The translations under genes were made by a program, and so were the position numbers. A model generated the notes under the pieces. The model was not told the origin of the DNA. It made no database searches and saw nothing but the letters and a program-made list of their open reading frames with translations. DNA of 64,000 nt from Fimbriimonadaceae bacterium (lineage in GTDB: Bacteria > Armatimonadota > Fimbriimonadia > Fimbriimonadales > Fimbriimonadaceae): positions 909,564 through 973,563 of the forward strand of contig CP075366.1 in assembly GCA_019454145.1 (NCBI GenBank), given 5' to 3'. Positions 1 through 64,000 of this stretch are shown here, in pieces. The first letter of the stretch is position 1, and the number at the start of each line of letters is the position of its first letter.

Positions 1-1
1 C

Positions 2-36
2 AGTTTGCCTTCCCTGCTTTCTACGGAAGGCAAACT
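2..36 (-). terminator. Intrinsic terminator-like hairpin
   Basis: A perfect 12-bp inverted repeat (2-13 with 25-36, 11-nt loop) lies 26 bases past the stop codon of the minus-strand hydrolase gene. The position fits a transcription terminator. Any U-tract would fall outside the window, so this is not certain. Confidence 0.6.
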
Positions 37-62
37 CACCAACATCAAACTCGCAAGCGCGA

Positions 63-917
63 TTACAACCATTTAGAAATCGATTTTTCGCCCATCAGTT
101 GCTTCGTCAAAAACTCAACTGATTCTTTGACGGCCTTGTCACATTCAGGAATCGTGAGCTTTATCTCATGCCCCATGCCTGGAATAACGCGCAATGTGTG
201 CTCCACTCCGACTACCTTCATCGCATCATCCAATCGGTTAGCTTGTTTAGGCGGAACGGTTGTATCGGCGTCACCTTGGATGGTGAATACAGGGGCCGAT
301 TTTTTATCAATAAAAGTGATCGGGCTAAAGCTCTTGATCGCTTCGCCCGCCGGGTCGTACTGCTTGCCCGTAACCTGCATCGAAAGGTAGCTCGCCACCG
401 CCGTGTTAAAGTCTTTGGAGAGATCAACTGGGCCGAAAAAGTTCACAACGGCTTGAACCCTGCTCGATTGGGTTGGGTTATCCTTCGCTGTAGCATCACG
501 GGTATCGGTGAAGCCAAGAAGTAATGCCAAGTGTCCACCCGCGCTTGCCCCGAGCGCACCCATCTTTGTTGTGTTGATTCCGTATTTTTTCGCGTTCGCT
601 CTAAAGTAGCGAACCGCGCCTTGAACGTCATCAAGCATCGCCGGATATTTAGATTGGGGGGCGAGGCGGTAGGAGATCGTCGCCGAAGCAAAACCGTACT
701 TAGCTAAATTTTCGCAGACAAGTGCCATGTCTTGCCGTTGACCGCCGACCCATGCACCACCGTGAATCACGATCACCATTGGATCACCATCTGGATTTCT
801 CAAAGCTGGCGGGTAAAAGTCGGCTTTGATCTGGGATCCATCCAAATCTCGATAGATAATATCTTTTTGAATTTCAGCCTGCGAACAAGCCAGTGCGAAC
901 AGAAAATTGGCGACCAT
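63..917 (-). CDS. Alpha/beta hydrolase, esterase/lipase type
   Basis: A 284-residue carboxylesterase-like alpha/beta hydrolase. The oxyanion-hole motif HGGAW is near residue 52, the nucleophile elbow GASAGG puts the catalytic Ser near 125, and GDADTTVP (about 215-222) and GMGHE (His near 250) supply the acid and base. This pattern belongs to the hormone-sensitive-lipase / BD-FAE-like branch, which hydrolyses small esters; the substrate cannot be told from sequence. The short hydrophobic N-terminus with a Cys near residue 11 could be a weak signal or lipoprotein peptide. It stands alone and diverges from the RimB-like gene. Confidence 0.85.
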   Translation of the reverse strand: MVANFLFALACSQAEIQKDIIYRDLDGSQIKADFYPPALRNPDGDPMVIVIHGGAWVGGQRQDMALVCENLAKYGFASATISYRLAPQSKYPAMLDDVQGAVRYFRANAKKYGINTTKMGALGASAGGHLALLLGFTDTRDATAKDNPTQSSRVQAVVNFFGPVDLSKDFNTAVASYLSMQVTGKQYDPAGEAIKSFSPITFIDKKSAPVFTIQGDADTTVPPKQANRLDDAMKVVGVEHTLRVIPGMGHEIKLTIPECDKAVKESVEFLTKQLMGEKSISKWL

Positions 918-997
918 TACAATATTGTAACGTTTCAGCTTGGATAAGGTTGACTAAATCTTAACTCGATTCGGCGTTTGAGGCTAAAATAGCCTCC

Positions 998-1429
998 ATG
1001 GAATCTGACGCGGGCAAAGCCAATCTCATCCGAATTGGGTGGCTGGAACGCGTTTCTTTTCCTGAATGGGGTGTCAATAAAATCATTGCCAAGATCGATA
1101 CCGGTGCGAAAACGAGCTCAATTCACGCTGAAAACATTACTGAACGTGAGGATGGACAGATTGAATTTGACGTGGTCACCAAGATCAATCGCGAGCACAC
1201 TTGGGTTCGTGTCACCTGCCCTATCACCCGCAAGACCACCGTTCGATCTTCATCGGGCCGTGCCCAAACCCGTTATGTCGTAACCACTACAATTGTGCTT
1301 GGGGGAATTTCTAAGCTCGTTGAGATCACTTTGAACTCACGGAAAAAGATGCTCCGCCGAATGCTTGTTGGTCGTTCAACTCTCGAAGGCACCTTTGTTG
1401 TTGACGCTAGCGAATCCCATCTCACCTAA
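998..1429 (+). CDS. RimB-like retropepsin-type aspartic peptidase
   Basis: A 143-residue protein of the Zn_protease / RimB family (COG4067 type). The motif IDTGAKTSS (DTGA near residues 34-37) is the retropepsin-like catalytic signature. In pseudomonads the homologue RimB trims glutamates that RimK adds to ribosomal protein S6. Here the gene sits 23 bases before rimK on the same strand, so a ligase/peptidase pair acting on a glutamylated C-terminus is the natural reading. The length is normal for the family. The function comes from homology and context; the substrate is inferred. Confidence 0.8.
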   Translation: MESDAGKANLIRIGWLERVSFPEWGVNKIIAKIDTGAKTSSIHAENITEREDGQIEFDVVTKINREHTWVRVTCPITRKTTVRSSSGRAQTRYVVTTTIVLGGISKLVEITLNSRKKMLRRMLVGRSTLEGTFVVDASESHLT

Positions 1430-1452
1430 TCCCAGTAATAAAAGAGCCTGAT

Positions 1453-2625
1453 ATGAAGGTCGCCATTCTCAGCCGCAATCGCAATTTGTATTCCACGCGA
1501 CGCCTGCGCGAGGCGGCGGTTAACCGTGGTCATAACGTGAAAGTTTTAGATACTCTCAAGTTCAGCATCCACATCGAACACCAGCATCCGGAATTATTCT
1601 ATCGTGGGCGAAGGCTCTCCACTTACGATGCAATCATCCCTCGGATTGGAGCATCCATCACTTCCTACGGAACTTCCATCGTCCGCCAGTTTCAGCAAAT
1701 GGGCGTGTTTACCGCGAACACCTCTAATGCCATTGGGAATACACGCGACAAGCTCCGCTGTCTGCAAATACTGAGCAAATACGATATCGGGATCGCTCCT
1801 ACGAGCTTTGTGCGCGACCGCAAAGATATTCTTCACGCGATTGAAAGCGTGGGTGGCGCGCCAGTCATTATCAAACTGCTCGAAGGAACTCAGGGAGTCG
1901 GCGTTATTCTCGCCGAGACTCAAAAAGTCGCGGAAGCGATTATCGAAACTCTGCATGGCGCCAAGCAAAACGTTTTGATTCAAAAGTTTGTCGCTGAATC
2001 CAAGGGCAAGGATGTCCGTGCCTTTGTGGTCGGCGACCGAGTTGTCGCAGGTATGCGGCGCGTTGCCCAAGGTCAGGAATTCCGCAGCAACATCCACCGC
2101 GGTGGTAAAGCCGAAGCCCTTGACCTTCCCAAAGAGTACGAGCGAACCGCAATTCAAGCGGCAAAAATTCTCGGTCTGCGGATTGCGGGCGTGGATATGC
2201 TCGAAAGCCAAGATGGCCCGCAAGTTATTGAAGTCAACTCTTCCCCTGGTTTAGAAGGCATCGAAACCTGCACCGGAATTGATGTCGCCGGGCAGATTAT
2301 TGATTACATCGCCGAGCAGGTCACCTTCCCCGAGCTTGATGTTCGGGAGCGCCTTTCGCTCCAAACTGGTTACGGCGTTGCCGAATTGGTAGTGCCCAAC
2401 ACGCCGGAATTCGATCACAAAACAATTCGAGAATCTGGAATCCGGGATAAAGATATCGTTGTTCTTACGGTGGAGCGGCCAGACTTGTTCTTGGAAAATC
2501 CCCGAAGCACGTTTGTATTGCAGTCTGGCGACCGGCTGCTCTGTTTTGGCAAGCACGAATCTATGCGCGGGCTGATTCCTGCGCGACCAAAACCTCGGCG
2601 AAAGAAGAAAATGCCAGGTGTGTAA
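1453..2625 (+). CDS. rimK: RimK alpha-L-glutamate ligase with C-terminal RCK_C-like domain
   Basis: Residues 1 to about 300 match RimK closely along their length: N-terminal MKVAILSRNRNLYS, ATP-grasp motifs EGTQGVGVILAE and FRSNIHRGG, and the metal/ATP segment EVNSSPGLEGIE. RimK adds glutamates to the C-terminus of ribosomal protein S6. The protein is about 90 residues longer than the roughly 300-residue E. coli enzyme. The extra part (about 305-385) reads as a TrkA-C/RCK_C-like fold, with phrases such as GIRDKDIVVLTV and LQSGDRLLCFG, and ends in a basic tail. RCK_C domains often bind small regulatory ligands, so allosteric control is possible but unproven. Confidence 0.88.
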   Translation: MKVAILSRNRNLYSTRRLREAAVNRGHNVKVLDTLKFSIHIEHQHPELFYRGRRLSTYDAIIPRIGASITSYGTSIVRQFQQMGVFTANTSNAIGNTRDKLRCLQILSKYDIGIAPTSFVRDRKDILHAIESVGGAPVIIKLLEGTQGVGVILAETQKVAEAIIETLHGAKQNVLIQKFVAESKGKDVRAFVVGDRVVAGMRRVAQGQEFRSNIHRGGKAEALDLPKEYERTAIQAAKILGLRIAGVDMLESQDGPQVIEVNSSPGLEGIETCTGIDVAGQIIDYIAEQVTFPELDVRERLSLQTGYGVAELVVPNTPEFDHKTIRESGIRDKDIVVLTVERPDLFLENPRSTFVLQSGDRLLCFGKHESMRGLIPARPKPRRKKKMPGV

Positions 2626-2643
2626 AGATAAATTAGGTCGAGT

Positions 2644-3357
2644 CTAGTTACCAATAGGAAATAGATGTTGCAACGAGTAAAGAAACAAAGGGCATAACTC
2701 GCCTCGCAAAACAGGGTTGAGAGGTGAAATTCTGCATTTATATTCTTCATGAAGAACTAAACTATCGCCCGCATGAACCTCTTGATGGTGATCTTCTTGC
2801 TCGTACAGAATAGACCCGCGTATAACATAAACCAAATATCCGACTGTGCTCATAGGGTGAACCATATCGTGTTTTTGGTAGCACTCAATAAGTGCAGCAC
2901 TGCAGTAACCACTTGTTACTGTCCCCCCTACGGCTTTCGAAAAAGCCGAAGCGAAACCCGAGACGCCAAGCCGCTGGCGTTCTGTTTCCTCTTGAATCCC
3001 ATCGGGGTCAGCACAGAATTCATCCGCCATAGAGTGACCGACTGTTCGCTCAAGCCGACGGTGGTAATTGTCAACTTCCTCAGGCAGAATAAATGCCCAA
3101 CGATTTTTTGTTGCCGGAATATATTTGTACGACCCAATAGCAAATAGTTCCGAATCCCACAGTCGCCGTGGGTGGCTATGAAATGCCTTAGCAATTTTTT
3201 GCTCAATCCTGAGAGTACAACCCTGTCCGTTTTCGATACGGATGAGCGTGTCCCTGGATATTCCGGCCCGGAAGCTATATTCCGTTTTGCTTAGGCCATG
3301 GAGACTTCTCAAAGCCCGGACATTTCGGGCTAAAACCGATGGATCACTTCTATCCAT
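2644..3357 (-). CDS. XRE-family regulator with C-terminal cupin
   Basis: The N-terminal helix-turn-helix (about residues 8-60 from this start; RNVRALRSLHGLSKTEYS, then SRDTLIRIENG) is a classic Cro/C1 domain. The last 80 residues form a cupin barrel (YLVYVIRGSILYEQED, GDSLVLHEEYKC). HTH-cupin proteins are usually ligand-sensing repressors. I prefer the ATG at 3357; a TTG at 3396 would add 13 residues, and neither has a clear ribosome binding site. It diverges from the pseudopilin gene and may control it, but no operator is obvious. Confidence 0.8.
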   Translation of the reverse strand: MDRSDPSVLARNVRALRSLHGLSKTEYSFRAGISRDTLIRIENGQGCTLRIEQKIAKAFHSHPRRLWDSELFAIGSYKYIPATKNRWAFILPEEVDNYHRRLERTVGHSMADEFCADPDGIQEETERQRLGVSGFASAFSKAVGGTVTSGYCSAALIECYQKHDMVHPMSTVGYLVYVIRGSILYEQEDHHQEVHAGDSLVLHEEYKCRISPLNPVLRGELCPLFLYSLQHLFPIGN

Positions 3358-3511
3358 GTTGAAATAATCGCATAATTCGATTTGAAAATACGACAAGACA
3401 CGTATTTTTTGTCGGTTTTCTCTCTATGACTACACAGCGAGCTATTGGTAATTGTTGCCGCTCTATTGTTCAATAGCATTAGACGTGCTTCACATGCGCA
3501 GAGAGAAATCT

Positions 3512-4450
3512 ATGAGTCAATCCATGTCCTGTCCCGATCATTCGCCGATCAAAGTGAGTTGTCGATCTGCATTCACATTAATCGAACTTCTTGTCGTCAT
3601 CGCCATCATTGCGATTCTTGCCGCTATCCTTTTCCCAGTCTTCGCCCGCGCTAAAGTTGCAGCAAAATCAACCGTCAGCGTCAGCAACATCAAGCAACAG
3701 GCCCTATCTATATTAATGTATGCCACTGACTATGATGATATGTTCGTTGTTACTGGTCAGTGGGGGAGCACCGACCCCGATGCTTGCCAAAGGTATGCAT
3801 CTGTAGGCGGACAATATATGCCATGGACAGGTTTGGTGGAACCTTACAAGAAGAATAACGACATTAATGCCTCGCCGTTCACAGGTAATACCAGACCGTT
3901 TGTGTGGACAACGATCAACCGGTGCTTTACCAAGCGACAGTGTGATTTGCTTTATCCCAATTATGGATATAACGGAGTGATGCTCAGCCCCAGCTACGAT
4001 CCCGACCGACGTATGATGCCAATTTCAACGACAGAAGTCGCAAAAGCTGGAGAAACCGTAATGCTTACCGAAATCTGGTCCCGCAACGTCGTGCCAACAG
4101 GAGCTGCTGGTGCTGGTGCATTTAATCAACACATGGGTTTCGCTTCCGCTGAACCACCTGGAGTCTGCCGCAATGAACCAGGAGTAATTAAGCCTAAGTA
4201 CACTTGGTGCTGGGGTGTGGGCTGGGCAGATGCACAATTTCCAGTCGTCGAGGAAGGCAAATACACGGGTGGTATAGCCTTTCGTCACAACAACCAAACT
4301 CCAGTTGCGTTTACAGATGGTCACGTTAGGAAAATGAGTCGCGAAGCCTTGGCCGTAGGAACCAACTACATTTTCGGCATAACAGAGTATCCAGACGTTG
4401 TTCCCACCTATGAAGGCAAACACCTCTGGGATCCTGCTGGCGTATGGTAA
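3512..4450 (+). CDS. Pseudopilin with prepilin cleavage/methylation site (DUF1559-like)
   Basis: A type IV pilin-like signal, [18 protein letters not shown], sits about 20 residues from the chosen ATG and is followed by FPVFARAK, the form typical of Armatimonadota. The C-terminal part contains FTDGHVRKMS, resembling the H-X9-DG ending of this family. Such proteins are processed by prepilin peptidase and act in pili or type II-like pseudopili. The ATG at 3512 follows a GA-rich ribosome binding site; the reading frame stays open upstream to 3452. Its stop overlaps the next small lipoprotein gene, so the two are probably translationally coupled. Confidence 0.85.
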   Translation: MSQSMSCPDHSPIKVSCRSAFTLIELLVVIAIIAILAAILFPVFARAKVAAKSTVSVSNIKQQALSILMYATDYDDMFVVTGQWGSTDPDACQRYASVGGQYMPWTGLVEPYKKNNDINASPFTGNTRPFVWTTINRCFTKRQCDLLYPNYGYNGVMLSPSYDPDRRMMPISTTEVAKAGETVMLTEIWSRNVVPTGAAGAGAFNQHMGFASAEPPGVCRNEPGVIKPKYTWCWGVGWADAQFPVVEEGKYTGGIAFRHNNQTPVAFTDGHVRKMSREALAVGTNYIFGITEYPDVVPTYEGKHLWDPAGVW

Positions 4451-4608
4451 AAAAAATCGTTCTGCTTATAGCATTAGTGGGATTAGTAGGGTGCGCGAGC
4501 AAACCGGCAACCCAAGCAGCTGAAAACCAAACCTCAATGGAAGACCAGCCAGTGGTCATCCAGAATCCAGATACTGGTTCACAAGAACAGCAGAATCTGA
4601 ATCAGTAG
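4444..4608 (+). CDS. Small lipoprotein coupled to pseudopilin
   Basis: A 54-codon frame starts inside the last codons of the pseudopilin gene (ATGGTAA overlap). It encodes a Lys-start signal peptide, a hydrophobic core and a lipobox LVGC with Cys at residue 17, followed by a Gln/Asn/Glu-rich 37-residue mature part ending NLNQ. The lipobox and the overlap argue that it is a real gene. It is probably an acylated membrane-anchored peptide made with the pseudopilin. No family is recognised. Confidence 0.72.
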   Translation: MVKKIVLLIALVGLVGCASKPATQAAENQTSMEDQPVVIQNPDTGSQEQQNLNQ

Positions 4609-4688
4609 AACCCTTTGTGTCCAGATACTTCAATCTGGACACAATTTTTTATCTAACACCCATATCACGGGTTAAACTAAGAGTTGAA

Positions 4689-4931
4689 ATGGCTGATCCC
4701 AATGATGTTGCCGCTACCAAAGCCGTCCGACAAGAATTTTCTAAACGAGGCTTAGACACTACCCGCGCGGACTTGCGCGTCACCCACGGAATCGCTTACA
4801 TCCGCGGAAGCATCGGCACGATCAAAGGCGGCCCGCAAGATGTACGAGCCGAACTCGAAACTATCGCCAAGGTGCTCCGCACCCGACCGAACATCAAAGA
4901 TGTCATCGTTGACTGCACGATGCGCAGCTAA
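4689..4931 (+). CDS. BON-like small protein
   Basis: About 80 residues from the ATG at 4689, which has an AAGAG-type ribosome binding site; the frame is open back to 4617. The pattern DTTRADLRVTHGIAYIRG, followed by a helix and then IKDVIVDC, resembles one BON repeat (beta-alpha-beta-beta), a domain thought to bind membranes or ligands. No signal peptide is visible, so it is probably cytoplasmic. Its stop overlaps the stop of the convergent AcuC-like gene by four bases. The fold is inferred and the function is unknown. Confidence 0.6.
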   Translation: MADPNDVAATKAVRQEFSKRGLDTTRADLRVTHGIAYIRGSIGTIKGGPQDVRAELETIAKVLRTRPNIKDVIVDCTMRS

Positions 4932-5995
4932 ACGAGCTTTTCTTTCCAGTATTCAACAACCCGTTCGGCTTCTTGGCGACCAATCCAACGGTCGCCCGGA
5001 TCAGCATCAAAGATCGCGCTCACGCCCCACTCGATTGGGATCGAATCGGGTGCACGTTCAGGAATCTCTATCCCCGAAAGTTCCATCACCGCCGCCGCCC
5101 ACATGCGCGGAACGTTTTCAATAGCGTAGCCCCCGCCGCCGCACGCGAGAATCGGTAGCCCTGTCTTCTTTACTAGAGTCACGGCGGCAAGCCACTCCTG
5201 AACCGTCACCGCTAGATGTCCCAGCGGATCGTTTGTGTGCGGGTCGCATCCCATTTGGAGAACTATCGCTTCTGGCTGGAACCAGTTCACGGCTCTTGCG
5301 AACACTTCCCGAAACGCCCAAATCCATGTGTCACCCGTGGTTCTTGCTTCGAGTGGAATGTTCACAATCGCGCCACCCGCTCCGGTTTCTTCTACAAACC
5401 CAGTGCCAGGATAAAGCGTCTTTCCTGATTCGTGAATACTGAGAGTGAGAACATCTGGGTCGTCTTCAAATATCGCCTGCACTCCGTCACCATGGTGCAG
5501 ATCAATATCCACGTACATGAGCTTCTTGAACCGTTGTTTCAAGATCATCAGCGAAATCGCCGGATCATTGAATACACAGAATCCGCTTGCCCGCGAGCGT
5601 TGAGCATGGTGGAGCCCCCCACCTATATTGAAAGCAAGTTCTTCCCCGACCAGCAAATCTTCGGCTGCTCGAACTGCTCCTCCACAGTAAGCGAGGGCCG
5701 CGCCGAACATTCCTCGGAACGGAGGCGTATCCACACTGCCAAATCCATAACTAAATAGAACTTCGGCAGGCACCTGCTCACCCGTGCTCAAGGATTGAGT
5801 GACCTCTATATAGTCTTGGCTGTGAACAAAGGCAATTTCTTCTGGTTCCGCTAAGCCAGGGTCAATACACACTAAATCGGGAACCATTGCCCGCAGTAAC
5901 GCCTCGGTTCGCTGGAGTCGGATGGGCTTGAGTGGATGCTTCGGCCCGAAATCGTACTCCATCATCCGCGGGTGGTAGTAAAAGTTGGGAATCAA
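4928..5995 (-). CDS. AcuC-type histone deacetylase family protein
   Basis: A class I/II histone-deacetylase fold. YDFGPKHPLKP marks the N-terminus, GGGLHHAQ carries the paired active-site His, VDIDLHHGDGVQ gives zinc-binding Asp and His, and CDPHTND gives the second zinc Asp. The closest known group is AcuC (acetoin utilisation; acetyl-CoA synthetase deacetylation), so it probably removes acetyl groups from lysines or small amines. The start is uncertain: the frame opens at a TTG at 6034 inside a terminator-like hairpin, so I chose the TTG at 5995, which keeps the conserved N-terminus. Confidence 0.85.
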   Translation of the reverse strand: MIPNFYYHPRMMEYDFGPKHPLKPIRLQRTEALLRAMVPDLVCIDPGLAEPEEIAFVHSQDYIEVTQSLSTGEQVPAEVLFSYGFGSVDTPPFRGMFGAALAYCGGAVRAAEDLLVGEELAFNIGGGLHHAQRSRASGFCVFNDPAISLMILKQRFKKLMYVDIDLHHGDGVQAIFEDDPDVLTLSIHESGKTLYPGTGFVEETGAGGAIVNIPLEARTTGDTWIWAFREVFARAVNWFQPEAIVLQMGCDPHTNDPLGHLAVTVQEWLAAVTLVKKTGLPILACGGGGYAIENVPRMWAAAVMELSGIEIPERAPDSIPIEWGVSAIFDADPGDRWIGRQEAERVVEYWKEKLV

Positions 5996-6017
5996 GAATA
6001 TGAGTGTATCTAAAAAG

Positions 6018-6050
6018 GAAAAGCCCCCGCTCAAGAGCGGAGGCCCCGGC
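6018..6050 (-). terminator. Intrinsic terminator between small ORF and acuC-like gene
   Basis: On the minus strand a GC-rich hairpin (about 6023-6048, GCCTCCGCTC pairing with GAGCGGGGGC) is followed by a T-rich run. It lies just upstream of the AcuC-like gene and downstream of a possible small minus-strand ORF, so it ends a transcript that starts further right. Confidence 0.6.
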
Positions 6051-6101
6051 TAACCGGTTTATCCAGGGTTGCTGTAGGGTGAGGGCATGGAACAAAACCG
6101 A

Positions 6102-6206
6102 CTAGGTCGGTTCAGTCTCAAAATCGTCGTTCAATGCTTCTTTTGCCAGACCGTACGCTCCGGCTACTGCTGCCAGCCCGACAGCAATCGCTACAAGGGT
6201 CATCAT
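6102..6206 (-). CDS. Possible small membrane peptide (34 aa)
   Basis: An ATG-ATG start with AGGA about 12 bases before it opens a 34-codon frame. The peptide has a hydrophobic helix (VAIAVGLAAVAGAYGL) and an acidic end (NDDFETEPT). The stop codon lies in a small dyad (ACCGAC/GTCGGT), and a GC-rich terminator follows about 50 bases later. This makes a compact transcription unit. No family is recognised and it could be chance; the terminator is the best support. Confidence 0.4.
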   Translation of the reverse strand: MMTLVAIAVGLAAVAGAYGLAKEALNDDFETEPT

Positions 6207-6400
6207 AAAGTCAATTCATCCTGCACCAGTTGGTGACAATGATCTTGTTCCCCACTTTCAGCTGAAATAACATGGTGTTTCCTATCACAGTTACCAGTCT
6301 TTGCGTGAACTCCAGCACGCTTACCGTCAGCACGATTACGAGTTAGTTTAAGTACCAGATAGCAGAGTTACCAGGGGCCTTTTCTCGGTATTCTTTACTT

Positions 6401-9028
6401 ATGCTTGCCTCTGCTTTATTTGCTGTCTTTGCCCAATCTCAAGCTCAACCAGAATTGTGGGTATCTGGAAATCTAAAAGTAACTGTAGATCCCGGAACTG
6501 GTCGGTGTACTGTTCAAAAGAGAAATTCTAACGATAGTATCACCCTTCTGCATGATTCTATTTATCCGGTCGTAGTTAAAAAGCAAGATGGCATCAGCCT
6601 GAGAGGCACGAGCAAAGGCAAGCAGTTTTTTACTGAGATCACTCGGCATTCCGATACCAAAGTGCGGGTCGTCACCACATTTAGTGATCCAAGCGGGATT
6701 TCCACCGATCAGTTCTGCGATGAATACGCTGTTTCTTCAACCTTCAAAGATCAAGCGGCAGCACCCGGTTTTGAAGCTTATTGGCATACACCCTTTGTAC
6801 TGGCTCGGTCTGCGACGACGAGATTAACCGTCATTCCTAATCTCAAACACTTTTCACAACCAGGGCCATTTCCTGCGATTCTTTCATCTAACAAAATCGG
6901 CTACCAAAACGCAACAATGACTCAAACTGGTGATTGGTCAGCCACAAATACAAAAGTTAACTTCCCATCAAAGGGGACTGCTTCCATAGCCAAAGTGGAT
7001 TACATGATCGGCCTCGACCCTACTTCCGGCAGCCTGAGTAAAGATCAAAGCATGGTAGCGGAGCAGATTTGGCGATCGGAGGCCGATGCCCGGCGCTACC
7101 GCGCCTACCCTCAAAAGGTGCCGATGGTCATCGGTGAATACACCACTCTAGGGTTCAAGCAGATTCCCAAGGAAGTAGATGGGCCGCTTGAACCTATGTC
7201 CAACGATCCCGAAACCGGGCTCAAGCGATGGTGGTCGGAAGATACGCCTGCCGGAAAGGTTGGTGGCCCAGCCGGACAAAAGAATGCATTGTTTGGTGTG
7301 GAAGCCAATGGGATGCGTATTGCCTGGGCAATGAAGAGTTGGGGCAAGGGCACCAATCAAACAAGATTGGATGGGCCAGCCGATATGTATGTGCGTTTGC
7401 TATTGAGTTCCAGCCCCGAAAACGGATTTGCTACGAACGCTAAATCAAATGAGCCAGCAACTTACGACGCACCAACTGCTAATGCAAAGCTAGAAGAGAT
7501 CGCAACCGCTTACTATGCCCTGCGATGGATTTCCGAATTCCCCCAAGACGTTCACACTCCTGAACTTACCAAAAGAGTGTTGGCGGTAATCAACCGCATT
7601 CCGGCAAGCAACAACCATCCTATTGCACTTGCGCTTTATGCCGCAAGCCAAGCGATGGAAGGTCTGCCATCTTCTATTCAGTCACAGTTAAATAAAGACC
7701 AGCAAAATATGCTGTCGGAAGCTGTGATTCTCCCTAAATACAAAAATAGCCACTGGACATTGGAAGCATATTATTGGCTGGCTCACAAAGATGCGGCTCG
7801 GTTTAAGCCAGCAATTGTGGAAGTCGTCAATAGTCAATTTCTCCGACAAAACGCTTTTGACCGAGCAGATAGCGATCACATCTCAAGCTTCGGATCATTT
7901 GGGGCTGGAACCGCTGAAATCGCGCGAGATTCTGCCGACTATGCCTCAGTAATCGGAAGACTTGGGATTCTGCTTAATATGCCTCACTGGCTTGACCGGT
8001 CTGCATTTGGGCTAAGGTCGCTGCATACACTCTGGTCTACTTTACATGGGGCGGGTTCACCTGATGCATTCCCCAGGCTAGAAGCAGGATACGCATTTCC
8101 AGGTTACGGAAATGATCAACCCAATCGCCCGGATACCAGAACAAATTTTGAATCCGCTGAAGGAAGATACGTTGCGGCAACGTGGGAAGTTCTCAAGCAT
8201 TCCGGCGGCCTTTATACATTTGCTGACGAAACGCACATAGGTGTAGATGGCTTGATCACGGACTCCGCCGGCAATTTGCGGAACTCATTGTTCTCAAATC
8301 CATTGCCGTTTGCCCGAGCATTTCATGAACCTACGCGAAGCGCAACTTCGACGGAAAGACAGCGGTCGCTTGGTATCGAAGGCATTCCTGCTATCGCCTC
8401 GTTCACTATTGAACGCCGCTCCGGCGAATATTTCCTGGTTGCTTCACCCGGGCTTTCAATTCCCCCTGGATCGCCCAACCCAGCTGGTGTCTTTGGCTTC
8501 GGCGGGAGCCAAAATGCAAGCCAAGCGGCTATCCTCGGTGCCAGAGGATTTGAAACACCACTTTCGTCTACCGATCTTGCATCGCCAGTTATGATGTTCC
8601 AAGGCTCAGCAGTTGGAAGGCAAATTTCGGGGCTGGCTGTGCTACCGTCGGGTAGCCCATTGAGGCTCGTATCCGCCTTTCCACAAGGATGGTTCCGGAG
8701 CGGCGATTTACGGCGGCTAAATAACATAGCGTCAACTACCGCACCGGGCAACGCGCTCTGGATGACCGGAACTCTCACAACACCTCCAATGACCTGCGAA
8801 GGAAAAGCGATTTCATTTACCGCTCGCGGCGAAGGCGAATGTGCCATCCGTATTTTGGATCCGATGACTCACGAAGAACTCATTCGCTGGGTGCCGGGGC
8901 CAACTGCCGAAGCTGTTAATCTAGAGTTGACTGGCTTGGACGGCAAACAAGTGCAAGTGCAAATCGAAGATGCAGATACTAAGGGATGGATTGAACTTAG
9001 CGGATTAAGCGTAACCGGGCTCAAATAG
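6401..9028 (+). CDS. Large secreted protein of unknown function
   Basis: An 875-residue protein with a short signal peptide (about residues 1-16, ending AQSQAQ). The first 330 residues look beta-rich. The middle (about 355-600) is helical, with pairs such as ATAYYALRWISEF, as in alpha-toroid carbohydrate-active enzymes. The end (about 790-875) resembles a beta-sandwich. The architecture recalls large secreted glycan-processing proteins, but I see no diagnostic catalytic motif and do not assign an activity. It converges with the giant barrel gene, leaving only 7 bases between stops. Confidence 0.6.
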   Translation: MLASALFAVFAQSQAQPELWVSGNLKVTVDPGTGRCTVQKRNSNDSITLLHDSIYPVVVKKQDGISLRGTSKGKQFFTEITRHSDTKVRVVTTFSDPSGISTDQFCDEYAVSSTFKDQAAAPGFEAYWHTPFVLARSATTRLTVIPNLKHFSQPGPFPAILSSNKIGYQNATMTQTGDWSATNTKVNFPSKGTASIAKVDYMIGLDPTSGSLSKDQSMVAEQIWRSEADARRYRAYPQKVPMVIGEYTTLGFKQIPKEVDGPLEPMSNDPETGLKRWWSEDTPAGKVGGPAGQKNALFGVEANGMRIAWAMKSWGKGTNQTRLDGPADMYVRLLLSSSPENGFATNAKSNEPATYDAPTANAKLEEIATAYYALRWISEFPQDVHTPELTKRVLAVINRIPASNNHPIALALYAASQAMEGLPSSIQSQLNKDQQNMLSEAVILPKYKNSHWTLEAYYWLAHKDAARFKPAIVEVVNSQFLRQNAFDRADSDHISSFGSFGAGTAEIARDSADYASVIGRLGILLNMPHWLDRSAFGLRSLHTLWSTLHGAGSPDAFPRLEAGYAFPGYGNDQPNRPDTRTNFESAEGRYVAATWEVLKHSGGLYTFADETHIGVDGLITDSAGNLRNSLFSNPLPFARAFHEPTRSATSTERQRSLGIEGIPAIASFTIERRSGEYFLVASPGLSIPPGSPNPAGVFGFGGSQNASQAAILGARGFETPLSSTDLASPVMMFQGSAVGRQISGLAVLPSGSPLRLVSAFPQGWFRSGDLRRLNNIASTTAPGNALWMTGTLTTPPMTCEGKAISFTARGEGECAIRILDPMTHEELIRWVPGPTAEAVNLELTGLDGKQVQVQIEDADTKGWIELSGLSVTGLK

Positions 9029-9035
9029 ACGGTTC

Positions 9036-12000
9036 TTAGAATCGTGCACTGAAGTCAAATCGTAGTTTCCAGTCTCGTAAACTGGAGCTATCCGGTCGGC
9101 CTTGACCCCATTGCAGATGTTCAATGCCAAAGCTGAACGATTGATTTGGCCCTGGTCGCTGGGTAAATGAAATTCCGTAACTGTGAGCCAGCGACGCAGC
9201 ACCGTTTCGATCCCACTGCTGAAGCGCATAGGTCAACTGAAGTGGTGAAGCTTGATCAGCGAACAGAGTGGCGTTAAATCGGGCTTCCCGTCGGAGGGCA
9301 TCGCGGATGTTGTCGCGCTTGATTTCGTTCCAGTTCAGGTCGAACTTGAGCTTTGGATCGTTTTGGTATTTCGCCGTCCAGGAACTCTTTTGCTCGTCAA
9401 GCGGGGTGCTACCCAGCAGAACTCCGCCGCGATTTTGTAACGGATTGGTCACTAGCGCGTGTTCGATAGACAGGAATTTATTTGCTTGGAAACTGAGAGC
9501 GTAGTCTCGAATCATCACTGATTCATCGCTTGGAGTGGTTCTCACCCCGTACTTGAGGGTTGCCCGGAACGGTGCCTTACCAGTCTTATCGGTTGTAAGC
9601 GAGAACGCTCGATCAATTGCCCGTACGCCATCCGTATGAACCTGGCTATTGTATGTCCAGCCAATTCCAACTTGACCAATAGAAGATGAGATTCCCATAT
9701 TGATCAGTTCTTTTTGCCAAGCCAACATATCTCGCTGAGTTTCGGTGCTGTAGTTAAAGTGAATATCTTTGAAGATTCCGAGCTCAAACGGCTTGCTGTT
9801 GGAAAGCTTCATGTTTCCAAAATGCTGCTGGCGAGTGCCATCCCATCGGTTAGTTCGGTAACTAGCTCCTCCGAGTGTAATACCGCCGATTTCTCCACCA
9901 CTGATTGAAGTCGTGGAATTCATCTTGCCCGCTTCACCGACGATCTCCCGGTTATAGCCATAGTCAAATCGAACCCCGCGACCGAAATCCACCCAGAAGC
10001 CGTAGTTGCGTCGGGTTTCGTCGGCGAGGTCACCATCGCGATTGATACGTTGGTCTTCTACGCTGACACCGATCCGCGGATTCAGCTGAGTGCTAACTTT
10101 GTTCCGCATTTCAGTTTCGCGCTTACCGTCTTCGAACCGGGTTTCGCTTTGTTCTGTGCGGAACTTGGTCTTGGAATTCAGTTCTTTTTCGTAAGCCAGC
10201 GACCGCTTGTGGGCATCGGGAACTTGTTGTTCAGAGCCATCAAAAGCGTGGTGCTCTTCGCTTATGCTCAAGGTTCCAGCTTTGCCCATGTTATGGCTCA
10301 GCGACATACCCGTGTAATGGCTATCAATGGTATTGATGCCATCGTTTGTGAATGTGGTTTCCGCATTGGTGAACCCAATGCTCGTGTTCTTGCTGAGATT
10401 TAATCTAGCAACAAACTCTTTAAACTTGCGCGTTTCGTCGAAAATTGATCCGATTGCATCCGACTGGCGGTAGCTGAAGTTGAAGATTCCACCAGGATTG
10501 TATTTTGCGGCGATTTCAGTTTGATCGAACCCGAGCATCGAAGCAAGAAGACCTTTTTCGGAATCCATCATTCGTCCGACTGAAGTGAATCCTTGATCAA
10601 CTCCACGATGCGCGTAGGAAAGGCTGATGCCAGTTTGCGAATAATCCAGTTTTTGCCGGAAAGCACTGCCGAGTGGATCGCTTGCTGACATCCAGTCAAA
10701 TGCGAGTCGAGCGTTTTTACCGAATTCCGTACTGAAGCCAACCGAAGTTCGGTCAAGACCGTTTATGTCACTTAAACGTTGTCGTTCGGAATGGAACAGT
10801 TGACCAGCTGAATCAAAACCGTTTGAAGATGTTTGCGTGCTGACATTAAGGGAGGTTTTGCCTCGATTCATCGAGAATTCGTTGAGGCGAATTGTTCCTG
10901 ATTCGTGGTCAATAGTGACTTGATTGAGGATTGTTTTGTAATTCCACAAGTCACCCGTCAATCGGAATCCAGTTCTGTCAAATCCTGAGGAATTCAGACC
11001 GCTATTGTCGTTGCCTTGGACTTTTCCGTTGGCGTCGTACATTTTGATGACGCCTTCGTTAAACTGATTACGGTCATCACCAGTTAGCGCACCCTGGCTA
11101 TTGAATCCGTCATCAATTCCTCGGAATCGGTACTCCAGACCCCATTTTCCAACGTTGAGGTTAAAATCACGCGCTGTGATTGAGCCCCCGATGGCATCAA
11201 TCGTACTGTTCAGATAGTTCGCTTTGAGGTAGCCGGGAGCCAAAGCAAGCGCGTAGGAATTGCGGTCAATTCCCCGTTCTTTCGCCAATTGCCCGCGATC
11301 AGCTTCTCGTATGTTGTTGAAACCAAAGAAGTTCTCATCAACCGACTGCCTTGACCACGAACCGCTGATCCAGCCTTGTTGAAGCGAAAGATTGGATTTC
11401 CAAAGACCTTGCTCATCGGAAGAGTTCTGAACACTCGAAAAATCGAACGTTAGCGCATTCTTGCCACTCTTACGGGCCAAACTAAAGTTCTGGCGCTCCA
11501 TGCCGATTTCTTTTTGGAGCTGTGCACGATCAGCTTCTCTTAAGCCGTTGAATTTGTTGAATCCTGGGTCGACAACCAATGAATTCCAATTCATGCTGAT
11601 TCCAGCAATGTTTGCTTCTGCGGATCGCCAGGTGATTGAGCCGTTCGCGTCGCCCACTGTGTTCAGCCCGCCACCAAAGCTCATTTGGCCCCACTTAGCA
11701 CCAGTGAGGTTGAATCCGGTTCGTTTTAATCCTTTTTCGCCAGCGAATGCCTTGATCTGATCCGCAGTGAAACCAGCGCCGGCAAACGACTGGAATCCGG
11801 CGAATTTATCATCAATATCTTGGTAACCAAAACTCATTTTTCCACCGAGGGCAGCAGCTTCAAGTTTTTGCACGATGGCCATTCCTTGACCTTCTTCGTG
11901 CTTGCCGCGCTGGGTGTCGTCACCAAAGAGGTTCGTTGCAGATGCATCCTGGCGATTGTTGAGCATCATCAATCCACTGATTGACCCGCCTCCACCAAAA

Positions 12001-12515
12001 TTGAACGAATTGGAAATACCGAAGAGACTTCCCGACATCACCGTGCCATCTGCCATGCGTTCGGTGTAGCCCATCCCCACCATAGCTCGTGCTCCCGGTG
12101 AAAGTTGGAATCCAAATCCCATGCCTTGCGGAGAGGTTGCTGAACCAAAAACGCCTTCTTGAGATTTCGTATCATCGTAACGATAAGAAACGTTGACGGT
12201 TTGCCCAGGCTTAGTGCGAATCTTTAAATAGACCAAGCCGGAAGCGTAATCCATCGAATATTCGTTATCCCGAACAAGGGTTCGACCATCGTAGATAACA
12301 GTTTCAGAACGCTCGATAATGTTGCCGTAGCGAAGAGGCAAAGAAAGCGAATTTTCCGTAGTGCGGACTAGATCGAAAGAAGACTTACCGCCTATCTTTG
12401 CGGGCGTAACATTAGGAGCCTCTTCAGGGGAATTGGCAAACGGAATTTGGGCCCCTCCCACTGCTGAGAGAGCTAAGGTGAATAGTCCTATTGTGCTCTT
12501 TCCAAGTGCCCTCAT
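9036..12515 (-). CDS. Giant outer-membrane beta-barrel-like repeat protein
   Basis: About 1159 residues from the ATG at 12515, which has AAGGA upstream and a clean signal peptide ending VGGAQ. The first domain has the pattern DGRTLVRDNEYSMDYASG then VSYRYDD, also seen in large surface proteins such as SprA. The rest is alternating polar/aromatic beta-strand sequence ending in Phe (RFDFSARF), the usual C-terminal signature of outer-membrane barrels. At least five copies of a module containing a helix like LREADRAQL followed by G-(I/L/M/F)-D/E-R recur in the middle. Role unknown; transport or adhesion are guesses. The frame is open upstream to 12638. Confidence 0.65.
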   Translation of the reverse strand: MRALGKSTIGLFTLALSAVGGAQIPFANSPEEAPNVTPAKIGGKSSFDLVRTTENSLSLPLRYGNIIERSETVIYDGRTLVRDNEYSMDYASGLVYLKIRTKPGQTVNVSYRYDDTKSQEGVFGSATSPQGMGFGFQLSPGARAMVGMGYTERMADGTVMSGSLFGISNSFNFGGGGSISGLMMLNNRQDASATNLFGDDTQRGKHEEGQGMAIVQKLEAAALGGKMSFGYQDIDDKFAGFQSFAGAGFTADQIKAFAGEKGLKRTGFNLTGAKWGQMSFGGGLNTVGDANGSITWRSAEANIAGISMNWNSLVVDPGFNKFNGLREADRAQLQKEIGMERQNFSLARKSGKNALTFDFSSVQNSSDEQGLWKSNLSLQQGWISGSWSRQSVDENFFGFNNIREADRGQLAKERGIDRNSYALALAPGYLKANYLNSTIDAIGGSITARDFNLNVGKWGLEYRFRGIDDGFNSQGALTGDDRNQFNEGVIKMYDANGKVQGNDNSGLNSSGFDRTGFRLTGDLWNYKTILNQVTIDHESGTIRLNEFSMNRGKTSLNVSTQTSSNGFDSAGQLFHSERQRLSDINGLDRTSVGFSTEFGKNARLAFDWMSASDPLGSAFRQKLDYSQTGISLSYAHRGVDQGFTSVGRMMDSEKGLLASMLGFDQTEIAAKYNPGGIFNFSYRQSDAIGSIFDETRKFKEFVARLNLSKNTSIGFTNAETTFTNDGINTIDSHYTGMSLSHNMGKAGTLSISEEHHAFDGSEQQVPDAHKRSLAYEKELNSKTKFRTEQSETRFEDGKRETEMRNKVSTQLNPRIGVSVEDQRINRDGDLADETRRNYGFWVDFGRGVRFDYGYNREIVGEAGKMNSTTSISGGEIGGITLGGASYRTNRWDGTRQQHFGNMKLSNSKPFELGIFKDIHFNYSTETQRDMLAWQKELINMGISSSIGQVGIGWTYNSQVHTDGVRAIDRAFSLTTDKTGKAPFRATLKYGVRTTPSDESVMIRDYALSFQANKFLSIEHALVTNPLQNRGGVLLGSTPLDEQKSSWTAKYQNDPKLKFDLNWNEIKRDNIRDALRREARFNATLFADQASPLQLTYALQQWDRNGAASLAHSYGISFTQRPGPNQSFSFGIEHLQWGQGRPDSSSLRDWKLRFDFSARF

Positions 12516-12701
12516 GGTCTTAGCATTCCTTGCCAGTTCAATTATGGCAGAAATCGTATTCAAATGAAGCCAAAAACCCGATGAAATGGCAACTTTATGA
12601 ATATTCTTCCGATCTCTTACTAGGCATGACGTCTGCACAATTGCTGGGTTTCATCGAAATGCACTAATCCGCCAAAGTTTTTTATCCAAACATCCATATC
12701 A

Positions 12702-12872
12702 GTGAACGACGAAGAACGCTCAGTGGTGATCAATCTCACCTTTGAAGAAGCCGGTGAAATCCTTGCCCGCTGCCTTGCCAGCAACATGGATGACACGCCT
12801 ACTTTTCGAGCGGCTCTTATGCGTTTGGCTTGGGCAATTGAAGCCTACGAACCCCACAATCAGGCCGCCTAA
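12702..12872 (+). CDS. Small protein, 56 aa
   Basis: A GTG-initiated 56-codon frame encodes an amphipathic small protein (VVINLTFEEAGEILARCLAS, then FRAALMRLAWAIEAY). It looks like two helices and has protein-like composition. Its stop overlaps the end of the convergent aat gene by four bases, a tight packing common for real genes here. No clear ribosome binding site is seen, so the start is unsure. Function unknown. Confidence 0.5.
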   Translation: MNDEERSVVINLTFEEAGEILARCLASNMDDTPTFRAALMRLAWAIEAYEPHNQAA

Positions 12873-13483
12873 ATTGTTCGCCATTGATCCGGCATATTAA
12901 CTGCCTTTCCTAGATCAAACATAAACTCTGAGCCATCAACTTCTATACATCCTAGTGATTTCAGGTGGTTATTCAAGATTTGAGCATCAAATATAACATA
13001 TCCATCATTTTTGCATTTTTGAATCAATTTATTCAACGCAATCTTACTCATATCGGTTCTTGTATGGAACATTGATTCAGCCGCGAAATTTCCGCCGATT
13101 CCCAGCCCATAAACCCCTCCAACAAGTTCCCTGTCAACCCACACTTCGCAAGAGTGTCCCCACCCTTCTCGGTGCGCGTCGCCATAGGCCCGAACGAAAT
13201 CTTCCGAGAGCCAATTGTGTTCTGGGCGAAAGCAGTTTTTCATCACCTGCTCAAAAGCAGTATCAAAAGTAACTGTGTACTCACCTTGTCTCATCCGCTT
13301 TTTGAGAGACTTTGAAACGTACATTTCGCAATTAGGGAAAATGGCCCGGCGACGGGGCCAATACCACTCGACTTCCCCATTTCCGCCGGTCATCGGAAAA
13401 ATCCCCTGACGATACGCCTGGGCCAACATATCGCTCGTCAGTTCTTTTCCGTCCACCAAAATATTCTGTAATAAACGGCTCAC
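12869..13483 (-). CDS. aat: Leucyl/phenylalanyl-tRNA-protein transferase
   Basis: Matches Aat through the family core: AYRQGIFPM near the N-terminus, EWYWPRRRAIFP, GWGHSCEVW, LVGGVYGLGIGGNFAAESMF and FDAQILNNHLKSLG. The enzyme adds Leu or Phe to N-terminal Arg/Lys, marking proteins for ClpS/ClpAP-type degradation by the N-end rule; clpC lies 11 kb away. The frame is open to 13537, which would overlap the divergent DinB-like gene, so I chose the GTG at 13483 (a TTG at 13486 is equivalent). The length of about 204 residues is within the family range. Confidence 0.93.
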   Translation of the reverse strand: MSRLLQNILVDGKELTSDMLAQAYRQGIFPMTGGNGEVEWYWPRRRAIFPNCEMYVSKSLKKRMRQGEYTVTFDTAFEQVMKNCFRPEHNWLSEDFVRAYGDAHREGWGHSCEVWVDRELVGGVYGLGIGGNFAAESMFHTRTDMSKIALNKLIQKCKNDGYVIFDAQILNNHLKSLGCIEVDGSEFMFDLGKAVNMPDQWRTI

Positions 13484-13507
13484 CAATTTTGGTATCACTG
13501 TATTCAG

Positions 13508-13927
13508 ATGGAAGCAAACAAATTTCTTAAAGCCCAACTAGATGATGTGGGCTATCAACTAAACGCCGTTTTTGCCGGATTAAGCGATGACCAGTGGAAT
13601 GAAAAAGCAACGCCCGAATCAATGAGCCCCGCTGAAACAGCCGTGCATCTGGCGGAGTGCTACACCGCCATGATCGCCAGTGCCGACGGCAAAGAACATT
13701 CATGGGGCACTTACAGCATTGAAGATAAGTCTCCGGCAAACCTATTCAAAACAATGACCAGTCTACGCGAAGAAGCAGTTGCCCGGGCCACCGCAGAAAA
13801 TGATGAGAAGCTAGTCAAAGCGGGAAGCGCATATTTATCTTTGCACGACGCATACCATGTCGGTCAAATGGTGACTCTCCGCTTGAAACTCGGCGGATTT
13901 GAACCATATAGTATTTACAACCATTAA
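13508..13927 (+). CDS. DinB-family protein
   Basis: A 139-residue four-helix-bundle protein of the DinB/YfiT type. The metal-ligand positions are visible: His in AVHLAECY near residue 47, and two His in HDAYHVGQM near 113-117. Family members are metal-dependent thiol-linked transferases or hydrolases; the exact reaction is unknown here. It diverges from aat with 24 bases between the chosen starts, and converges on the pseudopilin gene across a shared terminator. Confidence 0.8.
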   Translation: MEANKFLKAQLDDVGYQLNAVFAGLSDDQWNEKATPESMSPAETAVHLAECYTAMIASADGKEHSWGTYSIEDKSPANLFKTMTSLREEAVARATAENDEKLVKAGSAYLSLHDAYHVGQMVTLRLKLGGFEPYSIYNH

Positions 13928-13935
13928 TGAAAGAT

Positions 13936-13963
13936 TCTGCCCTTGCTCGAAAGCCAGGGCAGA
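13936..13963. terminator. Bidirectional terminator
   Basis: An 8-bp stem (TCTGCCCT with AGGGCAGA) plus inner G-C pairs lies between the convergent DinB-like and pseudopilin genes. T-rich sequence follows on the minus strand. Confidence 0.6.
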
Positions 13964-13969
13964 TATCAG

Positions 13970-14731
13970 TTAGTCACAAGCCCAGTACCAGGTTCCATCG
14001 GTTGGATGAGGATCGCCTGATTTATGGCCTTCCATATCGACAACTGTATTGTCGAACTGCCCTGCCCCACTGGCGAACTGAGCATGACCGTCGGCAAAAA
14101 TCATAGAACCGCCCCGGCTCGACCATTGCTTGTAGTAATTGTAAGGCGCATCGCAATCGTAACCGTAGCGCGAACAATCTGGCAATTCAAACCCTTTCTT
14201 ACGGTCAAAAAACGCCATCATTTCGCTCCGCATAATTCGTGAATTCGCCGGATCGACCATTGCGGTTTCAGTCACTGTCCAACTCTGGGTTGCCCCTGGG
14301 TCGCCTTGATAGCTCCGGCTATAACCCGCTACTAACGTGTGCAGGCATTTTGTGAACCGGTAGCTGCTGCCATAAGCCGCCCAGTAAGTGGATTTTCCGG
14401 TCGTGGATTGAGTTATCGGGCCGCCCGCATCCAGGGGGCTTTTGAAGATTTCCTTATTTTTGGTGTAAGGCAACAGCCAGACTTCTACTCCCTCGTGGCC
14501 CGGCGTGAACGGGGCGGGAGTATCTTGATATGCCATAAAAATGGGCATCGTATCGTCGTAGTCAGCGTTGTACATTTTGCTCGCAATCGCCACTTGACGA
14601 GCATTGCTAAGGCAAGCTGTGTTCTTGGCTGCTTCTTTCGCTTGGGCAAAAACTGGGAACAGGATCGCCGCGAGGATCGCAATGATCGCGATGACGACAA
14701 GCAACTCAATGAGTGTAAAGGCACGTTTCAT
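13970..14731 (-). CDS. Pseudopilin under TPP riboswitch control
   Basis: A 253-residue prepilin-like protein starting [13 protein letters not shown], followed by [12 protein letters not shown] and ending with FADGHAQFA (H-X9-DG-like). It would be cleaved and methylated by prepilin peptidase and act in a pilus or pseudopilus. The ATG at 14731 is the family start; the longer open frame to 14812 runs through an intrinsic terminator and is not the real start. It is the only gene behind the TPP riboswitch at 14813-14918, since the next downstream gene is on the opposite strand. A thiamin-linked role is therefore suggested by position only. Confidence 0.85.
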
Positions 14732-14748
14732 AACTTTTGGTTGACCAA

Positions 14749-14789
14749 AAATCAAAAAGCCCAACCCCGCAATCAATACGGAATTAGGC
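14749..14789 (-). terminator. Riboswitch expression-platform terminator
   Basis: On the minus strand an 11-bp hairpin with several G-U pairs (14759-14769 with 14779-14789, 9-nt loop) is followed by TTTTTGATTTT. It lies between the TPP aptamer and the pseudopilin start. The 5' arm (CTAATTCCG) can instead pair with the P1 3' arm of the aptamer (CGGAAAATTAG), giving an antiterminator. Confidence 0.8.
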
Positions 14790-14812
14790 TCAGTGCCACA
14801 ATGCAGCTGCAA

Positions 14813-14918
14813 CTAATTTTCCGCAGTCCCTATCGCTAGCATTACCTAGATCAGGTTCAAGGGGATCGAGTGAATGGTTCACCGCATCTCAGCCGTTACA
14901 GCACCCCCAGCAGGTTAG
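14813..14918 (-). ncRNA. TPP riboswitch (THI element)
   Basis: The minus strand reads as a standard TPP aptamer: GGGGGTGCTG, then GGCTGAGATG, then CCTTGAACCTGATCTAGGTA, then TGCTAGCGATAGGGAC. P1 forms between CTAACCTGC (14910-14918) and GCGGAAAATTAG (14813-14824); P2 forms between GGGG and CCCC. TPP binding stabilises P1, freeing the downstream terminator at 14759-14789. Without TPP the P1 3' arm can pair with the terminator 5' arm. The expected logic is therefore expression of the downstream gene when thiamin pyrophosphate is low. Confidence 0.92.
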
Positions 14919-15036
14919 TTTTTAATTGTGATCAATTCTATTTTACGCCAGTCTCAGCGCAACGTTTTCCACATGGCTCAACTTTGCAAAAGTCACCTAA
15001 GTTCTAGCTCAAACTATGCCAATATTTTTACTAGGC

Positions 15037-16050
15037 ATGGGCAAACCAACTATAGCAATTCTCCCCGGCGACGGAATCGGTCCAGAAATCATGGACGCTA
15101 CCCTTGGCATATTAGCCGAAGTGGGATTTGACGCCGATTATGTAACTCTTGATGCTGGATTGGGCGCAGTTGAAAAGGGACTGCCCGCAATGCCAACCGA
15201 AACCATTGAGCGCATCCGCGAAATTGGAGTTGCTCTCAAGAGCCCAACCACCACACCCTCCGGTGGCGGCCACGTCAGCGCAAACGTTGCTCTCCGCAAG
15301 GCCCTTGATTTGTTCGCCAATGTCCGCCCTGCCAAAACACTCCCCGGATTAAAAGGACCGTTTTCTGATAAGAACGTGGACATCATCATCGTCCGCGAAA
15401 ACACTGAAGACCTCTATGCCGGCATCGAATTCATGGCGCACCCAGATGTCGCCCAGTCCATTAAGGTCATCACTCGCGCTGGAAGTGCTCGCCTATTTGA
15501 ATACACATTCGATATGGCCCGTAAACAAAAGCGTAAAAAGGTCACTGTCGTTCACAAAGCCAACATCATGAAGCTCAGCGACGGGCTGTTCCTGGAAGAA
15601 TTCTACAAAGCGGCGAAAAATAACCCGGATATCGAAAGCGATGACATCATCGTGGACAACTGCTGCATGCAGTTGGTCACGCGCCCAGAAAAGTTTGATG
15701 TTCTCGTTACCGAAAACCTGTACGGCGACATTATTTCCGACCTCTGCGCCGGATTGGTCGGCGGACTTGGTCTGGCCCCTGGCGCGAACATCGGCAAAAA
15801 CTGCGCGGTTTTCGAAGCGGTTCACGGTTCAGCTCCTGATATCGCCGGAAAAGGCATCGCCAACCCAACGGCTCTTTTGATGAGCGCGGTGATGATGCTC
15901 CACCACCTGGGCTACCACGAAATCGCCGACCGCATCCGCAACTCGGTTCTGCGGGTCTGCGCCGACGGCAAGTGCCTCACTATTGATCTTGGCGGCAAAG
16001 CCACCACCAGCGACTACGCCCGCGAAGTCGTAATGGCTGGGAAAGGCTAA
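15037..16050 (+). CDS. icd: Isocitrate/isopropylmalate dehydrogenase family, probably isocitrate dehydrogenase
   Basis: A beta-decarboxylating dehydrogenase of about 337 residues. ILPGDGIGPEI begins the fold, RENTEDLYAGIE is the loop typical of isocitrate dehydrogenases, VVHKANIMKLSDG carries the catalytic Lys, and GDIISDLCAGLVGGLGLAPGANIG followed by EAVHGSAPDIAGKGIANPTA forms the cofactor and metal region. It probably converts isocitrate to 2-oxoglutarate in the TCA cycle; the length fits the short NAD-type enzymes. Homoisocitrate or isopropylmalate activity cannot be excluded. An ATG at 15016 would add seven residues. Confidence 0.85.
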   Translation: MGKPTIAILPGDGIGPEIMDATLGILAEVGFDADYVTLDAGLGAVEKGLPAMPTETIERIREIGVALKSPTTTPSGGGHVSANVALRKALDLFANVRPAKTLPGLKGPFSDKNVDIIIVRENTEDLYAGIEFMAHPDVAQSIKVITRAGSARLFEYTFDMARKQKRKKVTVVHKANIMKLSDGLFLEEFYKAAKNNPDIESDDIIVDNCCMQLVTRPEKFDVLVTENLYGDIISDLCAGLVGGLGLAPGANIGKNCAVFEAVHGSAPDIAGKGIANPTALLMSAVMMLHHLGYHEIADRIRNSVLRVCADGKCLTIDLGGKATTSDYAREVVMAGKG

Positions 16051-16089
16051 GTTAATCACAAGCTTTTGAAGAATGAAATTCACTTTTCC

Positions 16090-16107
16090 CTCCCCAGGCC
16101 TGGGGAG
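16090..16107. repeat. Palindromic G/C hairpin
   Basis: A perfect 18-base palindrome (CTCCCCAGGCCTGGGGAG) between icd and the next gene. It could be the icd terminator or a degenerate member of the CCCTCCCC-type palindromes seen at 19521 and around 35340/35810. Confidence 0.5.
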
Positions 16108-16130
16108 AGAAAAATCTTTTAGAGGACAAT

Positions 16131-16754
16131 ATGATTGCCACAATCGCGCTCAGTTGCTTAGTTGCACAATCCGCAGATTTTCAGCCGGATATTGGAGCTA
16201 TTCTGGAAAAAATTCCCGCTTTTCGCGACGATCTCAGCGACTGCCAATCACTTATTGATGGGGCTAACATGCTGATAACTTTTGGCCCAATCGCTAGCAA
16301 GAAATCCCTGTTCGAATACCTTTCCATGCAATCAAATCACGAACTATACGGATCTACTCTGACGACCGAACCACCTGCAGGTTTTCCCAAAGATAAGTGG
16401 TGCCGGATAGGAATTCTTGTTTCTCTCTTATTCGAGAATCCTCCATTGCTAATGACAATCTATCCAAAGTTGGTTCCTGCGGCCGTATTCTGTGATGGAA
16501 TTGTTTTGCGTATTGGAACCGCTTTTGACACAGAAACCACCCCAAAGGAGCTCAGCGAAAGGCTCAACAATCTTAATTGGAGCACCATGCGACGGACAAA
16601 ACTGGAACGAGCTGTATCTCCTTCCAAAGCCGACGTTGTGAAAGTGTACAACCGATTTTTTGGTCAGCTAAAATTAGAATACTCACCAGATTTCTTCGAT
16701 TTGTTCTACAAACAAAATAAGCTTAGACCTAGCGAATTTCTACTCAAGAACTGA
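16131..16754 (+). CDS. Secreted protein of unknown function
   Basis: A 207-residue protein starting at an ATG with a good AGAGGA ribosome binding site. A short signal peptide (about 1-15, IATIALSCLVAQS) suggests export; a Cys near residue 9 is not in a convincing lipobox. The mature part is mixed alpha/beta with one hydrophobic stretch (IGILVSLLFENPPLLM). I recognise no family. It is followed by two small membrane-protein genes on the same strand. Confidence 0.6.
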   Translation: MIATIALSCLVAQSADFQPDIGAILEKIPAFRDDLSDCQSLIDGANMLITFGPIASKKSLFEYLSMQSNHELYGSTLTTEPPAGFPKDKWCRIGILVSLLFENPPLLMTIYPKLVPAAVFCDGIVLRIGTAFDTETTPKELSERLNNLNWSTMRRTKLERAVSPSKADVVKVYNRFFGQLKLEYSPDFFDLFYKQNKLRPSEFLLKN

Positions 16755-16788
16755 TGAGTTTGATACGGTGTTGAATTTTTAATTGTCT

Positions 16789-17097
16789 ATGAAGACGCGC
16801 GCACACTCAATTTGGAGCAAAAATATCTCCTATTTTGGCTTCCTCGGTCTTATCTTACTAGAAAGTACTTTTGTAGTCGTGACCTGGGCTTTTCCACCAG
16901 ACTCAAAATTTCTTTGGGGAGCACTAAACGTCACGTTATGGGTAATTCCTATTTCTATTCTTACACTGTTTATCCTTCAGCTAAAAAGAGGACTCGACAT
17001 TGCATTCGTTCTCGCAACTATTGTGACCGCTACATATTCACTGGCTTTCTTGGCTTATGCACTTACAATGGCCTTTACCTTAAACCTCTCTATTTAA
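16789..17097 (+). CDS. Small integral membrane protein
   Basis: About 102 residues with three predicted membrane helices: FLGLILLESTFVVVTWAF, LNVTLWVIPISILTLFIL, and IAFVLATIVTATYSLAFLAY. No conserved motif is recognised. The ATG at 16789 is used; a TTG two codons earlier is possible. Confidence 0.5.
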   Translation: MKTRAHSIWSKNISYFGFLGLILLESTFVVVTWAFPPDSKFLWGALNVTLWVIPISILTLFILQLKRGLDIAFVLATIVTATYSLAFLAYALTMAFTLNLSI

Positions 17098-17232
17098 GCA
17101 ACTAATGTGATGCACCTAGATATGGCAGACATTGTTACCGTTTAGCCAAAGATTTGATCAAAGTGATAGCGACCTGTATTGGTTGAACACAATGAATCCT
17201 GAGAGCCTGCCTTCACGTACTTCTATCTTGAA

Positions 17233-17604
17233 ATGCTGAAACAATCTTACTTGTGGGATAAGTTGATTGGATTCGGTTACTTGCTCTTTCAACTCAGGAT
17301 TGCCTACCGAGTTCTTACCGATCCTGAATTTAACAACGAATTGGCGATGAGGCTCACAGTCACTGCATTCGTTATTCTCTTTCCTCTTGTCATGACGATT
17401 CCCTTCATCCTCTCCATTCGATGGGGCGCATATCTATTTATGATCATACATTTCTTTACTCTGGGAGCGAACAGAGTAACTAATCAAGCTCCCGGCCCTG
17501 GTCAACTGGTTGCCGTTTTACTAATGATTTATTGCGTACTTCGATTAACGGGCAAAGTCGGCCCCCCGCTTCACGACTGGAAGGATAAACTCACACCTCC
17601 ATGA
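17233..17604 (+). CDS. Small integral membrane protein
   Basis: A 123-residue protein with about three membrane segments (near residues 40-65, 66-85 and 93-108). Its stop overlaps the rfbD-like start (ATGA, 4 bases), so the two are translationally coupled. No family is recognised. The coupling hints at a role near cell-envelope sugar metabolism, but that is weak. Confidence 0.6.
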   Translation: MLKQSYLWDKLIGFGYLLFQLRIAYRVLTDPEFNNELAMRLTVTAFVILFPLVMTIPFILSIRWGAYLFMIIHFFTLGANRVTNQAPGPGQLVAVLLMIYCVLRLTGKVGPPLHDWKDKLTPP

Positions 17605-18497
17605 GCGAGACCACTCCCCTATCCCCCAAAATCCTGCTAATTGGCTCTCAGGGGATGCTGGGGAGCGACCTCCTCACCACACTGCTCAACCGGGGTTGGA
17701 ACGTCACCAGCCCGTGGCGCGAAGACTTGGACATCACAATTCCCGCCCATTTAGAAGCCATCCGTCGCCGCGATTGGTCGAGCCCAACCCACATCATCAA
17801 CTGCGCCGCCTACACCGCCGTGGACCAAGCCGAGCAAGAATCAATGGCCGCAATGCGGCTCAATGCGGTTGCTCCCGGAACGCTGGCCTGGGTCGCCCGA
17901 GAGATCGGAGCGCAACTCCTCCACATCTCCACCGATTTTGTGTTCGATGGTTTCGCTAGCACTCCGTACACCGAATCGAGTCCAACCAATCCGCTCGGCA
18001 CTTACGGAAAATCCAAGCTTCAGGGTGAACAAAACGTTTTCAAGGAAAACGATAAGTCCATTATTTTCCGAACTTCTTGGCTGTACGGGAGTAACGGCAA
18101 ATGCTTCCCGAGAACCATGATAGAGCATTACCTGAAAGGCACAAACCTCAAAGTCGTTAACGATCAAATTGGTTGCCCGACCAGCACGATTGACCTCAGC
18201 CAAACCATCGCTCAAGCGATCGAGCTCAATATCGCGCCTGGCATCTACCACGCAACCGGGCCGGATTCATGTACTTGGTATCAGTTCGCCGAGCTTGCGA
18301 TCAAAACCTACCGCGAAATGCACCAGCTGCCCTACGAGATAAATCTCGCGCCCTGCACTACGGCGGAGTACCCCACTCCCGCCCGCCGCCCTGCGTACAG
18401 CGTTCTTGATAACACCAAGATTCAGGCGGCTGGAGTCTCCGCCCACCGAGCGTTTTCCGAGAGTTTGTTAGAATTCATCGCGAAGACAGATTTCTAA
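17601..18497 (+). CDS. rfbD: dTDP-4-dehydrorhamnose reductase
   Basis: A 298-residue short-chain-dehydrogenase-type reductase of the RmlD family. The nucleotide-binding loop is GSQGMLGSDL, followed by NCAAYTAVDQAEQE, STDFVFDG and the catalytic YGKSK (Tyr-xxx-Lys). It catalyses the last step of dTDP-L-rhamnose synthesis, reducing the 4-keto sugar with NAD(P)H. Other rml genes are not in the window. It starts within the stop of the upstream membrane-protein gene. Confidence 0.88.
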   Translation: MSETTPLSPKILLIGSQGMLGSDLLTTLLNRGWNVTSPWREDLDITIPAHLEAIRRRDWSSPTHIINCAAYTAVDQAEQESMAAMRLNAVAPGTLAWVAREIGAQLLHISTDFVFDGFASTPYTESSPTNPLGTYGKSKLQGEQNVFKENDKSIIFRTSWLYGSNGKCFPRTMIEHYLKGTNLKVVNDQIGCPTSTIDLSQTIAQAIELNIAPGIYHATGPDSCTWYQFAELAIKTYREMHQLPYEINLAPCTTAEYPTPARRPAYSVLDNTKIQAAGVSAHRAFSESLLEFIAKTDF

Positions 18498-18560
18498 CAG
18501 TATCAAAATAATTATTGTCTTCCTCATAAATTCCTAACGCCTCCTCCCTAAAATCAAACT

Positions 18561-19448
18561 ATGATCCTGACGCTCACATTCCTCGCTCAGTCACAGTTGT
18601 TCAAAAACGAAGTGAAAATCGAAGTGATGGGGCAATACCGCTACATCAAGTCGAACGGTATTCCTGATCATGAAACCGGGCGATTCCCGAACCAGGGCAA
18701 CCCAAACTCCATCCGCCCGCAGATTTATGTTTTCAAAGTTCCGGTTGCTCCCAAGGAAAACGAACGAGCAACAGCTTTAGGACACCAAGATTTCGGAGTG
18801 AGCGTTCAAGGCGTTCCTTTCGATCCTCTAACCGCCGAATACTGGAACCGCGACCGCCAAGCCGGCTGGAACTACGAAGCGATCTTCCAAGGTCAAGGCA
18901 CGCTTGGTATTGATCAAGCCAATGCACATGTTCAACCAACTGGGGCATACCATTACCATTCGGTTCCACTCCCCCTGATCAAAGATAAATCCAAAATGAC
19001 GCTGATCGGCTGGGCCGCAGATGGCTTCCCTATGTACGGCCCCTACTGCCCTACTGACCCGATGAACCTGAGCAGTCCGATGAAGTCAATGAAGGGTTCT
19101 TATCAGCTTAAAACTGGAAACCGACCATCCAATCCTGGCCCGGGCGGAACTTACGATGGAAGGTTTGTTCAAGACTGGCAATACGTGAGTAAGTCTGGCG
19201 ATTTGGATGAATGCAACGGTCGGTTTGGCTTCACTCCGGAATTCCCTAAAGGCACTTACTACTATGTCGTGACGGAAAACTACCCGTGGATTCCTCGCTA
19301 CTACCGAGGCACACCTGATTCAAGCTTCGCCCGCCGTCCCGGTGGCCCGGGTGGTCGTCCGGGTGGCCCACCTCCACCAGGTGGTGGTGGCGAGGAAGAG
19401 GAGTTCAATCCCCACACACATTCTCATACTCACTCGCACACGCATTGA
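18561..19448 (+). CDS. YHYH-domain secreted protein with His-rich tail
   Basis: A 295-residue exported protein. The core carries the family marks AYHYHS and GWAADGFPMYGPYC. YHYH proteins are secreted and thought to bind metal, but no reaction is established. The last 35 residues are a Pro/Gly linker (RRPGGPGGRPGGPPPPG), an acidic patch and an alternating His tail (HTHSHTHSHTH), which could bind Zn, Ni or Cu. The N-terminal signal peptide is short (MILTLTFLAQSQ). The gene is followed by a strong hairpin. Confidence 0.8.
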   Translation: MILTLTFLAQSQLFKNEVKIEVMGQYRYIKSNGIPDHETGRFPNQGNPNSIRPQIYVFKVPVAPKENERATALGHQDFGVSVQGVPFDPLTAEYWNRDRQAGWNYEAIFQGQGTLGIDQANAHVQPTGAYHYHSVPLPLIKDKSKMTLIGWAADGFPMYGPYCPTDPMNLSSPMKSMKGSYQLKTGNRPSNPGPGGTYDGRFVQDWQYVSKSGDLDECNGRFGFTPEFPKGTYYYVVTENYPWIPRYYRGTPDSSFARRPGGPGGRPGGPPPPGGGGEEEEFNPHTHSHTHSHTH

Positions 19449-19469
19449 ACGAATTCCCCTTATGTCGAA

Positions 19470-19498
19470 CCCCTACCTTTGCTCAGCAAAGGTAGGGG
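19470..19498 (+). terminator. Strong hairpin after YHYH gene
   Basis: A perfect 13-bp stem (19470-19482 with 19486-19498) with a 3-nt loop, 22 bases after the stop. A weak T-containing tail follows. Its sequence resembles a second hairpin at 19573-19597, so it could also be a dispersed repeat. Confidence 0.65.
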
Positions 19499-19520
19499 GC
19501 ACTATTATTTAAACGATATT

Positions 19521-19553
19521 CCCTCCCCAAGTCTGGGGAGGGTTAGGGAGGGG
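19521..19553. repeat. Solo palindrome-plus-tail repeat
   Basis: CCCTCCCC / AAGTCT / GGGGAGGG is a perfect 8-bp stem-loop, followed by TTA and then GGGAGGGG. The same order (palindrome, 3-base spacer, G-rich tail) bounds the DUF559 gene at 35333-35824. Here it stands alone between convergent genes. Confidence 0.6.
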
Positions 19554-19572
19554 TTGAACAAACAGTCAAATA

Positions 19573-19597
19573 CCTACCATTGCCGAGCAATAGTAGG
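19573..19597 (-). terminator. Imperfect hairpin before hydrolase gene end
   Basis: CCTACCATTGC pairs with GCAATAGTAGG apart from one mismatch. It lies just downstream of the minus-strand hydrolase gene and looks like a diverged copy of the hairpin at 19470. Confidence 0.45.
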
Positions 19598-19606
19598 GGC
19601 ACTTAA

Positions 19607-20371
19607 CTAGCCAGCAAAAATCTCTTTCAAAAAGTTCTGCAACTCCGCCCAGCTTCGACGATCCGCATCTTCGTTATATGCCGCACCACGAGATGGATCA
19701 TTACCCGCGTCTTTCTGAGTAAACGCGTGAACAGCGCTGCCGTAGCTCACCATGTGCCAGTCCACCTTTCCGGCACGCATTTCATCCATGAACCCGGCGA
19801 CCTGAGCAGGCGGAACAGAAGGATCATCTGCACCGTGGCAGACCAGAACCTTAGCTTTGATGTTGCTGGCTTCTGAGGCCTTGCCCCCATCTAAGCCACC
19901 GTGGAAGCTCACAGCTCCAAGAATGTCGGCTCCTGAGCGCGCCAGTTCAAGCGCACCGGTTCCGCCAAAGCAATAACCGATAACAGCGACTTTACTGCCG
20001 TCCACACCCGGAACTGCGCGAGCCGCTTTCAGGCCAGCCAGCAATCGTGAGCGATACAACTCCCGATCTCCTTTGTATTTGCCGGCGAATTGGCCGCGTT
20101 CTGCGCCAGTTGGACGATTGCCCTTGCCATAGATATCGACGGCGAAAGCAGCGTAGCCGAGACTCGCCAGCATATCTGCCCGCATTTTTTCGTAATCAGT
20201 TAATCCGCCCCACTGGTGAACGATTAACACAAGCGGATTCACTCGGTCGTTCATCGGCTTAACCACATAGCCTTGACAAGCAAAGTCGCCATCTTTGTAG
20301 TCAATGTCCATGCCTTTAGCTTGCGTGTTTCCCATTCCTAAAACCATTCCCGCGACAAGTGAGGTCAGCAT
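19607..20371 (-). CDS. Dienelactone hydrolase family protein, exported
   Basis: A 254-residue alpha/beta hydrolase. GYCFGGTGAL holds the nucleophilic Cys in the dienelactone-hydrolase elbow, GADDPSVP the acid and GSAVHAFTQ the His. The signal-like N-terminus (LTSLVAGMVLGMGNTQAKG) suggests export. The family hydrolyses dienelactones and related esters; the true substrate is unknown. It diverges from ctlX with a short shared promoter region. Confidence 0.85.
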   Translation of the reverse strand: MLTSLVAGMVLGMGNTQAKGMDIDYKDGDFACQGYVVKPMNDRVNPLVLIVHQWGGLTDYEKMRADMLASLGYAAFAVDIYGKGNRPTGAERGQFAGKYKGDRELYRSRLLAGLKAARAVPGVDGSKVAVIGYCFGGTGALELARSGADILGAVSFHGGLDGGKASEASNIKAKVLVCHGADDPSVPPAQVAGFMDEMRAGKVDWHMVSYGSAVHAFTQKDAGNDPSRGAAYNEDADRRSWAELQNFLKEIFAG

Positions 20372-20436
20372 ATCGAAATTCTACGGCCTAACCGCTTTAG
20401 CTGTCGCTGAAACAGATTAAACTTCACAAAATTCTC

Positions 20437-21333
20437 ATGTCACAGCAGACCACTAACTCTATTCTCATGATCCGCCCGGTGGTTGCCATGCCGAACCCTC
20501 AAACTTTGGAAACAAATGCCTTCCAAACCTCCGTAACACCTCGTCATGCTTTACCAGCGATCCAACGCGAATTCGACGGTGCAGTAGAACAATTACGAAA
20601 CCACGGAATCGAAGTAACGGTAATCCTAGATTCACCCTGGCCGGAAACTCCCGACGCCATGTTCCCGAACAACTGGTTCAGCACCACATCTAATGGGCGG
20701 CACTATCTTTATCCGATGTTGGCGGAAAATCGGCGAACCGAACGAAAGCCTAATCTCCTAGAATTCCTAACTTCAAATTATCCAGAGCTAATTAATCTCA
20801 CAACATTCGAGGAAAGAGGGCTATTTTTGGAGGGAACCGGAAGCATGGTTCTTGATCATCTTCATCAGATTGCTTACGCAGCCATTTCTCCGCGAACATC
20901 GCCCGAGGTGCTAGAAGCCTGGGCTCAACATTCAGGATATGAAATCCGCAGTTTTGAAGCGGTTGACTCAAAAGGCAAAGCAATCTATCACACAAACGTG
21001 ATGCTTTCCATTGGAACCAAATTTGTCGCCATTGTCAGTGAATCAATTCCAAATGAACAAATAAGAAAAGAACTACTTGATGAGCTTTCGGCTAATCGCG
21101 AACTTATCGAACTCAGTTACGGACAAATGGGTTCTTTCTGCGCGAACATTCTGGAATTACAAAGCTATGACGGTACGCCTAAAATTGTTCTTAGCGTCAC
21201 GGCACTGGAAAAGCTAAATCAGATTCAAAAACAAAAACTGGAAGAATTTGGAGAGCTAATTCCAGTTGAAGTCTTCCTGATCGAGGTTATTGGAGGCGGC
21301 GGAATCAGATGCATGATCGCGGAGTTGTTTTAA
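20437..21333 (+). CDS. ctlX: CtlX-type citrulline hydrolase (arginine deiminase superfamily)
   Basis: A 298-residue pentein-fold enzyme. PDAMFPNNWFS is the substrate-binding block, YHTNVMLSIG holds the catalytic His, and GGGGIRCMIAEL near the C-terminus holds the catalytic Cys. This pattern matches CtlX, which breaks down citrulline to ornithine, carbon dioxide and ammonia, rather than arginine deiminase itself. No other arginine-pathway gene is nearby. It is probably cytoplasmic and ends at a shared terminator. Confidence 0.85.
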   Translation: MSQQTTNSILMIRPVVAMPNPQTLETNAFQTSVTPRHALPAIQREFDGAVEQLRNHGIEVTVILDSPWPETPDAMFPNNWFSTTSNGRHYLYPMLAENRRTERKPNLLEFLTSNYPELINLTTFEERGLFLEGTGSMVLDHLHQIAYAAISPRTSPEVLEAWAQHSGYEIRSFEAVDSKGKAIYHTNVMLSIGTKFVAIVSESIPNEQIRKELLDELSANRELIELSYGQMGSFCANILELQSYDGTPKIVLSVTALEKLNQIQKQKLEEFGELIPVEVFLIEVIGGGGIRCMIAELF

Positions 21334-21341
21334 AGTGAAAA

Positions 21342-21365
21342 GCCCACCGGACAGTTCCGGCGGGC
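21342..21365 (-). terminator. Intrinsic terminator
   Basis: GCCC-A-CCGGA pairs with TCCGG-C-GGGC and is followed on the minus strand by TTTTCACTTT. It ends the PEP-CTERM gene at 21387 and may stop ctlX from the other side. Confidence 0.75.
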
Positions 21366-21386
21366 GAATTGCGAACGATAAAAATC

Positions 21387-22058
21387 TTAGGATGCTTTGC
21401 GGCGACGACGCAAGCCTGCTGTTACCAACCCAATCCCAACTAAGCTCATTGTCGCCGGTTCAGGAACAGTTTCGATCGTAGCCGTAAGCGGGGTCGAATC
21501 AAACTGATAGGCTCCCGCCGGTCCAAGAACGAATTGCACCAAGTCTCCGGAATTGGTCGCAATGTTAAAATCAAAGGCTTCTGCTACTGGTGATGACAAG
21601 CGTGACCACAAGGTGACGCCGTTGAGTTGAATGAAAATGTCGGTCAATCCAATATCACCCACGCCCCATTCTCCAGAAATCCGAAGGGTTCCACCATTTT
21701 GCACCGCATATTGAGCGACCGAATACTGTCCGCCGGGGCCAGAATGCATCCCAAAACTTCCGGGTGCGATGTTGTTCGTTGAACTGCTACCTGTATTCTT
21801 AAATACAGATGGCGTTCCATCTCCACTCAGACCGGGTGTATGCCAGACAAGAAATCCACCCGCATCGGCGATCGTTGTCGTGTATAGATTTGTTGGGTCG
21901 GCCAATGCGTTGCGGTAACCGTATGACCACGATCCGTTGGGATTCCCATTGGTGATACTGAAGTCTGCAGAAACATCGGCAAACTCCGCCTTTGCAAATC
22001 CAGAAGCCAGCACAAGCGCACCAAACGCAAGGGCTCCAAAAAAATGATTGATTTTCAA
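21387..22058 (-). CDS. PEP-CTERM surface protein
   Basis: A 223-residue protein from a TTG at 22058, chosen because AAAGGAG sits seven bases before it; the frame is open to 22103. A signal peptide ends near GFAKAEF. The C-terminus is a complete PEP-CTERM tail: VPEPATMSLVG, hydrophobic helix, then LRRRRKAS. Such proteins are cut and anchored or released by exosortase, which is not in the window. The middle is beta-sandwich-like and of unknown function. Confidence 0.85.
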   Translation of the reverse strand: MKINHFFGALAFGALVLASGFAKAEFADVSADFSITNGNPNGSWSYGYRNALADPTNLYTTTIADAGGFLVWHTPGLSGDGTPSVFKNTGSSSTNNIAPGSFGMHSGPGGQYSVAQYAVQNGGTLRISGEWGVGDIGLTDIFIQLNGVTLWSRLSSPVAEAFDFNIATNSGDLVQFVLGPAGAYQFDSTPLTATIETVPEPATMSLVGIGLVTAGLRRRRKAS

Positions 22059-22206
22059 GTCTTCTCCTTTAATTGTCACACGATCTCTCAGTAGAAACCG
22101 CACTCACCAACTACTATTTCTTTGTTGCCGTTTGCAAAACGTTAGCAATGGTCATCAGCAAGCGCCTTTTAGGTTGGAATTCTCGAATACAGTATTTTTA
22201 GCAGGG

Positions 22207-23991
22207 TCAGGCTATGGCTTCCAGTTCCCGAATTCGCTTCAAAACAAAAACTGGGTCAAATAATGTGTCTTCGGCTAAATTTGAAAAACCCTTCGCTCTT
22301 TGTTTTTCTAGTATGGGAAGAGCAATGCGTAAATTACTAATAGCTTGCGGATATCTTTGGCCGCGAGTCTCGATCTGAGCCAAAACAACGCGGTTTAGAG
22401 CATCTTCAAAATCCCATTCATGCGCTCCTGAAATGGAAATAGCCCGACCACATTGATCAGATGCTGAGTGAAGGTCTCCAAGGGCAAGATATGCTTTTGC
22501 AAGGCAACGATAGCTTGTTGACCTGCCCAATCGTTCTCCTGTTTGTCTGCGTGCTCCTTCGCCCTTCTTCAGCCATTCGATTCCCATGGCGACTTTGCCT
22601 TTTCTAACTAACAGTTCGCCTAAGTAAGTGGCGAGGATTGCAAAAGTAGCAGAAGCCTCTGTGGTACTGACAATTTCGATTCCCTGTGTGTAATCAGATT
22701 CAGCTTTGGCAAGATCGTTTTCTGCTTCATGGCAACGGCCCCGCGATCCATGGTAGTGGGCTAACAGAATGGAGAGCCCAAATCGAGAGCATATTTCGAT
22801 AGATTCACTAAACGCTAAAATGGCTTCTTGGATGTTTCCTAACCTAAACTCGCAACTTCCCACCAAACCCTTTGCTCTGGCATAGGCACCTAATGAATCA
22901 AGTTCGCGGCTAATCTTCGCCGCTCGTTCAGCAAAAGCCCGTCCTGTTTCAAGATCATTGCTATTGTATTCGCTGACACCGCAAATCAAGCTAAATTCAA
23001 GCTGCTGTGACAAAGTGAGTTTTCGTTGCTGAAGTTGGCTTATTAGTTCATTTGCATGTTCTTTTTCGTGCCGGAATACACGCACCCTTAACTCACAAAG
23101 GGCCGCGGAATTTCTTTGACTAGGGACGGCGAGACGAGCAAACTCCTTTGCAGACTCCAAGGCAGAATCAATGTCCCCTCCTTCAACGGCAAATCTAGCT
23201 TTCCAGCCGTAAAGTTCTGCTAGATCACGCTGGTTGATCCCTTTTAGTGTCAGCAAATCTTCAATCCGTGCCCGGGCATTGAGTATTCTTCCTCCCATAA
23301 GCCAGAGCGGACACGAACCTAAAACAGAGGCCACCTTTTCTTCGATTCCCACAGCCCCAAATATCTGCGCCGGACTCTTGAGGCGTTTGGGCGATTGTAA
23401 TCCTACTTTAATGTAAATATCTTCACCAAGTTCTAAACCAAGTTCGGCTCTAATTCGCGTGGCGTATTCTTCTAATTCAGCCGCCGCTTTTGCAGGTTCG
23501 TCTTTTTCCATCCAGAGACTAGCAATGAGCAACCGTGGCTCTTGGCGGAGAGGGTCTTGGCGTTTGAGTCGTTGCGCAAGAATAAGATCGCTTGATTGCT
23601 TTGCTTTCTCCAAGTTCTCTTCGAACCATCGTTCTTCAAACTCATGGCGCACAATATCAGCCCATTCCGCTTCAATTCCGGATAGTAGGTTCTCGGGTAA
23701 TCCGGCATCAAAATCTACCTGGGCATCCGTAACCTGAATAGAGTCCATGTCGATTCGTATCAAACCTGGTGCTGCCTGGTTGATGTATGTCAGGCTTAGG
23801 CGCAAATTGGCTAACTGCCGTTCTGTCTCGTGTTCAGGCCATAGCAGTCGGCCCGCTATTTTGCGCGTTACCAGACCTCGAAACACTAATAATAAAATCA
23901 GCTCTAACGCTTTTCCGCTCCGGAACTTGATCGGCCCTCCTCCCTCATTCAGAACTTGGGGTGATCCAAACGGTTTAATGTGATAGGTCAT
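22207..23991 (-). CDS. BTAD/TPR transcriptional regulator (SARP-like)
   Basis: A 594-residue protein. The N-terminus (about 1-75) fits a winged-helix OmpR/SARP-type DNA-binding domain (FRSGKALELILLLVFRG, then LWPEHETERQLANLRLSL). Residues 80-210 match the bacterial transcription activation (BTAD) helices. The remainder is TPR repeats (for example GSCEFRLGNIQEAILAFSES). This layout is that of SARP/LAL-like regulators that sense signals through TPRs. It sits between two PEP-CTERM genes and may regulate them. Confidence 0.75.
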   Translation of the reverse strand: MTYHIKPFGSPQVLNEGGGPIKFRSGKALELILLLVFRGLVTRKIAGRLLWPEHETERQLANLRLSLTYINQAAPGLIRIDMDSIQVTDAQVDFDAGLPENLLSGIEAEWADIVRHEFEERWFEENLEKAKQSSDLILAQRLKRQDPLRQEPRLLIASLWMEKDEPAKAAAELEEYATRIRAELGLELGEDIYIKVGLQSPKRLKSPAQIFGAVGIEEKVASVLGSCPLWLMGGRILNARARIEDLLTLKGINQRDLAELYGWKARFAVEGGDIDSALESAKEFARLAVPSQRNSAALCELRVRVFRHEKEHANELISQLQQRKLTLSQQLEFSLICGVSEYNSNDLETGRAFAERAAKISRELDSLGAYARAKGLVGSCEFRLGNIQEAILAFSESIEICSRFGLSILLAHYHGSRGRCHEAENDLAKAESDYTQGIEIVSTTEASATFAILATYLGELLVRKGKVAMGIEWLKKGEGARRQTGERLGRSTSYRCLAKAYLALGDLHSASDQCGRAISISGAHEWDFEDALNRVVLAQIETRGQRYPQAISNLRIALPILEKQRAKGFSNLAEDTLFDPVFVLKRIRELEAIA

Positions 23992-24109
23992 ACTACTGAG
24001 TCATTTTTTGCGTGCAGCATAGGTGACTTTTTACTTGTTCGCGAACAGAACCTGCAGTTCTATACCTTTAACCACTGCAGTAGGAGAAAATTCCAGGCGC
24101 TTCCACTTA

Positions 24110-24811
24110 CTATGATCTGCGTTTACGACGAAGAGCGGCAATTCCAAGACCAATCCCAACTAGGCTCATTGTTGCTGGCTCAGGCACCGCTTCTCTAGCA
24201 AACTGACTTCCACGAATCGTACTGATTTGACTAGCAGTGAGAAAGTCTAAACCAAGCCCATCTGGGGCAACATCGCCAAGACTTTGAGGAATGCTGCGAA
24301 CCCCACCCGATGCCATTAAGTTCTTGGATGTGTTTGAGCCAGTGTAGTGCGGCAAGCCAAGAACATGACCGAGTTCATGAGAAAACGTATCAACTCTCCC
24401 CAGTGCTGAGTAACCAGCAATATTGGAAGTGTCCATCACCATGTATGGCTGATCCAAAAATGCGAAACCATACACGCTGGTATTAGTAACATTATCAACG
24501 AACCATGCATTTACTACTAGCGGATCAGCGTTTTGGCCATTCCCAGGAGCATGCACAAGGGCTGAGGCATTGTTGTTATTGAACTGGTTGTAAGTTGTCT
24601 TGTTCAAAATATTAGGAGCTAAAAAGTTGAGGACAATATCTGCCTGCGCATAAATCTTCGCTGCGTAATCCGTGTAAGCCAAGAAAGGCGATTGGTTTGA
24701 GCCGTTGTTTTCGGCACACAAGATAGGCTGAATAGTGACCTGTAACGTTGCTGCTTGAGCAACCGAGGATAGTGCAACTACTGCAAAAGCTACAGCAAAA
24801 TGAAGTTTCAT
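24110..24811 (-). CDS. PEP-CTERM zinc metalloprotease
   Basis: A 233-residue exported protein with a signal peptide (about 1-20) and a metzincin-type active site HELGHVLGLPH near residue 147, where three His bind zinc and Glu is catalytic. The later NLMASGG could be the Met-turn. The C-terminus is VPEPATMSLVG, a hydrophobic helix and RRKRRS, a PEP-CTERM anchor. It is probably a cell-surface protease. Substrate unknown. Confidence 0.85.
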   Translation of the reverse strand: MKLHFAVAFAVVALSSVAQAATLQVTIQPILCAENNGSNQSPFLAYTDYAAKIYAQADIVLNFLAPNILNKTTYNQFNNNNASALVHAPGNGQNADPLVVNAWFVDNVTNTSVYGFAFLDQPYMVMDTSNIAGYSALGRVDTFSHELGHVLGLPHYTGSNTSKNLMASGGVRSIPQSLGDVAPDGLGLDFLTASQISTIRGSQFAREAVPEPATMSLVGIGLGIAALRRKRRS

Positions 24812-24920
24812 GTGTCCTTTCCAAAAGGATCACTCCAACTGGAAGTGACCAACCTAGAGAGAATAACATTTATTTTAACTAGAAAACCATAGGCGAAAGA
24901 ATCCTAGCAATTTTACAAAA

Positions 24921-24951
24921 AATAGTCGGCTTGCTTGGCAAGCCGACTATT
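24921..24951 (-). terminator. clpC terminator
   Basis: A perfect 14-bp stem (24921-24934 with 24938-24951) followed on the minus strand by TTTTTTG, 11 bases after the clpC stop. Confidence 0.85.
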
Positions 24952-24962
24952 TAGATTCAAGT

Positions 24963-27467
24963 TCAGTTTGTGACCAGTTCTTCTTCTTTGTCCCCTGGAG
25001 GAGGTGCATCGCTCTTGCGGAAGATAACGTTGCCGTCTTCATCCACGTCGGCGATGATGTGATCACCTTCGCCGAAGGTGTTCATCAGAAGTTGCTCGCT
25101 GAGAGGATCTTCGATGAACCGTTGAACTGCTCGTCGCAGAGGCCGTGCACCAAGGTTAGGATCGTAACCCTTTTCGGTTAGCAAGGTCTTCACTGCTTCG
25201 CTTAGTTCAATTGTGATGCCAAGTTCTGCGGCTGACTTGTTGACCCGCGAGAGGTAGATGTCAGCAATCTGAAGAATCTCGTCCTTCTTGAGGTGGTGAA
25301 ACACGATGACTTCATCGATCCGGTTGAGGAACTCGGGCCGGAACGACTTCTTCATTTCGTCCAGCATCTTGTTCTTCATTGCCTCATAGGTGCGAGGATC
25401 GTTGATGTCTTGCTTTGCATCGCGGAATCCAAGTCCTTTTTCGAGTTCGATCGGCTTGACCCCAACGTTTGAGGTCATGATGATGATCGTGTTTCGGAAG
25501 TCAACCACTCGACCTTGTGAGTCGGTGAGGTGACCATCTTCCATTACTTGAAGCAGGATGTTAAAGACTTCTGGGTGAGCTTTTTCGATTTCATCCAACA
25601 ACACGACGCAGTAAGGATTCCTTCGAACTTGCTCGGTGAGTTGTCCGCCTTCATCGTAACCAACGTATCCTGGAGGGGCACCAACCAAACGGCTAACCGA
25701 GAACCGTTCCATGTACTCAGACATATCAATTCGGACAATTGAAGTGTCTTTTTCGTACAGGTATTCAGCCAAGGTTTTTGCGAGTTCAGTCTTACCGACC
25801 CCAGTTGGGCCAAGGAATACGAAACTGGCAGTTGGGCGTTTCGGATCTTTTAGTCCGCTGCGTGATCGCCGGATAGCCCTAGCAACTGCGGTGACAGCTT
25901 CTTCTTGCCCAATGATTCGAGCATGAAGATCGTCTTCCATCCGCAATAACTTTTGAGATTCCGCTTCAACCAGTCTGGTAACAGGGATTCCTGTCCAGCT
26001 TTGAACGATGCCAGCGATTTCTGTTTCGCCTACTCGTGCATGAGGCTTATCTTCATCTCGCCATGCTTCTTCACGCGAGTTGATCGAATTGCTCAGTTCT
26101 TCAAATTCTTTATCTTTTGCCTCGATTTCATCTTCGGTGCTATGTCGGCGGAGATGCTCAAGTTCTGCTCGCATCTTGGCGAGTTTTTGCTTGTCGGCGC
26201 GGACATCAGCCGGAGGCAAACTTTGTTGCAGACGAACCCTTGACGCAGCTTCATCAATCAAGTCAATCGCTTTATCCGGCAGAGTTCTGTCGGTGATATA
26301 GCGCATTGAAAGTTGAACAGCGGCGAGCAGAGCTTCGTCTGTGATTTCAACATCGTGGTGAGCTTCGTATCGCTCTCGCAATCCTTTCAAGATTTCGACT
26401 GCTTCCTCTTCGTTCGGCTCCCGAACTTTCACTGATTGGAATCGTCGCTCAAGTGCCGCATCCTTTTCTATGTATTTGCGGAACTCGTCTTGAGTGGTTG
26501 CACCAATGCACTGCAACTCGCCTCTTGCGAGCGCGGGTTTCATAATGTTAGAAGCATCAATCGCGCCTTCTGCGGCCCCGGCTCCGACGAGTGTGTGCAG
26601 TTCATCAATAAAGAGGATGACTTGACCGTCCGACTTTCGGACTTCCTCCATCACCTTCTTCATTCGTTCTTCAAATTCACCACGGTACTTGGTACCGGCA
26701 ACCAAACCAGCCATGTCGAGGGCAATCAAACGTTTGCCGAGCATGATTTCAGGGATATCGCCGCTGACAATCCGCAGAGCAAGGCCTTCCGCAATCGCGG
26801 TTTTACCGACGCCTGGGTCACCGATCAGACAAGGATTGTTCTTAGTTTTTCGCGCCAAAATCTGCATGACGCGTTCAATCTCTTGTTGTCGGCCCACAAC
26901 TGGGTCGAGCTTGCCATCTCGGGCTAATTCAGTTAAATCTCGTCCAAATTCATCCAATGTCGGGCTCTTTGCCGCATTGCCGGATGTTGTGGATTGAGAT
27001 TTGCCACCTTTTTCGGTGGACTTCGTTTGAACTTCGTTATCTTGGAGCGACATCACCTCGCGACGTGCTCTATCGAGTTCTACACCAAGGCGAGCAAGCA
27101 CTCTGCCTGCCAGCCCATCACCTTCTCGAATCAATCCGAGTAAGAGGTGTTCGGTACCAATATAGTTGTTGTTGAGGTTTCGCGCTTCATCATACGCAAG
27201 ATCAATGACTCGCTTCGCGCGTGGCGTAAGAGTCATGTCTTGACTTGGTCGCGATTCCCCACGGGGCAACTGCTTTTCCACTTCAGCCCGGATTTTTCCA
27301 AGGCCAACGCCGAGCTTTTCTAACACTCGTGCGGCAACACTATCGCTTTCGCGCACCAAGCCGAGCAACAGGTGTTCGGTCGAGACGTATCCCTCTCCAA
27401 ACTTCTGCGCTTCCTCTTGTGCGAAGAAAACAACTTTCCTCGCTCGCTCAGTAAATCTTTGCCACAT
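24963..27467 (-). CDS. clpC: ATP-dependent Clp protease ATP-binding subunit ClpC
   Basis: An 834-residue HSP100 unfoldase. Two N-terminal Clp repeats (about 1-145) are followed by AAA+ module 1 ([10 protein letters not shown] near 215, [13 protein letters not shown]), a middle coiled coil and AAA+ module 2 ([13 protein letters not shown] near 552, [27 protein letters not shown]). It unfolds proteins for ClpP. The acidic C-terminal tail is extended. It starts with AGGAG about 15 bases upstream and ends at a strong terminator, so it is monocistronic. Confidence 0.97.
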
Positions 27468-27825
27468 ATTTTGTTTGTTGCTCCTAGCGATCCAAATGTT
27501 TCCTTATGGTTTCGCTATTGAATTAGACGACTCATGTTAGAATTTGTGCCGCAGACCTATTTGCGCCACGTTCAAATGAACCCATCTACACCCATTGTCG
27601 GCACGATACTGCATGTCGCCCAGGGGTGAAATTTGCCTAATAATCTTACCGGGATAAATTTAAACTCACCGGGCATCATTTTCGATGCTTCTCCTGGTAA
27701 TTTTGCCAGCTTTAAGAAGCACCCACAATTACTTGCCATTGAATTTGCGGGGAACCATTTACACTAGGTGTAAGTCCTAAAAGGATTCTGCAGACAGTTG
27801 AGTCTGCGATTTAGGTCAAACAGCA
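27468..27825. other. Intergenic region between divergent genes
   Basis: These 358 bases separate divergent clpC and a secreted-protein gene. No convincing gene is seen; a 35-codon minus-strand frame near 27580-27690 is too weak to call. Near the right end are a perfect dyad (27759-27773) and a hairpin (GCAGAC/GTCTGC near 27789-27808) in the leader of the rightward gene. Confidence 0.5.
27759..27773 (+). promoter_or_regulatory. Possible operator dyad
   Basis: TTACAC-TAG-GTGTAA is a perfect 6-bp dyad about 52 bases upstream of the secreted-protein gene. Its size and place suit a dimeric repressor site. No regulator is assigned. Confidence 0.35.
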
Positions 27826-29205
27826 ATGCGAAAATTTTTCCCCCTCCTAGCACTGGTGTGCCTTGTACCGGGATTAGCGAGCGCCTCACCTGAGCCGATT
27901 GCTTCTGGGTACTTAGAGGTCGCACACGGTTGGGTCAAACGTCCAGATGGATCTCTGGTTTCCATTAAGGGCATGATGCTTCCTTATAAAGCCTGGCCCA
28001 TCACGGCTAAAAAAATTGAACCTCTCAAGGCAAAACCGAACCCAAACGACGCACTCGCTTATCTATTAGCCAATCCACCTTCTAGGCAGAATGATCGAGG
28101 CACCAATTCGTCCCCAAAATCGGCTGGCCCAGAAGCCGATCAAACCGTTTATTTAGCTGACGCTGGTGCAGCTTACGGTTATGTCGAAAATAACCCTAGC
28201 TCTTTAGATGACATCACGTTGAGCGGAGGATTGAATAAACCGTGGCAAACATTAAGGTTTGGATTTGCGACCACCTTGGGAACGAACCCCAGATTCCTCA
28301 TCCGATGGAGAATCTGGCAAAACAATGTTGACAATCCGGCTCCTCAAAATGATTTCTCTGGCGAAATCGCCGACTTTGGGGTTGTCTGGAATCAAGCAAT
28401 CCCTTCAAACCAAGTGATTGTGGAAATTGGTATAGCTCAAGCCGCGGTTTCAACCAGTGACTCCACATTATTCATTTGCCAACAATTCCGAGAGTATTCA
28501 AACCCACCCACCACTGCACAAAGAAATGGCGAAGGTGAGTTTATGTTAGGAACGGTTGACACAGTATTCAATACTGGAGCACCTCCATCAGTTGGTTCAA
28601 GCGACGGAACACAGTTCTGGTACGACTGGGATCCTTTCCCGGACGGCAACTACGAAAATACTGAAATTGACACGTTTGAAGGTGCAGAAGCTAACCATGT
28701 GCTCGGCATAAAAGTAGCTGGTTCCGGCAGCGTTGTCAACCTCAACAGCTTTGCCGTAAGGGCAGTTGTTGGTCAGTCTCCACAAGGCAACTTCCTTTCA
28801 ACCTGGCAGCCAAATGATAATAATCGGTTTACAGTGCTGACCTCCTACGATAATATGAGGTCTGCTCCAGTCGGCCTTATTGAACTAGATGTTCCAAATG
28901 CAAGCGGCAACGTAACTGGCATCAGGGCAAGCGGAGTCATTTGGTCATCTCTTGGTCTGCACACCGCCTACATTGAAATGAAAAATGCCACGAACAACAC
29001 GTGGGTGACCTTGTCTACAAAGACTATTAACGAAGGAGACACGATCTTTGCAGAATCTTACGGTGGAACTATTCCCCTTTCGAACTTCGTGAACCCAGAC
29101 GGAACCATTACATTCCGAGTGCGTTGGCAACTCTCTAATGCTCCGGTTGCCCGAAACTGGCGCATGGGAGTGGATCACTTCTTGGTAACGTACACAATCA
29201 ACTAA
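27826..29205 (+). CDS. Secreted beta-rich protein of unknown function
   Basis: A 459-residue protein with a clear signal peptide (MRKFFPLLALVCLVPGLASA). The mature protein is rich in Thr, Asn and Gly and predicted to be beta-sheet, with two similar-looking halves (about 100-290 and 310-459) that might be jelly-roll domains. No catalytic motif or sorting tail is seen. It stands alone and ends at a strong terminator. Confidence 0.65.
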   Translation: MRKFFPLLALVCLVPGLASASPEPIASGYLEVAHGWVKRPDGSLVSIKGMMLPYKAWPITAKKIEPLKAKPNPNDALAYLLANPPSRQNDRGTNSSPKSAGPEADQTVYLADAGAAYGYVENNPSSLDDITLSGGLNKPWQTLRFGFATTLGTNPRFLIRWRIWQNNVDNPAPQNDFSGEIADFGVVWNQAIPSNQVIVEIGIAQAAVSTSDSTLFICQQFREYSNPPTTAQRNGEGEFMLGTVDTVFNTGAPPSVGSSDGTQFWYDWDPFPDGNYENTEIDTFEGAEANHVLGIKVAGSGSVVNLNSFAVRAVVGQSPQGNFLSTWQPNDNNRFTVLTSYDNMRSAPVGLIELDVPNASGNVTGIRASGVIWSSLGLHTAYIEMKNATNNTWVTLSTKTINEGDTIFAESYGGTIPLSNFVNPDGTITFRVRWQLSNAPVARNWRMGVDHFLVTYTIN

Positions 29206-29223
29206 CATTTTAGGTTGATTACG

Positions 29224-29260
29224 AATCGCCCGGTGTAGCTTAAACCGGGCGATTTTTTTC
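29224..29260 (+). terminator. Intrinsic terminator
   Basis: AATCGCCCGGT pairs with ACCGGGCGATT and is followed by a run of T (29253-29259). It lies 19 bases after the secreted-protein gene. Confidence 0.9.
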
Positions 29261-29300
29261 TTTATGACTTTCCTACTCTCACACCCAGTACAATCACAGT

Positions 29301-30716
29301 ATGCAGTCAGCATGGAAGGTCGGCGGCTTAGTCGTAATATTTGCGGCGATGATGATGGGAGTGTTTGCGATTCTCAAATCAAGCATCTTCGCTCAACCTA
29401 CAGACACTTACTTTGTCCGCTTTGCCGATGCTGGCGGTTTGAACTCTGGCGCAGAGGTTTTGCTTGCTGGTGTTTCAATCGGCAAGGTTGAATCGGTTAC
29501 CCTCGCTGAAGACGGAACCGCCAGAGCCAAACTCAGCATTGAGCATGGCAGAACGATTTCAAAAGATATTGTTGCTGTGCTCCCGACTGGATTTATTTCG
29601 CTCGGTGATCGACAAGTGCTCCTGGAAAGAAAAGGAACTCTCACAGGCACTTACTCCCCTAATAATATTGATGACCCCATTCCTGGGGCAATTAAGGGGC
29701 CGCTCGAAGACATATTCCCCGATACCGAATCAACGATGCAGGAGCTCAACAAAACGATGGTTGCGTTCCAAAACCTCCTGGGTGATAAAGAACTTAAAGA
29801 TGGTTTGATTGGGGTCATGAAATCCGGGGAGCAAACCGCAGACAAATTTGGCAAACTCGCAGACTCTCTGAGCGGCACTCTTAATCGAAATGGCGACGAA
29901 ATAGATGCGCTCATGACATCAATGGTCGCAGCCATGAAAAATATGCAGGAAGTTACGGCTGAGATCAACGCTTACGCCGGAAGCGGCAAACTTCAGGCGC
30001 AGGCTGATCAGCTCATGACAACGATGAACTCAGCTGCCAAGCAAGGCGAACTTCTCGTATCTGATCTCCGAACATATACAAGCGATCCAACGATCAAAGA
30101 CAATCTTACTGGAACACTGGAGAACTTCAAATCTATGAGCGATAGCGGTGTGAACATCGCTCAAGATGCTGAGCTTATGGCTAAAAACGGAGTGGAAATC
30201 TCCGATCAAACCAAACAACTGATGACCAAGGCAAACAAGTTGGCGGACGAAGTTGAAAGACTCATCGAAGACGTAAAGGGCGCGGTTCAAAAATTTGGAT
30301 CAGGTGGAGGGCAAAGCTTAATTCCTGAAGTCAATATCGAATCTGATTTGATGTACCAAAGTGAACAACAACGATTACGAGCTGACGTTAATTTAGTTAT
30401 TCCCGCTGGAAGGGAGAAACTCGTTCTTGGCCTCTATGATGCCTTTGAATCAAATAAGCTCAATGTGCAATTCGAACGAGCACTCAATGAGAGGACGGAC
30501 CTTAGGTATGGGGTCTATGCGAGTAAACCTGGCGTCGGGGTATCTTATGCGTTCGCGCCGAATACATGGCTCAAGACTGAGCTCTTCGGCTTGAACGACC
30601 CGCAATTCGATATAAGATTGAAGCACCGGTTCAACCAAACAATTCATGGTTGGGTTGGTATTGAAGATATCTTTGGAAGAAATAGTCCAGCAATCGGAAT
30701 AGGGATCAAAAGATAA
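29301..30716 (+). CDS. MlaD/MCE-family protein with C-terminal barrel-like domain
   Basis: A 471-residue protein. One N-terminal membrane helix (about 6-26) precedes an MCE domain (about 35-115: YFVRFADAGGLNSGAEVLLAGVSIGKV). A long alpha-helical/coiled region follows (about 140-335), then 110 residues of amphipathic beta strands (LRADVNLVIPAGREKLVLGLYDA through GWVGIEDIFG). MCE proteins carry lipids between membranes. A fused outer-membrane barrel segment is known for the transenvelope MlaD of diderm Firmicutes (Veillonella), which this resembles. No MlaE or MlaF gene is adjacent; rplI follows. Confidence 0.8.
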   Translation: MQSAWKVGGLVVIFAAMMMGVFAILKSSIFAQPTDTYFVRFADAGGLNSGAEVLLAGVSIGKVESVTLAEDGTARAKLSIEHGRTISKDIVAVLPTGFISLGDRQVLLERKGTLTGTYSPNNIDDPIPGAIKGPLEDIFPDTESTMQELNKTMVAFQNLLGDKELKDGLIGVMKSGEQTADKFGKLADSLSGTLNRNGDEIDALMTSMVAAMKNMQEVTAEINAYAGSGKLQAQADQLMTTMNSAAKQGELLVSDLRTYTSDPTIKDNLTGTLENFKSMSDSGVNIAQDAELMAKNGVEISDQTKQLMTKANKLADEVERLIEDVKGAVQKFGSGGGQSLIPEVNIESDLMYQSEQQRLRADVNLVIPAGREKLVLGLYDAFESNKLNVQFERALNERTDLRYGVYASKPGVGVSYAFAPNTWLKTELFGLNDPQFDIRLKHRFNQTIHGWVGIEDIFGRNSPAIGIGIKR

Positions 30717-30730
30717 GAAAGAGGTTTTAG

Positions 30731-31276
30731 ATGAAGGTCATCCTGAAGCAAGCAGTGCCCAAACTTGGTAAAGAGGGTCAGGTCGTTAACGTCAAGGCTG
30801 GTTATGCCCGCAACTTCCTTTTCCCGCAAAGCATGGCCATCGTAGCCGATAAAAAGCAGCTATCCGTTCTTGAGCGACAGCACGCAAAAATTGCCGCCGA
30901 TCTTGAAAAAACTAAAGCCGGAGCTGAAGCAGTTGCTGAAAAACTTAACGGCAAATCACTCCGAATTCAAACCAAAGCTGGTGCCGATGGACGCCTTTTT
31001 GGTGCAATCACTAGCCAAGACATCGTTGACGAAATCAAGAAGTCACTCGGCGAATCGGTTGATAAGAAAGCTGTTCTCTTACTTCGCCCAATCAAGCGAC
31101 TTGGCAAATACGACATTGAGCTTAACGTTCACCGAGCAGTAAGCATCGAAATCAAACTCTCCGTATTTGATCCTGACTTCGAAGAAGTAGACGAAAAGCT
31201 CCCAGAACTAGAAGCTGAGCTAGCTACTGAAGAACCAGCAGTCGAAGAAGAAGCTGGCGAACCAGTAGAAGCTTAA
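30731..31276 (+). CDS. rplI: 50S ribosomal protein L9
   Basis: The N-terminal domain MKVILKQAVPKLGKEGQVV, GYARNFLFP and the later LFGAITSQDIVDEI are standard L9. It stabilises the 23S domain near the L1 stalk. At 181 residues it is about 30 longer than E. coli L9 because of an acidic, Ala/Glu/Pro-rich tail. It lies 14 bases after the MCE gene rather than beside rpsF/rpsR, so its usual operon is broken up. Confidence 0.95.
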   Translation: MKVILKQAVPKLGKEGQVVNVKAGYARNFLFPQSMAIVADKKQLSVLERQHAKIAADLEKTKAGAEAVAEKLNGKSLRIQTKAGADGRLFGAITSQDIVDEIKKSLGESVDKKAVLLLRPIKRLGKYDIELNVHRAVSIEIKLSVFDPDFEEVDEKLPELEAELATEEPAVEEEAGEPVEA

Positions 31277-31296
31277 AACTACAAAACCTCAACTTA

Positions 31297-31330
31297 AATT
31301 GCTCTGCTGATGTAGCGGAGCAATTTTTTC
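31297..31330 (+). terminator. rplI terminator
   Basis: AATTGCTC (31297-31304) pairs with GAGCAATT (31318-31325), then TTTTC. It lies 21 bases past the rplI stop. Confidence 0.85.
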
Positions 31331-31443
31331 ATTTGTCGACCTTAAATTTCCTCAAAAACCTGTATTTTCAGCTTCATTTCTGGCAGTTGTTAACCGAAAA
31401 TCTTTTAGGGCACACCCAACTTCAACGCCTTTCGAGAAAATAA

Positions 31444-32790
31444 TTGCAGTTCGTCAATCCGTGGTTTCTGGTTATTTCAGTCTTCATGATGATCGCCTTT
31501 GTTGGCATCACCGTGTGGACCAAACGCAATGAACGGACTACCAAAATTCTGCGCCCAGTATTTCTTATTTCTCTTCTGATCCTCATTACCGGAATAGTCA
31601 CGTCAAATAGTGCTGTTCGATCAACTGTTGATGAGCGGCTGAAAGCGAATCTTGGCAGTGCCCGATTGATGGCTGCTGAACTCCAAAATCATTTCCAGGC
31701 ACAAACAATTGGCATGGAACAGGAATCGGCTAAGAAAGCATCAAAAGAAATTTTTGAGCGGTGGCTGAAAGCAAATCCGGAAGTAACGGGCGTGAAAGCA
31801 ATTCGCAAAACTCCCGACGGAAAATTTCAAACCATCGTCCTCAGTGGTAACAATGAGAGCATAGATTCATTGCTTTCCAGAGGATCTGTTTTTGGAAAGG
31901 CATGGGAAGGAACAGAGGTAACGATGATGCCGAACCGTCAGAACGGTGAAGTATTTTCTGCAATCCCGTTGCTCAACGCGGATCGTTCGATCCATTCAAT
32001 CCTTCTTTTGACTTTTAGTGATCCTCAATGGACAGCAGTTATTGCACGAGCTCAATCGCTGGTCGTCATCATGACGGCAGTTCTGGTTTTTGTCGCACTT
32101 TTCGGTGGCCTTGCCGTGGCAGAACTGATACATGCACTTGCAATTGCACGAGTAGCACGAGCTGAAATGCTGCTTCAAGGCGATCAGATCAAAGAGCAGA
32201 TGGAACTTATTGCTGAGAAAAATCAGACGATGGCCGCAAACCAAGATCTATTGGCTCAGGCTAACGCACGGCTTCATGCATTGGCCACGATGGATGGTCT
32301 GACCGGATTGATGAACCACCGGACGCTCATGGAATTCCTCTCTACCAGCATGAAAAGAAATTCTGTAGTGGGTTCTCCTAGCTCCGTGATTTTGCTGGAC
32401 ATTGATAATTTCAAACAGCTTAACGATCAATACGGCCACCTTGCTGGTGACGAGGCTTTGCGAGCAATTGGCCAAGTATTGCGACAATCCTGTCCTCCCG
32501 GCGCGGCAGTTGGTCGCTACGGAGGTGAAGAATTTATGATGGTACTTCCTGGGGGATCTGAATCTGCTGCAGTGGCGGTCGCTGAAGAATTACGCAGACG
32601 CATTCAGGCTACTCCAACTACCTCGCGGCAGGTCACAACGAGCATCGGTGTCTCAACGGTTTACAGCATGTCTAAATCCGAGCAAACCTTGATTGGCGAA
32701 GCGGATAGTGCCCTCTATTACAGCAAACGGAACGGCAAAAACCGAGTAACTCATTACGGGCACGGTTTACTAGATACTGCTTCAGCATAA
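31444..32790 (+). CDS. Membrane diguanylate cyclase (GGDEF)
   Basis: A 448-residue protein. Two early membrane helices (about 5-23 and 32-52), an extracytoplasmic sensor region (about 60-195) and a third helix (about 200-225) precede a short coiled coil and a GGDEF domain. The active-site motif is GGEEF in RYGGEEFMMVLPG, so it is probably active in making c-di-GMP. The usual inhibitory RxxD site upstream is missing. The start is a TTG preceded by GAGAAAA. Confidence 0.88.
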   Translation: MQFVNPWFLVISVFMMIAFVGITVWTKRNERTTKILRPVFLISLLILITGIVTSNSAVRSTVDERLKANLGSARLMAAELQNHFQAQTIGMEQESAKKASKEIFERWLKANPEVTGVKAIRKTPDGKFQTIVLSGNNESIDSLLSRGSVFGKAWEGTEVTMMPNRQNGEVFSAIPLLNADRSIHSILLLTFSDPQWTAVIARAQSLVVIMTAVLVFVALFGGLAVAELIHALAIARVARAEMLLQGDQIKEQMELIAEKNQTMAANQDLLAQANARLHALATMDGLTGLMNHRTLMEFLSTSMKRNSVVGSPSSVILLDIDNFKQLNDQYGHLAGDEALRAIGQVLRQSCPPGAAVGRYGGEEFMMVLPGGSESAAVAVAEELRRRIQATPTTSRQVTTSIGVSTVYSMSKSEQTLIGEADSALYYSKRNGKNRVTHYGHGLLDTASA

Positions 32791-33012
32791 GGCTTTTGAG
32801 TATCAATCCAAATCAACTCCAAACCTTAATATATCCATAACACTCCATTAACATAAATTTCAATTCTTCTATGATTTTGTATTCAAAGAGTCACAAATTG
32901 AACTAATTCAGTTTTAACATTCTTAACATAAAATTTCTCAAATTCATTACTATCCACAGTAATAAAAAATATTAACAACTGCTTAACAGGGATTCACTAA
33001 ATAATCGTTGCT

Positions 33013-33038
33013 GTCGGTCTTTCGAGATCAGATTCTCT
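33013..33038. other. AT-rich upstream region of pseudopilin (part of 32791-33055)
   Basis: The 265 bases between the diguanylate cyclase and pseudopilin genes are strongly AT-rich, with many short A/T runs and TTAACA-like words. No gene is seen. It probably holds the pseudopilin promoter; I cannot pick one -10/-35 pair with confidence. Confidence 0.3.
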
Positions 33039-33055
33039 TGGAGAAAATCACACTC

Positions 33056-33985
33056 ATGCGACGAGCCTTTACCCTCATCGAACTTTTGGTCGTAATCGCG
33101 ATCATTGCCATCTTGGCAGCCATCCTTTTCCCAGTTTTCGCCCAAGCTAAAGAAGCAGCTAAGAAGACTCAAGACCTTTCAAACATGAAGCAAATGGGCA
33201 TGGGAACAATGCTTTATATTGCCGACTATGATGACACGTATGGTCAAGCTTACTACTACAAAGACGACCTGGGTGATACTGGTGGATACGTACAGTGGAC
33301 ATCAACCCACTTTCCGTACATCAAGAACAAACAAATGTTTGTTTCACCAGGTGATCCATCACGTGGCCTTGATCCAACCAATCCCGCATGTGCAAACATT
33401 GGCGACACAACCGTCAACTACACCACTCCTTGCGATGCTCAAGTTCCGAAGATCAGCTACACGGTTAATGCTGCTTTGATGCCACGAAAACGACGCACTC
33501 CAGACCCAGCAAACGTAACCTCTCAAACTGCTGTTGACCAAGTCGCGAACACCATTCTGATCGCATCATTCAGCAACACTGCTGCTTGTGTGAACGATAC
33601 TTCCCAAGGTCAAACCACAACCACCTACAAGAACAAGTCTCACCGACCAACCAACGCTTACATGACCTCCTTGACTGGTGGAAAGTGGGCAGGTGACAAC
33701 ACTGCCGACGCAACTATTCCAGCTGTCTATGCAGTAACAATTGACATTGCGAAGGAAGCATGGGCTTTCTGCAAAACTGGTGCAGACTCAAGTAGCCGAG
33801 TACACCTGAAGTACATCCAAGGCGACCGCTTTGGAAAGGGTTCAAATTACGCTTACTCTGACGGTCATGCTAAATGGGCTACTCCAGAAGCTACGCTCAG
33901 ACCAGACAACTTCCAATGGGGAACCAGCATTTACACAATGGGTAGTAAGCCGGTTCTCGACCAAAACGGCAACAACGTTCGCTAA
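33056..33985 (+). CDS. Pseudopilin with prepilin cleavage/methylation site
   Basis: A 309-residue protein starting [13 protein letters not shown], with [14 protein letters not shown] after the helix and [11 protein letters not shown] near the end (H-X9-DG-like). Prepilin peptidase would cut before the Phe. The ATG at 33056 has GGAG about 11 bases upstream; the frame is open further. It is followed by a terminator, so it is a single-gene unit with a long AT-rich leader, suggesting high expression. Confidence 0.88.
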
Positions 33986-34012
33986 GGAAGAAATTCTCCG
34001 GTAAATGCATAG

Positions 34013-34038
34013 CGGGGTCTCAAATGAGGCCCCGTCTT
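34013..34038 (+). terminator. Pseudopilin gene terminator
   Basis: CGGGGTCTC pairs with GAGGCCCCG around a 4-nt loop, followed by TCTT. It lies 27 bases after the stop. Confidence 0.75.
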
Positions 34039-34054
34039 CATATAGAATCCTCCC

Positions 34055-34435
34055 ATGAACATCCTCTTCGTCTGCGTAGAAAACAGCAACCGGTCTCAAA
34101 TGGCCGAAGCATTTGCCAAACATTACGGCAATGAAGATAGCTACTCCGCTGGCTCAAGACCGAGCGGAAAAATCAATCCCAAAGCAATCGCCGCAATGGC
34201 AGAGCTTGGGATAGATATCTCTAATAACAACTCAAATGGATTAGATGATCTTCCGAAGATCACATGGGATTGGGCGATTACAATGGGTTGCGGGGATGCC
34301 TGCCCTCACCTCCCTGCCCTCAACCGAGATGACTGGGCACTCGCTGATCCAAGGGACATGGAACCAGCAGACTTCAATAAAGTCCGTGATGAAATCGCTC
34401 GTCGAGTTCGTGAACTATTAAAAGTTGACGAGTAA
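34055..34435 (+). CDS. arsC: Arsenate reductase (thioredoxin type) / LMW phosphatase family
   Basis: A 126-residue protein. The P-loop CVENSNRSQMAEAF near residue 7 holds the nucleophilic Cys and Arg, and MGCGDACPHLP holds the two further Cys of thioredoxin-linked ArsC. It would reduce arsenate to arsenite. No arsenic pump or ArsR gene is nearby, so a phosphatase-like housekeeping role cannot be excluded, but the three Cys favour ArsC. Confidence 0.85.
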   Translation: MNILFVCVENSNRSQMAEAFAKHYGNEDSYSAGSRPSGKINPKAIAAMAELGIDISNNNSNGLDDLPKITWDWAITMGCGDACPHLPALNRDDWALADPRDMEPADFNKVRDEIARRVRELLKVDE

Positions 34436-34565
34436 GAATTTTCTCTTTTTTTGAACAAACCTTGGAACTCCAAAACGCATTCGAGCATTGTAAAGCAGAC
34501 TAAGTTCGGAGCCACGGTTGACAAACGCGATTACATCAAAGCAAGTTAGAGAAACGAGGAGTGGT

Positions 34566-35099
34566 ATGCAACCCTCTCGTTCAGCGTTTGAATCATTGAT
34601 CGCCAAAGAACTCGCCAGTTTTCTACGGCTGGCAAAGCGATTAGCCCATCCCGACGAAGCACGCGCTGAAGACTTTGTTCAAGATGCCATCATCAAAGCG
34701 TACGTTGGGTTCCAAAACGGTGATCTTAAGCTTACGCCGCAGACGGGAGCGTGGATACGGAAGAGTATTTATCTCAACTTCCTCATGCACCGGCGATCCG
34801 AAAAGCGAGTTCGGTATGTTTCTCCTGAATTGTTGGAGTCAGCCAAAACCGTTCAACCAGAACCACATGCAAATCAGCTGAGTACCGATATTCTTGCTGC
34901 ACTCGAAAAAATCAGTGATGAACACCGAGAGGTGATCATTCTCATTGACCTGGAAGGTATTGAATACGCCGAAGCAGCCGAAATCTTATCCATTCCGATT
35001 GGTACAATTCGTTCGCGGCTCAACCGAGCCAGATGGAACATGGCCAATCTGCTCCGAAGTTCTTATGGAAGTAACCATGACAAGCCCTGTCCACACTGA
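34566..35099 (+). CDS. ECF-type RNA polymerase sigma factor
   Basis: About 177 residues. Region 2 is visible in EDFVQDAIIKAYVGF with WIRKSIYLNFLMHRR. Region 4 is visible in EKISDEHREVIILIDLEGIEYAEAAEILSIPIGTIRSRLNRAR, seen as two adjoining pieces. The ATG at 34566 follows a clear GAGGAG site four bases away; an upstream start at 34518 lacks one. It overlaps the next gene, a zinc anti-sigma candidate, by 23 bases, the usual layout of an ECF sigma/anti-sigma pair. Confidence 0.88.
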   Translation: MQPSRSAFESLIAKELASFLRLAKRLAHPDEARAEDFVQDAIIKAYVGFQNGDLKLTPQTGAWIRKSIYLNFLMHRRSEKRVRYVSPELLESAKTVQPEPHANQLSTDILAALEKISDEHREVIILIDLEGIEYAEAAEILSIPIGTIRSRLNRARWNMANLLRSSYGSNHDKPCPH

Positions 35100-35349
35100 A
35101 CCTTGCCATCACGTCAAACATTATGTTGAAGGTGTTGCCAGTGGCAAACGAATCCGTTGGTGGAATATCTTAGGCTGGCTCCATGTCAAGCATTGCCCTA
35201 AGTGTCAAGAAGCTCTGGCGTTGCTGCAGTCCTATTTGAATTCTGCATCTCAACTGCGAAAGGAAGCTACCGAAGATGTATCCGGTCTGATGAATCGAAT
35301 GTCGGATGCCATGACCGAAGTTGACCAAAACTCCCCCTCTCCGTTTTAA
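35077..35349 (+). CDS. Zinc-binding anti-sigma-like protein
   Basis: About 90 residues. HVKHCPKC is an H-x3-C-x2-C motif like that of ZAS-type anti-sigma factors, with CHHVKHYVEG before it. There is no membrane helix, so it would be a soluble, redox- or metal-sensitive partner of the upstream sigma factor. The ATG at 35077 follows GGAAG; an ATG at 35065 is possible. The last residues (SPSPF) and the stop codon lie inside the left palindromic repeat of the DUF559 cassette, so the original C-terminus may have been changed. Confidence 0.7.
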   Translation: MTSPVHTEPCHHVKHYVEGVASGKRIRWWNILGWLHVKHCPKCQEALALLQSYLNSASQLRKEATEDVSGLMNRMSDAMTEVDQNSPSPF

Positions 35350-35374
35350 TGGAGAGGGGGTCAGGGGGTGAGGT
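35333..35374 (+). repeat. Left inverted repeat of DUF559 cassette
   Basis: A 10-bp stem (35333-35342 with 35351-35360, loop GTTTTAAT) is followed by TCA and the tail GGGGGTGAGGT (35364-35374). An inverted copy lies at 35786-35824 on the far side of the DUF559 gene. Confidence 0.85.
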
Positions 35375-35766
35375 CAGCCCACCTCCCAGCGTTTGCGACC
35401 AGATCGCTCTTCACAAACCAAAATAGCTTGCTCGATGCACTGTTCTCCCTCAATCCTATTTTCTTCAAAAAACGCAAGGCTCGGAATACGAATCGTCAAA
35501 ATTCCGAGCTCACCTAAAAAATCATCTCGCCTTTTATCTTGCTCTTGTCGAAACATATGCTGCTCACCATCAATTTCAACACAAAGGGAAGCTTCAGCAC
35601 AATAGAAATCCAAAACATACGGCCCGACTTCGTGTTGCCTTCTAAACTTAAACCCTGACTTTTTATGACGGAGTTGCTCCCAAGCAACTCTTTCCGAAAT
35701 GGAACATTCAGCTCGAAGTTCTCGCCCCCGACCAATATTTCGTCGTGTTTTCGGCGGTAAAGCCAT
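35374..35766 (-). CDS. DUF559 domain endonuclease-like protein
   Basis: A 130-residue protein of the DUF559 / very-short-patch-repair-like family with a PD-(D/E)XK-type core: HEVGPYVLDFYCAEASLCVEIDGEQH contains the Asp and the E-x-D pair, here seen as two neighbouring segments (VLDFYC and CVEIDGEQH). ARNIG-like RRNIGRGRELRAE begins the domain. Activity has not been established for the family in general. The gene fills a roughly 490-bp segment bounded by inverted palindromic repeats; its stop overlaps the left repeat's tail. This suggests a mobile or repeat-associated gene. Confidence 0.82.
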   Translation of the reverse strand: MALPPKTRRNIGRGRELRAECSISERVAWEQLRHKKSGFKFRRQHEVGPYVLDFYCAEASLCVEIDGEQHMFRQEQDKRRDDFLGELGILTIRIPSLAFFEENRIEGEQCIEQAILVCEERSGRKRWEVG

Positions 35767-35785
35767 GACATATTATGGACACTAA

Positions 35786-35824
35786 ACCTCACCCCAAACC
35801 CCTCTCCATTAAAACGGAGAGGGG
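35786..35824 (-). repeat. Right inverted repeat of DUF559 cassette
   Basis: ACCTCACCCC (35786-35795), spacer AAA, then a 9-bp stem (35799-35807 with 35816-35824, loop ATTAAAAC). Reverse-complemented, it matches the left copy at 35333-35374 in stem, loop and G-rich tail. Confidence 0.85.
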
Positions 35825-35829
35825 CTTAT

Positions 35830-36990
35830 TTACGAGACCGCTAACGGAACGAGCTTTCGTCCGTTCTTCCCTACTTCTTCCGGATTTTCTCGCACAATTT
35901 CCTTGTATAGAGAATCGCGTTCAATCGGCTCGCGGCCAACTTCGCGGATCATGGCGCACATATTCTTGTAAGTCAGCACCTGGGATTTATTACCGAATTC
36001 ACCTTCTTTGTAAGTGATCTCGTATTCGTGAACCAAACCATCGGTGTCGTCGGCACCATACCAAAGAGCGGCCTGAGTGATCTCAGGGGTGTTCATGATC
36101 CAGAAACTTTTAATGTGCTCAAAGTTATCCAGCATGAGGCGGCTCACGGCGATATTCCGCAAATCTGTGTAGCCAGTTAGCGATTTGATATCTTCCAGTT
36201 CAGTTTTTTCTGGGTGGAACGAAAGCGGAGTAAAGCAAACAAAGTGCTTTGTTTCATCTTGAAGCTCCCGCAGTTGGATCAAGTGGCTGACTCGCTCTTC
36301 ATCAGTTTCGATATGACCGTACAGCATGGTTGCGTATTGGGTGAGCCCCAAGTTTGCCGCCGCGCGAGCGACCGATTTCCAGCCGTCGCCGCCCAGCTTT
36401 TTGCCGAAGAGTTCTCGGTGAACGCGGTCGCTTAAGATTTCGATTCCGCCACCAGGGAGAGAATCCAATCCTGCTTCCACCAAATCGCGTAGAGCTTGTT
36501 CGTGAGTTACCCCACCCTTGCTCGCGATCTGCTCAATTTCGATTGCCGTAAACGCCTTGACGTGCGCTTTCGGCATCACTTCCTTCACCACTCGGCAAAG
36601 ATCAAGGTAGTACTGGTAAGGCAATCGAGGGTTAATTCCGCCCACCATGTGAACCTCTGTGATATCAACATCTTTGTGCCAATCCAAGCGACGGCGCACC
36701 TCCTCGATTGACATTTCATAAGGGTCTGGCCCGCCTTTTTTCGCGTAAAACGAACAGAACTTACAGAACTTGTTGCAGATATTGGTGTAGTTGATGTGCT
36801 GGTTTCGCACAAAGTAGGTGCGTTTGCCGTGGAGACGCTCACGGACGATGTTCGCCATGTAACCCACGGCGGTGAGGTTCGGGGTCTGGTACAGCCGGAT
36901 TCCATCTTCGTGGCTCAGTCGTTCGCCTGCCTCTACCTTCTTGTAGATGTCAATCAGGTCGCCAACAATCCGTTCTGCTGCGATGCTCAT
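35830..36990 (-). CDS. mqnE: Aminofutalosine synthase MqnE
   Basis: A 386-residue radical-SAM enzyme. NICNKFCKFCSFYAK holds the CxxxCxxC cluster motif, VHMVGGINPRLPYQYY and GLDSLPGGGIEILSD are typical of MqnE, and LPGGGIE distinguishes it from MqnC relatives. It joins SAM-derived adenosyl radical chemistry to a chorismate-derived enolpyruvyl benzoate to make aminofutalosine, a step of the futalosine menaquinone pathway. Other mqn genes are absent here. It ends just outside the DUF559 cassette and diverges from dxr. Confidence 0.93.
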   Translation of the reverse strand: MSIAAERIVGDLIDIYKKVEAGERLSHEDGIRLYQTPNLTAVGYMANIVRERLHGKRTYFVRNQHINYTNICNKFCKFCSFYAKKGGPDPYEMSIEEVRRRLDWHKDVDITEVHMVGGINPRLPYQYYLDLCRVVKEVMPKAHVKAFTAIEIEQIASKGGVTHEQALRDLVEAGLDSLPGGGIEILSDRVHRELFGKKLGGDGWKSVARAAANLGLTQYATMLYGHIETDEERVSHLIQLRELQDETKHFVCFTPLSFHPEKTELEDIKSLTGYTDLRNIAVSRLMLDNFEHIKSFWIMNTPEITQAALWYGADDTDGLVHEYEITYKEGEFGNKSQVLTYKNMCAMIREVGREPIERDSLYKEIVRENPEEVGKNGRKLVPLAVS

Positions 36991-37114
36991 ATCGGTTCTT
37001 ACGAGTTTTCAACAAAAATTGAAAACTGTCTAATATTACCTGACGAATCTCCTCACCCAGCTAACTCAGGGTCCTGACACTTTCCACATTTGCTAACCAG
37101 CTAAACTATATTCC

Positions 37115-38239
37115 GTGAAGCGGATTGTCATTCTGGGGTCAACAGGAAGTATCGGCACCCAGACTCTAGATATTGTTCGCCAGCACCCCGACCGCCTGCA
37201 GGTCGTTGGATTAGTCGCAAACAAATCCGCCGAGCAAATCCAAAAACAAACACAGGAATTTAACGTTCCTCGCATTGCTTTAATGGATGAATTGGTAGCC
37301 CAAGCCTCCAGCATTCCGGGCGGGATGAACGCGATCATCGAGATGGTCACCGATAGCAAAGTTGACCTCGTTGTTGTCGCGGTTGCCGGAGTCATTGGCC
37401 TTCAACCCACCATCGCCGCGATTGAAGCAGGCAAAAACATCGCTCTGGCAAGCAAGGAAGTTCTGGTTGCCGCTGGTGAAGTGGTTATGCCGCTGATCAA
37501 AAAACACAATGTGCAAATCACTCCGATCGACAGCGAACACTCTGCCCTGTTCCAATGCATCCAAGGTTATTCGGCTGATCAAATTGATCGCCTTATCTTA
37601 ACCGCGTCGGGCGGGCCGTTCCGTGGAAAATCGCGCGAAGAACTGCAATCCGTTACGCGCGAGCAAACCCTTGCCCACCCCACCTGGAACATGGGCGGCA
37701 AGATCACAATCGATTCCGCCACGATGATGAACAAGGGGCTTGAGATCATCGAAGCCTGCCATCTATTCCAAATCCCCGCCGACCGAATTGATGTCGTGAT
37801 TCACCCGCAAAGCATTATTCACAGCATGGTTCAGCTCACGGATTCTAGCGTGCTTGGGCAACTCGGTTGGCCAGATATGCGCTTGCCGATTCAATACGCA
37901 CTTCTCTACCCCGAGCGCAAACCGAACACTCTCAAGCCTTGGAATCCAATCGAAACCCCTAACCTGACCTTTGAAAAGCCAGACGAAGAGACCTTTGAAT
38001 GTCTGCGCTTAGCCCGCCAAGCCGTTAAGATAGGTGGAACCATGCCCTGCGCTCTTAATGCGGCGAACGAAGAAACAGCAAACGCCTTTCTTAATGGGTC
38101 TGTTTCATTTCTTGGAATCGCCGACATTAATAGAGGCGTCATGGAAAAACACACGCCAATTTCTCCCACTTTAGAAAGCCTTCTGGAAACAGATCGCTGG
38201 GCCCGCGAAACCGCACGGCAACTAATGGGGTTAGGATAA
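37115..38239 (+). CDS. dxr: 1-deoxy-D-xylulose 5-phosphate reductoisomerase
   Basis: A 374-residue enzyme of the MEP isoprenoid pathway. GSTGSIGTQTLD binds NADPH, SKEVLVAAGE and DSEHSALFQC give metal and substrate residues, and ASGGPFRG and WNMGGKITIDSATMMNKGLE are the signature blocks. It starts at GTG. rseP follows 7 bases later, a common gene pair in bacteria. Confidence 0.96.
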   Translation: MKRIVILGSTGSIGTQTLDIVRQHPDRLQVVGLVANKSAEQIQKQTQEFNVPRIALMDELVAQASSIPGGMNAIIEMVTDSKVDLVVVAVAGVIGLQPTIAAIEAGKNIALASKEVLVAAGEVVMPLIKKHNVQITPIDSEHSALFQCIQGYSADQIDRLILTASGGPFRGKSREELQSVTREQTLAHPTWNMGGKITIDSATMMNKGLEIIEACHLFQIPADRIDVVIHPQSIIHSMVQLTDSSVLGQLGWPDMRLPIQYALLYPERKPNTLKPWNPIETPNLTFEKPDEETFECLRLARQAVKIGGTMPCALNAANEETANAFLNGSVSFLGIADINRGVMEKHTPISPTLESLLETDRWARETARQLMGLG

Positions 38240-38246
38240 ACAATCA

Positions 38247-39956
38247 ATGGATCTTTTGCAAGCCGTTCTCCACGGGCTGACCACTGCCTTCACTTTCCTC
38301 ATCGTGATCACGGTTCTGATCGCGGTTCATGAGCTAGGGCATTACTGGGTGGCAAAACTGTGCGGAATGCACGTCACAGCTTTTGCGGTCATGGTAGGCG
38401 GGGTTCGCAAAACCCCCTTGGATCATTTACTTAAGAAACCATTGATGAAAAGCTCTGTGGTCTGGGCGATTGGAATCATTGTGGCGGTTGCTACGGTTCT
38501 CGCCGGATTCTATGGGCAGAAGCCAGCTTTTTATGCCGGGCTGACGTTCTTTGCTTCGGTTGGGCCGCTGTGGATGATTTCCCGGTTGAATGCGCTTTAC
38601 CACCGACCGCTTTCCGAAGGCATATTCACGTTACTCAAAAGTTATGCCGTGGTCGTGCTTATTTTGGCGATAGGCACACGCTTCCAAAACCTAGATGTCG
38701 TCTACGCACTTTCAATGCTGATTGGAGCGGCATCAGTTGCTGTGATGCTTGCCTATTACTATCCCGTATTGCGAACGGGTGGCGCTGATACTACTGATCC
38801 GACCATTGATGTCGAAAGCGCAACGGAAACAGTGTTCGCTGAAGGCGATGGAAACAAAGGATTCGGTGAGATTATTGCCAACCATCAATCAGTTCCTGTT
38901 CGGTTCCGACCATTAATGAGCCGGGTAGATCGGCATGGAACCGAGTTCTCCCTTCTGCTTCTGCCGCTGGGTGGATTTGCCTCAATTGCGGGGATGCAAG
39001 CGCGTGAAGACGGCAGTGAAATTTCGATTGAAAAAGGGTTCTTTTCTAAGTCACCGATCAAGCGATTACTTACTCTATTTGCTGGCCCGCTGTTTAGTGT
39101 ATTACTAGGAATGCTTTTAATCTTTGTTGCTATTTTGGGCCAAGGCAAAGAGACGATGACGACCGTGGTCGGCTCACTTGGAGATGGGCCAGCCAAATCA
39201 GCCGGAATCCAACTAGGCGACAAAATCACTGCGATCAATGGCGAATCTACTCCTGGTTTTTACAATGTTATTGAGAAAGTCCGATTTGCTTATACCGAAA
39301 AGGATGGAGTCTATCTGCCCACTCCCCTCCAAGTGACTATTGATCGTGCAGGGAAAGAGCTGAATTTCACAGTCACACCGGAAGTTGGAGCAGAACCCAC
39401 GCCCCTGCTGGACAAAGACATCAATCCAACAAACGAATCCAAAATCCAAGCCAAGCTGATGATCGGAGGGGAAATTGGCTACGAGCCTGTATCAGCCAGT
39501 GAAGCTGCAACGTTTGCGATTAATACGCCAGCAAGAGGTGTTCAACAGCTATTCAAAGTGTTCACCAACTACCAAACCGCTAAGGAATCGGTAGGCGGGC
39601 CAGGCACCATGGTTCAGCAAACTTCAACAGCAGTTGAAAACGGAATTTGGCAAATCCTTCTGCTTGCCGGTGGGCTTTCGCTGAGCCTTGGATTGCTCAA
39701 CCTGCTCCCCTTCCCTCCTCTTGACGGAGGTCAGATGGTGATCGCTTTTATCGAACTTCTTCGTGGCAATCGCAGACTTCCGCACAGCATGCAAGTTGCG
39801 CTTCATAACATCGGAGGAATGGCGGTGCTTCTGTTGATGCTTGCCGCATTTACGATTGATGCCACCCGCCGAAGCGAAGCCAACAAGCCCAAGGAAAAAC
39901 CGCAAGTCGAACAGCCTGCGGTTAAGAATCCTGAAACTGAAAAAGAAAAAAGCTGA
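38247..39956 (+). CDS. rseP: RseP-type site-2 zinc metalloprotease (M50)
   Basis: A 569-residue membrane protease. HELGH near residue 28 in the first helix binds zinc, and LLNLLPFPPLDGGQ near 490 is the second ligand motif. One PDZ domain (about 305-350, SLGDGPAKSAGIQLGDKITAINGE) lies between. The protein is about 100 residues longer than common RseP because three or so extra membrane helices (about 70-175) are inserted after HELGH. It cuts membrane-bound regulators such as anti-sigma factors. A Lys/Glu-rich tail ends it. Confidence 0.9.
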   Translation: MDLLQAVLHGLTTAFTFLIVITVLIAVHELGHYWVAKLCGMHVTAFAVMVGGVRKTPLDHLLKKPLMKSSVVWAIGIIVAVATVLAGFYGQKPAFYAGLTFFASVGPLWMISRLNALYHRPLSEGIFTLLKSYAVVVLILAIGTRFQNLDVVYALSMLIGAASVAVMLAYYYPVLRTGGADTTDPTIDVESATETVFAEGDGNKGFGEIIANHQSVPVRFRPLMSRVDRHGTEFSLLLLPLGGFASIAGMQAREDGSEISIEKGFFSKSPIKRLLTLFAGPLFSVLLGMLLIFVAILGQGKETMTTVVGSLGDGPAKSAGIQLGDKITAINGESTPGFYNVIEKVRFAYTEKDGVYLPTPLQVTIDRAGKELNFTVTPEVGAEPTPLLDKDINPTNESKIQAKLMIGGEIGYEPVSASEAATFAINTPARGVQQLFKVFTNYQTAKESVGGPGTMVQQTSTAVENGIWQILLLAGGLSLSLGLLNLLPFPPLDGGQMVIAFIELLRGNRRLPHSMQVALHNIGGMAVLLLMLAAFTIDATRRSEANKPKEKPQVEQPAVKNPETEKEKS

Positions 39957-40760
39957 TTAGTCGAACAGTGACTTCAGATAATCCAATTCCACTTTCAGTT
40001 CTTCGGCAGTTGTGCTAACCATCGGGCGGAGTTCAATGCGGCCCACAAACTCGATGTTGCGAAGCTGCCTCGCCATATCTGCCCAATCGGTCATGCCGTC
40101 TTGAACAGTAGACCATCGCCTTGCCCAGCCTTTATTATTACTGTCTGAAGCACCAGGATGGCGAAGCAGAACATTGTCGCGAACGGTGATGCAAGCCAAA
40201 TAATCCATCAGGATCGCCACGGTGTAATCCCAGGCTTCAAACCCCTCGAACAGCGCTCCGCCTGGGTCGAGTTGCACTCCAAAACGATTGGGCTTCAGTC
40301 CACGCACCAGATGGAAGGCGGCGGATGGTGAAGGCAACAGGCTCTCACCAGCCACGGGCAAAAGTAGCTTCATTTCGTATTCGTCGAGAATTGGTTCAAG
40401 GGTTTCTAAGTAACCCCGAGCTTTGGTCAATCGCGACCGTACAAAATAGCCCTTCTTAGGAATCGTAGAAACAGCAAATTCTTTAATTCCGCAAGCGTGT
40501 AGGAGTTTTAAGAAATCGGTTTCTCCCACCAACTGTTCAAGAGTTAGTTCGAGTTCTGCGGTGTCGCACTCCACTCCCGCGGCGGAAAGCGCGTTCACGT
40601 AGTCGGGCATTCCTGGATAGATTTCATCAATGGTTGCATGCAGACCTTGACCGATTAGAACCGTGCAGGTATCAAATCCTGCCGCTTTGACCTTTGCCGC
40701 TAATTCCTCCGCAGATTCATTCGCAAACTCCTGACTCTGCAAGCTCCAAGAAATCTTCAC
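39957..40760 (-). CDS. Xylose-isomerase-like TIM barrel protein
   Basis: About 267 residues from a GTG at 40760; the longer open frame would run over the divergent aquaporin gene. Segments such as AAKVKAAGFDTCTV, LHACGIKEFAVSTI, LKLLLPVAGE-like EMKLLLPVAGESL, and FGVQLDPGGALFEG fit the sugar-phosphate isomerase/epimerase superfamily, which uses a metal in a TIM barrel. The reaction is unknown. Its stop abuts the rseP stop. Confidence 0.65.
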   Translation of the reverse strand: MKISWSLQSQEFANESAEELAAKVKAAGFDTCTVLIGQGLHATIDEIYPGMPDYVNALSAAGVECDTAELELTLEQLVGETDFLKLLHACGIKEFAVSTIPKKGYFVRSRLTKARGYLETLEPILDEYEMKLLLPVAGESLLPSPSAAFHLVRGLKPNRFGVQLDPGGALFEGFEAWDYTVAILMDYLACITVRDNVLLRHPGASDSNNKGWARRWSTVQDGMTDWADMARQLRNIEFVGRIELRPMVSTTAEELKVELDYLKSLFD

Positions 40761-40814
40761 GCTTAATCTTTTACCCGCTCCTCCATTCGCCTTTGGTTCG
40801 TCTGGAACCGCATA

Positions 40815-41489
40815 ATGAAGCCACGAGCACTCATTGCCGAATTCATTGGGGTTTTTGCCCTGTGCTTTATCGGCATCCTTGCCATTAAATTCTCCGGCGA
40901 CGCCGGTGGAACTCTCGTCGCGGTCGCTCTCGCCCACGGTTTGGCGATTACGGTGATGATTGCCGCTTTCGGCGCAACAAGCGGAGCGCACTTCAATCCC
41001 GCAGTTTCGTTTGCGATGCTCATCACCAAGCGCATGGACCTCATGGGATTCCTTGGTTATGTCATCGCTCAGATTTTTGGCGGTGCGGTCGGAGCAATGG
41101 CCGCTGGTGCGATCCTCGGTAATGAAGCAGTCGGAGCGGGAACGCCAGCCCTCGGAGCAGGATTCGCAACTACTCCGGCTCTACTTGCAGAGATCATCGC
41201 AACGTTTTTCCTTGTGGCAACGATCTTCGGAACCGCTGTCAGCAAAAAATCTCCTGGCCAAGCTCCGCTATACATTGGTTTGAGCATTGTCGCCGGGATT
41301 CTCGCAACCGGTCCAGTAAGTGGGGCGGCTCTCAATCCCGCTCGCTATCTGGGCCCAGCAATCGTCGGCGGAGTTTTCGGCCCTGAATTTTGGGTTTGGA
41401 TAGTTGGCCCTCTGGTGGGCGGAACCATTGCTGGTTTGCTTCACGATAAAGTGATTCTCCCGGGCGAAGAAGAACCGATTAGCGAATAG
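40815..41489 (+). CDS. Aquaporin / MIP-family channel
   Basis: A 224-residue six-helix channel. The two NPA half-helix motifs are clear: AHFNPAVSFA near residue 57 and ALNPARYLG near 177, with Arg after the second NPA forming the selectivity filter. The short loops and size favour a water channel over a glycerol facilitator. It ends at a hairpin shared with the convergent Gly-rich gene. Confidence 0.93.
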   Translation: MKPRALIAEFIGVFALCFIGILAIKFSGDAGGTLVAVALAHGLAITVMIAAFGATSGAHFNPAVSFAMLITKRMDLMGFLGYVIAQIFGGAVGAMAAGAILGNEAVGAGTPALGAGFATTPALLAEIIATFFLVATIFGTAVSKKSPGQAPLYIGLSIVAGILATGPVSGAALNPARYLGPAIVGGVFGPEFWVWIVGPLVGGTIAGLLHDKVILPGEEEPISE

Positions 41490-41513
41490 TTTTCAAGAGT
41501 AATAAATAATAGA

Positions 41514-41542
41514 GCCCCGTCGGTCATCTGACCTAACGGGGC
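41514..41542. terminator. Shared hairpin terminator
   Basis: GCCCCGT (41514-41520) pairs with ACGGGGC (41536-41542), with an inner GGTCA/TGACC stem. It sits between the convergent aquaporin and Gly-rich genes. No long T-run is seen on either side. Confidence 0.65.
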
Positions 41543-41564
41543 ATCTCTATGCAGGTTAATGGGA

Positions 41565-42863
41565 TTAGAAGACTAGCGAGACCTGTTCGGTGTCTCCCCC
41601 GCCGCCGTTTCCGCCATTACCGCCCCGGCCACCAGGCCCCCCCGGACCGCCTTGACCGCCAGGTCCACCTTGTCCGCCACCGCCGAATCCACCGCGACCT
41701 TGTTGAGCAGGTCGAGGGCTGAATTCAAACTTGGCACCAAGCATGGAATTCCACTTTGTTCGTTGAGAATCTGTGAGGACAGCCAGAACCTTTGCGTTCA
41801 ATTCCTCTTCCATCTTCTTGATTTCTTCAGGTGTTGGAGGTGTTGGGGGTTCGCCTGGGCCACCTTGACCACCGCCGAATCCGCCCTGTCCGCCACCGCC
41901 TTGGCGTTGTCCGCCTCCAGCTCCGCCTTGACCGCCTTGTTGACGCTGACCGCCACCGAAGCCACCTTGTCCTCCGCCTTCACCTGGAGGAGGGCCGCCT
42001 GGGCCGCCACCGAAACCACGTCGTTGCGAACGCATGATTTCCATGATTTGTTGCTTTTGGTCTTCGCTCAAACCGAGCTTTTCAGATACTTCTGGACTGA
42101 GCAATGCTCGTGGGCCCATGAATTGGAGTTCTAACTGCTTGTAACGGTTGAACTGCTTTTCGTTCATGTTGGCTTTGAGAACCGCATCCATCTTCGCCAG
42201 CATTTCTGGATCTTGACCGCGCATTTGCATACCAGGGCCGCCTTGACCGCCGCCATTGCGAGGCCCAGCTTGACCATTTCCACCACCGGCTTGGCCTTGT
42301 CCGCCAGCACCTTGTCGCTGACCACCGCCAACTCCACCTTGACCTTGACCTTGACCGCCGCCTTGTTGACGCTGACCGCCACCGAATCCGCCTTGTCCAC
42401 CGCCTTCACCTGGAGGAGGGCCGCCTGGGCCACCTTGGGGCATGATTTCACGGATTCCGTCTTGGATCTTTTGAATTTGCTCGTCGGTCAGTTTGAGTTC
42501 TGCTTTCACCTTTGGATCCATGAGCAATGCCATAGGGGGATTAGCTGGCATTCGCATTTGACCACCTGGGCCGCCAGGGCCTTCCTGACCAGGGCCACCC
42601 TGTCGTTGACCGCCACCAAAGCCGCCTTGTCCGCCACCTTGTTGCTGACCGCCTTGACCTCGGACTTGACCATCGCCTTCTGTATTGCCAGCAAGGATGA
42701 GATCGGAAGCACTGCCAGTCATTCCATCTACGTGACCATTTTCACCGCGTACTATGGGAACAAGCGCGGTGGATTTGCCTTGGGTCGCAGAAAATCCTGC
42801 ATAGCCAATCCCAACAATGCTGAGAACAGCCAGGGCAGAGATTAGAATCGTTTGTTGTTTCAT
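41565..42863 (-). CDS. Exported Gly/Gln-rich protein with LTxxQ-like helices
   Basis: A 432-residue protein. A signal or anchor helix (about 5-25) precedes blocks of low-complexity GGQGGFGGGQRQQGG-type sequence that occur at least three times. Between them lie short helical segments with LTDEQIQKIQDGI, LGLSEDQKQQIMEIM and LTDSQRTKWNSM, like the LTxxQ motif of Spy/CpxP periplasmic proteins. It may be a disordered periplasmic or extracellular protein with chaperone-like pieces. AGGAAC precedes the ATG. A two-component pair lies just upstream. Confidence 0.7.
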   Translation of the reverse strand: MKQQTILISALAVLSIVGIGYAGFSATQGKSTALVPIVRGENGHVDGMTGSASDLILAGNTEGDGQVRGQGGQQQGGGQGGFGGGQRQGGPGQEGPGGPGGQMRMPANPPMALLMDPKVKAELKLTDEQIQKIQDGIREIMPQGGPGGPPPGEGGGQGGFGGGQRQQGGGQGQGQGGVGGGQRQGAGGQGQAGGGNGQAGPRNGGGQGGPGMQMRGQDPEMLAKMDAVLKANMNEKQFNRYKQLELQFMGPRALLSPEVSEKLGLSEDQKQQIMEIMRSQRRGFGGGPGGPPPGEGGGQGGFGGGQRQQGGQGGAGGGQRQGGGGQGGFGGGQGGPGEPPTPPTPEEIKKMEEELNAKVLAVLTDSQRTKWNSMLGAKFEFSPRPAQQGRGGFGGGGQGGPGGQGGPGGPGGRGGNGGNGGGGDTEQVSLVF

Positions 42864-42956
42864 ATCGTTCCTGTTTCGCTAAAGCCGAAATGGCCTTATG
42901 ACACTTTGATTCTATGTTTCGCTTATGAGGAAACAATGAGGAACGAGCTAATTTTT

Positions 42957-43655
42957 CTAGCTGGCGACATTTTCTGCGACTTCAAGACGATAGCCGTAAC
43001 CACGAACGGTATGTATCAACCGCTTGCCTAATGGCTTCTCTAATTTCTGCCTTAATCGGTAGACCATAACTTCAAGAGAGTTTTGGTTGAACGCTTCGTC
43101 GTATCCCCAAACCCGCTCAAATATCTGATCGCGGCTGAGAACTCTTCCAGAATTCTGCAACATGTATTCGACTAAGCGGAATTCCAGTGAAGTCAGCGGA
43201 ATCACTTCTCCACGCACCCGAACCTGCCACTTGTCCAAATCCATTTCCAGTTCGCCGACTTGCATGGCAGTGTTCTCGTTCGCCTCCGTGTATTCTTTGT
43301 TACGCCGGAGTTGGGCACGAATTCTCGCCAGTAATTCTCGGGATTCAAACGGCTTGGTGAGGTAATCGTCTGCGCCCATTTCTAGCCCGATGACTTTATC
43401 AATCGTTTCATTGCGGCTGCTAAGCATCAAGATCGGCATTGTGTACTTAGATCGGATTTTGCGGCAAAGCGAGAAACCATCTTCATCTGGCATATTTACG
43501 TCAAGTATCAAGAGAGCCGGAACGTTTTCCGTTAGCGCTCGGTAGCCATCCACCGCATTTGCCGCGACCGTCACTTCAAACTTCTCCGCTGTGAGGATGT
43601 CTTTCAGTGATTTCAAAATGAATCGGTCGTCGTCAATTACGAGAATCTTTGCCAT
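42957..43655 (-). CDS. OmpR/PhoB-type response regulator
   Basis: A 232-residue regulator. Receiver residues are present: DDDRF acidic pocket, phospho-acceptor Asp in LLILDVNMPDEDG near 54, and Lys in YLTKPF near 104. The C-terminal winged helix (about 135-225) ends RLIHTVRGYGYRLE. It follows the histidine kinase gene by 5 bases and is likely its partner. The next gene downstream encodes the Gly/Gln-rich protein, which may be a target. Confidence 0.95.
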   Translation of the reverse strand: MAKILVIDDDRFILKSLKDILTAEKFEVTVAANAVDGYRALTENVPALLILDVNMPDEDGFSLCRKIRSKYTMPILMLSSRNETIDKVIGLEMGADDYLTKPFESRELLARIRAQLRRNKEYTEANENTAMQVGELEMDLDKWQVRVRGEVIPLTSLEFRLVEYMLQNSGRVLSRDQIFERVWGYDEAFNQNSLEVMVYRLRQKLEKPLGKRLIHTVRGYGYRLEVAENVAS

Positions 43656-43660
43656 GTTTT

Positions 43661-45253
43661 CTACCTTTTGAATTGAATGGAAAATGTCGTCCCTTTGCCT
43701 GGCTCAGATTCGCAGATGAGTTCCGCGTTGTGAGCGCGAGCGATCTCCCGGCAACTGAATAATCCCAGCCCGTAACCGTTCGCCCGATGCGAAACGAACG
43801 GTTCAAAAATCTGGTCAAGCATTTCTTGCTCTATCCCAACGCCTTGGTCGGAAACTTGAACCTCCAATCCCGCTGAATGATCGAAGCAACTGACTAGAAC
43901 AGTTCCCCCTTCTGGCATAGCTTGAATGCCGTTCAAAATCAAATTCACCAGCAAGTGCTCCAGACGGCCCTCGTCACCCTCTACCCAGTGGTCGTCGGCC
44001 TGGAGATTGGTTTCTAGCTTGACTTGCTGGATGTTCGCTTGCGCTTCCAAAAGCGTAATTACGTTCAGAACGATCTCGTTAATATCAACCGTGCTCATAC
44101 TTGAGCGGGTTGGGCGAGAATAAGAAAGCAATCGGTGAGCTAAAACCTCGAAGCGGTCAAGTTGAGTCGCCATCATCGCCATTTTTGCGGCGACGTCACC
44201 TTGTCCAACATCCAACTGTAGCCGAGTAGACGCTAAGATGTTCCGAATATCATGTGCCACGCTTGCGGAAAGCGCGCCAGTAACCGCCAGCTTTTCACTT
44301 TGAATCAGTTTCTCTTGCGTATTGGCGAGCGTATCTTGCGTAACTTCTAGATCAGATTCAAGAGACTTGAGATATTCCTCGCGTTCCAGTTCGCCAGCGA
44401 TCCGCGAAGCGATTTGCGCTAGAAATTGAAGGTCGTCTTGGTCAAGTTTCTCTTCTGACCTCGCATCCAAAATACAGAGTGTGCCGATTGTTCGACCGCT
44501 AGAATGGCGCACTGGCACACCGGCGTAGCGAGTCAATCCTGACCTTGCTGGCAACAAAGAGTCCATCCTCAAATCGCGGGTTGCATCCTGAATAATGATG
44601 GGGCGATCCATTGAAAGGCAGAACTGGCAGAAAGAATCTGACAATTTGTTTCCAGAGACTTGCTTCGCCGGATTAGATTCTGGGCCTACCGCCCGAAACT
44701 CCATAAAGTCGCCCTTGCGGATGCTGAGCAACGCGAATGAATCGAAGTGGCCTGCTACTTGATCAACCAGGCTTTGATAAACCTTGACTGGATCAGGGTC
44801 AACCAGCATCGCCGCAGAATGGATTGCTTCTAATTGGCGGCGGCGCTTCGCTTCGCGGGTGATATCAAGGAACGTCCACAGCCGACCGACCGGAGTGCCG
44901 TCTTCCAAATAAACCGGGCCAGTGTAACGTCGAATCGTCTTGTTGGGTTTGACTAGCCGTATTTCGTCCGACTGTACGGCATGAGGATCGGAATAAACCT
45001 CGGCAAGATTGGCCTCCCATTTATCTTCATTGATGATCCGGTCTCGAACTTGTTGCCGAACATCTTCAACATCAGTCGAAACAACACGATTGATATCAAT
45101 ATCCCAGATTTCTCCAAAACGCGCATTGCAGACCAAAGATCGGTGCTGAAGATCAGTGACCAAAACCCCGTGCTCAGATTCCTCAAGCACGGCCTTGAGC
45201 AACGGCTGGATCATTTCGTCGGCCAAATCCCGACGGGCAAGTTTATGTTTCAT
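43661..45253 (-). CDS. Sensor histidine kinase with PAS and GAF domains
   Basis: About 530 residues from an ATG at 45253. A PAS-like domain (about 15-130, ESEHGVLVTDLQHR) precedes a GAF domain (about 150-300) and a coiled coil. The kinase core has ASVAHDIRNILAS with the phospho-acceptor His, the N box VNLILNGIQAMPEGG, and G boxes VSDQGVGIEQEM and GYGLGLFSCREIA. No membrane helix is seen, so it is a cytoplasmic sensor. The response regulator follows directly. Confidence 0.93.
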   Translation of the reverse strand: MKHKLARRDLADEMIQPLLKAVLEESEHGVLVTDLQHRSLVCNARFGEIWDIDINRVVSTDVEDVRQQVRDRIINEDKWEANLAEVYSDPHAVQSDEIRLVKPNKTIRRYTGPVYLEDGTPVGRLWTFLDITREAKRRRQLEAIHSAAMLVDPDPVKVYQSLVDQVAGHFDSFALLSIRKGDFMEFRAVGPESNPAKQVSGNKLSDSFCQFCLSMDRPIIIQDATRDLRMDSLLPARSGLTRYAGVPVRHSSGRTIGTLCILDARSEEKLDQDDLQFLAQIASRIAGELEREEYLKSLESDLEVTQDTLANTQEKLIQSEKLAVTGALSASVAHDIRNILASTRLQLDVGQGDVAAKMAMMATQLDRFEVLAHRLLSYSRPTRSSMSTVDINEIVLNVITLLEAQANIQQVKLETNLQADDHWVEGDEGRLEHLLVNLILNGIQAMPEGGTVLVSCFDHSAGLEVQVSDQGVGIEQEMLDQIFEPFVSHRANGYGLGLFSCREIARAHNAELICESEPGKGTTFSIQFKR

Positions 45254-45492
45254 ATTAGTTTGGGCAGTACAAGTCAACTGAGCTTGCCTCCCAATATAAT
45301 TTTAGCCACAGATTCAACAATCCAAAGTGCTGCAGATTGCGCAAAAAAACCCAATCGTTTTGTGAGCACTAAGTTCATATAAACCCTTACTCCAGAATGG
45401 TAGAGCGAGAGACTGAACGAAACCTGAACGAAAATTGACTATTCGCTATATAGTTCAGCAAAAAATAAGAATAGCGTGGCTAATTTATGGTG

Positions 45493-45528
45493 TTGGGGCA
45501 AGTTAGTATGTCCGCTCACTTGCCCCAA
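45493..45528 (-). terminator. Hairpin after HAF-repeat gene
   Basis: TTGGGGCAAGT (45493-45503) pairs perfectly with ACTTGCCCCAA (45518-45528). It lies 17 bases past the HAF-repeat gene stop; the T-tail is poor. Confidence 0.6.
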
Positions 45529-45544
45529 ACATAAAGCAGGGAAG

Positions 45545-46633
45545 TTATTTGGCAGATCGGCGACGTCGCATTACACCTACAACTCCGATCACACCAAACG
45601 CGATGAAAGTCGCAGGTTCTGGCACAGGAGTGAGCAGAACAGCGTGCATTGCTCCCGAGGAGTTCATCGCCGTCGCTGAAATCAAACCATTATCGTTAAT
45701 TCCTGAACCTTCCATAATTGTCCAACCTGCGCCTGTGGAATCCATAAGCGAATTAAGGTCATACATTGTTCCCTGGGTCCAATAAAAAGCTCGGGAATTT
45801 GACTTCAATCCGAAGACGGAGGTACCTGTGATGTCGCCCGCTGAGTTCACATCGTATGCGAGCGAACCGACACCGTTGAGCAATCCGAGTGAAGTCATCA
45901 CGCCGTTCTGAACCGTAAATGCTTCTCCGTAAGTCACCCCAGGAGTGGAACTGAAGTGATAGGAGTAGCCAACGATCAGATTGCTTGAGTTAATTGCTTT
46001 TGCCGTTGATCCAAAACCGCCCAGCAGAGTGCCAACATCCGTCATAACACCGCCCGAGTAATAAAAACCGTGCTCAGCTTCTGATGCAGTATTGGAATCT
46101 CCAACAATGTTTCCCGCCGCATTCATGTCAAGTGCATACCCAAACGAGCCACCCAATGAACCAAGGTTTGTCATAGTTCCGCCCGAATACAAAAACGGTC
46201 TGAAGGTAAATCCACTGTTGATTGAGGTCATACCAACAATCTTTCCCGTCGGGCTGATTCCTAACGCTTCAGAAAAATTGCCTCCGATAAGGCCAATATC
46301 TTGCAGCGTTCCTCCCGAAAAGGAAAATGCGTGCTGAACGGTACTTGATAATTCAGCCCCACCAACAACGGTGCCTGCATCATTGATTGCATTGGCAAAA
46401 GAGTTTGCTCCGCCAAATGTTCCAATGCTCTGCAAAGAGCCGCCTGAGTACACAAATCCTCGCGAATTCCCAGTTGCATTGTCAGAGGTGCCAACAACCT
46501 GTCCTAAATTATTGATTCCGTTCGCCACGGAATTCGTGCCTCCCAGGGTGCCCAAATCAGTCAATTTAAATGTCACGGCATAGCTGAATGAGCAAATGCT
46601 GAGACATATCATAAGAGTCGATATTCTCTTCAC
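45545..46633 (-). CDS. HAF-repeat PEP-CTERM protein
   Basis: A 362-residue exported protein with a signal peptide (about 1-19). It contains about six repeats of the HAF type (for example LGTLGGTNSVANGINNLGQV) which form a beta-propeller-like surface structure. The C-terminus is a PEP-CTERM anchor: VPEPATFIAFGV, a hydrophobic helix and MRRRRSAK. Its role is probably structural or adhesive on the cell surface. Confidence 0.88.
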   Translation of the reverse strand: MKRISTLMICLSICSFSYAVTFKLTDLGTLGGTNSVANGINNLGQVVGTSDNATGNSRGFVYSGGSLQSIGTFGGANSFANAINDAGTVVGGAELSSTVQHAFSFSGGTLQDIGLIGGNFSEALGISPTGKIVGMTSINSGFTFRPFLYSGGTMTNLGSLGGSFGYALDMNAAGNIVGDSNTASEAEHGFYYSGGVMTDVGTLLGGFGSTAKAINSSNLIVGYSYHFSSTPGVTYGEAFTVQNGVMTSLGLLNGVGSLAYDVNSAGDITGTSVFGLKSNSRAFYWTQGTMYDLNSLMDSTGAGWTIMEGSGINDNGLISATAMNSSGAMHAVLLTPVPEPATFIAFGVIGVVGVMRRRRSAK

Positions 46634-46804
46634 AAAAAACTATTATTGTGTAACTGTGCAAAAAGTTCCAAAATATTGCTGGGAGAATAATTCCAGGAAA
46701 AATTGCGGGGAGTAATCCTAACTTTCAAAGACAAAATAAGCGTAGATTCAAATAGGCTAAGAATCACCAACCTGTTTTGGGTTCAATTGCTTAATAATAA
46801 AAAA

Positions 46805-46892
46805 TGGCGGAGCGAGAGGGATTCGAACCCTCGATAGGTTGCCCTATACACGATTTCCAATCGTGCTCCTTCAACCGCTCGGACACCGCTCC
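46805..46892 (-). tRNA. tRNA-Ser (anticodon GGA)
   Basis: The minus strand folds as a class II tRNA: acceptor stem GGAGCGG, D-arm GTCCGAGCGGTTGAAGGAG, anticodon loop TTGGAAA with GGA, a long variable arm (TATAGGGCAACCTA) and T-arm GAGGGTTCGAATCCCTC. CCA is encoded at the 3' end (46805-46807). The GGA anticodon reads UCC and UCU. Confidence 0.96.
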
Positions 46893-46941
46893 GCGCCAGA
46901 CCTCTTATTGTGATCGGTTTCGAATATCTATAAACAGACCC

Positions 46942-48048
46942 CTAGGCCTGCAAATAATTTGGACGCCCTGACTTGCCTGCCTCTGGTGTGTACAGCTCGC
47001 ACTCTAGACCAGTCGCAGATCCTAAACGCCGAGCCATTTCCGCCATCCCTGGCTGCTCGGTTGCATAATGACCGCAAGCCAGAATCACGAAGCCGCTCTC
47101 GCTTGCTTCAAGCCCAACGTGCTGAGGAACCTCGCCCGTGATCAAGCAGTCTGCGCCGGCAGATTTAGCCGATTTCCACTCCCCCGCCGCGGCTCCACCG
47201 ATCACCGCGACCTTTTTGATTTCCCGGTTGTGCCCGACCCACATCTCGCTCCGCGAACCCAGTAGCTGATCGAAGTGTTCTTGTATCTCCTCTGCAGTTC
47301 CCGGCTCAACGTCTCCAATGCGCCCGAGAGGATAACCGCCGCCATCTGCGAGTTGGAACCAATCAAACGCAGGTTCTTCGTACGGGTGCGCTTGGCGCAT
47401 TGCTCGCTCCACTTGTGACTTGATCTCATCTGGCACGAACATCTCTAGTCGAGTCTCGGCAACTTCTTCAATCCGACCTGACTTCCCCACTGCCGGGTTG
47501 GAGCCTTCCATTCCAATAAACGTGCCAGTGCCTGCGCTAAAGAAGGCACAACGCTCGTAATTGCCGATCACGCCCGCACCGGCGGCGGAAAGCGCATCCA
47601 GCATCTTAGTTGCCGCTTCGGTTGGAACAAAAACGACCAGTTTCCAACGAGCTCCGCTTTGCGATTGACCAAAGGGCTTTACATTAGACATCTCAAGCAC
47701 GTTGGCTAATGCGTCATTGATGCCACCAGGAGCACAATCCCAGTTGGTATGAGCCGCAATGCCCGCGATTCCCCGTTTCACCAGTTCCATCGCTCGGCGG
47801 GCGTTGTAGTGGTCTGCTCTCAAGTCTTTGAGCGCGTCCCAAATAATCGGGTGGTGGCTCACCAATACCTCTGCGCCGATTGATGATGCGAACTCTATCG
47901 CTCCCAGTCCCGAATCTAAGCTCACCGCGACCTTGCTCACTGGAGCGTTTGGATCACCCACCTGCAACCCAATCCGATCCCAGCTAAAGGCGTAACTGGG
48001 CGGAGCTATCTGCTCAATAGCGGCAAGGACTTCGCGGACGGTCATCAT
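46942..48048 (-). CDS. Nif3-like dinuclear metal center protein
   Basis: About 368 residues from an ATG at 48048 with GGTGAG just before it. SHHPIIWDAL provides the metal-binding His pair, WDRIGLQVGDP the N-terminal mark, AAHTNWDCAPGG a further metal site, and EVPQHVGLEASE and CGHYATE the C-terminal half. Between them (about 140-245) is the extra domain seen in the longer Nif3/YqfO form (PYEEPAFDW). Function is uncertain; GTP cyclohydrolase I type 2 naming in databases is not well supported. Confidence 0.9.
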   Translation of the reverse strand: MMTVREVLAAIEQIAPPSYAFSWDRIGLQVGDPNAPVSKVAVSLDSGLGAIEFASSIGAEVLVSHHPIIWDALKDLRADHYNARRAMELVKRGIAGIAAHTNWDCAPGGINDALANVLEMSNVKPFGQSQSGARWKLVVFVPTEAATKMLDALSAAGAGVIGNYERCAFFSAGTGTFIGMEGSNPAVGKSGRIEEVAETRLEMFVPDEIKSQVERAMRQAHPYEEPAFDWFQLADGGGYPLGRIGDVEPGTAEEIQEHFDQLLGSRSEMWVGHNREIKKVAVIGGAAAGEWKSAKSAGADCLITGEVPQHVGLEASESGFVILACGHYATEQPGMAEMARRLGSATGLECELYTPEAGKSGRPNYLQA

Positions 48049-48074
48049 TCTCACCGTACCCAATCTGAAAAGAA

Positions 48075-48107
48075 AATTCCCCTCAATGCTTTGCATCAAG
48101 GGGAATT
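48075..48107 (-). terminator. Terminator ending the ribosomal cluster
   Basis: AATTCCCCT pairs with AGGGGAATT, with an inner ATGC/GCAT stem; TTTTCTTTT follows on the minus strand. It lies 20 bases after the rplE stop and ends the rpsS-rplE unit. Confidence 0.85.
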
Positions 48108-48127
48108 CAGTTTAGGAGCGACTTGCC

Positions 48128-48712
48128 TTACTTATCGCGCAACGGGAAGCCAAGGCCCTTGAGGAGTTCTCGACCTTCTTCATCGGTTTTTGCAGTCGTG
48201 CAGATGGTGATATCCATGCCGCGCATTTTGTCGAACGAATCGTAATCGATTTCCGGGAATACCAGCTGTTCTTGCAGACCGAACGAGTAGTTTCCGCGAC
48301 CATCAAATGACTTTGGAGAAAGCCCTTGGAAGTCACGAATCCGTGGCAAAGCAACGGTGCAGAGCTTATCGAAGAAGTGGTAAGCGCGGTCGCCTCGCAG
48401 GGTGACTCGGCAACCAATCTTCATGCCTTCTCGAAGTTTGAACTGGGCAACTGACTTGCGAGCAACGGTCGCCATTGGCTTTTGACCAGTGATCGCCGTC
48501 ATATCGCGAAGTGCGCTATCAAGTTCTTTGTCGTCAATTCCGGTACCCATATTCACAACAACTTTCACAAGTCGTGGGGTTTCCATGGTGGATTTGTACT
48601 GGAACTTTTCTCGAAGAGCTGGTCCAACCTTTTCCTTGAAGATTTTCTTTAACCGAGGTTGAGGCAATGCGCCTTGCGGCCCCGATACAATTTTAGTTTC
48701 CTTTCGTGCCAT
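48128..48712 (-). CDS. rplE: 50S ribosomal protein L5
   Basis: A 194-residue L5. [37 protein letters not shown] and [28 protein letters not shown] are diagnostic. L5 binds 5S rRNA. An N-terminal extension of about 15 residues ([14 protein letters not shown]) is present. It is the last gene of the block: rpsN, rpsH and the rest of the spc operon do not follow. Confidence 0.97.
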
Positions 48713-48720
48713 CTCTCAAA

Positions 48721-49128
48721 CTACTCCTTGGTGATGTTGGGTTTGTCGTTCAAGGTCTTGCCGCTCTTCTTTGCATATCGAACGGTTTTCCCGTCTTCTT
48801 TGCGTCGGCCGACCCGAGTAGGCTCGTTGGTTTCAGGATCAATCAGCATGAGGTTGCTCACGTGGATTGCCGCTGGAAGTTTAACTCGAGCACTTCGCTC
48901 GCCTTGGAACTTCGCTTTTTTGTGCTTGATGACAGCATTCAACGGCAGTGGCTGATCAGGATTTTCGGGATTGTCTTGAAGAACAAATGCCTTCTTTTCG
49001 ACCGGACTGATTTTAGCCACGAATCCGATTTGACCCTTATCCTTTCCGGCGATGATCATTACTTTATCGCCTTGTCGCAACCGAAGTTTCGGTTGTTGTT
49101 TTACTTTCAATTCTGCTTTGGTTGGCAT
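48721..49128 (-). CDS. rplX: 50S ribosomal protein L24
   Basis: A 135-residue L24. The KOW motif is GDKVMIIAGKDKGQIGFV, followed by HVSNLMLIDPETNEPTRVG. L24 starts 50S assembly. It is about 30 residues longer than E. coli L24, mainly through a basic N-terminus and a C-terminal Lys-rich part. Spacing to rplN and rplE is under 10 bases. Confidence 0.96.
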   Translation of the reverse strand: MPTKAELKVKQQPKLRLRQGDKVMIIAGKDKGQIGFVAKISPVEKKAFVLQDNPENPDQPLPLNAVIKHKKAKFQGERSARVKLPAAIHVSNLMLIDPETNEPTRVGRRKEDGKTVRYAKKSGKTLNDKPNITKE

Positions 49129-49132
49129 GAGA

Positions 49133-49501
49133 TTACAGCACCTCCGGAGCGAGGGAGACGATCTTCATGTAGTTGTGATCGCGGAGTTCGCGAGCAACGG
49201 GTCCGAAGATCCGGGTGCCTCGTGGTTCGCCGTTAGGGTTGATTACCACGCAAGCATTATCATCAAATTTCAGAGTTGAGCCGTCTTGGCGTCGAACTGC
49301 CTTTCGGGATCGCACGATAACGGCTTTGATGACGTCGCCCTTCTTGATCGGCATATTTGGTGTTGCCACCTTAACCGAGCAAACGATAACATCACCTACA
49401 CCACCGTAACGTGGCTGCGATCCTTTCAGGACGCGAATACACATCACTTCGCGTGCTCCTGAATTGTCGGCTACCTTGAGCCGTGAGAACTGTTGAATCA
49501 T
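49133..49501 (-). CDS. rplN: 50S ribosomal protein L14
   Basis: A 122-residue L14 of normal length: [51 protein letters not shown]. It helps form the subunit interface. It is separated from rpsQ by 103 bases, which hold a hairpin (49529-49555). Confidence 0.97.
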
Positions 49502-49528
49502 TTATTTCGCTCCATTTTCCGAGTAGAG

Positions 49529-49555
49529 GGCGTGATGGTTATTCACCAGCACGCC
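49529..49555 (-). promoter_or_regulatory. Hairpin in rpsQ-rplN gap
   Basis: GGCGTG pairs with CACGCC and TGGT with ACCA inside, with one mismatch between them. It lies 28 bases before rplN in the only sizeable gap of this half of the cluster. It could be a processing, attenuation or protein-binding site. Confidence 0.4.
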
Positions 49556-49604
49556 GTGCCCGTTTGATCTGCCTGAGGCTGCAGAACCGCCTTGTAGAAA
49601 AGGT

Positions 49605-49868
49605 TTACTTAACCTTTTCAATAATTCGAGTGACCCGCCAGTGCTTGTCGCGGCTAAGGGGTCGAGTTTCCATGATTTCCACGGTATCGCCGATATCGCA
49701 GCTAAATTCGTCGTGAGCTTTAACCTTCACAGACTTCTTAACCGTTTTGCCATACAATGGGTGTTGAACGCTTCGGCTCAGGACGACGACAACCGTTTTA
49801 TCCATTTTATTGCTGGATACCGTGCCTCGTCGAACCTTGCGAGTGCCCCGGGTTACTGCTTCGCTCAC
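49605..49868 (-). CDS. rpsQ: 30S ribosomal protein S17
   Basis: An 87-residue S17: [57 protein letters not shown]. It binds 16S rRNA early in assembly. The start overlaps the rpmC stop by four bases. Confidence 0.97.
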
Positions 49869-50098
49869 TTGTCACCTCCTGATTTCTTTTCTTGAATCAG
49901 GGTTAAAAGTCGCGCAATGTTATGCCGTCGCACCTTGAGGCTTGCCGTATCGGTCATTTGTCGAAAAACAAGGTCTCGTCGAGCTTTGAAGAGAGAGGCT
50001 CGTTCCTGCTTCACCAACTCTTCCAACTCCGGTACCGATTTGGCTCGAAGATCTTTTGCCTTAAGTGATTTCATTTCGTTTTGTTCCGTGAACACCAT
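49865..50098 (-). CDS. rpmC: 50S ribosomal protein L29
   Basis: An L29 with the core [20 protein letters not shown] and [21 protein letters not shown]29 sits near the peptide exit tunnel. The ATG at 50098 overlaps the rplP stop (TAATG), favouring it; the ATG at 50074 matches the usual family start and would drop eight residues. Overlaps on both sides show tight coupling. Confidence 0.92.
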
Positions 50099-50523
50099 TA
50101 GAGGCCGTTCGCTTCTTGGAACTCCTCCTTGGTAACAAACTTGGTCTTGATTGGCAACTTGTGCATAGCCAATCGCATTGCTTCTTTTGCAACGTCAGGA
50201 GAAACACCGTTCATTTCGAACATGATCTTGCCTGGCTTAACAACGGCAACCCAGCCTTCAACGCCAGCTTTACCCTTACCCATTCGTTGCTCAAGTGGCT
50301 TTTTGGTGTAAGGCTTATCTGGGAATACTCGAATCCAGACCTTTCCTCCCCGCTTGATATGGCGGGTCATGGCGATACGGGCAGATTCGATTTGGCGACT
50401 GGTGATCCATGCCGCTTCCATAGCCATCAGGCCGTAATCGCCAAAATTGACGACGTTTCCTCGCTCTGCATTCCCGCGCATTTTTCCGCGGAACTGCTTG
50501 CGATACTTGGTTCGCTTAGGCAT
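50098..50523 (-). CDS. rplP: 50S ribosomal protein L16
   Basis: A 141-residue L16: [51 protein letters not shown]-like [20 protein letters not shown]. It lies near the A site. It starts within the rpsC end; an ATG two codons earlier (50529) is possible. Confidence 0.97.
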
Positions 50524-51307
50524 CAACATTTTCAGTCACCTCTTGTTTTGCTTCTGGATTTTCGCTTCGACCTTCTGATCGGTCAGGTCGGTCATCGCGC
50601 TTTTTGCCCTTGTTCTTTGGGCGTCGATCGTTCATCGCGTCGTTCAGTGCTTGGAGCTGTCGCTCGGGCAACACTTCGCCTCGATAAACCCAAACTTTAA
50701 CACCGACTGATCCGTAGATCGTGCGTGCGGTTGCTGTGCCGTAGTCAATGTCGGCGCGGAGAGTGTGCAGAGGCACCTTTCCGAACTTATCAACTTCAAC
50801 ACGTGCGATATCTGAACCGTTCAAGCGACCGCCGCACATGATCTTCATGCCGCGACCGTTCATGCGTTGTGCACGAGTAATGGCTTGCCGCATGGCGCGT
50901 CGGTGGCTGATCCGTCGTTCGAGCTGAACTGCGATGTTTTCCGCAACGAGCATGGCATCGAGTTCTGGCTGTCGAACTTCGCTCACGTTGACTTGAACTT
51001 GAGCGGTGTTGTCATCTTTTCGCACCATCTTGTTCAGGTCTTCGCTGATTGCGTCGATTCCTTTACCGCCGCGACCGATGACTGCGCCTGGTCGTGAGGT
51101 GTAGATGGTGACTTTGATTCGGTTTGCCGCTCGCTCTATTTCAACGCGGGAGATCAATCCCTTGGAAATCTTTTCGCGAACGTACGAACGGATTGCTTCA
51201 TCACCAGCAAGATTGTGTCGATACTGTCGCTTTGGGCAGATCCAGTGGCTATCGTGACCACGGATAACGCCAATGCGGAAACCTACGGGGTGGATTTTCT
51301 GACCCAT
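50516..51307 (-). CDS. rpsC: 30S ribosomal protein S3
   Basis: A 263-residue S3: [20 protein letters not shown], the KH domain [20 protein letters not shown], and [26 protein letters not shown] in the second half, seen as adjoining pieces. It forms part of the mRNA entry site. A charged C-terminal extension of about 45 residues (Lys/Arg/Asp/Glu) goes beyond E. coli S3. Confidence 0.97.
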
Positions 51308-51308
51308 G

Positions 51309-51881
51309 TTAGTTTTGCTCCTCCCCTTCTTCGGCTGGGGTTTCTTCAGTGGCTTCGGCAGTGGTTTCTTCCACTACTTCTTCCGCTGGAGTTTCGGCGG
51401 CTACTTCTTCAACCACCTCTTCCTTGACTTCTTCTACTTCAGCGACCGGAGCGGCTTCAGCTTTCGCAGCTTTCTTGCCTTTGGTCTTCACGGCGAGGGT
51501 TGGTCGGGGTTTAGCGGCGGTGCCGTGTGCTTTTGGCACTGCGACTGCTTCAACATCTTCCACCACTACGGTGATGTGGCTCATGCGCTTGTAGATTCGG
51601 TTGGCCCGACCCATGGCGCGAGCTTGAATTCGTTTAAGAACTGGACCTTCATCCACTCGGATTTCGGCGATTTTGAGTGATCCAGCTTCAAGGTTGTGGT
51701 TAGCTTCTGCGTTTGAAATCGCGCTCACCAAAACCTTGTGCAGAACGAAAGCACCCTTGCTTGGGTGGAACCGCAGAAGGTTCGCCGCTTGAATGGCGTT
51801 CTTCCCTCGGACTTCGTTTGCAACCAGTCGAACCTTGCGAGGTTGGACTTTAACAAATTTAGCAACTGCTCTGACTTCCAT
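51309..51881 (-). CDS. rplV: 50S ribosomal protein L22 with long acidic tail
   Basis: Residues 1-112 are a normal L22: VQPRKVRLVANEVRGKNA, AISNAEANHNLEAGSLKIAE, and RAMGRANRIYKRMSHITVVV. L22 lines the exit tunnel. The last 75 residues are an Ala/Glu/Val-rich tail (EEVVEEVAAETPAEE-like), which nearly doubles the protein. The tail starts at a Lys/Ala-rich linker. It would lie on the ribosome surface. Confidence 0.96.
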   Translation of the reverse strand: MEVRAVAKFVKVQPRKVRLVANEVRGKNAIQAANLLRFHPSKGAFVLHKVLVSAISNAEANHNLEAGSLKIAEIRVDEGPVLKRIQARAMGRANRIYKRMSHITVVVEDVEAVAVPKAHGTAAKPRPTLAVKTKGKKAAKAEAAPVAEVEEVKEEVVEEVAAETPAEEVVEETTAEATEETPAEEGEEQN

Positions 51882-51899
51882 AATCTTCTCCTCGTCGCC

Positions 51900-52187
51900 T
51901 TAGCGAAGCCGAGTCCCCCGATCAGGAATTGATCCGTCGTGACCCTTGTAGGTTCTGGTGGGAGCAAACTCACCGAGCTTGTGACCAACCATATTTTCTG
52001 TCACAAACACAGGAACGTGTTGTTTGCCGTTGTGAACCGCCAGGGTGTGCCCGATCATGTCGGGAATAATTGTCGAACGGCGAGACCAAGTTTTGATAAC
52101 TCGTTTCTCTCCTTTTTCATTCATCGCGTCCACCTTCTTTATGAGGTGGTCATCGACGAAGTATCCTTTTTTAAGACTTCGTGCCAA
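51900..52187 (-). CDS. rpsS: 30S ribosomal protein S19
   Basis: A 95-residue S19 ([55 protein letters not shown]). It starts at TTG, with GGAG seven bases before; this start is unusual for a ribosomal gene. It is the first gene after the insertion that separates it from rplB, so it needs its own promoter or read-through. Confidence 0.96.
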
Positions 52188-52225
52188 TTGGATTCTCCAG
52201 GTCGTTTTTAACTGCGTTCTCGTTT

Positions 52226-52440
52226 GATCCTGAGTTGGTTCAAACCAGATCGCGGCAAGTTAACTGAGTCTGGGCTGCACCGGTCTTCCGGGCAGGTTAG
52301 GACAGCAGTAGACGCAACAGGGAATGATACACCTAAGGCACAGTTGAACTCAACCAGGCCCGGCACGAATAGTCCGCATGGCCCGATAGTTGTAGGCCAT
52401 CCGACACAAAACCGCTCGTAGTTATCTTTCAAAACGGTTG
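52226..52440 (-). other. Structured segment between HEPN gene and rpsS
   Basis: About 215 bases, richer in G+C than the HEPN gene next to it. Stable hairpins: 52275-52295 (CTGC-CCGG with CCGG-T-GCAG), 52378-52400 (ATGGCC/GGCCAT) and a GTTGA/TCAAC dyad at 52343-52354. A 74-codon minus-strand frame runs through it but has atypical composition (Cys/Pro/Trp-rich) and I do not call it. It may be an RNA gene, an operon leader or the remains of a mobile element. Confidence 0.4.
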
Positions 52441-52514
52441 AGGGGACGAAAAAGATTCTATAAGAATAAACGAAGTTTTTGAGCTAATACAAACTTCAAA
52501 ATGCTCACGCCTTA

Positions 52515-53252
52515 CTAATATATACCGCTGGCCTCACACTCTTTCCTGTATTCAGTGATCAATTCATGTCGCATCTGGCGCAGTTTCAGAAGTATGGTCA
52601 TGTTGTTGCCATCTTGCAAATCCCTTTCAAGTTCCTCTTTCAAACTCTCATACACATTCGTTTGAGCTAATAACCAAATCCAGTTTTCCGTGGTTTGCCG
52701 ATACAATTGGTTAATGCGGTAACCAGAATTATCGAACTTAGACAGAAAATAGTCTATGCACTCAGAAATTTTATTCAAATATTCGTAACACGAGATATTG
52801 TCAATATCAAATTGGCTGTCGGCTGCTAGGTGGTGTTTCTTATCCAAATGCGCGATCTGCTTATCGCGGATTTGCTTAATTTCGGTCATCAACTCATGGG
52901 TACTGAAATAGTTCTTCCACTGTTGACATTCTTCCCGAAACAGTTTTTGCTCATCGTTGGATCGTTCTGAGATGCACCACTGATCTTTAACATAGTTTTG
53001 CTCTGCATAATCGCAAAACTTGATCAACGACATATTGTCACTTGATTTTTCAGTGAGCTTCGCTAATCCAAGCAAAAGCCCATTCTGAGCCAATAAATTG
53101 ATCGTGTATTCTACACGCCATAGATCAGTGCCAGGATTTTTGGGAACCGCACTTATCGCGAGCAAAGTCGCTAAAGCCTGCTTACAATGTTCATGTTCAT
53201 AGATTAAAGTCCACAAATACTTTTTAGATTTCTCATTACCTTCAATAGTCAT
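52515..53252 (-). CDS. AbiU2-like HEPN protein inserted in S10 operon
   Basis: A 245-residue, helix-rich protein unrelated to ribosomal genes. IKQIRDKQIAHLDKK (about 124-138) contains R-D-x4-H, the HEPN ribonuclease motif, in the context seen in AbiU2-type proteins. HEPN proteins often cut RNA as toxins or phage-defence effectors. The gene is visibly AT-rich compared with its ribosomal neighbours, which points to transfer. It is bounded by an 18-bp hairpin on the rplB side. No antitoxin is evident. The HEPN call rests on one motif and helical character. Confidence 0.55.
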   Translation of the reverse strand: MTIEGNEKSKKYLWTLIYEHEHCKQALATLLAISAVPKNPGTDLWRVEYTINLLAQNGLLLGLAKLTEKSSDNMSLIKFCDYAEQNYVKDQWCISERSNDEQKLFREECQQWKNYFSTHELMTEIKQIRDKQIAHLDKKHHLAADSQFDIDNISCYEYLNKISECIDYFLSKFDNSGYRINQLYRQTTENWIWLLAQTNVYESLKEELERDLQDGNNMTILLKLRQMRHELITEYRKECEASGIY

Positions 53253-53273
53253 ATCAGGGAATATATACTTCTT

Positions 53274-53314
53274 AAACTCAGATTGCCAGGCAAATTGCCT
53301 GGCAATCTGAGTTT
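53274..53314 (-). terminator. Strong hairpin after rplB
   Basis: A perfect 18-bp stem (53274-53291 with 53297-53314) with a 5-nt loop starts 12 bases past the rplB stop. It probably ends the rplC-rplB transcript and insulates the HEPN gene. Confidence 0.85.
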
Positions 53315-53326
53315 TGCAAGCAAATT

Positions 53327-54163
53327 TTACTTGCGTGACTTGCGCTTGCGGACAATGAACCGGTCGGTTCGCTTGTTCTTACGGGTTGGAACACCCAGCG
53401 CTTTGTTGCCCCATCGGTCAACTGGACCCTTGCGGCGACCAACTGGCGATTTGGCTTCACCACCACCATGAGGGTGATCGCGTGGGCTCATAACAACACC
53501 GCGAACGTGTGGCTTACGGCCGAGACCACGATTCTTACCCGCTTTACCAAGCTGTTCGTTTTCGTGTTCAGCGTTGCCAACTTCCCCGATGGTTGCCTTG
53601 CAATCTGCATGAACCATGCGCATTTCGCCGCTTGGCAGTCGGAGGGTCACATAGTTGCCTTCCTTTGCCATGACCTGGGCCGAAGCACCAGCGGAGCGAA
53701 CCATTTGGCCACCCTTGCCTGGCTGAAGTTCAACGTTGTGAACCAGCGTACCAAGAGGAATGTTGCGGAGCTTTAAGCAGTTGCCGGGCAGAATGTCTGC
53801 GCCTTCGCCGCTCAGAACCTTGGTTCCGTCGGTGACGTTGCGTGGAGCAAGAATGTAAGTGCGGACACCATCTGCATATTCAAGCAATGCGATGCGGCAA
53901 GTGCGGTTCGGATCGTATTCGATACCGATAACGGTTGCTTCGATACCATCGCGGTTGCGCTTGAAGTCAATGATTCGGTAGCGTCGTTTGTTACCGCCGC
54001 CCCGGTTCTTCATGGTGATGCGACCAGTGTGGTTGCGTCCGCCTTTCTTTTTGATTGGAGCGAGAAGACTCTTCTCCGGCTTCTTCTTTGTGATTTCCTC
54101 GTAGGTTGACGCAATTAAGTGGCGTCGGCCTGGCGAGGTTGGCTTCATTCGTTTAGTAGGCAT
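53327..54163 (-). CDS. rplB: 50S ribosomal protein L2
   Basis: A 278-residue L2: [40 protein letters not shown], and the catalytic-region [20 protein letters not shown]. It is needed for peptidyl-transferase assembly. Normally rpsS follows at once; here a hairpin and an inserted gene intervene. Confidence 0.97.
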
Positions 54164-54166
54164 GAT

Positions 54167-54508
54167 TTAGACTCCAAAGTCCTCCAGTTGTTGACCAGCG
54201 GCGAGAGTGACCACAGCCTTCTTGCGAAGAGAGGTTTTGCCTGGTTTTCGGTTACCTACACGTCGGGATTTACCCTTCATGTTGATAGTGCGAACGCCGG
54301 TGACTTCGATTTTCTCTTTGTCTTTCTTGCCTTCGTTGTAAATTGCTTCGACAGCTTGCTTGATTTGAATCTTGTTCGCCCGTGGTTCTACGATAAACGT
54401 GTACTTGCGGACAATCTTGCTGTCTTCCTTCACGCGGGGATCGCCATAGCTGAGAGCAGTGGTTTTTTCCGTGACGTGAGGATAAAGGATTACGGTATGC
54501 GGATCCAT
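54167..54508 (-). CDS. rplW: 50S ribosomal protein L23
   Basis: About 113 residues: ILYPHVTEKTTAL, YTFIVEPRANKIQIKQAVE, NMKGKSRRVGNRKPGK. L23 is the docking site for trigger factor and SRP at the tunnel exit. The ATG at 54508 overlaps the rplD stop (TAATG), so I prefer it to the longer frame at 54523. Confidence 0.95.
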   Translation of the reverse strand: MDPHTVILYPHVTEKTTALSYGDPRVKEDSKIVRKYTFIVEPRANKIQIKQAVEAIYNEGKKDKEKIEVTGVRTINMKGKSRRVGNRKPGKTSLRKKAVVTLAAGQQLEDFGV

Positions 54509-55161
54509 TAGCTTAGCCAGCACTCCTCGGTTTTCTTCATGGCATCGGCAGTGAGCACAATCTTGTGGGCAACCAGCAAGTCTCGCGTACTGAACGATGC
54601 AGCTTTTCCATCTCGGCTAGGAGCGGTTCGCACTTCGACGTTAGGAATGTTTCGGAAACTCTTCACAACCGCATCGTCGTGTTCGGGAACAACGATCAAA
54701 ACGCGTTTGACGTCAGCCAATCCAAGTCCTGCGAGCATTGCTTGAGCATCCTTGGTTTTGGGAGCCTTGAAAGTGATTTCCTTGGTGATCACGATGTCGC
54801 CTGCATTTGCTTTAGCGCTGAATGCAGCCATGATCGCTAATCTACGTTCCTTCTTATTCACCTTTTTGGAATAGTCGCGAGGCTTAATCGCAAATGCCAT
54901 TCCCCCGTGTGCATAGTGAGGAGCGCGGATTGTCCCTTGTCGGGCGTTACCGGTTTTCTTTTGCTTGTACGGCTTGCGTCCACCACCACGAGCTTCGCTT
55001 CGGGTTTTCGCGCTGTGGGTGCCTTGTCGGGAGTTCGCATTTTCTGCAACTACCGCTCGGTGCATCACGTTACCGTTGACTTCTAAGTTCGCCAGGGCAT
55101 CTGCAAGCTTGTGCTTGCCCGTGCTCTTGCCTTTTAAATCGATGATTTCGAGTTCTGCCAT
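54508..55161 (-). CDS. rplD: 50S ribosomal protein L4
   Basis: A 217-residue L4: NSRQGTHSAKTRSEARGGGR, KQKKTGNARQGTIRAPHYAH, and a C-terminal Rossmann-like half ending TRDLLVAHKIVLTADAM. In E. coli, L4 also represses the S10 operon by binding its leader; a structured leader precedes rplC here. Confidence 0.96.
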   Translation of the reverse strand: MAELEIIDLKGKSTGKHKLADALANLEVNGNVMHRAVVAENANSRQGTHSAKTRSEARGGGRKPYKQKKTGNARQGTIRAPHYAHGGMAFAIKPRDYSKKVNKKERRLAIMAAFSAKANAGDIVITKEITFKAPKTKDAQAMLAGLGLADVKRVLIVVPEHDDAVVKSFRNIPNVEVRTAPSRDGKAASFSTRDLLVAHKIVLTADAMKKTEECWLS

Positions 55162-55166
55162 TTTGC

Positions 55167-55793
55167 TTACCTCTTGGCCCTCATCACTCGAACCAATCCA
55201 TCTGGAGCACCAGGAACGCTGCCGCTTACCCAGACGAGGTTTCGTTCGGCGTCAATACCAACGATCTTCGATCCGGTTTGGGTGATTTGTGCATCTCCCA
55301 TGTGGCCTGGCTTTTTGGTGCCTTTAAAAACGCGTTGTGGCCCAGTCGCACCACTGGAAAGTGGTCGTCGGTGGGTCATGTAACCGTGGGTCATGTGCTG
55401 ACCTTTGAAGTGGTGGCGCTTAACGCCGCCAGCGAATCCTCGACCCTTGCTGGTGCCGATGATGTCGATCTTATCGCCTTCGCTGAAGATATCTACTTTG
55501 ATTTCTTGACCGAGTTCAAACCCATCGGTTTTTTCGACTCGGAATTCAGCGAGGTGTCGCAAGTTGGTGGTTAGACCAGCTTTCTTGAGGTGTCCGTGCT
55601 TTGGCCAGGTGAGCTTCTTGTCGCTCATTTCTCCAAAGCCAACTTGAATGGCGTTATAGCCATCTTTTTCTACAGTTTTGATTTGTGTTACGAACATCGG
55701 CCCTGCCTGGATTACGGTTACAGGAATGTTCTTCCCTTCTTCCGTAAACACATGGGTCATGCCGACCTTCTTTCCTAATATTCCTGAGAGCAT
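55167..55793 (-). CDS. rplC: 50S ribosomal protein L3
   Basis: A 208-residue L3: MLSGILGKKVGMTHVFTEEG, GFAGGVKRHHFKGQHMTHG, and GQM-like PGHMGDAQITQTG. It binds near the peptidyl-transferase centre. AAGGAGGAG precedes the start. It is the first gene of its sub-block, 190 bases after an unrelated gene, so a local promoter is likely. Confidence 0.96.
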   Translation of the reverse strand: MLSGILGKKVGMTHVFTEEGKNIPVTVIQAGPMFVTQIKTVEKDGYNAIQVGFGEMSDKKLTWPKHGHLKKAGLTTNLRHLAEFRVEKTDGFELGQEIKVDIFSEGDKIDIIGTSKGRGFAGGVKRHHFKGQHMTHGYMTHRRPLSSGATGPQRVFKGTKKPGHMGDAQITQTGSKIVGIDAERNLVWVSGSVPGAPDGLVRVMRAKR

Positions 55794-55826
55794 TTGCTCC
55801 TCCTTGCAGCTTCTTTTTTGCGGACT

Positions 55827-55881
55827 GAACCGTCTATTGAGTGTTGCCCCTTTGGCACAAAGCCGGGGTCACTAACGGTTC
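55827..55881 (-). promoter_or_regulatory. Structured leader of rplC
   Basis: A 55-base element closes with GAACCGT/ACGGTTC (55827-55833 with 55875-55881). Inside are AGTG/CACT, CCCC/GGGG and GGC/GCC stems, giving one nested irregular hairpin. It lies 34 bases upstream of rplC and could be a ribosomal-protein-binding autoregulatory site. Confidence 0.5.
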
Positions 55882-55922
55882 GCCTTTTCACAAGCCGCTA
55901 CCGCGCTAGGCGGCAATCTCAA

Positions 55923-55935
55923 ATTATGCCAGAAA
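55923..55935 (-). promoter_or_regulatory. Possible extended -10 promoter for rplC
   Basis: On the minus strand TTTCTGGCATAAT has an extended -10 form (TGG then CATAAT). No good -35 is seen at normal spacing. It lies before the structured leader. Confidence 0.35.
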
Positions 55936-55983
55936 TAGTGGCGTGATGCCTAGGTTCAACTGAACCTTTGGGCCTGTTAGCTT

Positions 55984-56319
55984 TTAATGTCCTGCTTCCC
56001 CAGGTTCGTGAGGGTGTGCTTCTTCCCCAGGCTCAGGAGCTTCTACTGGATGACCCTCTTCATGTGAATCGTCATCGTCACCTTCGTGCATCGTGCCGTG
56101 GTCATCGCCCTGAGATTCATCCCCGTGGCCACTGGCTTCGCCGTGACCACCGCCATGCGAATCGCTTGCGATCACGCGTTGATTCTCAGGAATCACGCCG
56201 TTCTTTGTATTCCAAGTCCACATCGTGAACGCGAAAAATGCCCCGATGCCCGCCATAGCGAGGACAAATCCAATTGCACTGTTCAGGTTTTTAGGTTGAG
56301 TGGGCTCAGGTGCATCCAT
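55984..56319 (-). CDS. Single-pass membrane protein with His/acidic tail
   Basis: About 111 residues. One membrane helix (about 16-36, IGFVLAMAGIGAFFAFTMW) is followed by an outer tail dense in His, Asp, Glu and Gly (for example HGGGHGEASGHGDE), likely to bind divalent metals. It starts 2 bases after the coiled-coil gene, so the two are co-translated. No family is recognised. Its place between rpsJ and rplC is unusual. Confidence 0.65.
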   Translation of the reverse strand: MDAPEPTQPKNLNSAIGFVLAMAGIGAFFAFTMWTWNTKNGVIPENQRVIASDSHGGGHGEASGHGDESQGDDHGTMHEGDDDDSHEEGHPVEAPEPGEEAHPHEPGEAGH

Positions 56320-56321
56320 AA

Positions 56322-57536
56322 TCAAGCGGTTCCAGCGGATCGCTCAGCGGCTTCGGCGACCCATCCGGCCCCATCTACCTTTTGCCAAGCTTCCACTCCA
56401 ATGATATCCCGAATGCGATCTTCGGAGAGGCCTGCTAGTTCAGAAAACTTAGTGACACCGGCCGAAAAGAACTTCTGCTCGAAAACCGGGCCGATTCCCT
56501 TGATCTGGTAGAGAGGGTCACGCCGAGTTGCCGCTTTCAAGTACATCTTGGGTTTAACCACCGCTTCCCCATCGAGGGTTGGGCCGTCGGCCGAGCTCGT
56601 AGAGGCCACACTCAGTTGCTGAGTCAACCGCGCTACTTCTTGGCTGAGATCAGCCCTAGTTTTCACAAGTTGCGCTCTTTCAGATTCGAGGTCATTAACC
56701 TTTGTTTGATGCACCTTGGCGATCTCCTCAACTTCGTCGGAGAGTGCTTGCTCCCGTTCGGTCCATTCGTCACGGAGAGCGGTCATCTGAGCAACAAGCT
56801 CTTGATTTTCGCTTTCAACCGAAGACCGGACAGTATTCAGTTCTGACTGCAACTTCGCCCGTTCTGCATCCCACCCCATCGCTTCGGATTGGTGCTGAGA
56901 ACGCATTTCGTTGATGGTGGTCTCTTGGTTGGCGACTTGCGCGGCGAATTCATCCCGCTCGGCTTGTAATGCTGCAAGTTGAGATAGCTGTGATTGTCCT
57001 TCGGATAACGAACTTTTTGCTTCAGCAAATTCTTGCTTACTTTTTTCGAGTGCTGATTGCAGGGTTTTGATTGTTGCTTCGCGCTCTGTCAGCTTGCCCG
57101 CCGCTTCCATCGCTCCCTTCGATTTGAATTCTAAATCGGAAAGTTGCTGCTCCAATTTGAGCCGCTCACGAGTCATCCGCTCAAGCTCACTCGCTATATG
57201 GTTATGCTCTTTGGTGAACTCAAACTTCTGTTCTTCCAAAGCCTTATCTTTTTCCGCGATCACCCGTTTGAGGTCTTGAATTTCTTTCGCCGCAGCAAGA
57301 TCATCTAGTTGTCCTTTGTATTTCACAAGGTCAGCTTCTAACCGGGCGACCTTTGCGCTGTCCGATTCCGCCCTAGCCGCTGCATCCCGCTTGACCTGCT
57401 CCAATTGAATAGCAAGTCCCGTGCTGGAATTTTCCGCGTTCCAGCGAGGATTTCCAAAAAAGAAATCGAATCCCCACTTCAACAGAATTCCAACAACCAC
57501 CCCGATTAAGGACATCATCCAAGGTGAGCTCAGCAT
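56322..57536 (-). CDS. Membrane-anchored coiled-coil protein with C-terminal helix-hairpin-helix
   Basis: A 404-residue protein. An N-terminal membrane helix (about 5-27) is followed by about 270 residues of coiled coil (Gln/Glu/Ala/Lys heptads). The last 65 residues hold a helix-hairpin-helix fold: YQIKGIGPVFEQKFFSAGV and FSELAGLSEDRIRDIIG, similar to domains in nucleic-acid-binding proteins. A tether between membrane and DNA or RNA, possibly ribosomes, is a guess from this layout and place. Confidence 0.7.
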   Translation of the reverse strand: MLSSPWMMSLIGVVVGILLKWGFDFFFGNPRWNAENSSTGLAIQLEQVKRDAAARAESDSAKVARLEADLVKYKGQLDDLAAAKEIQDLKRVIAEKDKALEEQKFEFTKEHNHIASELERMTRERLKLEQQLSDLEFKSKGAMEAAGKLTEREATIKTLQSALEKSKQEFAEAKSSLSEGQSQLSQLAALQAERDEFAAQVANQETTINEMRSQHQSEAMGWDAERAKLQSELNTVRSSVESENQELVAQMTALRDEWTEREQALSDEVEEIAKVHQTKVNDLESERAQLVKTRADLSQEVARLTQQLSVASTSSADGPTLDGEAVVKPKMYLKAATRRDPLYQIKGIGPVFEQKFFSAGVTKFSELAGLSEDRIRDIIGVEAWQKVDGAGWVAEAAERSAGTA

Positions 57537-57678
57537 AGTAGCTTAGTGTACAAAAGTATGGGACATCTTGTCAAACCCGTATATGTAACTGTTTAGGTTC
57601 ACATACACAAATCGAGCCTGAAATTATTAAATAAATCTGGCATTTATGCGATCTATTGATTGCTTTGTTTTCAATACA

Positions 57679-57712
57679 AAACCCGCCTAACTCGCAAAAG
57701 TCAGGCGGGTTT
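57679..57712 (-). terminator. rpsJ terminator
   Basis: AAACCCGCCT (57679-57688) pairs with AGGCGGGTTT (57703-57712); TTTTGTATT follows on the minus strand. It ends the rpsL-rpsJ unit. Confidence 0.88.
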
Positions 57713-57737
57713 GAGTTCTGTCAATCAGGAAATTGGA

Positions 57738-58052
57738 TCAGACAGTTTTGATTTGAATATCAACGCCGCTGGGGAGATCAAGTCGTTCCAGAGCTTCGAT
57801 AGTTCGGTTTGTGAGGTCGTGAATATCAAGCAAGCGGTTGTGTACACGCAGCTCAAAATGCTCCATCGACTCCTTGTCAATGTGCGGACCGCGGATCACG
57901 CAGAATTTGCGGATTCTAGTCGGCAGGGGGATTGGTCCGCTGATGCGTGCGCCCGTGCGCTTGCACGTTTCGCTGATCTTAACGGCGGATTGATCCAAAA
58001 TCCTGTGATCATAAGCCCGTATTCGAATTCTTACTGTTGGCAGTCCACTCAT
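57738..58052 (-). CDS. rpsJ: 30S ribosomal protein S10
   Basis: A 104-residue S10: [50 protein letters not shown]. It also works as NusE in antitermination. Usually it heads the S10 operon; here it ends the str-type unit at a terminator and is cut off from rplC by two foreign genes. Confidence 0.97.
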
Positions 58053-58073
58053 GTTCTTTCTCTTAAGAAAAGT

Positions 58074-58109
58074 GTGTCCCGGCTAAAAGTCGGGACACTG
58101 TTTTTTTTT
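58074..58109 (+). terminator. Hairpin in tuf-rpsJ gap
   Basis: GTGTCCCG (58074-58081) pairs with CGGGACAC (58091-58098). A run of nine T follows on the plus strand, next to the tuf stop. It would end plus-strand (antisense) transcripts; on the minus strand there is no U-tract. Confidence 0.55.
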
Positions 58110-58110
58110 C

Positions 58111-59316
58111 TTATTCGTAGACCTTCGTGATGGTTCCTGCACCAACGGTTCGACCGCCTTCGCGGATCGCAAACTTGGAACCTTGTTCCATAGCGATCGG
58201 GGCAATCAGTTCAACGGTCATGGTGATGTTTTCACCTGGCATAACCATTTGAACACCTTCTGGCAAGTTCAGGGTACCGGTAACGTCGGTGGTTCGGAAG
58301 TAGAACTGTGGTCGGTAGCCGGTGGTGAATGGGGTGTGTCGACCTCCTTCATCCTTACCGAGTACGTAGACTTCAGCATCGAACTTGGTGTGTGGCTTGA
58401 TTGAACCTGGCTTGCAGATAACCATTCCTCGTTCGATGTCGGTTCGGTCGATACCGCGGAGCAAGAGACCAACGTTGTCTCCAGCTTGGCAGCTGTCGAG
58501 CAACTTGCGGAACATTTCAATTCCGGTGCAGGTGGTCTTGCGGGTTTCGGTGATACCAACGATTTCAACTTCGGTGTTGACGTTCAACGTACCGCGTTCA
58601 ACACGACCAGTAGCAACAGTACCGCGACCGGTAATGGTGAAAACGTCTTCAACTGCGCAGAGGAACGGCTTATCTACATCTCGTTCTGGAGTTGGGATGA
58701 ATGAGTCAACCGCGTCCATCAGATCGTAGATTGGCTTGAGAGCCGCATCATCAGTGCCAGCGCCTGCTTCCAGAGCTTGGGTTGCCTTTACAGCTGAACC
58801 TCGGATGATTGGAGTGTCATCGCCTGGGAACTTATAGCTGGAAAGCAGTTCGCGGATTTCCATTTCAACCAATTCGAGCAGTTCTTCGTCGTCAACGAGG
58901 TCAACCTTGTTGATGAATACGACGATATGTGGAACACCGACCTGTCGAGAAAGCAGGATGTGCTCTCGGGTTTGTGGCATAGGGCCGTCTGTACCAGAAA
59001 CAACCAAGATAGCGCCGTCCATTTGAGCAGCACCAGTGATCATGTTCTTGATAAAGTCAGCGTGACCAGGACAGTCTACGTGTGCGTAGTGTCGGGTTTC
59101 GGTTTCGTACTCTTGGTGCGAAATGTTGATCGTGATACCACGAGCCTTTTCTTCAGGCGCGTTATCAATTTCATCGTAGTTGACTTTCTTGGAAAGACCC
59201 TTAAGCGCGAGGCTACCGGTGATAGCAGCGGTGAGGGTGGTCTTGCCGTGGTCAACGTGCCCAATCGTACCAATGTTAACGTGGGGCTTATTTCGTTCGA
59301 ATTTAGCTCTTGCCAT
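58111..59316 (-). CDS. tuf: Translation elongation factor Tu
   Basis: A 401-residue EF-Tu: [16 protein letters not shown]-loop, [20 protein letters not shown] switch II, NKVD in FINKVDLVD, and C-terminal domains through [11 protein letters not shown]. It brings aminoacyl-tRNA to the ribosome. It lies 22 bases after fusA. Confidence 0.98.
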
Positions 59317-59338
59317 GTCTGTTTATTTCCTGATTTGA

Positions 59339-61468
59339 TCAGCTACCTGATTGTGTCTTCTCTACAATTTCTTTTTCAATGTTTGCCGGCACCTGCTCGT
59401 AGTGAGAAGGTGTGACGTTAGGAGTTGCACGTCCCTGCGTCAGGCCACGCAGAGTTGTAACGTATCCAAACATTTCCGAAAGGGGAACGTGAGCATTGAC
59501 AATTGTCACACCGCCAGGCGCTGAATCCATACTGGCAATGCGACCACGGCGACCGTTAAGGTCACCCACAACGTCGCCGACGTTATTGTCGGGGGTCGTG
59601 ACTTCGACTTGCATAATCGGCTCTTTCAGAATCGGCTTAGCCTTCTTCATGGCTTCGCGGAATCCGAGGATACCGGCTTGCTTAAATGCGTTTTCGTTTG
59701 AGTCAACGTCGTGGTAAGAACCATCCACAACTGCGACCTTAACGTCAACGACTGGGTAGCCAGCGATAACACCGTTAGTGAGTGCTTCGCGGACACCTTT
59801 TTCAACCGCTGGGATGTATTCCTTAGGAATAGCACCACCAACGACCTTGTTTTCAAATACAAAACCTTGTCCAACTTCAAGCGGCTCGACTTCCAGAACG
59901 CAGACCCCGTATTGACCGGAACCACCTGTTTGTCGAACAAATCGGCCTTCTGCCTTGCTGTTCGTTGAGATGGTTTCTCGGTAAGCAACCTGTGGTTTGC
60001 CTTGGTTTGCTTGGACGCCGAACTCTCGGTTCAACCGGTCAACAATGATTTCAAGGTGAAGTTCACCCATACCGCTGATAATGGTTTGGCCGCTTTCTGG
60101 GTCGGTAAAGACTCGGAATGTTGGATCTTCTTCAGCCAATCGCACCAAGCTGGTACCCAGCTTTTCTTGGTCGGCTCGGCTTTTAGGTTCGATCGCAACT
60201 TGGATAACTGGTTCTGGGAACTTGATGGATTCCAGAACGATTTCCTTGTTGGAGTCGCAAATTGTTTGACCAGTCTTTACGTCGCTGAGGCCGATTACGC
60301 CAACGATTTCGCCAGCGTAAACCGCGTCAATATCTTGACGGTTGTTCGCGTGCATTTCCAGAATCCGACCAACGCGCTCGTTGCGGCTTCTTAGGTCGTT
60401 GGTTTGCGGATCGCGGTAGCAAACTGAGATTTGGCTTCCCTTCTTGAGAACACCAGAATATAGCCGGATGTAAGTCAAGCGACCAACGAATTTGTCGGTA
60501 GCAATCTTGAACGCGAGCGCACTGAACGGCTCTTCGTCGCTGGGTTTGCGAACGATGTCTGTATCAGTGTGTGGGTCAAGACCGACGATTGCATCAACAT
60601 CAAGTGGAGATGGCAAAAAGTCCACGACGCAGTCGCAAAGGTACTGCACACCCTTGTTCTTGAATGAGCTACCACAGAGCACAGGAACAATCTTGTTAGC
60701 AACGGTTCCGGTTCGCAGAGCAACTTTCAGCTCTTCCATCGGAATTTCTTCGCCTTCAAGGAACCGCTCCATGATTGAGTCATCGAACTCGGCGATGGAT
60801 TCCATCAGCTTTTCGCGCCATTCGGCAGCGGTTGCTACCATATCGGCAGGAATATCAGTGACGTCGAACGTTTTTCCGTCGTCGCTGGTGTAAATCGTTG
60901 CCTTCATGGTGAGAAGGTCAATGTAGCCTTTGAATTCGCTTTCTGCACCGATGGGAATTGCAATCGGAGCCGCGTTTGCGCCAAGTCGGTCGCGTAATCG
61001 GTTGACAACTTCGTAGAAGTCAGCGCCCAAGCGATCCATCTTGTTGACGTAAGCAATTCGAGGAACCTTGTACTTGTTGGCCTGGCGCCAAACGGTTTCA
61101 GACTGCGGCTGAACTCCGCCTACCGCACAGTAAACGGCGACCAGTCCATCCAGAACCCGTAGGGATCGTTCGACTTCAACGGTGAAGTCAACGTGACCTG
61201 GAGTATCAATGATGTTGATTTTGTGCTCAGGCTTATCGAGGTTAGAACCGCGCCAGAACGCAGAAGTTGCCGCCGAGGTGATGGTGATTCCTCGTTCTTG
61301 CTCCTGCTCCATCCAGTCCATGGTGGCTGCGCCATCGTGAACTTCGCCGATCTTGTGAGTCTTCCCGGTGTAGTAAAGAATTCGTTCGGTTGTTGTTGTC
61401 TTACCCGCATCGATGTGAGCGGCGATTCCAATGTTTCGAATGAGTTCTAGGGGGTGAGATCGGGCCAT
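59339..61468 (-). CDS. fusA: Translation elongation factor G
   Basis: A 709-residue [56 protein letters not shown] and domain [19 protein letters not shown]. It drives translocation on the ribosome. It is in standard order after rpsG. Confidence 0.98.
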
Positions 61469-61496
61469 GGTGTTGTCAGTTTCCTCTTCAGTTCAA

Positions 61497-61967
61497 TTAA
61501 AAACGGTAGTGACTGAACGCACGGTTGGCTTCAGCCATCTTGTGGGTGTCTTCTTTTCGCTTAACAGCACCACCCGTGTTGTTGTAAGCATCAATAAATT
61601 CGGCAGACAGCTTGTCCACCATTGTTTTGCCACTTCGCTTGCGGCTGAATGTAACGAACCACCGCAGAGCCAAAGTGCTTCGGCGAGCAGGTCGAACATC
61701 CATTGGGACTTGGTAGGTTTGACCACCGACGCGGCGAGGTCGAACTTCCATTTGTGGCATGACGTTAGCCATAGCCTTTTCGAAAACTTCGATCGGCTCG
61801 ACTTCCAGCTTTTCGGCTGCGTTTTCGAGCGATGTGTAAACGATGTGTTCTGCTTTTGATTTCTTACCGTCTAGCATCAATCGGTTGATAAATCTTTGAA
61901 GCAGTTCGCTGTTGTGGACAGGATCAGGGAGGATAACTCGTGCGGGGGCTGGACCTTTACGTGGCAT
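61497..61967 (-). CDS. rpsG: 30S ribosomal protein S7
   Basis: A 156-residue S7: [60 protein letters not shown], and [15 protein letters not shown] at the end. It starts 30S head assembly. Normal length. Confidence 0.98.
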
Positions 61968-61987
61968 TTTTCAAATTCTCCTTAAGA

Positions 61988-62371
61988 CTATGAAGCCGCC
62001 TTCTTCGGTCGCTTCGTGCCGTACTTGCTTCGGCTCTTTTGTCGGTTGTTCACACCTGATGTTTGTTGCGCACCGCGAATAATGTGATAGCGCACACCAG
62101 GAAGGTCTTTTACACGACCACCGCGAACGAGAACAACTGAGTGCTCTTGCAGGTTATGGCCTTCACCAGGAATGTAGGCCGTGACTTCGATACCATTAGT
62201 CAAGCGCACACGAGCAACTTTGCGAAGTGCCGAGTTAGGCTTCTTCGGTGTCATTGTCCGCACGTTGGTGCACACGCCCCGCTTAAAGGGGTTCTTCTTC
62301 AAAGCCGGCGACTTTGATTTCAAAGTCGATTTTTCGCGGCCTTTTCTAACTAATTGGTTTACGGTCGGCAT
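61988..62371 (-). CDS. rpsL: 30S ribosomal protein S12
   Basis: A 127-residue S12: [33 protein letters not shown] and [15 protein letters not shown]. The Lys residues linked to streptomycin sensitivity (PKKPNS and VKDLPG) are wild type. AGAGGA lies four bases before the ATG; a short upstream frame overlaps this start. Confidence 0.98.
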
Positions 62372-62391
62372 TCAATCCTCTGGTTGTCCAT
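62359..62391 (-). CDS. Possible 10-codon upstream ORF overlapping rpsL
   Basis: An ATG seven bases after a strong AAGGAG opens a 10-codon frame ([10 protein letters not shown]) whose stop lies inside the first codons of rpsL in another frame. Its better ribosome binding site suggests translational coupling to rpsL. It could also be chance. Confidence 0.35.
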
Positions 62392-62412
62392 AACACCACT
62401 CCTTCGGGGCAC

Positions 62413-62442
62413 AAAAAAAGCCCTGTCGCTCAGACACGGGGC
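62413..62442 (-). terminator. Attenuator-like terminator in str leader
   Basis: On the minus strand GCCCCGTGTC pairs with GACAGGGC (two-base bulge) and is followed by seven T. It lies about 40 bases before rpsL and about 105 after the likely transcription start. No other minus-strand gene precedes it, so it acts as an attenuator candidate. Confidence 0.65.
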
Positions 62443-62531
62443 TTGGCAAAGGGCGACTCGTTTTCCGTTCGATATCGTTTGATGCTATAGCCACAATCCC
62501 GTGAAGGAACTGGCGGGTATAAAAATCGCAT
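62430..62531 (-). CDS. Possible leader peptide of str operon
   Basis: A 33-codon frame (starts MRFLYPPVPSRD, ends FAKPRV) lies in the str leader and stops inside the terminator hairpin at 62413-62442. This is the geometry of transcription attenuation by a translated leader. The ribosome binding site is weak and no single amino acid is strongly repeated, so the call is tentative. Confidence 0.3.
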   Translation of the reverse strand: MRFLYPPVPSRDCGYSIKRYRTENESPFAKPRV

Positions 62532-62555
62532 ACGCGGTCTTCACACCAGGAGCCG

Positions 62556-62585
62556 ATGATACGCCCGTTTGAGCCTGAGTGTCAA
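62556..62585 (-). promoter_or_regulatory. str operon promoter
   Basis: TTGACA (62580-62585) and TATCAT (62556-62561) with an 18-base spacer on the minus strand: a near-consensus housekeeping promoter about 185 bases upstream of rpsL. The start of transcription would be near 62548. Confidence 0.75.
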
Positions 62586-62695
62586 GGTCCCGGCCTGTTT
62601 CCTAGGTCAAACGGACAGGCACTTTGAAGGCAAACTTAACAATTACATTAACCATTTCGCCTGGCTTCACGTAAGATACACCTAAGCACACTGTA

Positions 62696-63208
62696 ATGCC
62701 GGCGAACAAGCCACCCATCCCGAGCCTTACTCAAGAACAAACCGCTTCCCGCAGGTTGACCAGGTTACTGGCGTGTCTTATTCCTATTGGTCTTGGACAT
62801 TTGGGAGCCATTACCCTGTTAACTCTCGCTTGGCCGACAAGCAATTACGAGGGGCAAGCACAATCGTCACCAACCCCATTAGAAGGTGTTTTTCTCATTT
62901 GTTTCCTGCTCATGGTCTACACATCACTAGTTGTATTGGGAATAGAGTTTGTGACGAGGCCCGAGCGGCGACTTTCCAGCTACAAAAACGGATTCGTTCT
63001 TAACCTTGTGGGCACGTATTTGCTTTACAGTTTGATGTCCTCGCAGGTGTTCACAGACTCTCAATCTGCAGACATCAAGCAAGTGGCAATGGTGATAATC
63101 GCGATCATGTTTCTCGGGATCACCAACTTCTTGGCATACTCGTTCACTATGCGTACACTCACGAGCGAGGTACCGACCGAATCCCAGCCTCCCGCGAGTT
63201 CAAGTTAA
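62696..63208 (+). CDS. Four-helix membrane protein of unknown function
   Basis: A 170-residue protein with four likely membrane helices (about 24-47, 62-86, 101-117 and 129-150), a short cytoplasmic start and a Pro/Ser-rich end. No family is recognised. It shares its upstream region with the divergent str operon and is followed after 20 bases by a probable MscS gene. Confidence 0.6.
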   Translation: MPANKPPIPSLTQEQTASRRLTRLLACLIPIGLGHLGAITLLTLAWPTSNYEGQAQSSPTPLEGVFLICFLLMVYTSLVVLGIEFVTRPERRLSSYKNGFVLNLVGTYLLYSLMSSQVFTDSQSADIKQVAMVIIAIMFLGITNFLAYSFTMRTLTSEVPTESQPPASSS

Positions 63209-63228
63209 TTTCAGGTAGGTTTAAGTCG

Positions 63229-64000
63229 ATGTTTTCGATGCGGCTCAATTTGCTATTCGTTTTACTTTTTGCTTTGGTCAGCACTGCCTTTGCACAAAGC
63301 GAACCGACGGCCACCGTTCCTGAAACCCTCGCCAACCCCAGAGCAACCCTGACAACGTTCTTCACCGCGATGAACGAGACTCCGCCGAACGTTGTCACCG
63401 CCGCGACGACCCTTGACCTTTCACAAGAACCTGCCGTCATCCGGGAAACCTTCGGTCAACGAACCGCCGTTGAGCTGTTCGCAGTTTTTAATCGCACCAA
63501 ATACATTGATCTAAAAACTGTTCCAAATAATCCGGACGCAACTGAGTACGCCATCGCCCTCCCAAATAACGAGGGTGAGATTCGGTTAGTCAAAGATCCA
63601 GAAGGAGCCTGGCGATTCTCCCCGAACACGGTTGCTAAGGTTCATGGATACTGGCTTGCTTTCCGCGATCAAGAGGTCGTTGGCAACCTGAAAGACGTCA
63701 AACCAAGCGAATCGTTGCCAGTGCAGTTTGCAAACCAAAACCTCTCTGACTGGTGGCGCACGCCTGCGTTTTACGGGTTAGAGCCTTGGAAATGGCTTGG
63801 CATTTTGATTGCCTTAGTTACTAGTTACATAGTTGCCCAGATCGTAAAAATCATTATTAAAACTGCTATTGCCCTCAAGGTTAAGAAGTTTGGGCAACTC
63901 ATCAGCCCCCACGCTTTGAAATCAGCGGGCAACGGAATTTTCCTTGTCACTGGAGGATTGATTTTCAACCGACTCACAGTTGCACTTGAACTTGTGCCGG
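63229..64000 (+). CDS. Probable MscS-family mechanosensitive channel, N-terminal part
   Basis: A frame open from the ATG at 63229 to the window edge (257 codons). A signal peptide (about 1-22, ending STAFAQSE) is followed by a periplasmic domain with NPRATLTTFFTAMN and later LDLS, a pattern found before the channel in many exported-N-terminus MscS proteins. A membrane helix follows (WLGILIALVTSYIVAQIV). The MscS pore domain itself lies beyond the window, so the family call is inferred. Confidence 0.65.
   Translation, partial: MFSMRLNLLFVLLFALVSTAFAQSEPTATVPETLANPRATLTTFFTAMNETPPNVVTAATTLDLSQEPAVIRETFGQRTAVELFAVFNRTKYIDLKTVPNNPDATEYAIALPNNEGEIRLVKDPEGAWRFSPNTVAKVHGYWLAFRDQEVVGNLKDVKPSESLPVQFANQNLSDWWRTPAFYGLEPWKWLGILIALVTSYIVAQIVKIIIKTAIALKVKKFGQLISPHALKSAGNGIFLVTGGLIFNRLTVALELVP

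What the first reader, a model, noticed from the sequence alone, without database searches (positions are those of the whole stretch)
35333..35824. DUF559 gene inside a cassette with inverted palindrome-plus-tail repeats
The two ends share a stem CCCCTCTCC, the same 8-base loop and a G-rich tail (GGGGTGAGGT), in inverted orientation with tails facing inward. The DUF559 nuclease-like gene fills the space and its stop overlaps one tail. This resembles REP palindromes around RAYT transposase genes, but with a PD-(D/E)XK-like protein. It may be a small mobile element whose nuclease acts on its own palindromes.
Basis: partly seen in the sequence, partly recalled or inferred. Interest (0 to 1): 0.75.

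Follow-up and report, generated by a model that had tools for sequence, protein, structure and literature searches.

The report
Nuclease gene cassette spreading triplex-forming repeats
A tiny gene for a DNA-cutting protein (DUF559) sits between two mirror-image copies of a folded DNA repeat, and the same pairing recurs across at least seven bacterial phyla, which makes this gene the best candidate yet for what spreads the 'BoxC/triplex' repeats whose origin was left unexplained.

Summary
Window 35333-35824 holds a DUF559 gene between two inverted palindromes with G-rich tails (0 expected by chance). The arrangement is general: 102 of 166 DUF559 genes from at least seven phyla have matching inverted palindrome-plus-tail ends, against 1 of 275 shifted positions and 0 of 30 Vsr genes (a related nuclease). 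The host genome has three DUF559 genes, each with its own end type, plus many solo copies. Solo-repeat counts follow DUF559, not REP-type (Y1) transposases. In the Deinococcus hpa operon the cassette is absent in four species, sits at one gene junction in two, and elsewhere in two more: it moves. The repeat has the architecture of the 'BoxC/PIT/TM' triplex repeat, found in over 260 genomes, for which Holder et al. 2015 found no mobility gene; E. coli's DUF559 gene ycjD sits beside one of the 23 K-12 copies. The protein is predicted to share the fold of the EDxHD homing endonuclease I-Bth0305I and of Vsr. Best reading: a transposase-free mobile element that cuts DNA, probably its own repeats, and spreads by break repair. 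Cutting and copying are not shown.

The parts
35333..35374 (+). Left end: palindrome CCCCCTCTCC-GTTTTAAT-GGAGAGGGGG, spacer TCA, tail GGGGGTGAGGT. The tail mirrors the stem's G arm (possible third strand of an intrastrand triplex).
35374..35766 (-). DUF559 gene, 130 aa. Residues invariant in 74 relatives: E25, W29, Q44, D53, F54, E64, D66, H70, R80. Vsr / EDxHD homing-endonuclease type fold. The stop codon overlaps the left tail by one base.
35786..35824 (-). Right end: inverted copy, palindrome CCCCTCTCC-GTTTTAAT-GGAGAGGGG, spacer TTT, tail GGGGTGAGGT (read on the - strand), tail towards the gene.
19521..19557 (+). [quoted passage not shown]

Best explanation
The feature is a minimal mobile element of about 490 bp. 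Its only gene is a DUF559 nuclease (Vsr / EDxHD homing-endonuclease fold). Its ends are two inverted copies of a 35-45 bp repeat made of a C/G-rich hairpin plus a G-rich tail that mirrors the hairpin's G arm, the BoxC/PIT/TM intrastrand-triplex architecture. Shown here: the association is general and specific; each cassette has its own end pair; solo repeats follow DUF559; cassettes differ in presence and position between related species. Inferred: the nuclease recognises its cognate repeat, cuts it or the DNA beside it, and host break repair then copies either the cassette (autonomous) or an end alone (solo repeats). This works like a homing endonuclease joined to a REP-like repeat population, without transposase chemistry.
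For: Inverted palindrome-plus-tail ends (score >=16): 70/110 DUF559 genes, 19/29 held-out from the same family, 13/27 held-out from other families of the phylum. Controls: 3.9% permuted flanks and 1/275 shifted positions, Vsr genes 0/30; no palindrome downstream of 11 helicase-type DUF559 domains. Within multi-copy genomes the two ends of a cassette match each other better than any other cassette in 23/30. Similar proteins have similar ends (Mantel r 0.20, above all 999 permutations). Palindromes are more frequent with DUF559 than without: median 10 vs 2.5 in 85 family genomes (p=6e-5), and median 3.5 vs 0 using the published TM stem pattern in 166 other genomes (p=5e-6). Partial rank correlation is 0.46 with DUF559 and -0.02 with Y1 transposases. 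Deinococcus hpa operon: absent in four species, between hpaB and the oxidoreductase in D. proteolyticus, decayed at the same place in D. wulumuqiensis, between oxidoreductase and hpaE in NW-56, behind the VOC gene in D. aetherius. G000/G081: cassettes at sites where the relative has only solo palindromes. Fold: 3r3p I-Bth0305I Z 12.0, Vsr Z 9.5. A DUF559 protein (VsrA) causes SOS induction in Caulobacter cells lacking the methylase ScmA (PMC12907096).
Against: No cleavage of the repeat has been shown. No target-site duplication. About 39% of DUF559 genes lack a detectable end pair, including E. coli ycjD, which has repeats on one side only. Some genomes have many palindromes and no DUF559 (one has 41); these could be relics. 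The G000/G081 sites differ by more than the cassette alone. DUF559 has no known DNA-joining chemistry, so spread must depend on host repair. Genome counts were not corrected for phylogeny. The first 80 cross-phylum loci are the best hits to a profile of this genome's own proteins.
Confidence: 0.62

Rival explanations
1. Hitch-hiking: triplex-forming repeats are fragile hot spots that collect any small gene, and DUF559 genes merely land or persist there.
For: Loci with TM repeats are more rearranged among E. coli strains (PMC4666352). DUF559 sites in G000/G081 are in variable intergenic regions.
Against: The ends are paired, inverted and cognate per cassette. Vsr genes show none (0/30). Repeat numbers follow DUF559.
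Confidence: 0.14
2. DUF559 is a host repair enzyme (Vsr-like mismatch repair, or removal of triplex/hairpin structures) that happens to be encoded next to its substrate.
For: Caulobacter VsrA, a DUF559 protein, is functionally linked to a cytosine methylase and predicted to be a mismatch-repair nuclease (PMC12907096). Vsr-like fold.
Against: Patchy distribution (61/85 and 114/201 genomes), several copies per genome, decayed copies and inverted ends fit a mobile element better than a housekeeping enzyme.
Confidence: 0.12
3. A REP-type (Y1/RAYT) or other transposase moves the repeats and cassettes in trans; DUF559 is cargo.
For: Most DUF559-bearing genomes also have Y1 genes (47 of 61). The host genome has two distant Y1 genes.
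Against: With DUF559 held constant, palindromes do not follow Y1 (partial r -0.02). 14 genomes have DUF559 and no Y1 yet a median of 8 palindromes. The repeats show no GTAG tag.
Confidence: 0.07
4. The palindromes are ordinary intrinsic terminators on both sides of a small gene.
For: Both hairpins score as terminator-like in the outward direction.
Against: Terminators need neither identical loops nor a conserved G tail nor dispersed copies. BoxC/PIT elements showed no terminator activity in earlier work cited in PMC4666352. The ends are paired per cassette.
Confidence: 0.05

Closest known systems
REP/RAYT systems (REPtrons)
   Same: Short intergenic palindromes with a one-sided tail, dispersed in a genome, and one small gene flanked by inverted copies, with gene and repeat types matched.
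   Different: The enzyme is a PD-(D/E)XK-type nuclease without known joining chemistry, not an HUH tyrosine transposase. The tail is G-rich (GGGGTGAGG type), not GTAG.
BoxC / PIT / TM intrastrand triplex repeats (Holder 2015, PMC4666352)
   Same: C arm - loop - G arm - short spacer - mirror-image G-rich third strand; intergenic; dispersed. TMECO copy 9 of E. coli K-12 lies between fabI and the DUF559 gene ycjD.
   Different: Known only as orphan repeats without a mobility gene. The window's class has an 8-nt loop and does not fit the published stem consensus.
EDxHD homing endonucleases (I-Bth0305I)
   Same: Nearest homing nuclease by profile (E=8e-4) and by fold (Z 12.0).
   Different: Those are longer proteins with extra DNA-binding regions (PMC3943268). 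DUF559 is the catalytic domain alone, between palindromes.
Vsr mismatch endonuclease
   Same: Same fold (1cw0, Z 9.5).
   Different: Vsr genes have no palindromic ends (0/30), and this protein does not match the Vsr profile.

Membership tests
DUF559 (PF04480) | Score above the Pfam gathering cut-off | tested here: met
   81.8 bits against 20.6
REP/RAYT (REPtron) | Gene between the repeats encodes a Y1/HUH tyrosine transposase | tested here: not met
   Only DUF559 and MTES_1575 profiles match
REP/RAYT (REPtron) | Repeats end with GTAG | tested here: not met
   Tails are GGGGTGAGGT or GGGNGGGGTTRA
BoxC/PIT/TM repeat | Hairpin followed by a G-rich strand that mirrors its G arm | tested here: met
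   Window tail GGGGGTGAGG against reversed arm GGGGGAGAGG, 9 of 10 identical and one T for A. Among asymmetric arms mirror beats direct 195:49
BoxC/PIT/TM repeat | E. coli TM consensus CCCTCNCCC-N3-6-GGGNGAGGG-N3-GGGNGAGGG | tested here: not met
   No match to its stem part, even with loops of 3-8 nt, in the host genome. Many other DUF559-bearing genomes of the phylum match that part
BoxC/PIT/TM repeat | Forms an intrastrand triplex | not testable with these tools
   Shown in vitro for the E. coli motif (PMC4666352)
EDxHD homing endonuclease | Homologous catalytic fold and conserved acidic/His residues | tested here: met
   3r3p E=8e-4, Z 12.0; acidic and His residues invariant. Residue-by-residue equivalence of the active sites was not checked
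EDxHD homing endonuclease | Cuts an empty target and is copied into it | not testable with these tools
   Sites without the cassette seen; cleavage needs the bench
Vsr (PF03852) | Match to the Vsr family profile | tested here: not met
   No Vsr match at E<=0.001

The most novel reading that the evidence does not exclude
DUF559 cassettes are a widespread, unrecognised class of transposase-free mobile element whose nuclease recognises triplex- or quadruplex-forming repeats at its ends. They would be the source of the orphan BoxC/PIT/TM repeats of E. coli and hundreds of other genomes.
Probability: 0.55. Interest if true: 0.93.

Novelty: categorically new. Interest (0 to 1): 0.85.

Why it matters
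BoxC repeats were found in E. coli in the 1990s, renamed PIT in 2000 and TM in 2015; Holder et al. reported them in more than 260 genomes, found no mobility gene near them and called the origin unanswered (PMC4666352). DUF559 (E. coli YcjD) is a very common nuclease family, and the few papers found give it no role with repeats. Joining the two gives each a testable partner, starting in the laboratory strain E. coli K-12. If the nuclease spreads its own repeats by break repair, it is a way to make a repeat population without a transposase, built on non-B DNA.

Tried and rejected
Target-site duplication at cassette borders: none (longest shared word 3.05 against 2.94 in shuffles). E. coli presence/absence of ycjD as a clean empty site: rejected, because strains without it carry the eef efflux operon there (PMC12817139). 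The mqnC neighbourhood in more distant genus members: no clean empty site, because further genes differ. Azospirillum strains: the gene's region is present in all seven matching Azospirillum records, so no polymorphism. Sinorhizobium pSymB: neighbours differ, so no clean comparison. Phages: two weak matches only. No paper among those found for DUF559 or ycjD links either to repeats (one search found no paper joining Vsr with REP).

Full report
What is there. The window region reads exactly as described. Two copies of CCCCTCTCC-N8-GGAGAGGGG, inverted, with tails GGGGTGAGGT facing each other, enclose a 130-aa DUF559 gene. The stop codon shares one base with the left tail. Shuffled sequence gives no such palindromes. 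The host genome (2.76 Mb; probably an Armatimonadota, Fimbriimonadaceae-like genome, judging by its nearest named DUF559 relatives) has 11 copies of this palindrome and no match to the reversed pattern. All copies carry the tail, always on one side.

Each DUF559 gene has its own ends. The genome has three DUF559 genes. The second (L012, with an in-frame stop) lies between CTCCCTCCCC...GGGGAGGG-ATTAGGGGTGGGGTTGA elements. The third (L013) lies between CCCTCCCCGAAGTTCGGGGAGGG-TAGGGAGGGGTTG elements. Both are inverted with tails inward. In 15 genomes with two to five sampled cassettes, the two ends of one cassette match each other better than those of any other cassette in 23 of 30 cases.

The association is general and specific. 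I scored the best inverted repeat between the two 350-bp flanks. Of 110 DUF559 genes (80 best matches in GTDB genomes plus relatives), 64% score 16 or more, against 3.9% for permuted flanks and 0.36% for shifted positions in the same loci. Held-out sets gave 19/29 in the same family and 13/27 in other families of the phylum, or 102/166 overall. A related nuclease family, Vsr, gave 0/30. None of 11 large helicase-type proteins with a DUF559-like domain has such a palindrome downstream. Positive loci come from Pseudomonadota, Planctomycetota, Armatimonadota, Patescibacteria, Bacteroidota, Acidobacteriota and Deinococcota. Where both ends are found, the element is about 500 bp, and in 73% of cases the 3' repeat overlaps the stop codon or lies within 15 bp of it. 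Tails face inward in 49 of 63 scored cassettes; Deinococcus and some others have them outward.

Solo repeats follow DUF559. In 434 kb of the host genome I found 43 palindromes; most have a tail on one side, and 32 are intergenic although 86% of the sequence is coding. Over 85 genomes of the family, palindromes are more numerous with DUF559 (median 10 vs 2.5, p=6e-5; reversed-pattern control equal). Over 166 genomes outside the family, the published TM stem pattern shows the same (median 3.5 vs 0, p=5e-6). Y1/REP transposases do not explain this: partial rank correlation -0.02, against 0.46 for DUF559. These counts were not corrected for phylogeny.

Cassettes move. The best evidence is the hpa operon of Deinococcus. 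In D. radiodurans, D. ficus, D. deserti and D. radiophilus, hpaB is followed directly by the oxidoreductase gene. In D. proteolyticus a DUF559 cassette with near-perfect 53-bp inverted ends lies between them. D. wulumuqiensis has a decayed copy at the same place with its palindromic ends kept. In Deinococcus NW-56 the cassette (protein 88% identical) lies between the oxidoreductase and hpaE, and in D. aetherius behind the VOC gene. In the window's genus, cassettes in one species correspond to solo repeats in the other. The window cassette itself is at the same site in relative G081 and is less diverged there at fourfold sites (7/49) than mqnC (50/167) or the sigma-factor gene (37/79). This is suggestive of transfer or conversion, on small numbers.

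What the repeat is. The tail mirrors the stem's G arm: reversed arm GGGGGAGAGG, tail GGGGGTGAGG. Among asymmetric arms near DUF559 genes with a good tail, the mirror match beats the direct match 195 to 49. This is the design of an intrastrand purine triplex, and four G runs also allow a G-quadruplex. Literature: Holder et al. 2015 (PMC4666352) describe such repeats, earlier called BoxC and PIT, in over 260 genomes. [quoted passage not shown] Similar repeats in archaea and Deinococcus are discussed in PMC8044849. Their K-12 copy 9 (1,351,239-1,351,204) lies between fabI and ycjD, and ycjD is E. coli's DUF559 gene. In strain KE47 a further copy directly follows ycjD. E. coli genomes hold a median of 18 matches to that copy.

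What the protein is. The predicted structure (mean pLDDT 89.6) matches NGO0050 of Neisseria (Z 13.4), the EDxHD homing endonuclease I-Bth0305I (Z 12.0) and Vsr (Z 9.5). The profile finds I-Bth0305I at E=8e-4. E25, D53, E64, D66 and H70 are invariant in 74 relatives. YcjD was placed in the PD-(D/E)XK superfamily earlier (PMC1189080). A DUF559 protein in Caulobacter causes SOS induction in cells lacking the methylase ScmA (PMC12907096), which fits a nuclease that can break chromosomal DNA.

How it most likely works. Shown: gene and repeats form a unit that varies in position, and repeat numbers follow the gene. Inferred: the nuclease recognises its own repeat type, cuts at or near it, and host repair copies the cassette, or only an end, into the break. 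The palindromic, inverted ends would give both sides of a cut repeat a matching partner. A purely hydrolytic nuclease cannot join DNA, so host recombination is needed. No target-site duplication was found, which is consistent with this but not proof.

Novelty. The parts are known: DUF559/YcjD as a nuclease family, BoxC/PIT/TM as repeats. Their union is not in any paper I found, and no known class of mobile element combines a lone hydrolytic nuclease with a population of triplex-type palindromes. I rate it categorically new on that ground; if the enzyme were ignored and only the REP-like organisation counted, it would be a new variant of the REP/RAYT kind.

Limits. About 39% of DUF559 genes show no end pair at this sensitivity. 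Some genomes have repeats without DUF559. The first 80 loci are the best matches to this genome's own proteins, so the cross-phylum rate may be overestimated. Cutting and copying are untested.

Noticed in passing
L217 and L218 (Sinorhizobium) flanks of DUF559: The flanking repeats are themselves doublets of two TM-type palindromes with tails outward, about 150 bp long, and parts of them match many rhizobial plasmids; they recall the RIME elements of rhizobia (from memory, not tested).
   Followed up: partly
Alphaproteobacterial loci such as L021, L026, L031, L079: The spacer between stem and tail holds a second hairpin (GGGGAGGGGGACC-hairpin-GGTGGAGGGG), a regular variant of the element.
   Followed up: no
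L214 and L226 (E. coli), just upstream of ycjD: A long hairpin of another type (ATTCACCTCATTCTGACAAGA...TCTTGTCAGAATGAGGTGAT in KE47) lies at the 5' side of ycjD, where no TM element is found.
   Followed up: no
G000:C1:823333-823704: A Y1 (REP-type) transposase gene lies about 1.5 kb from a palindrome copy and near the second DUF559 cassette.
   Followed up: partly
L012 1477-1815 and L284 1066-1227: Decayed DUF559 genes (in-frame stop; half deleted) that keep their ends, as expected for a mobile element's life cycle.
   Followed up: yes
L127 (G078), intergenic after mqnC: Where the window has the sigma-factor, anti-sigma-factor and DUF559 genes, this relative has only a solo palindrome with a different arm sequence before the arsC-like gene.
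   Followed up: partly
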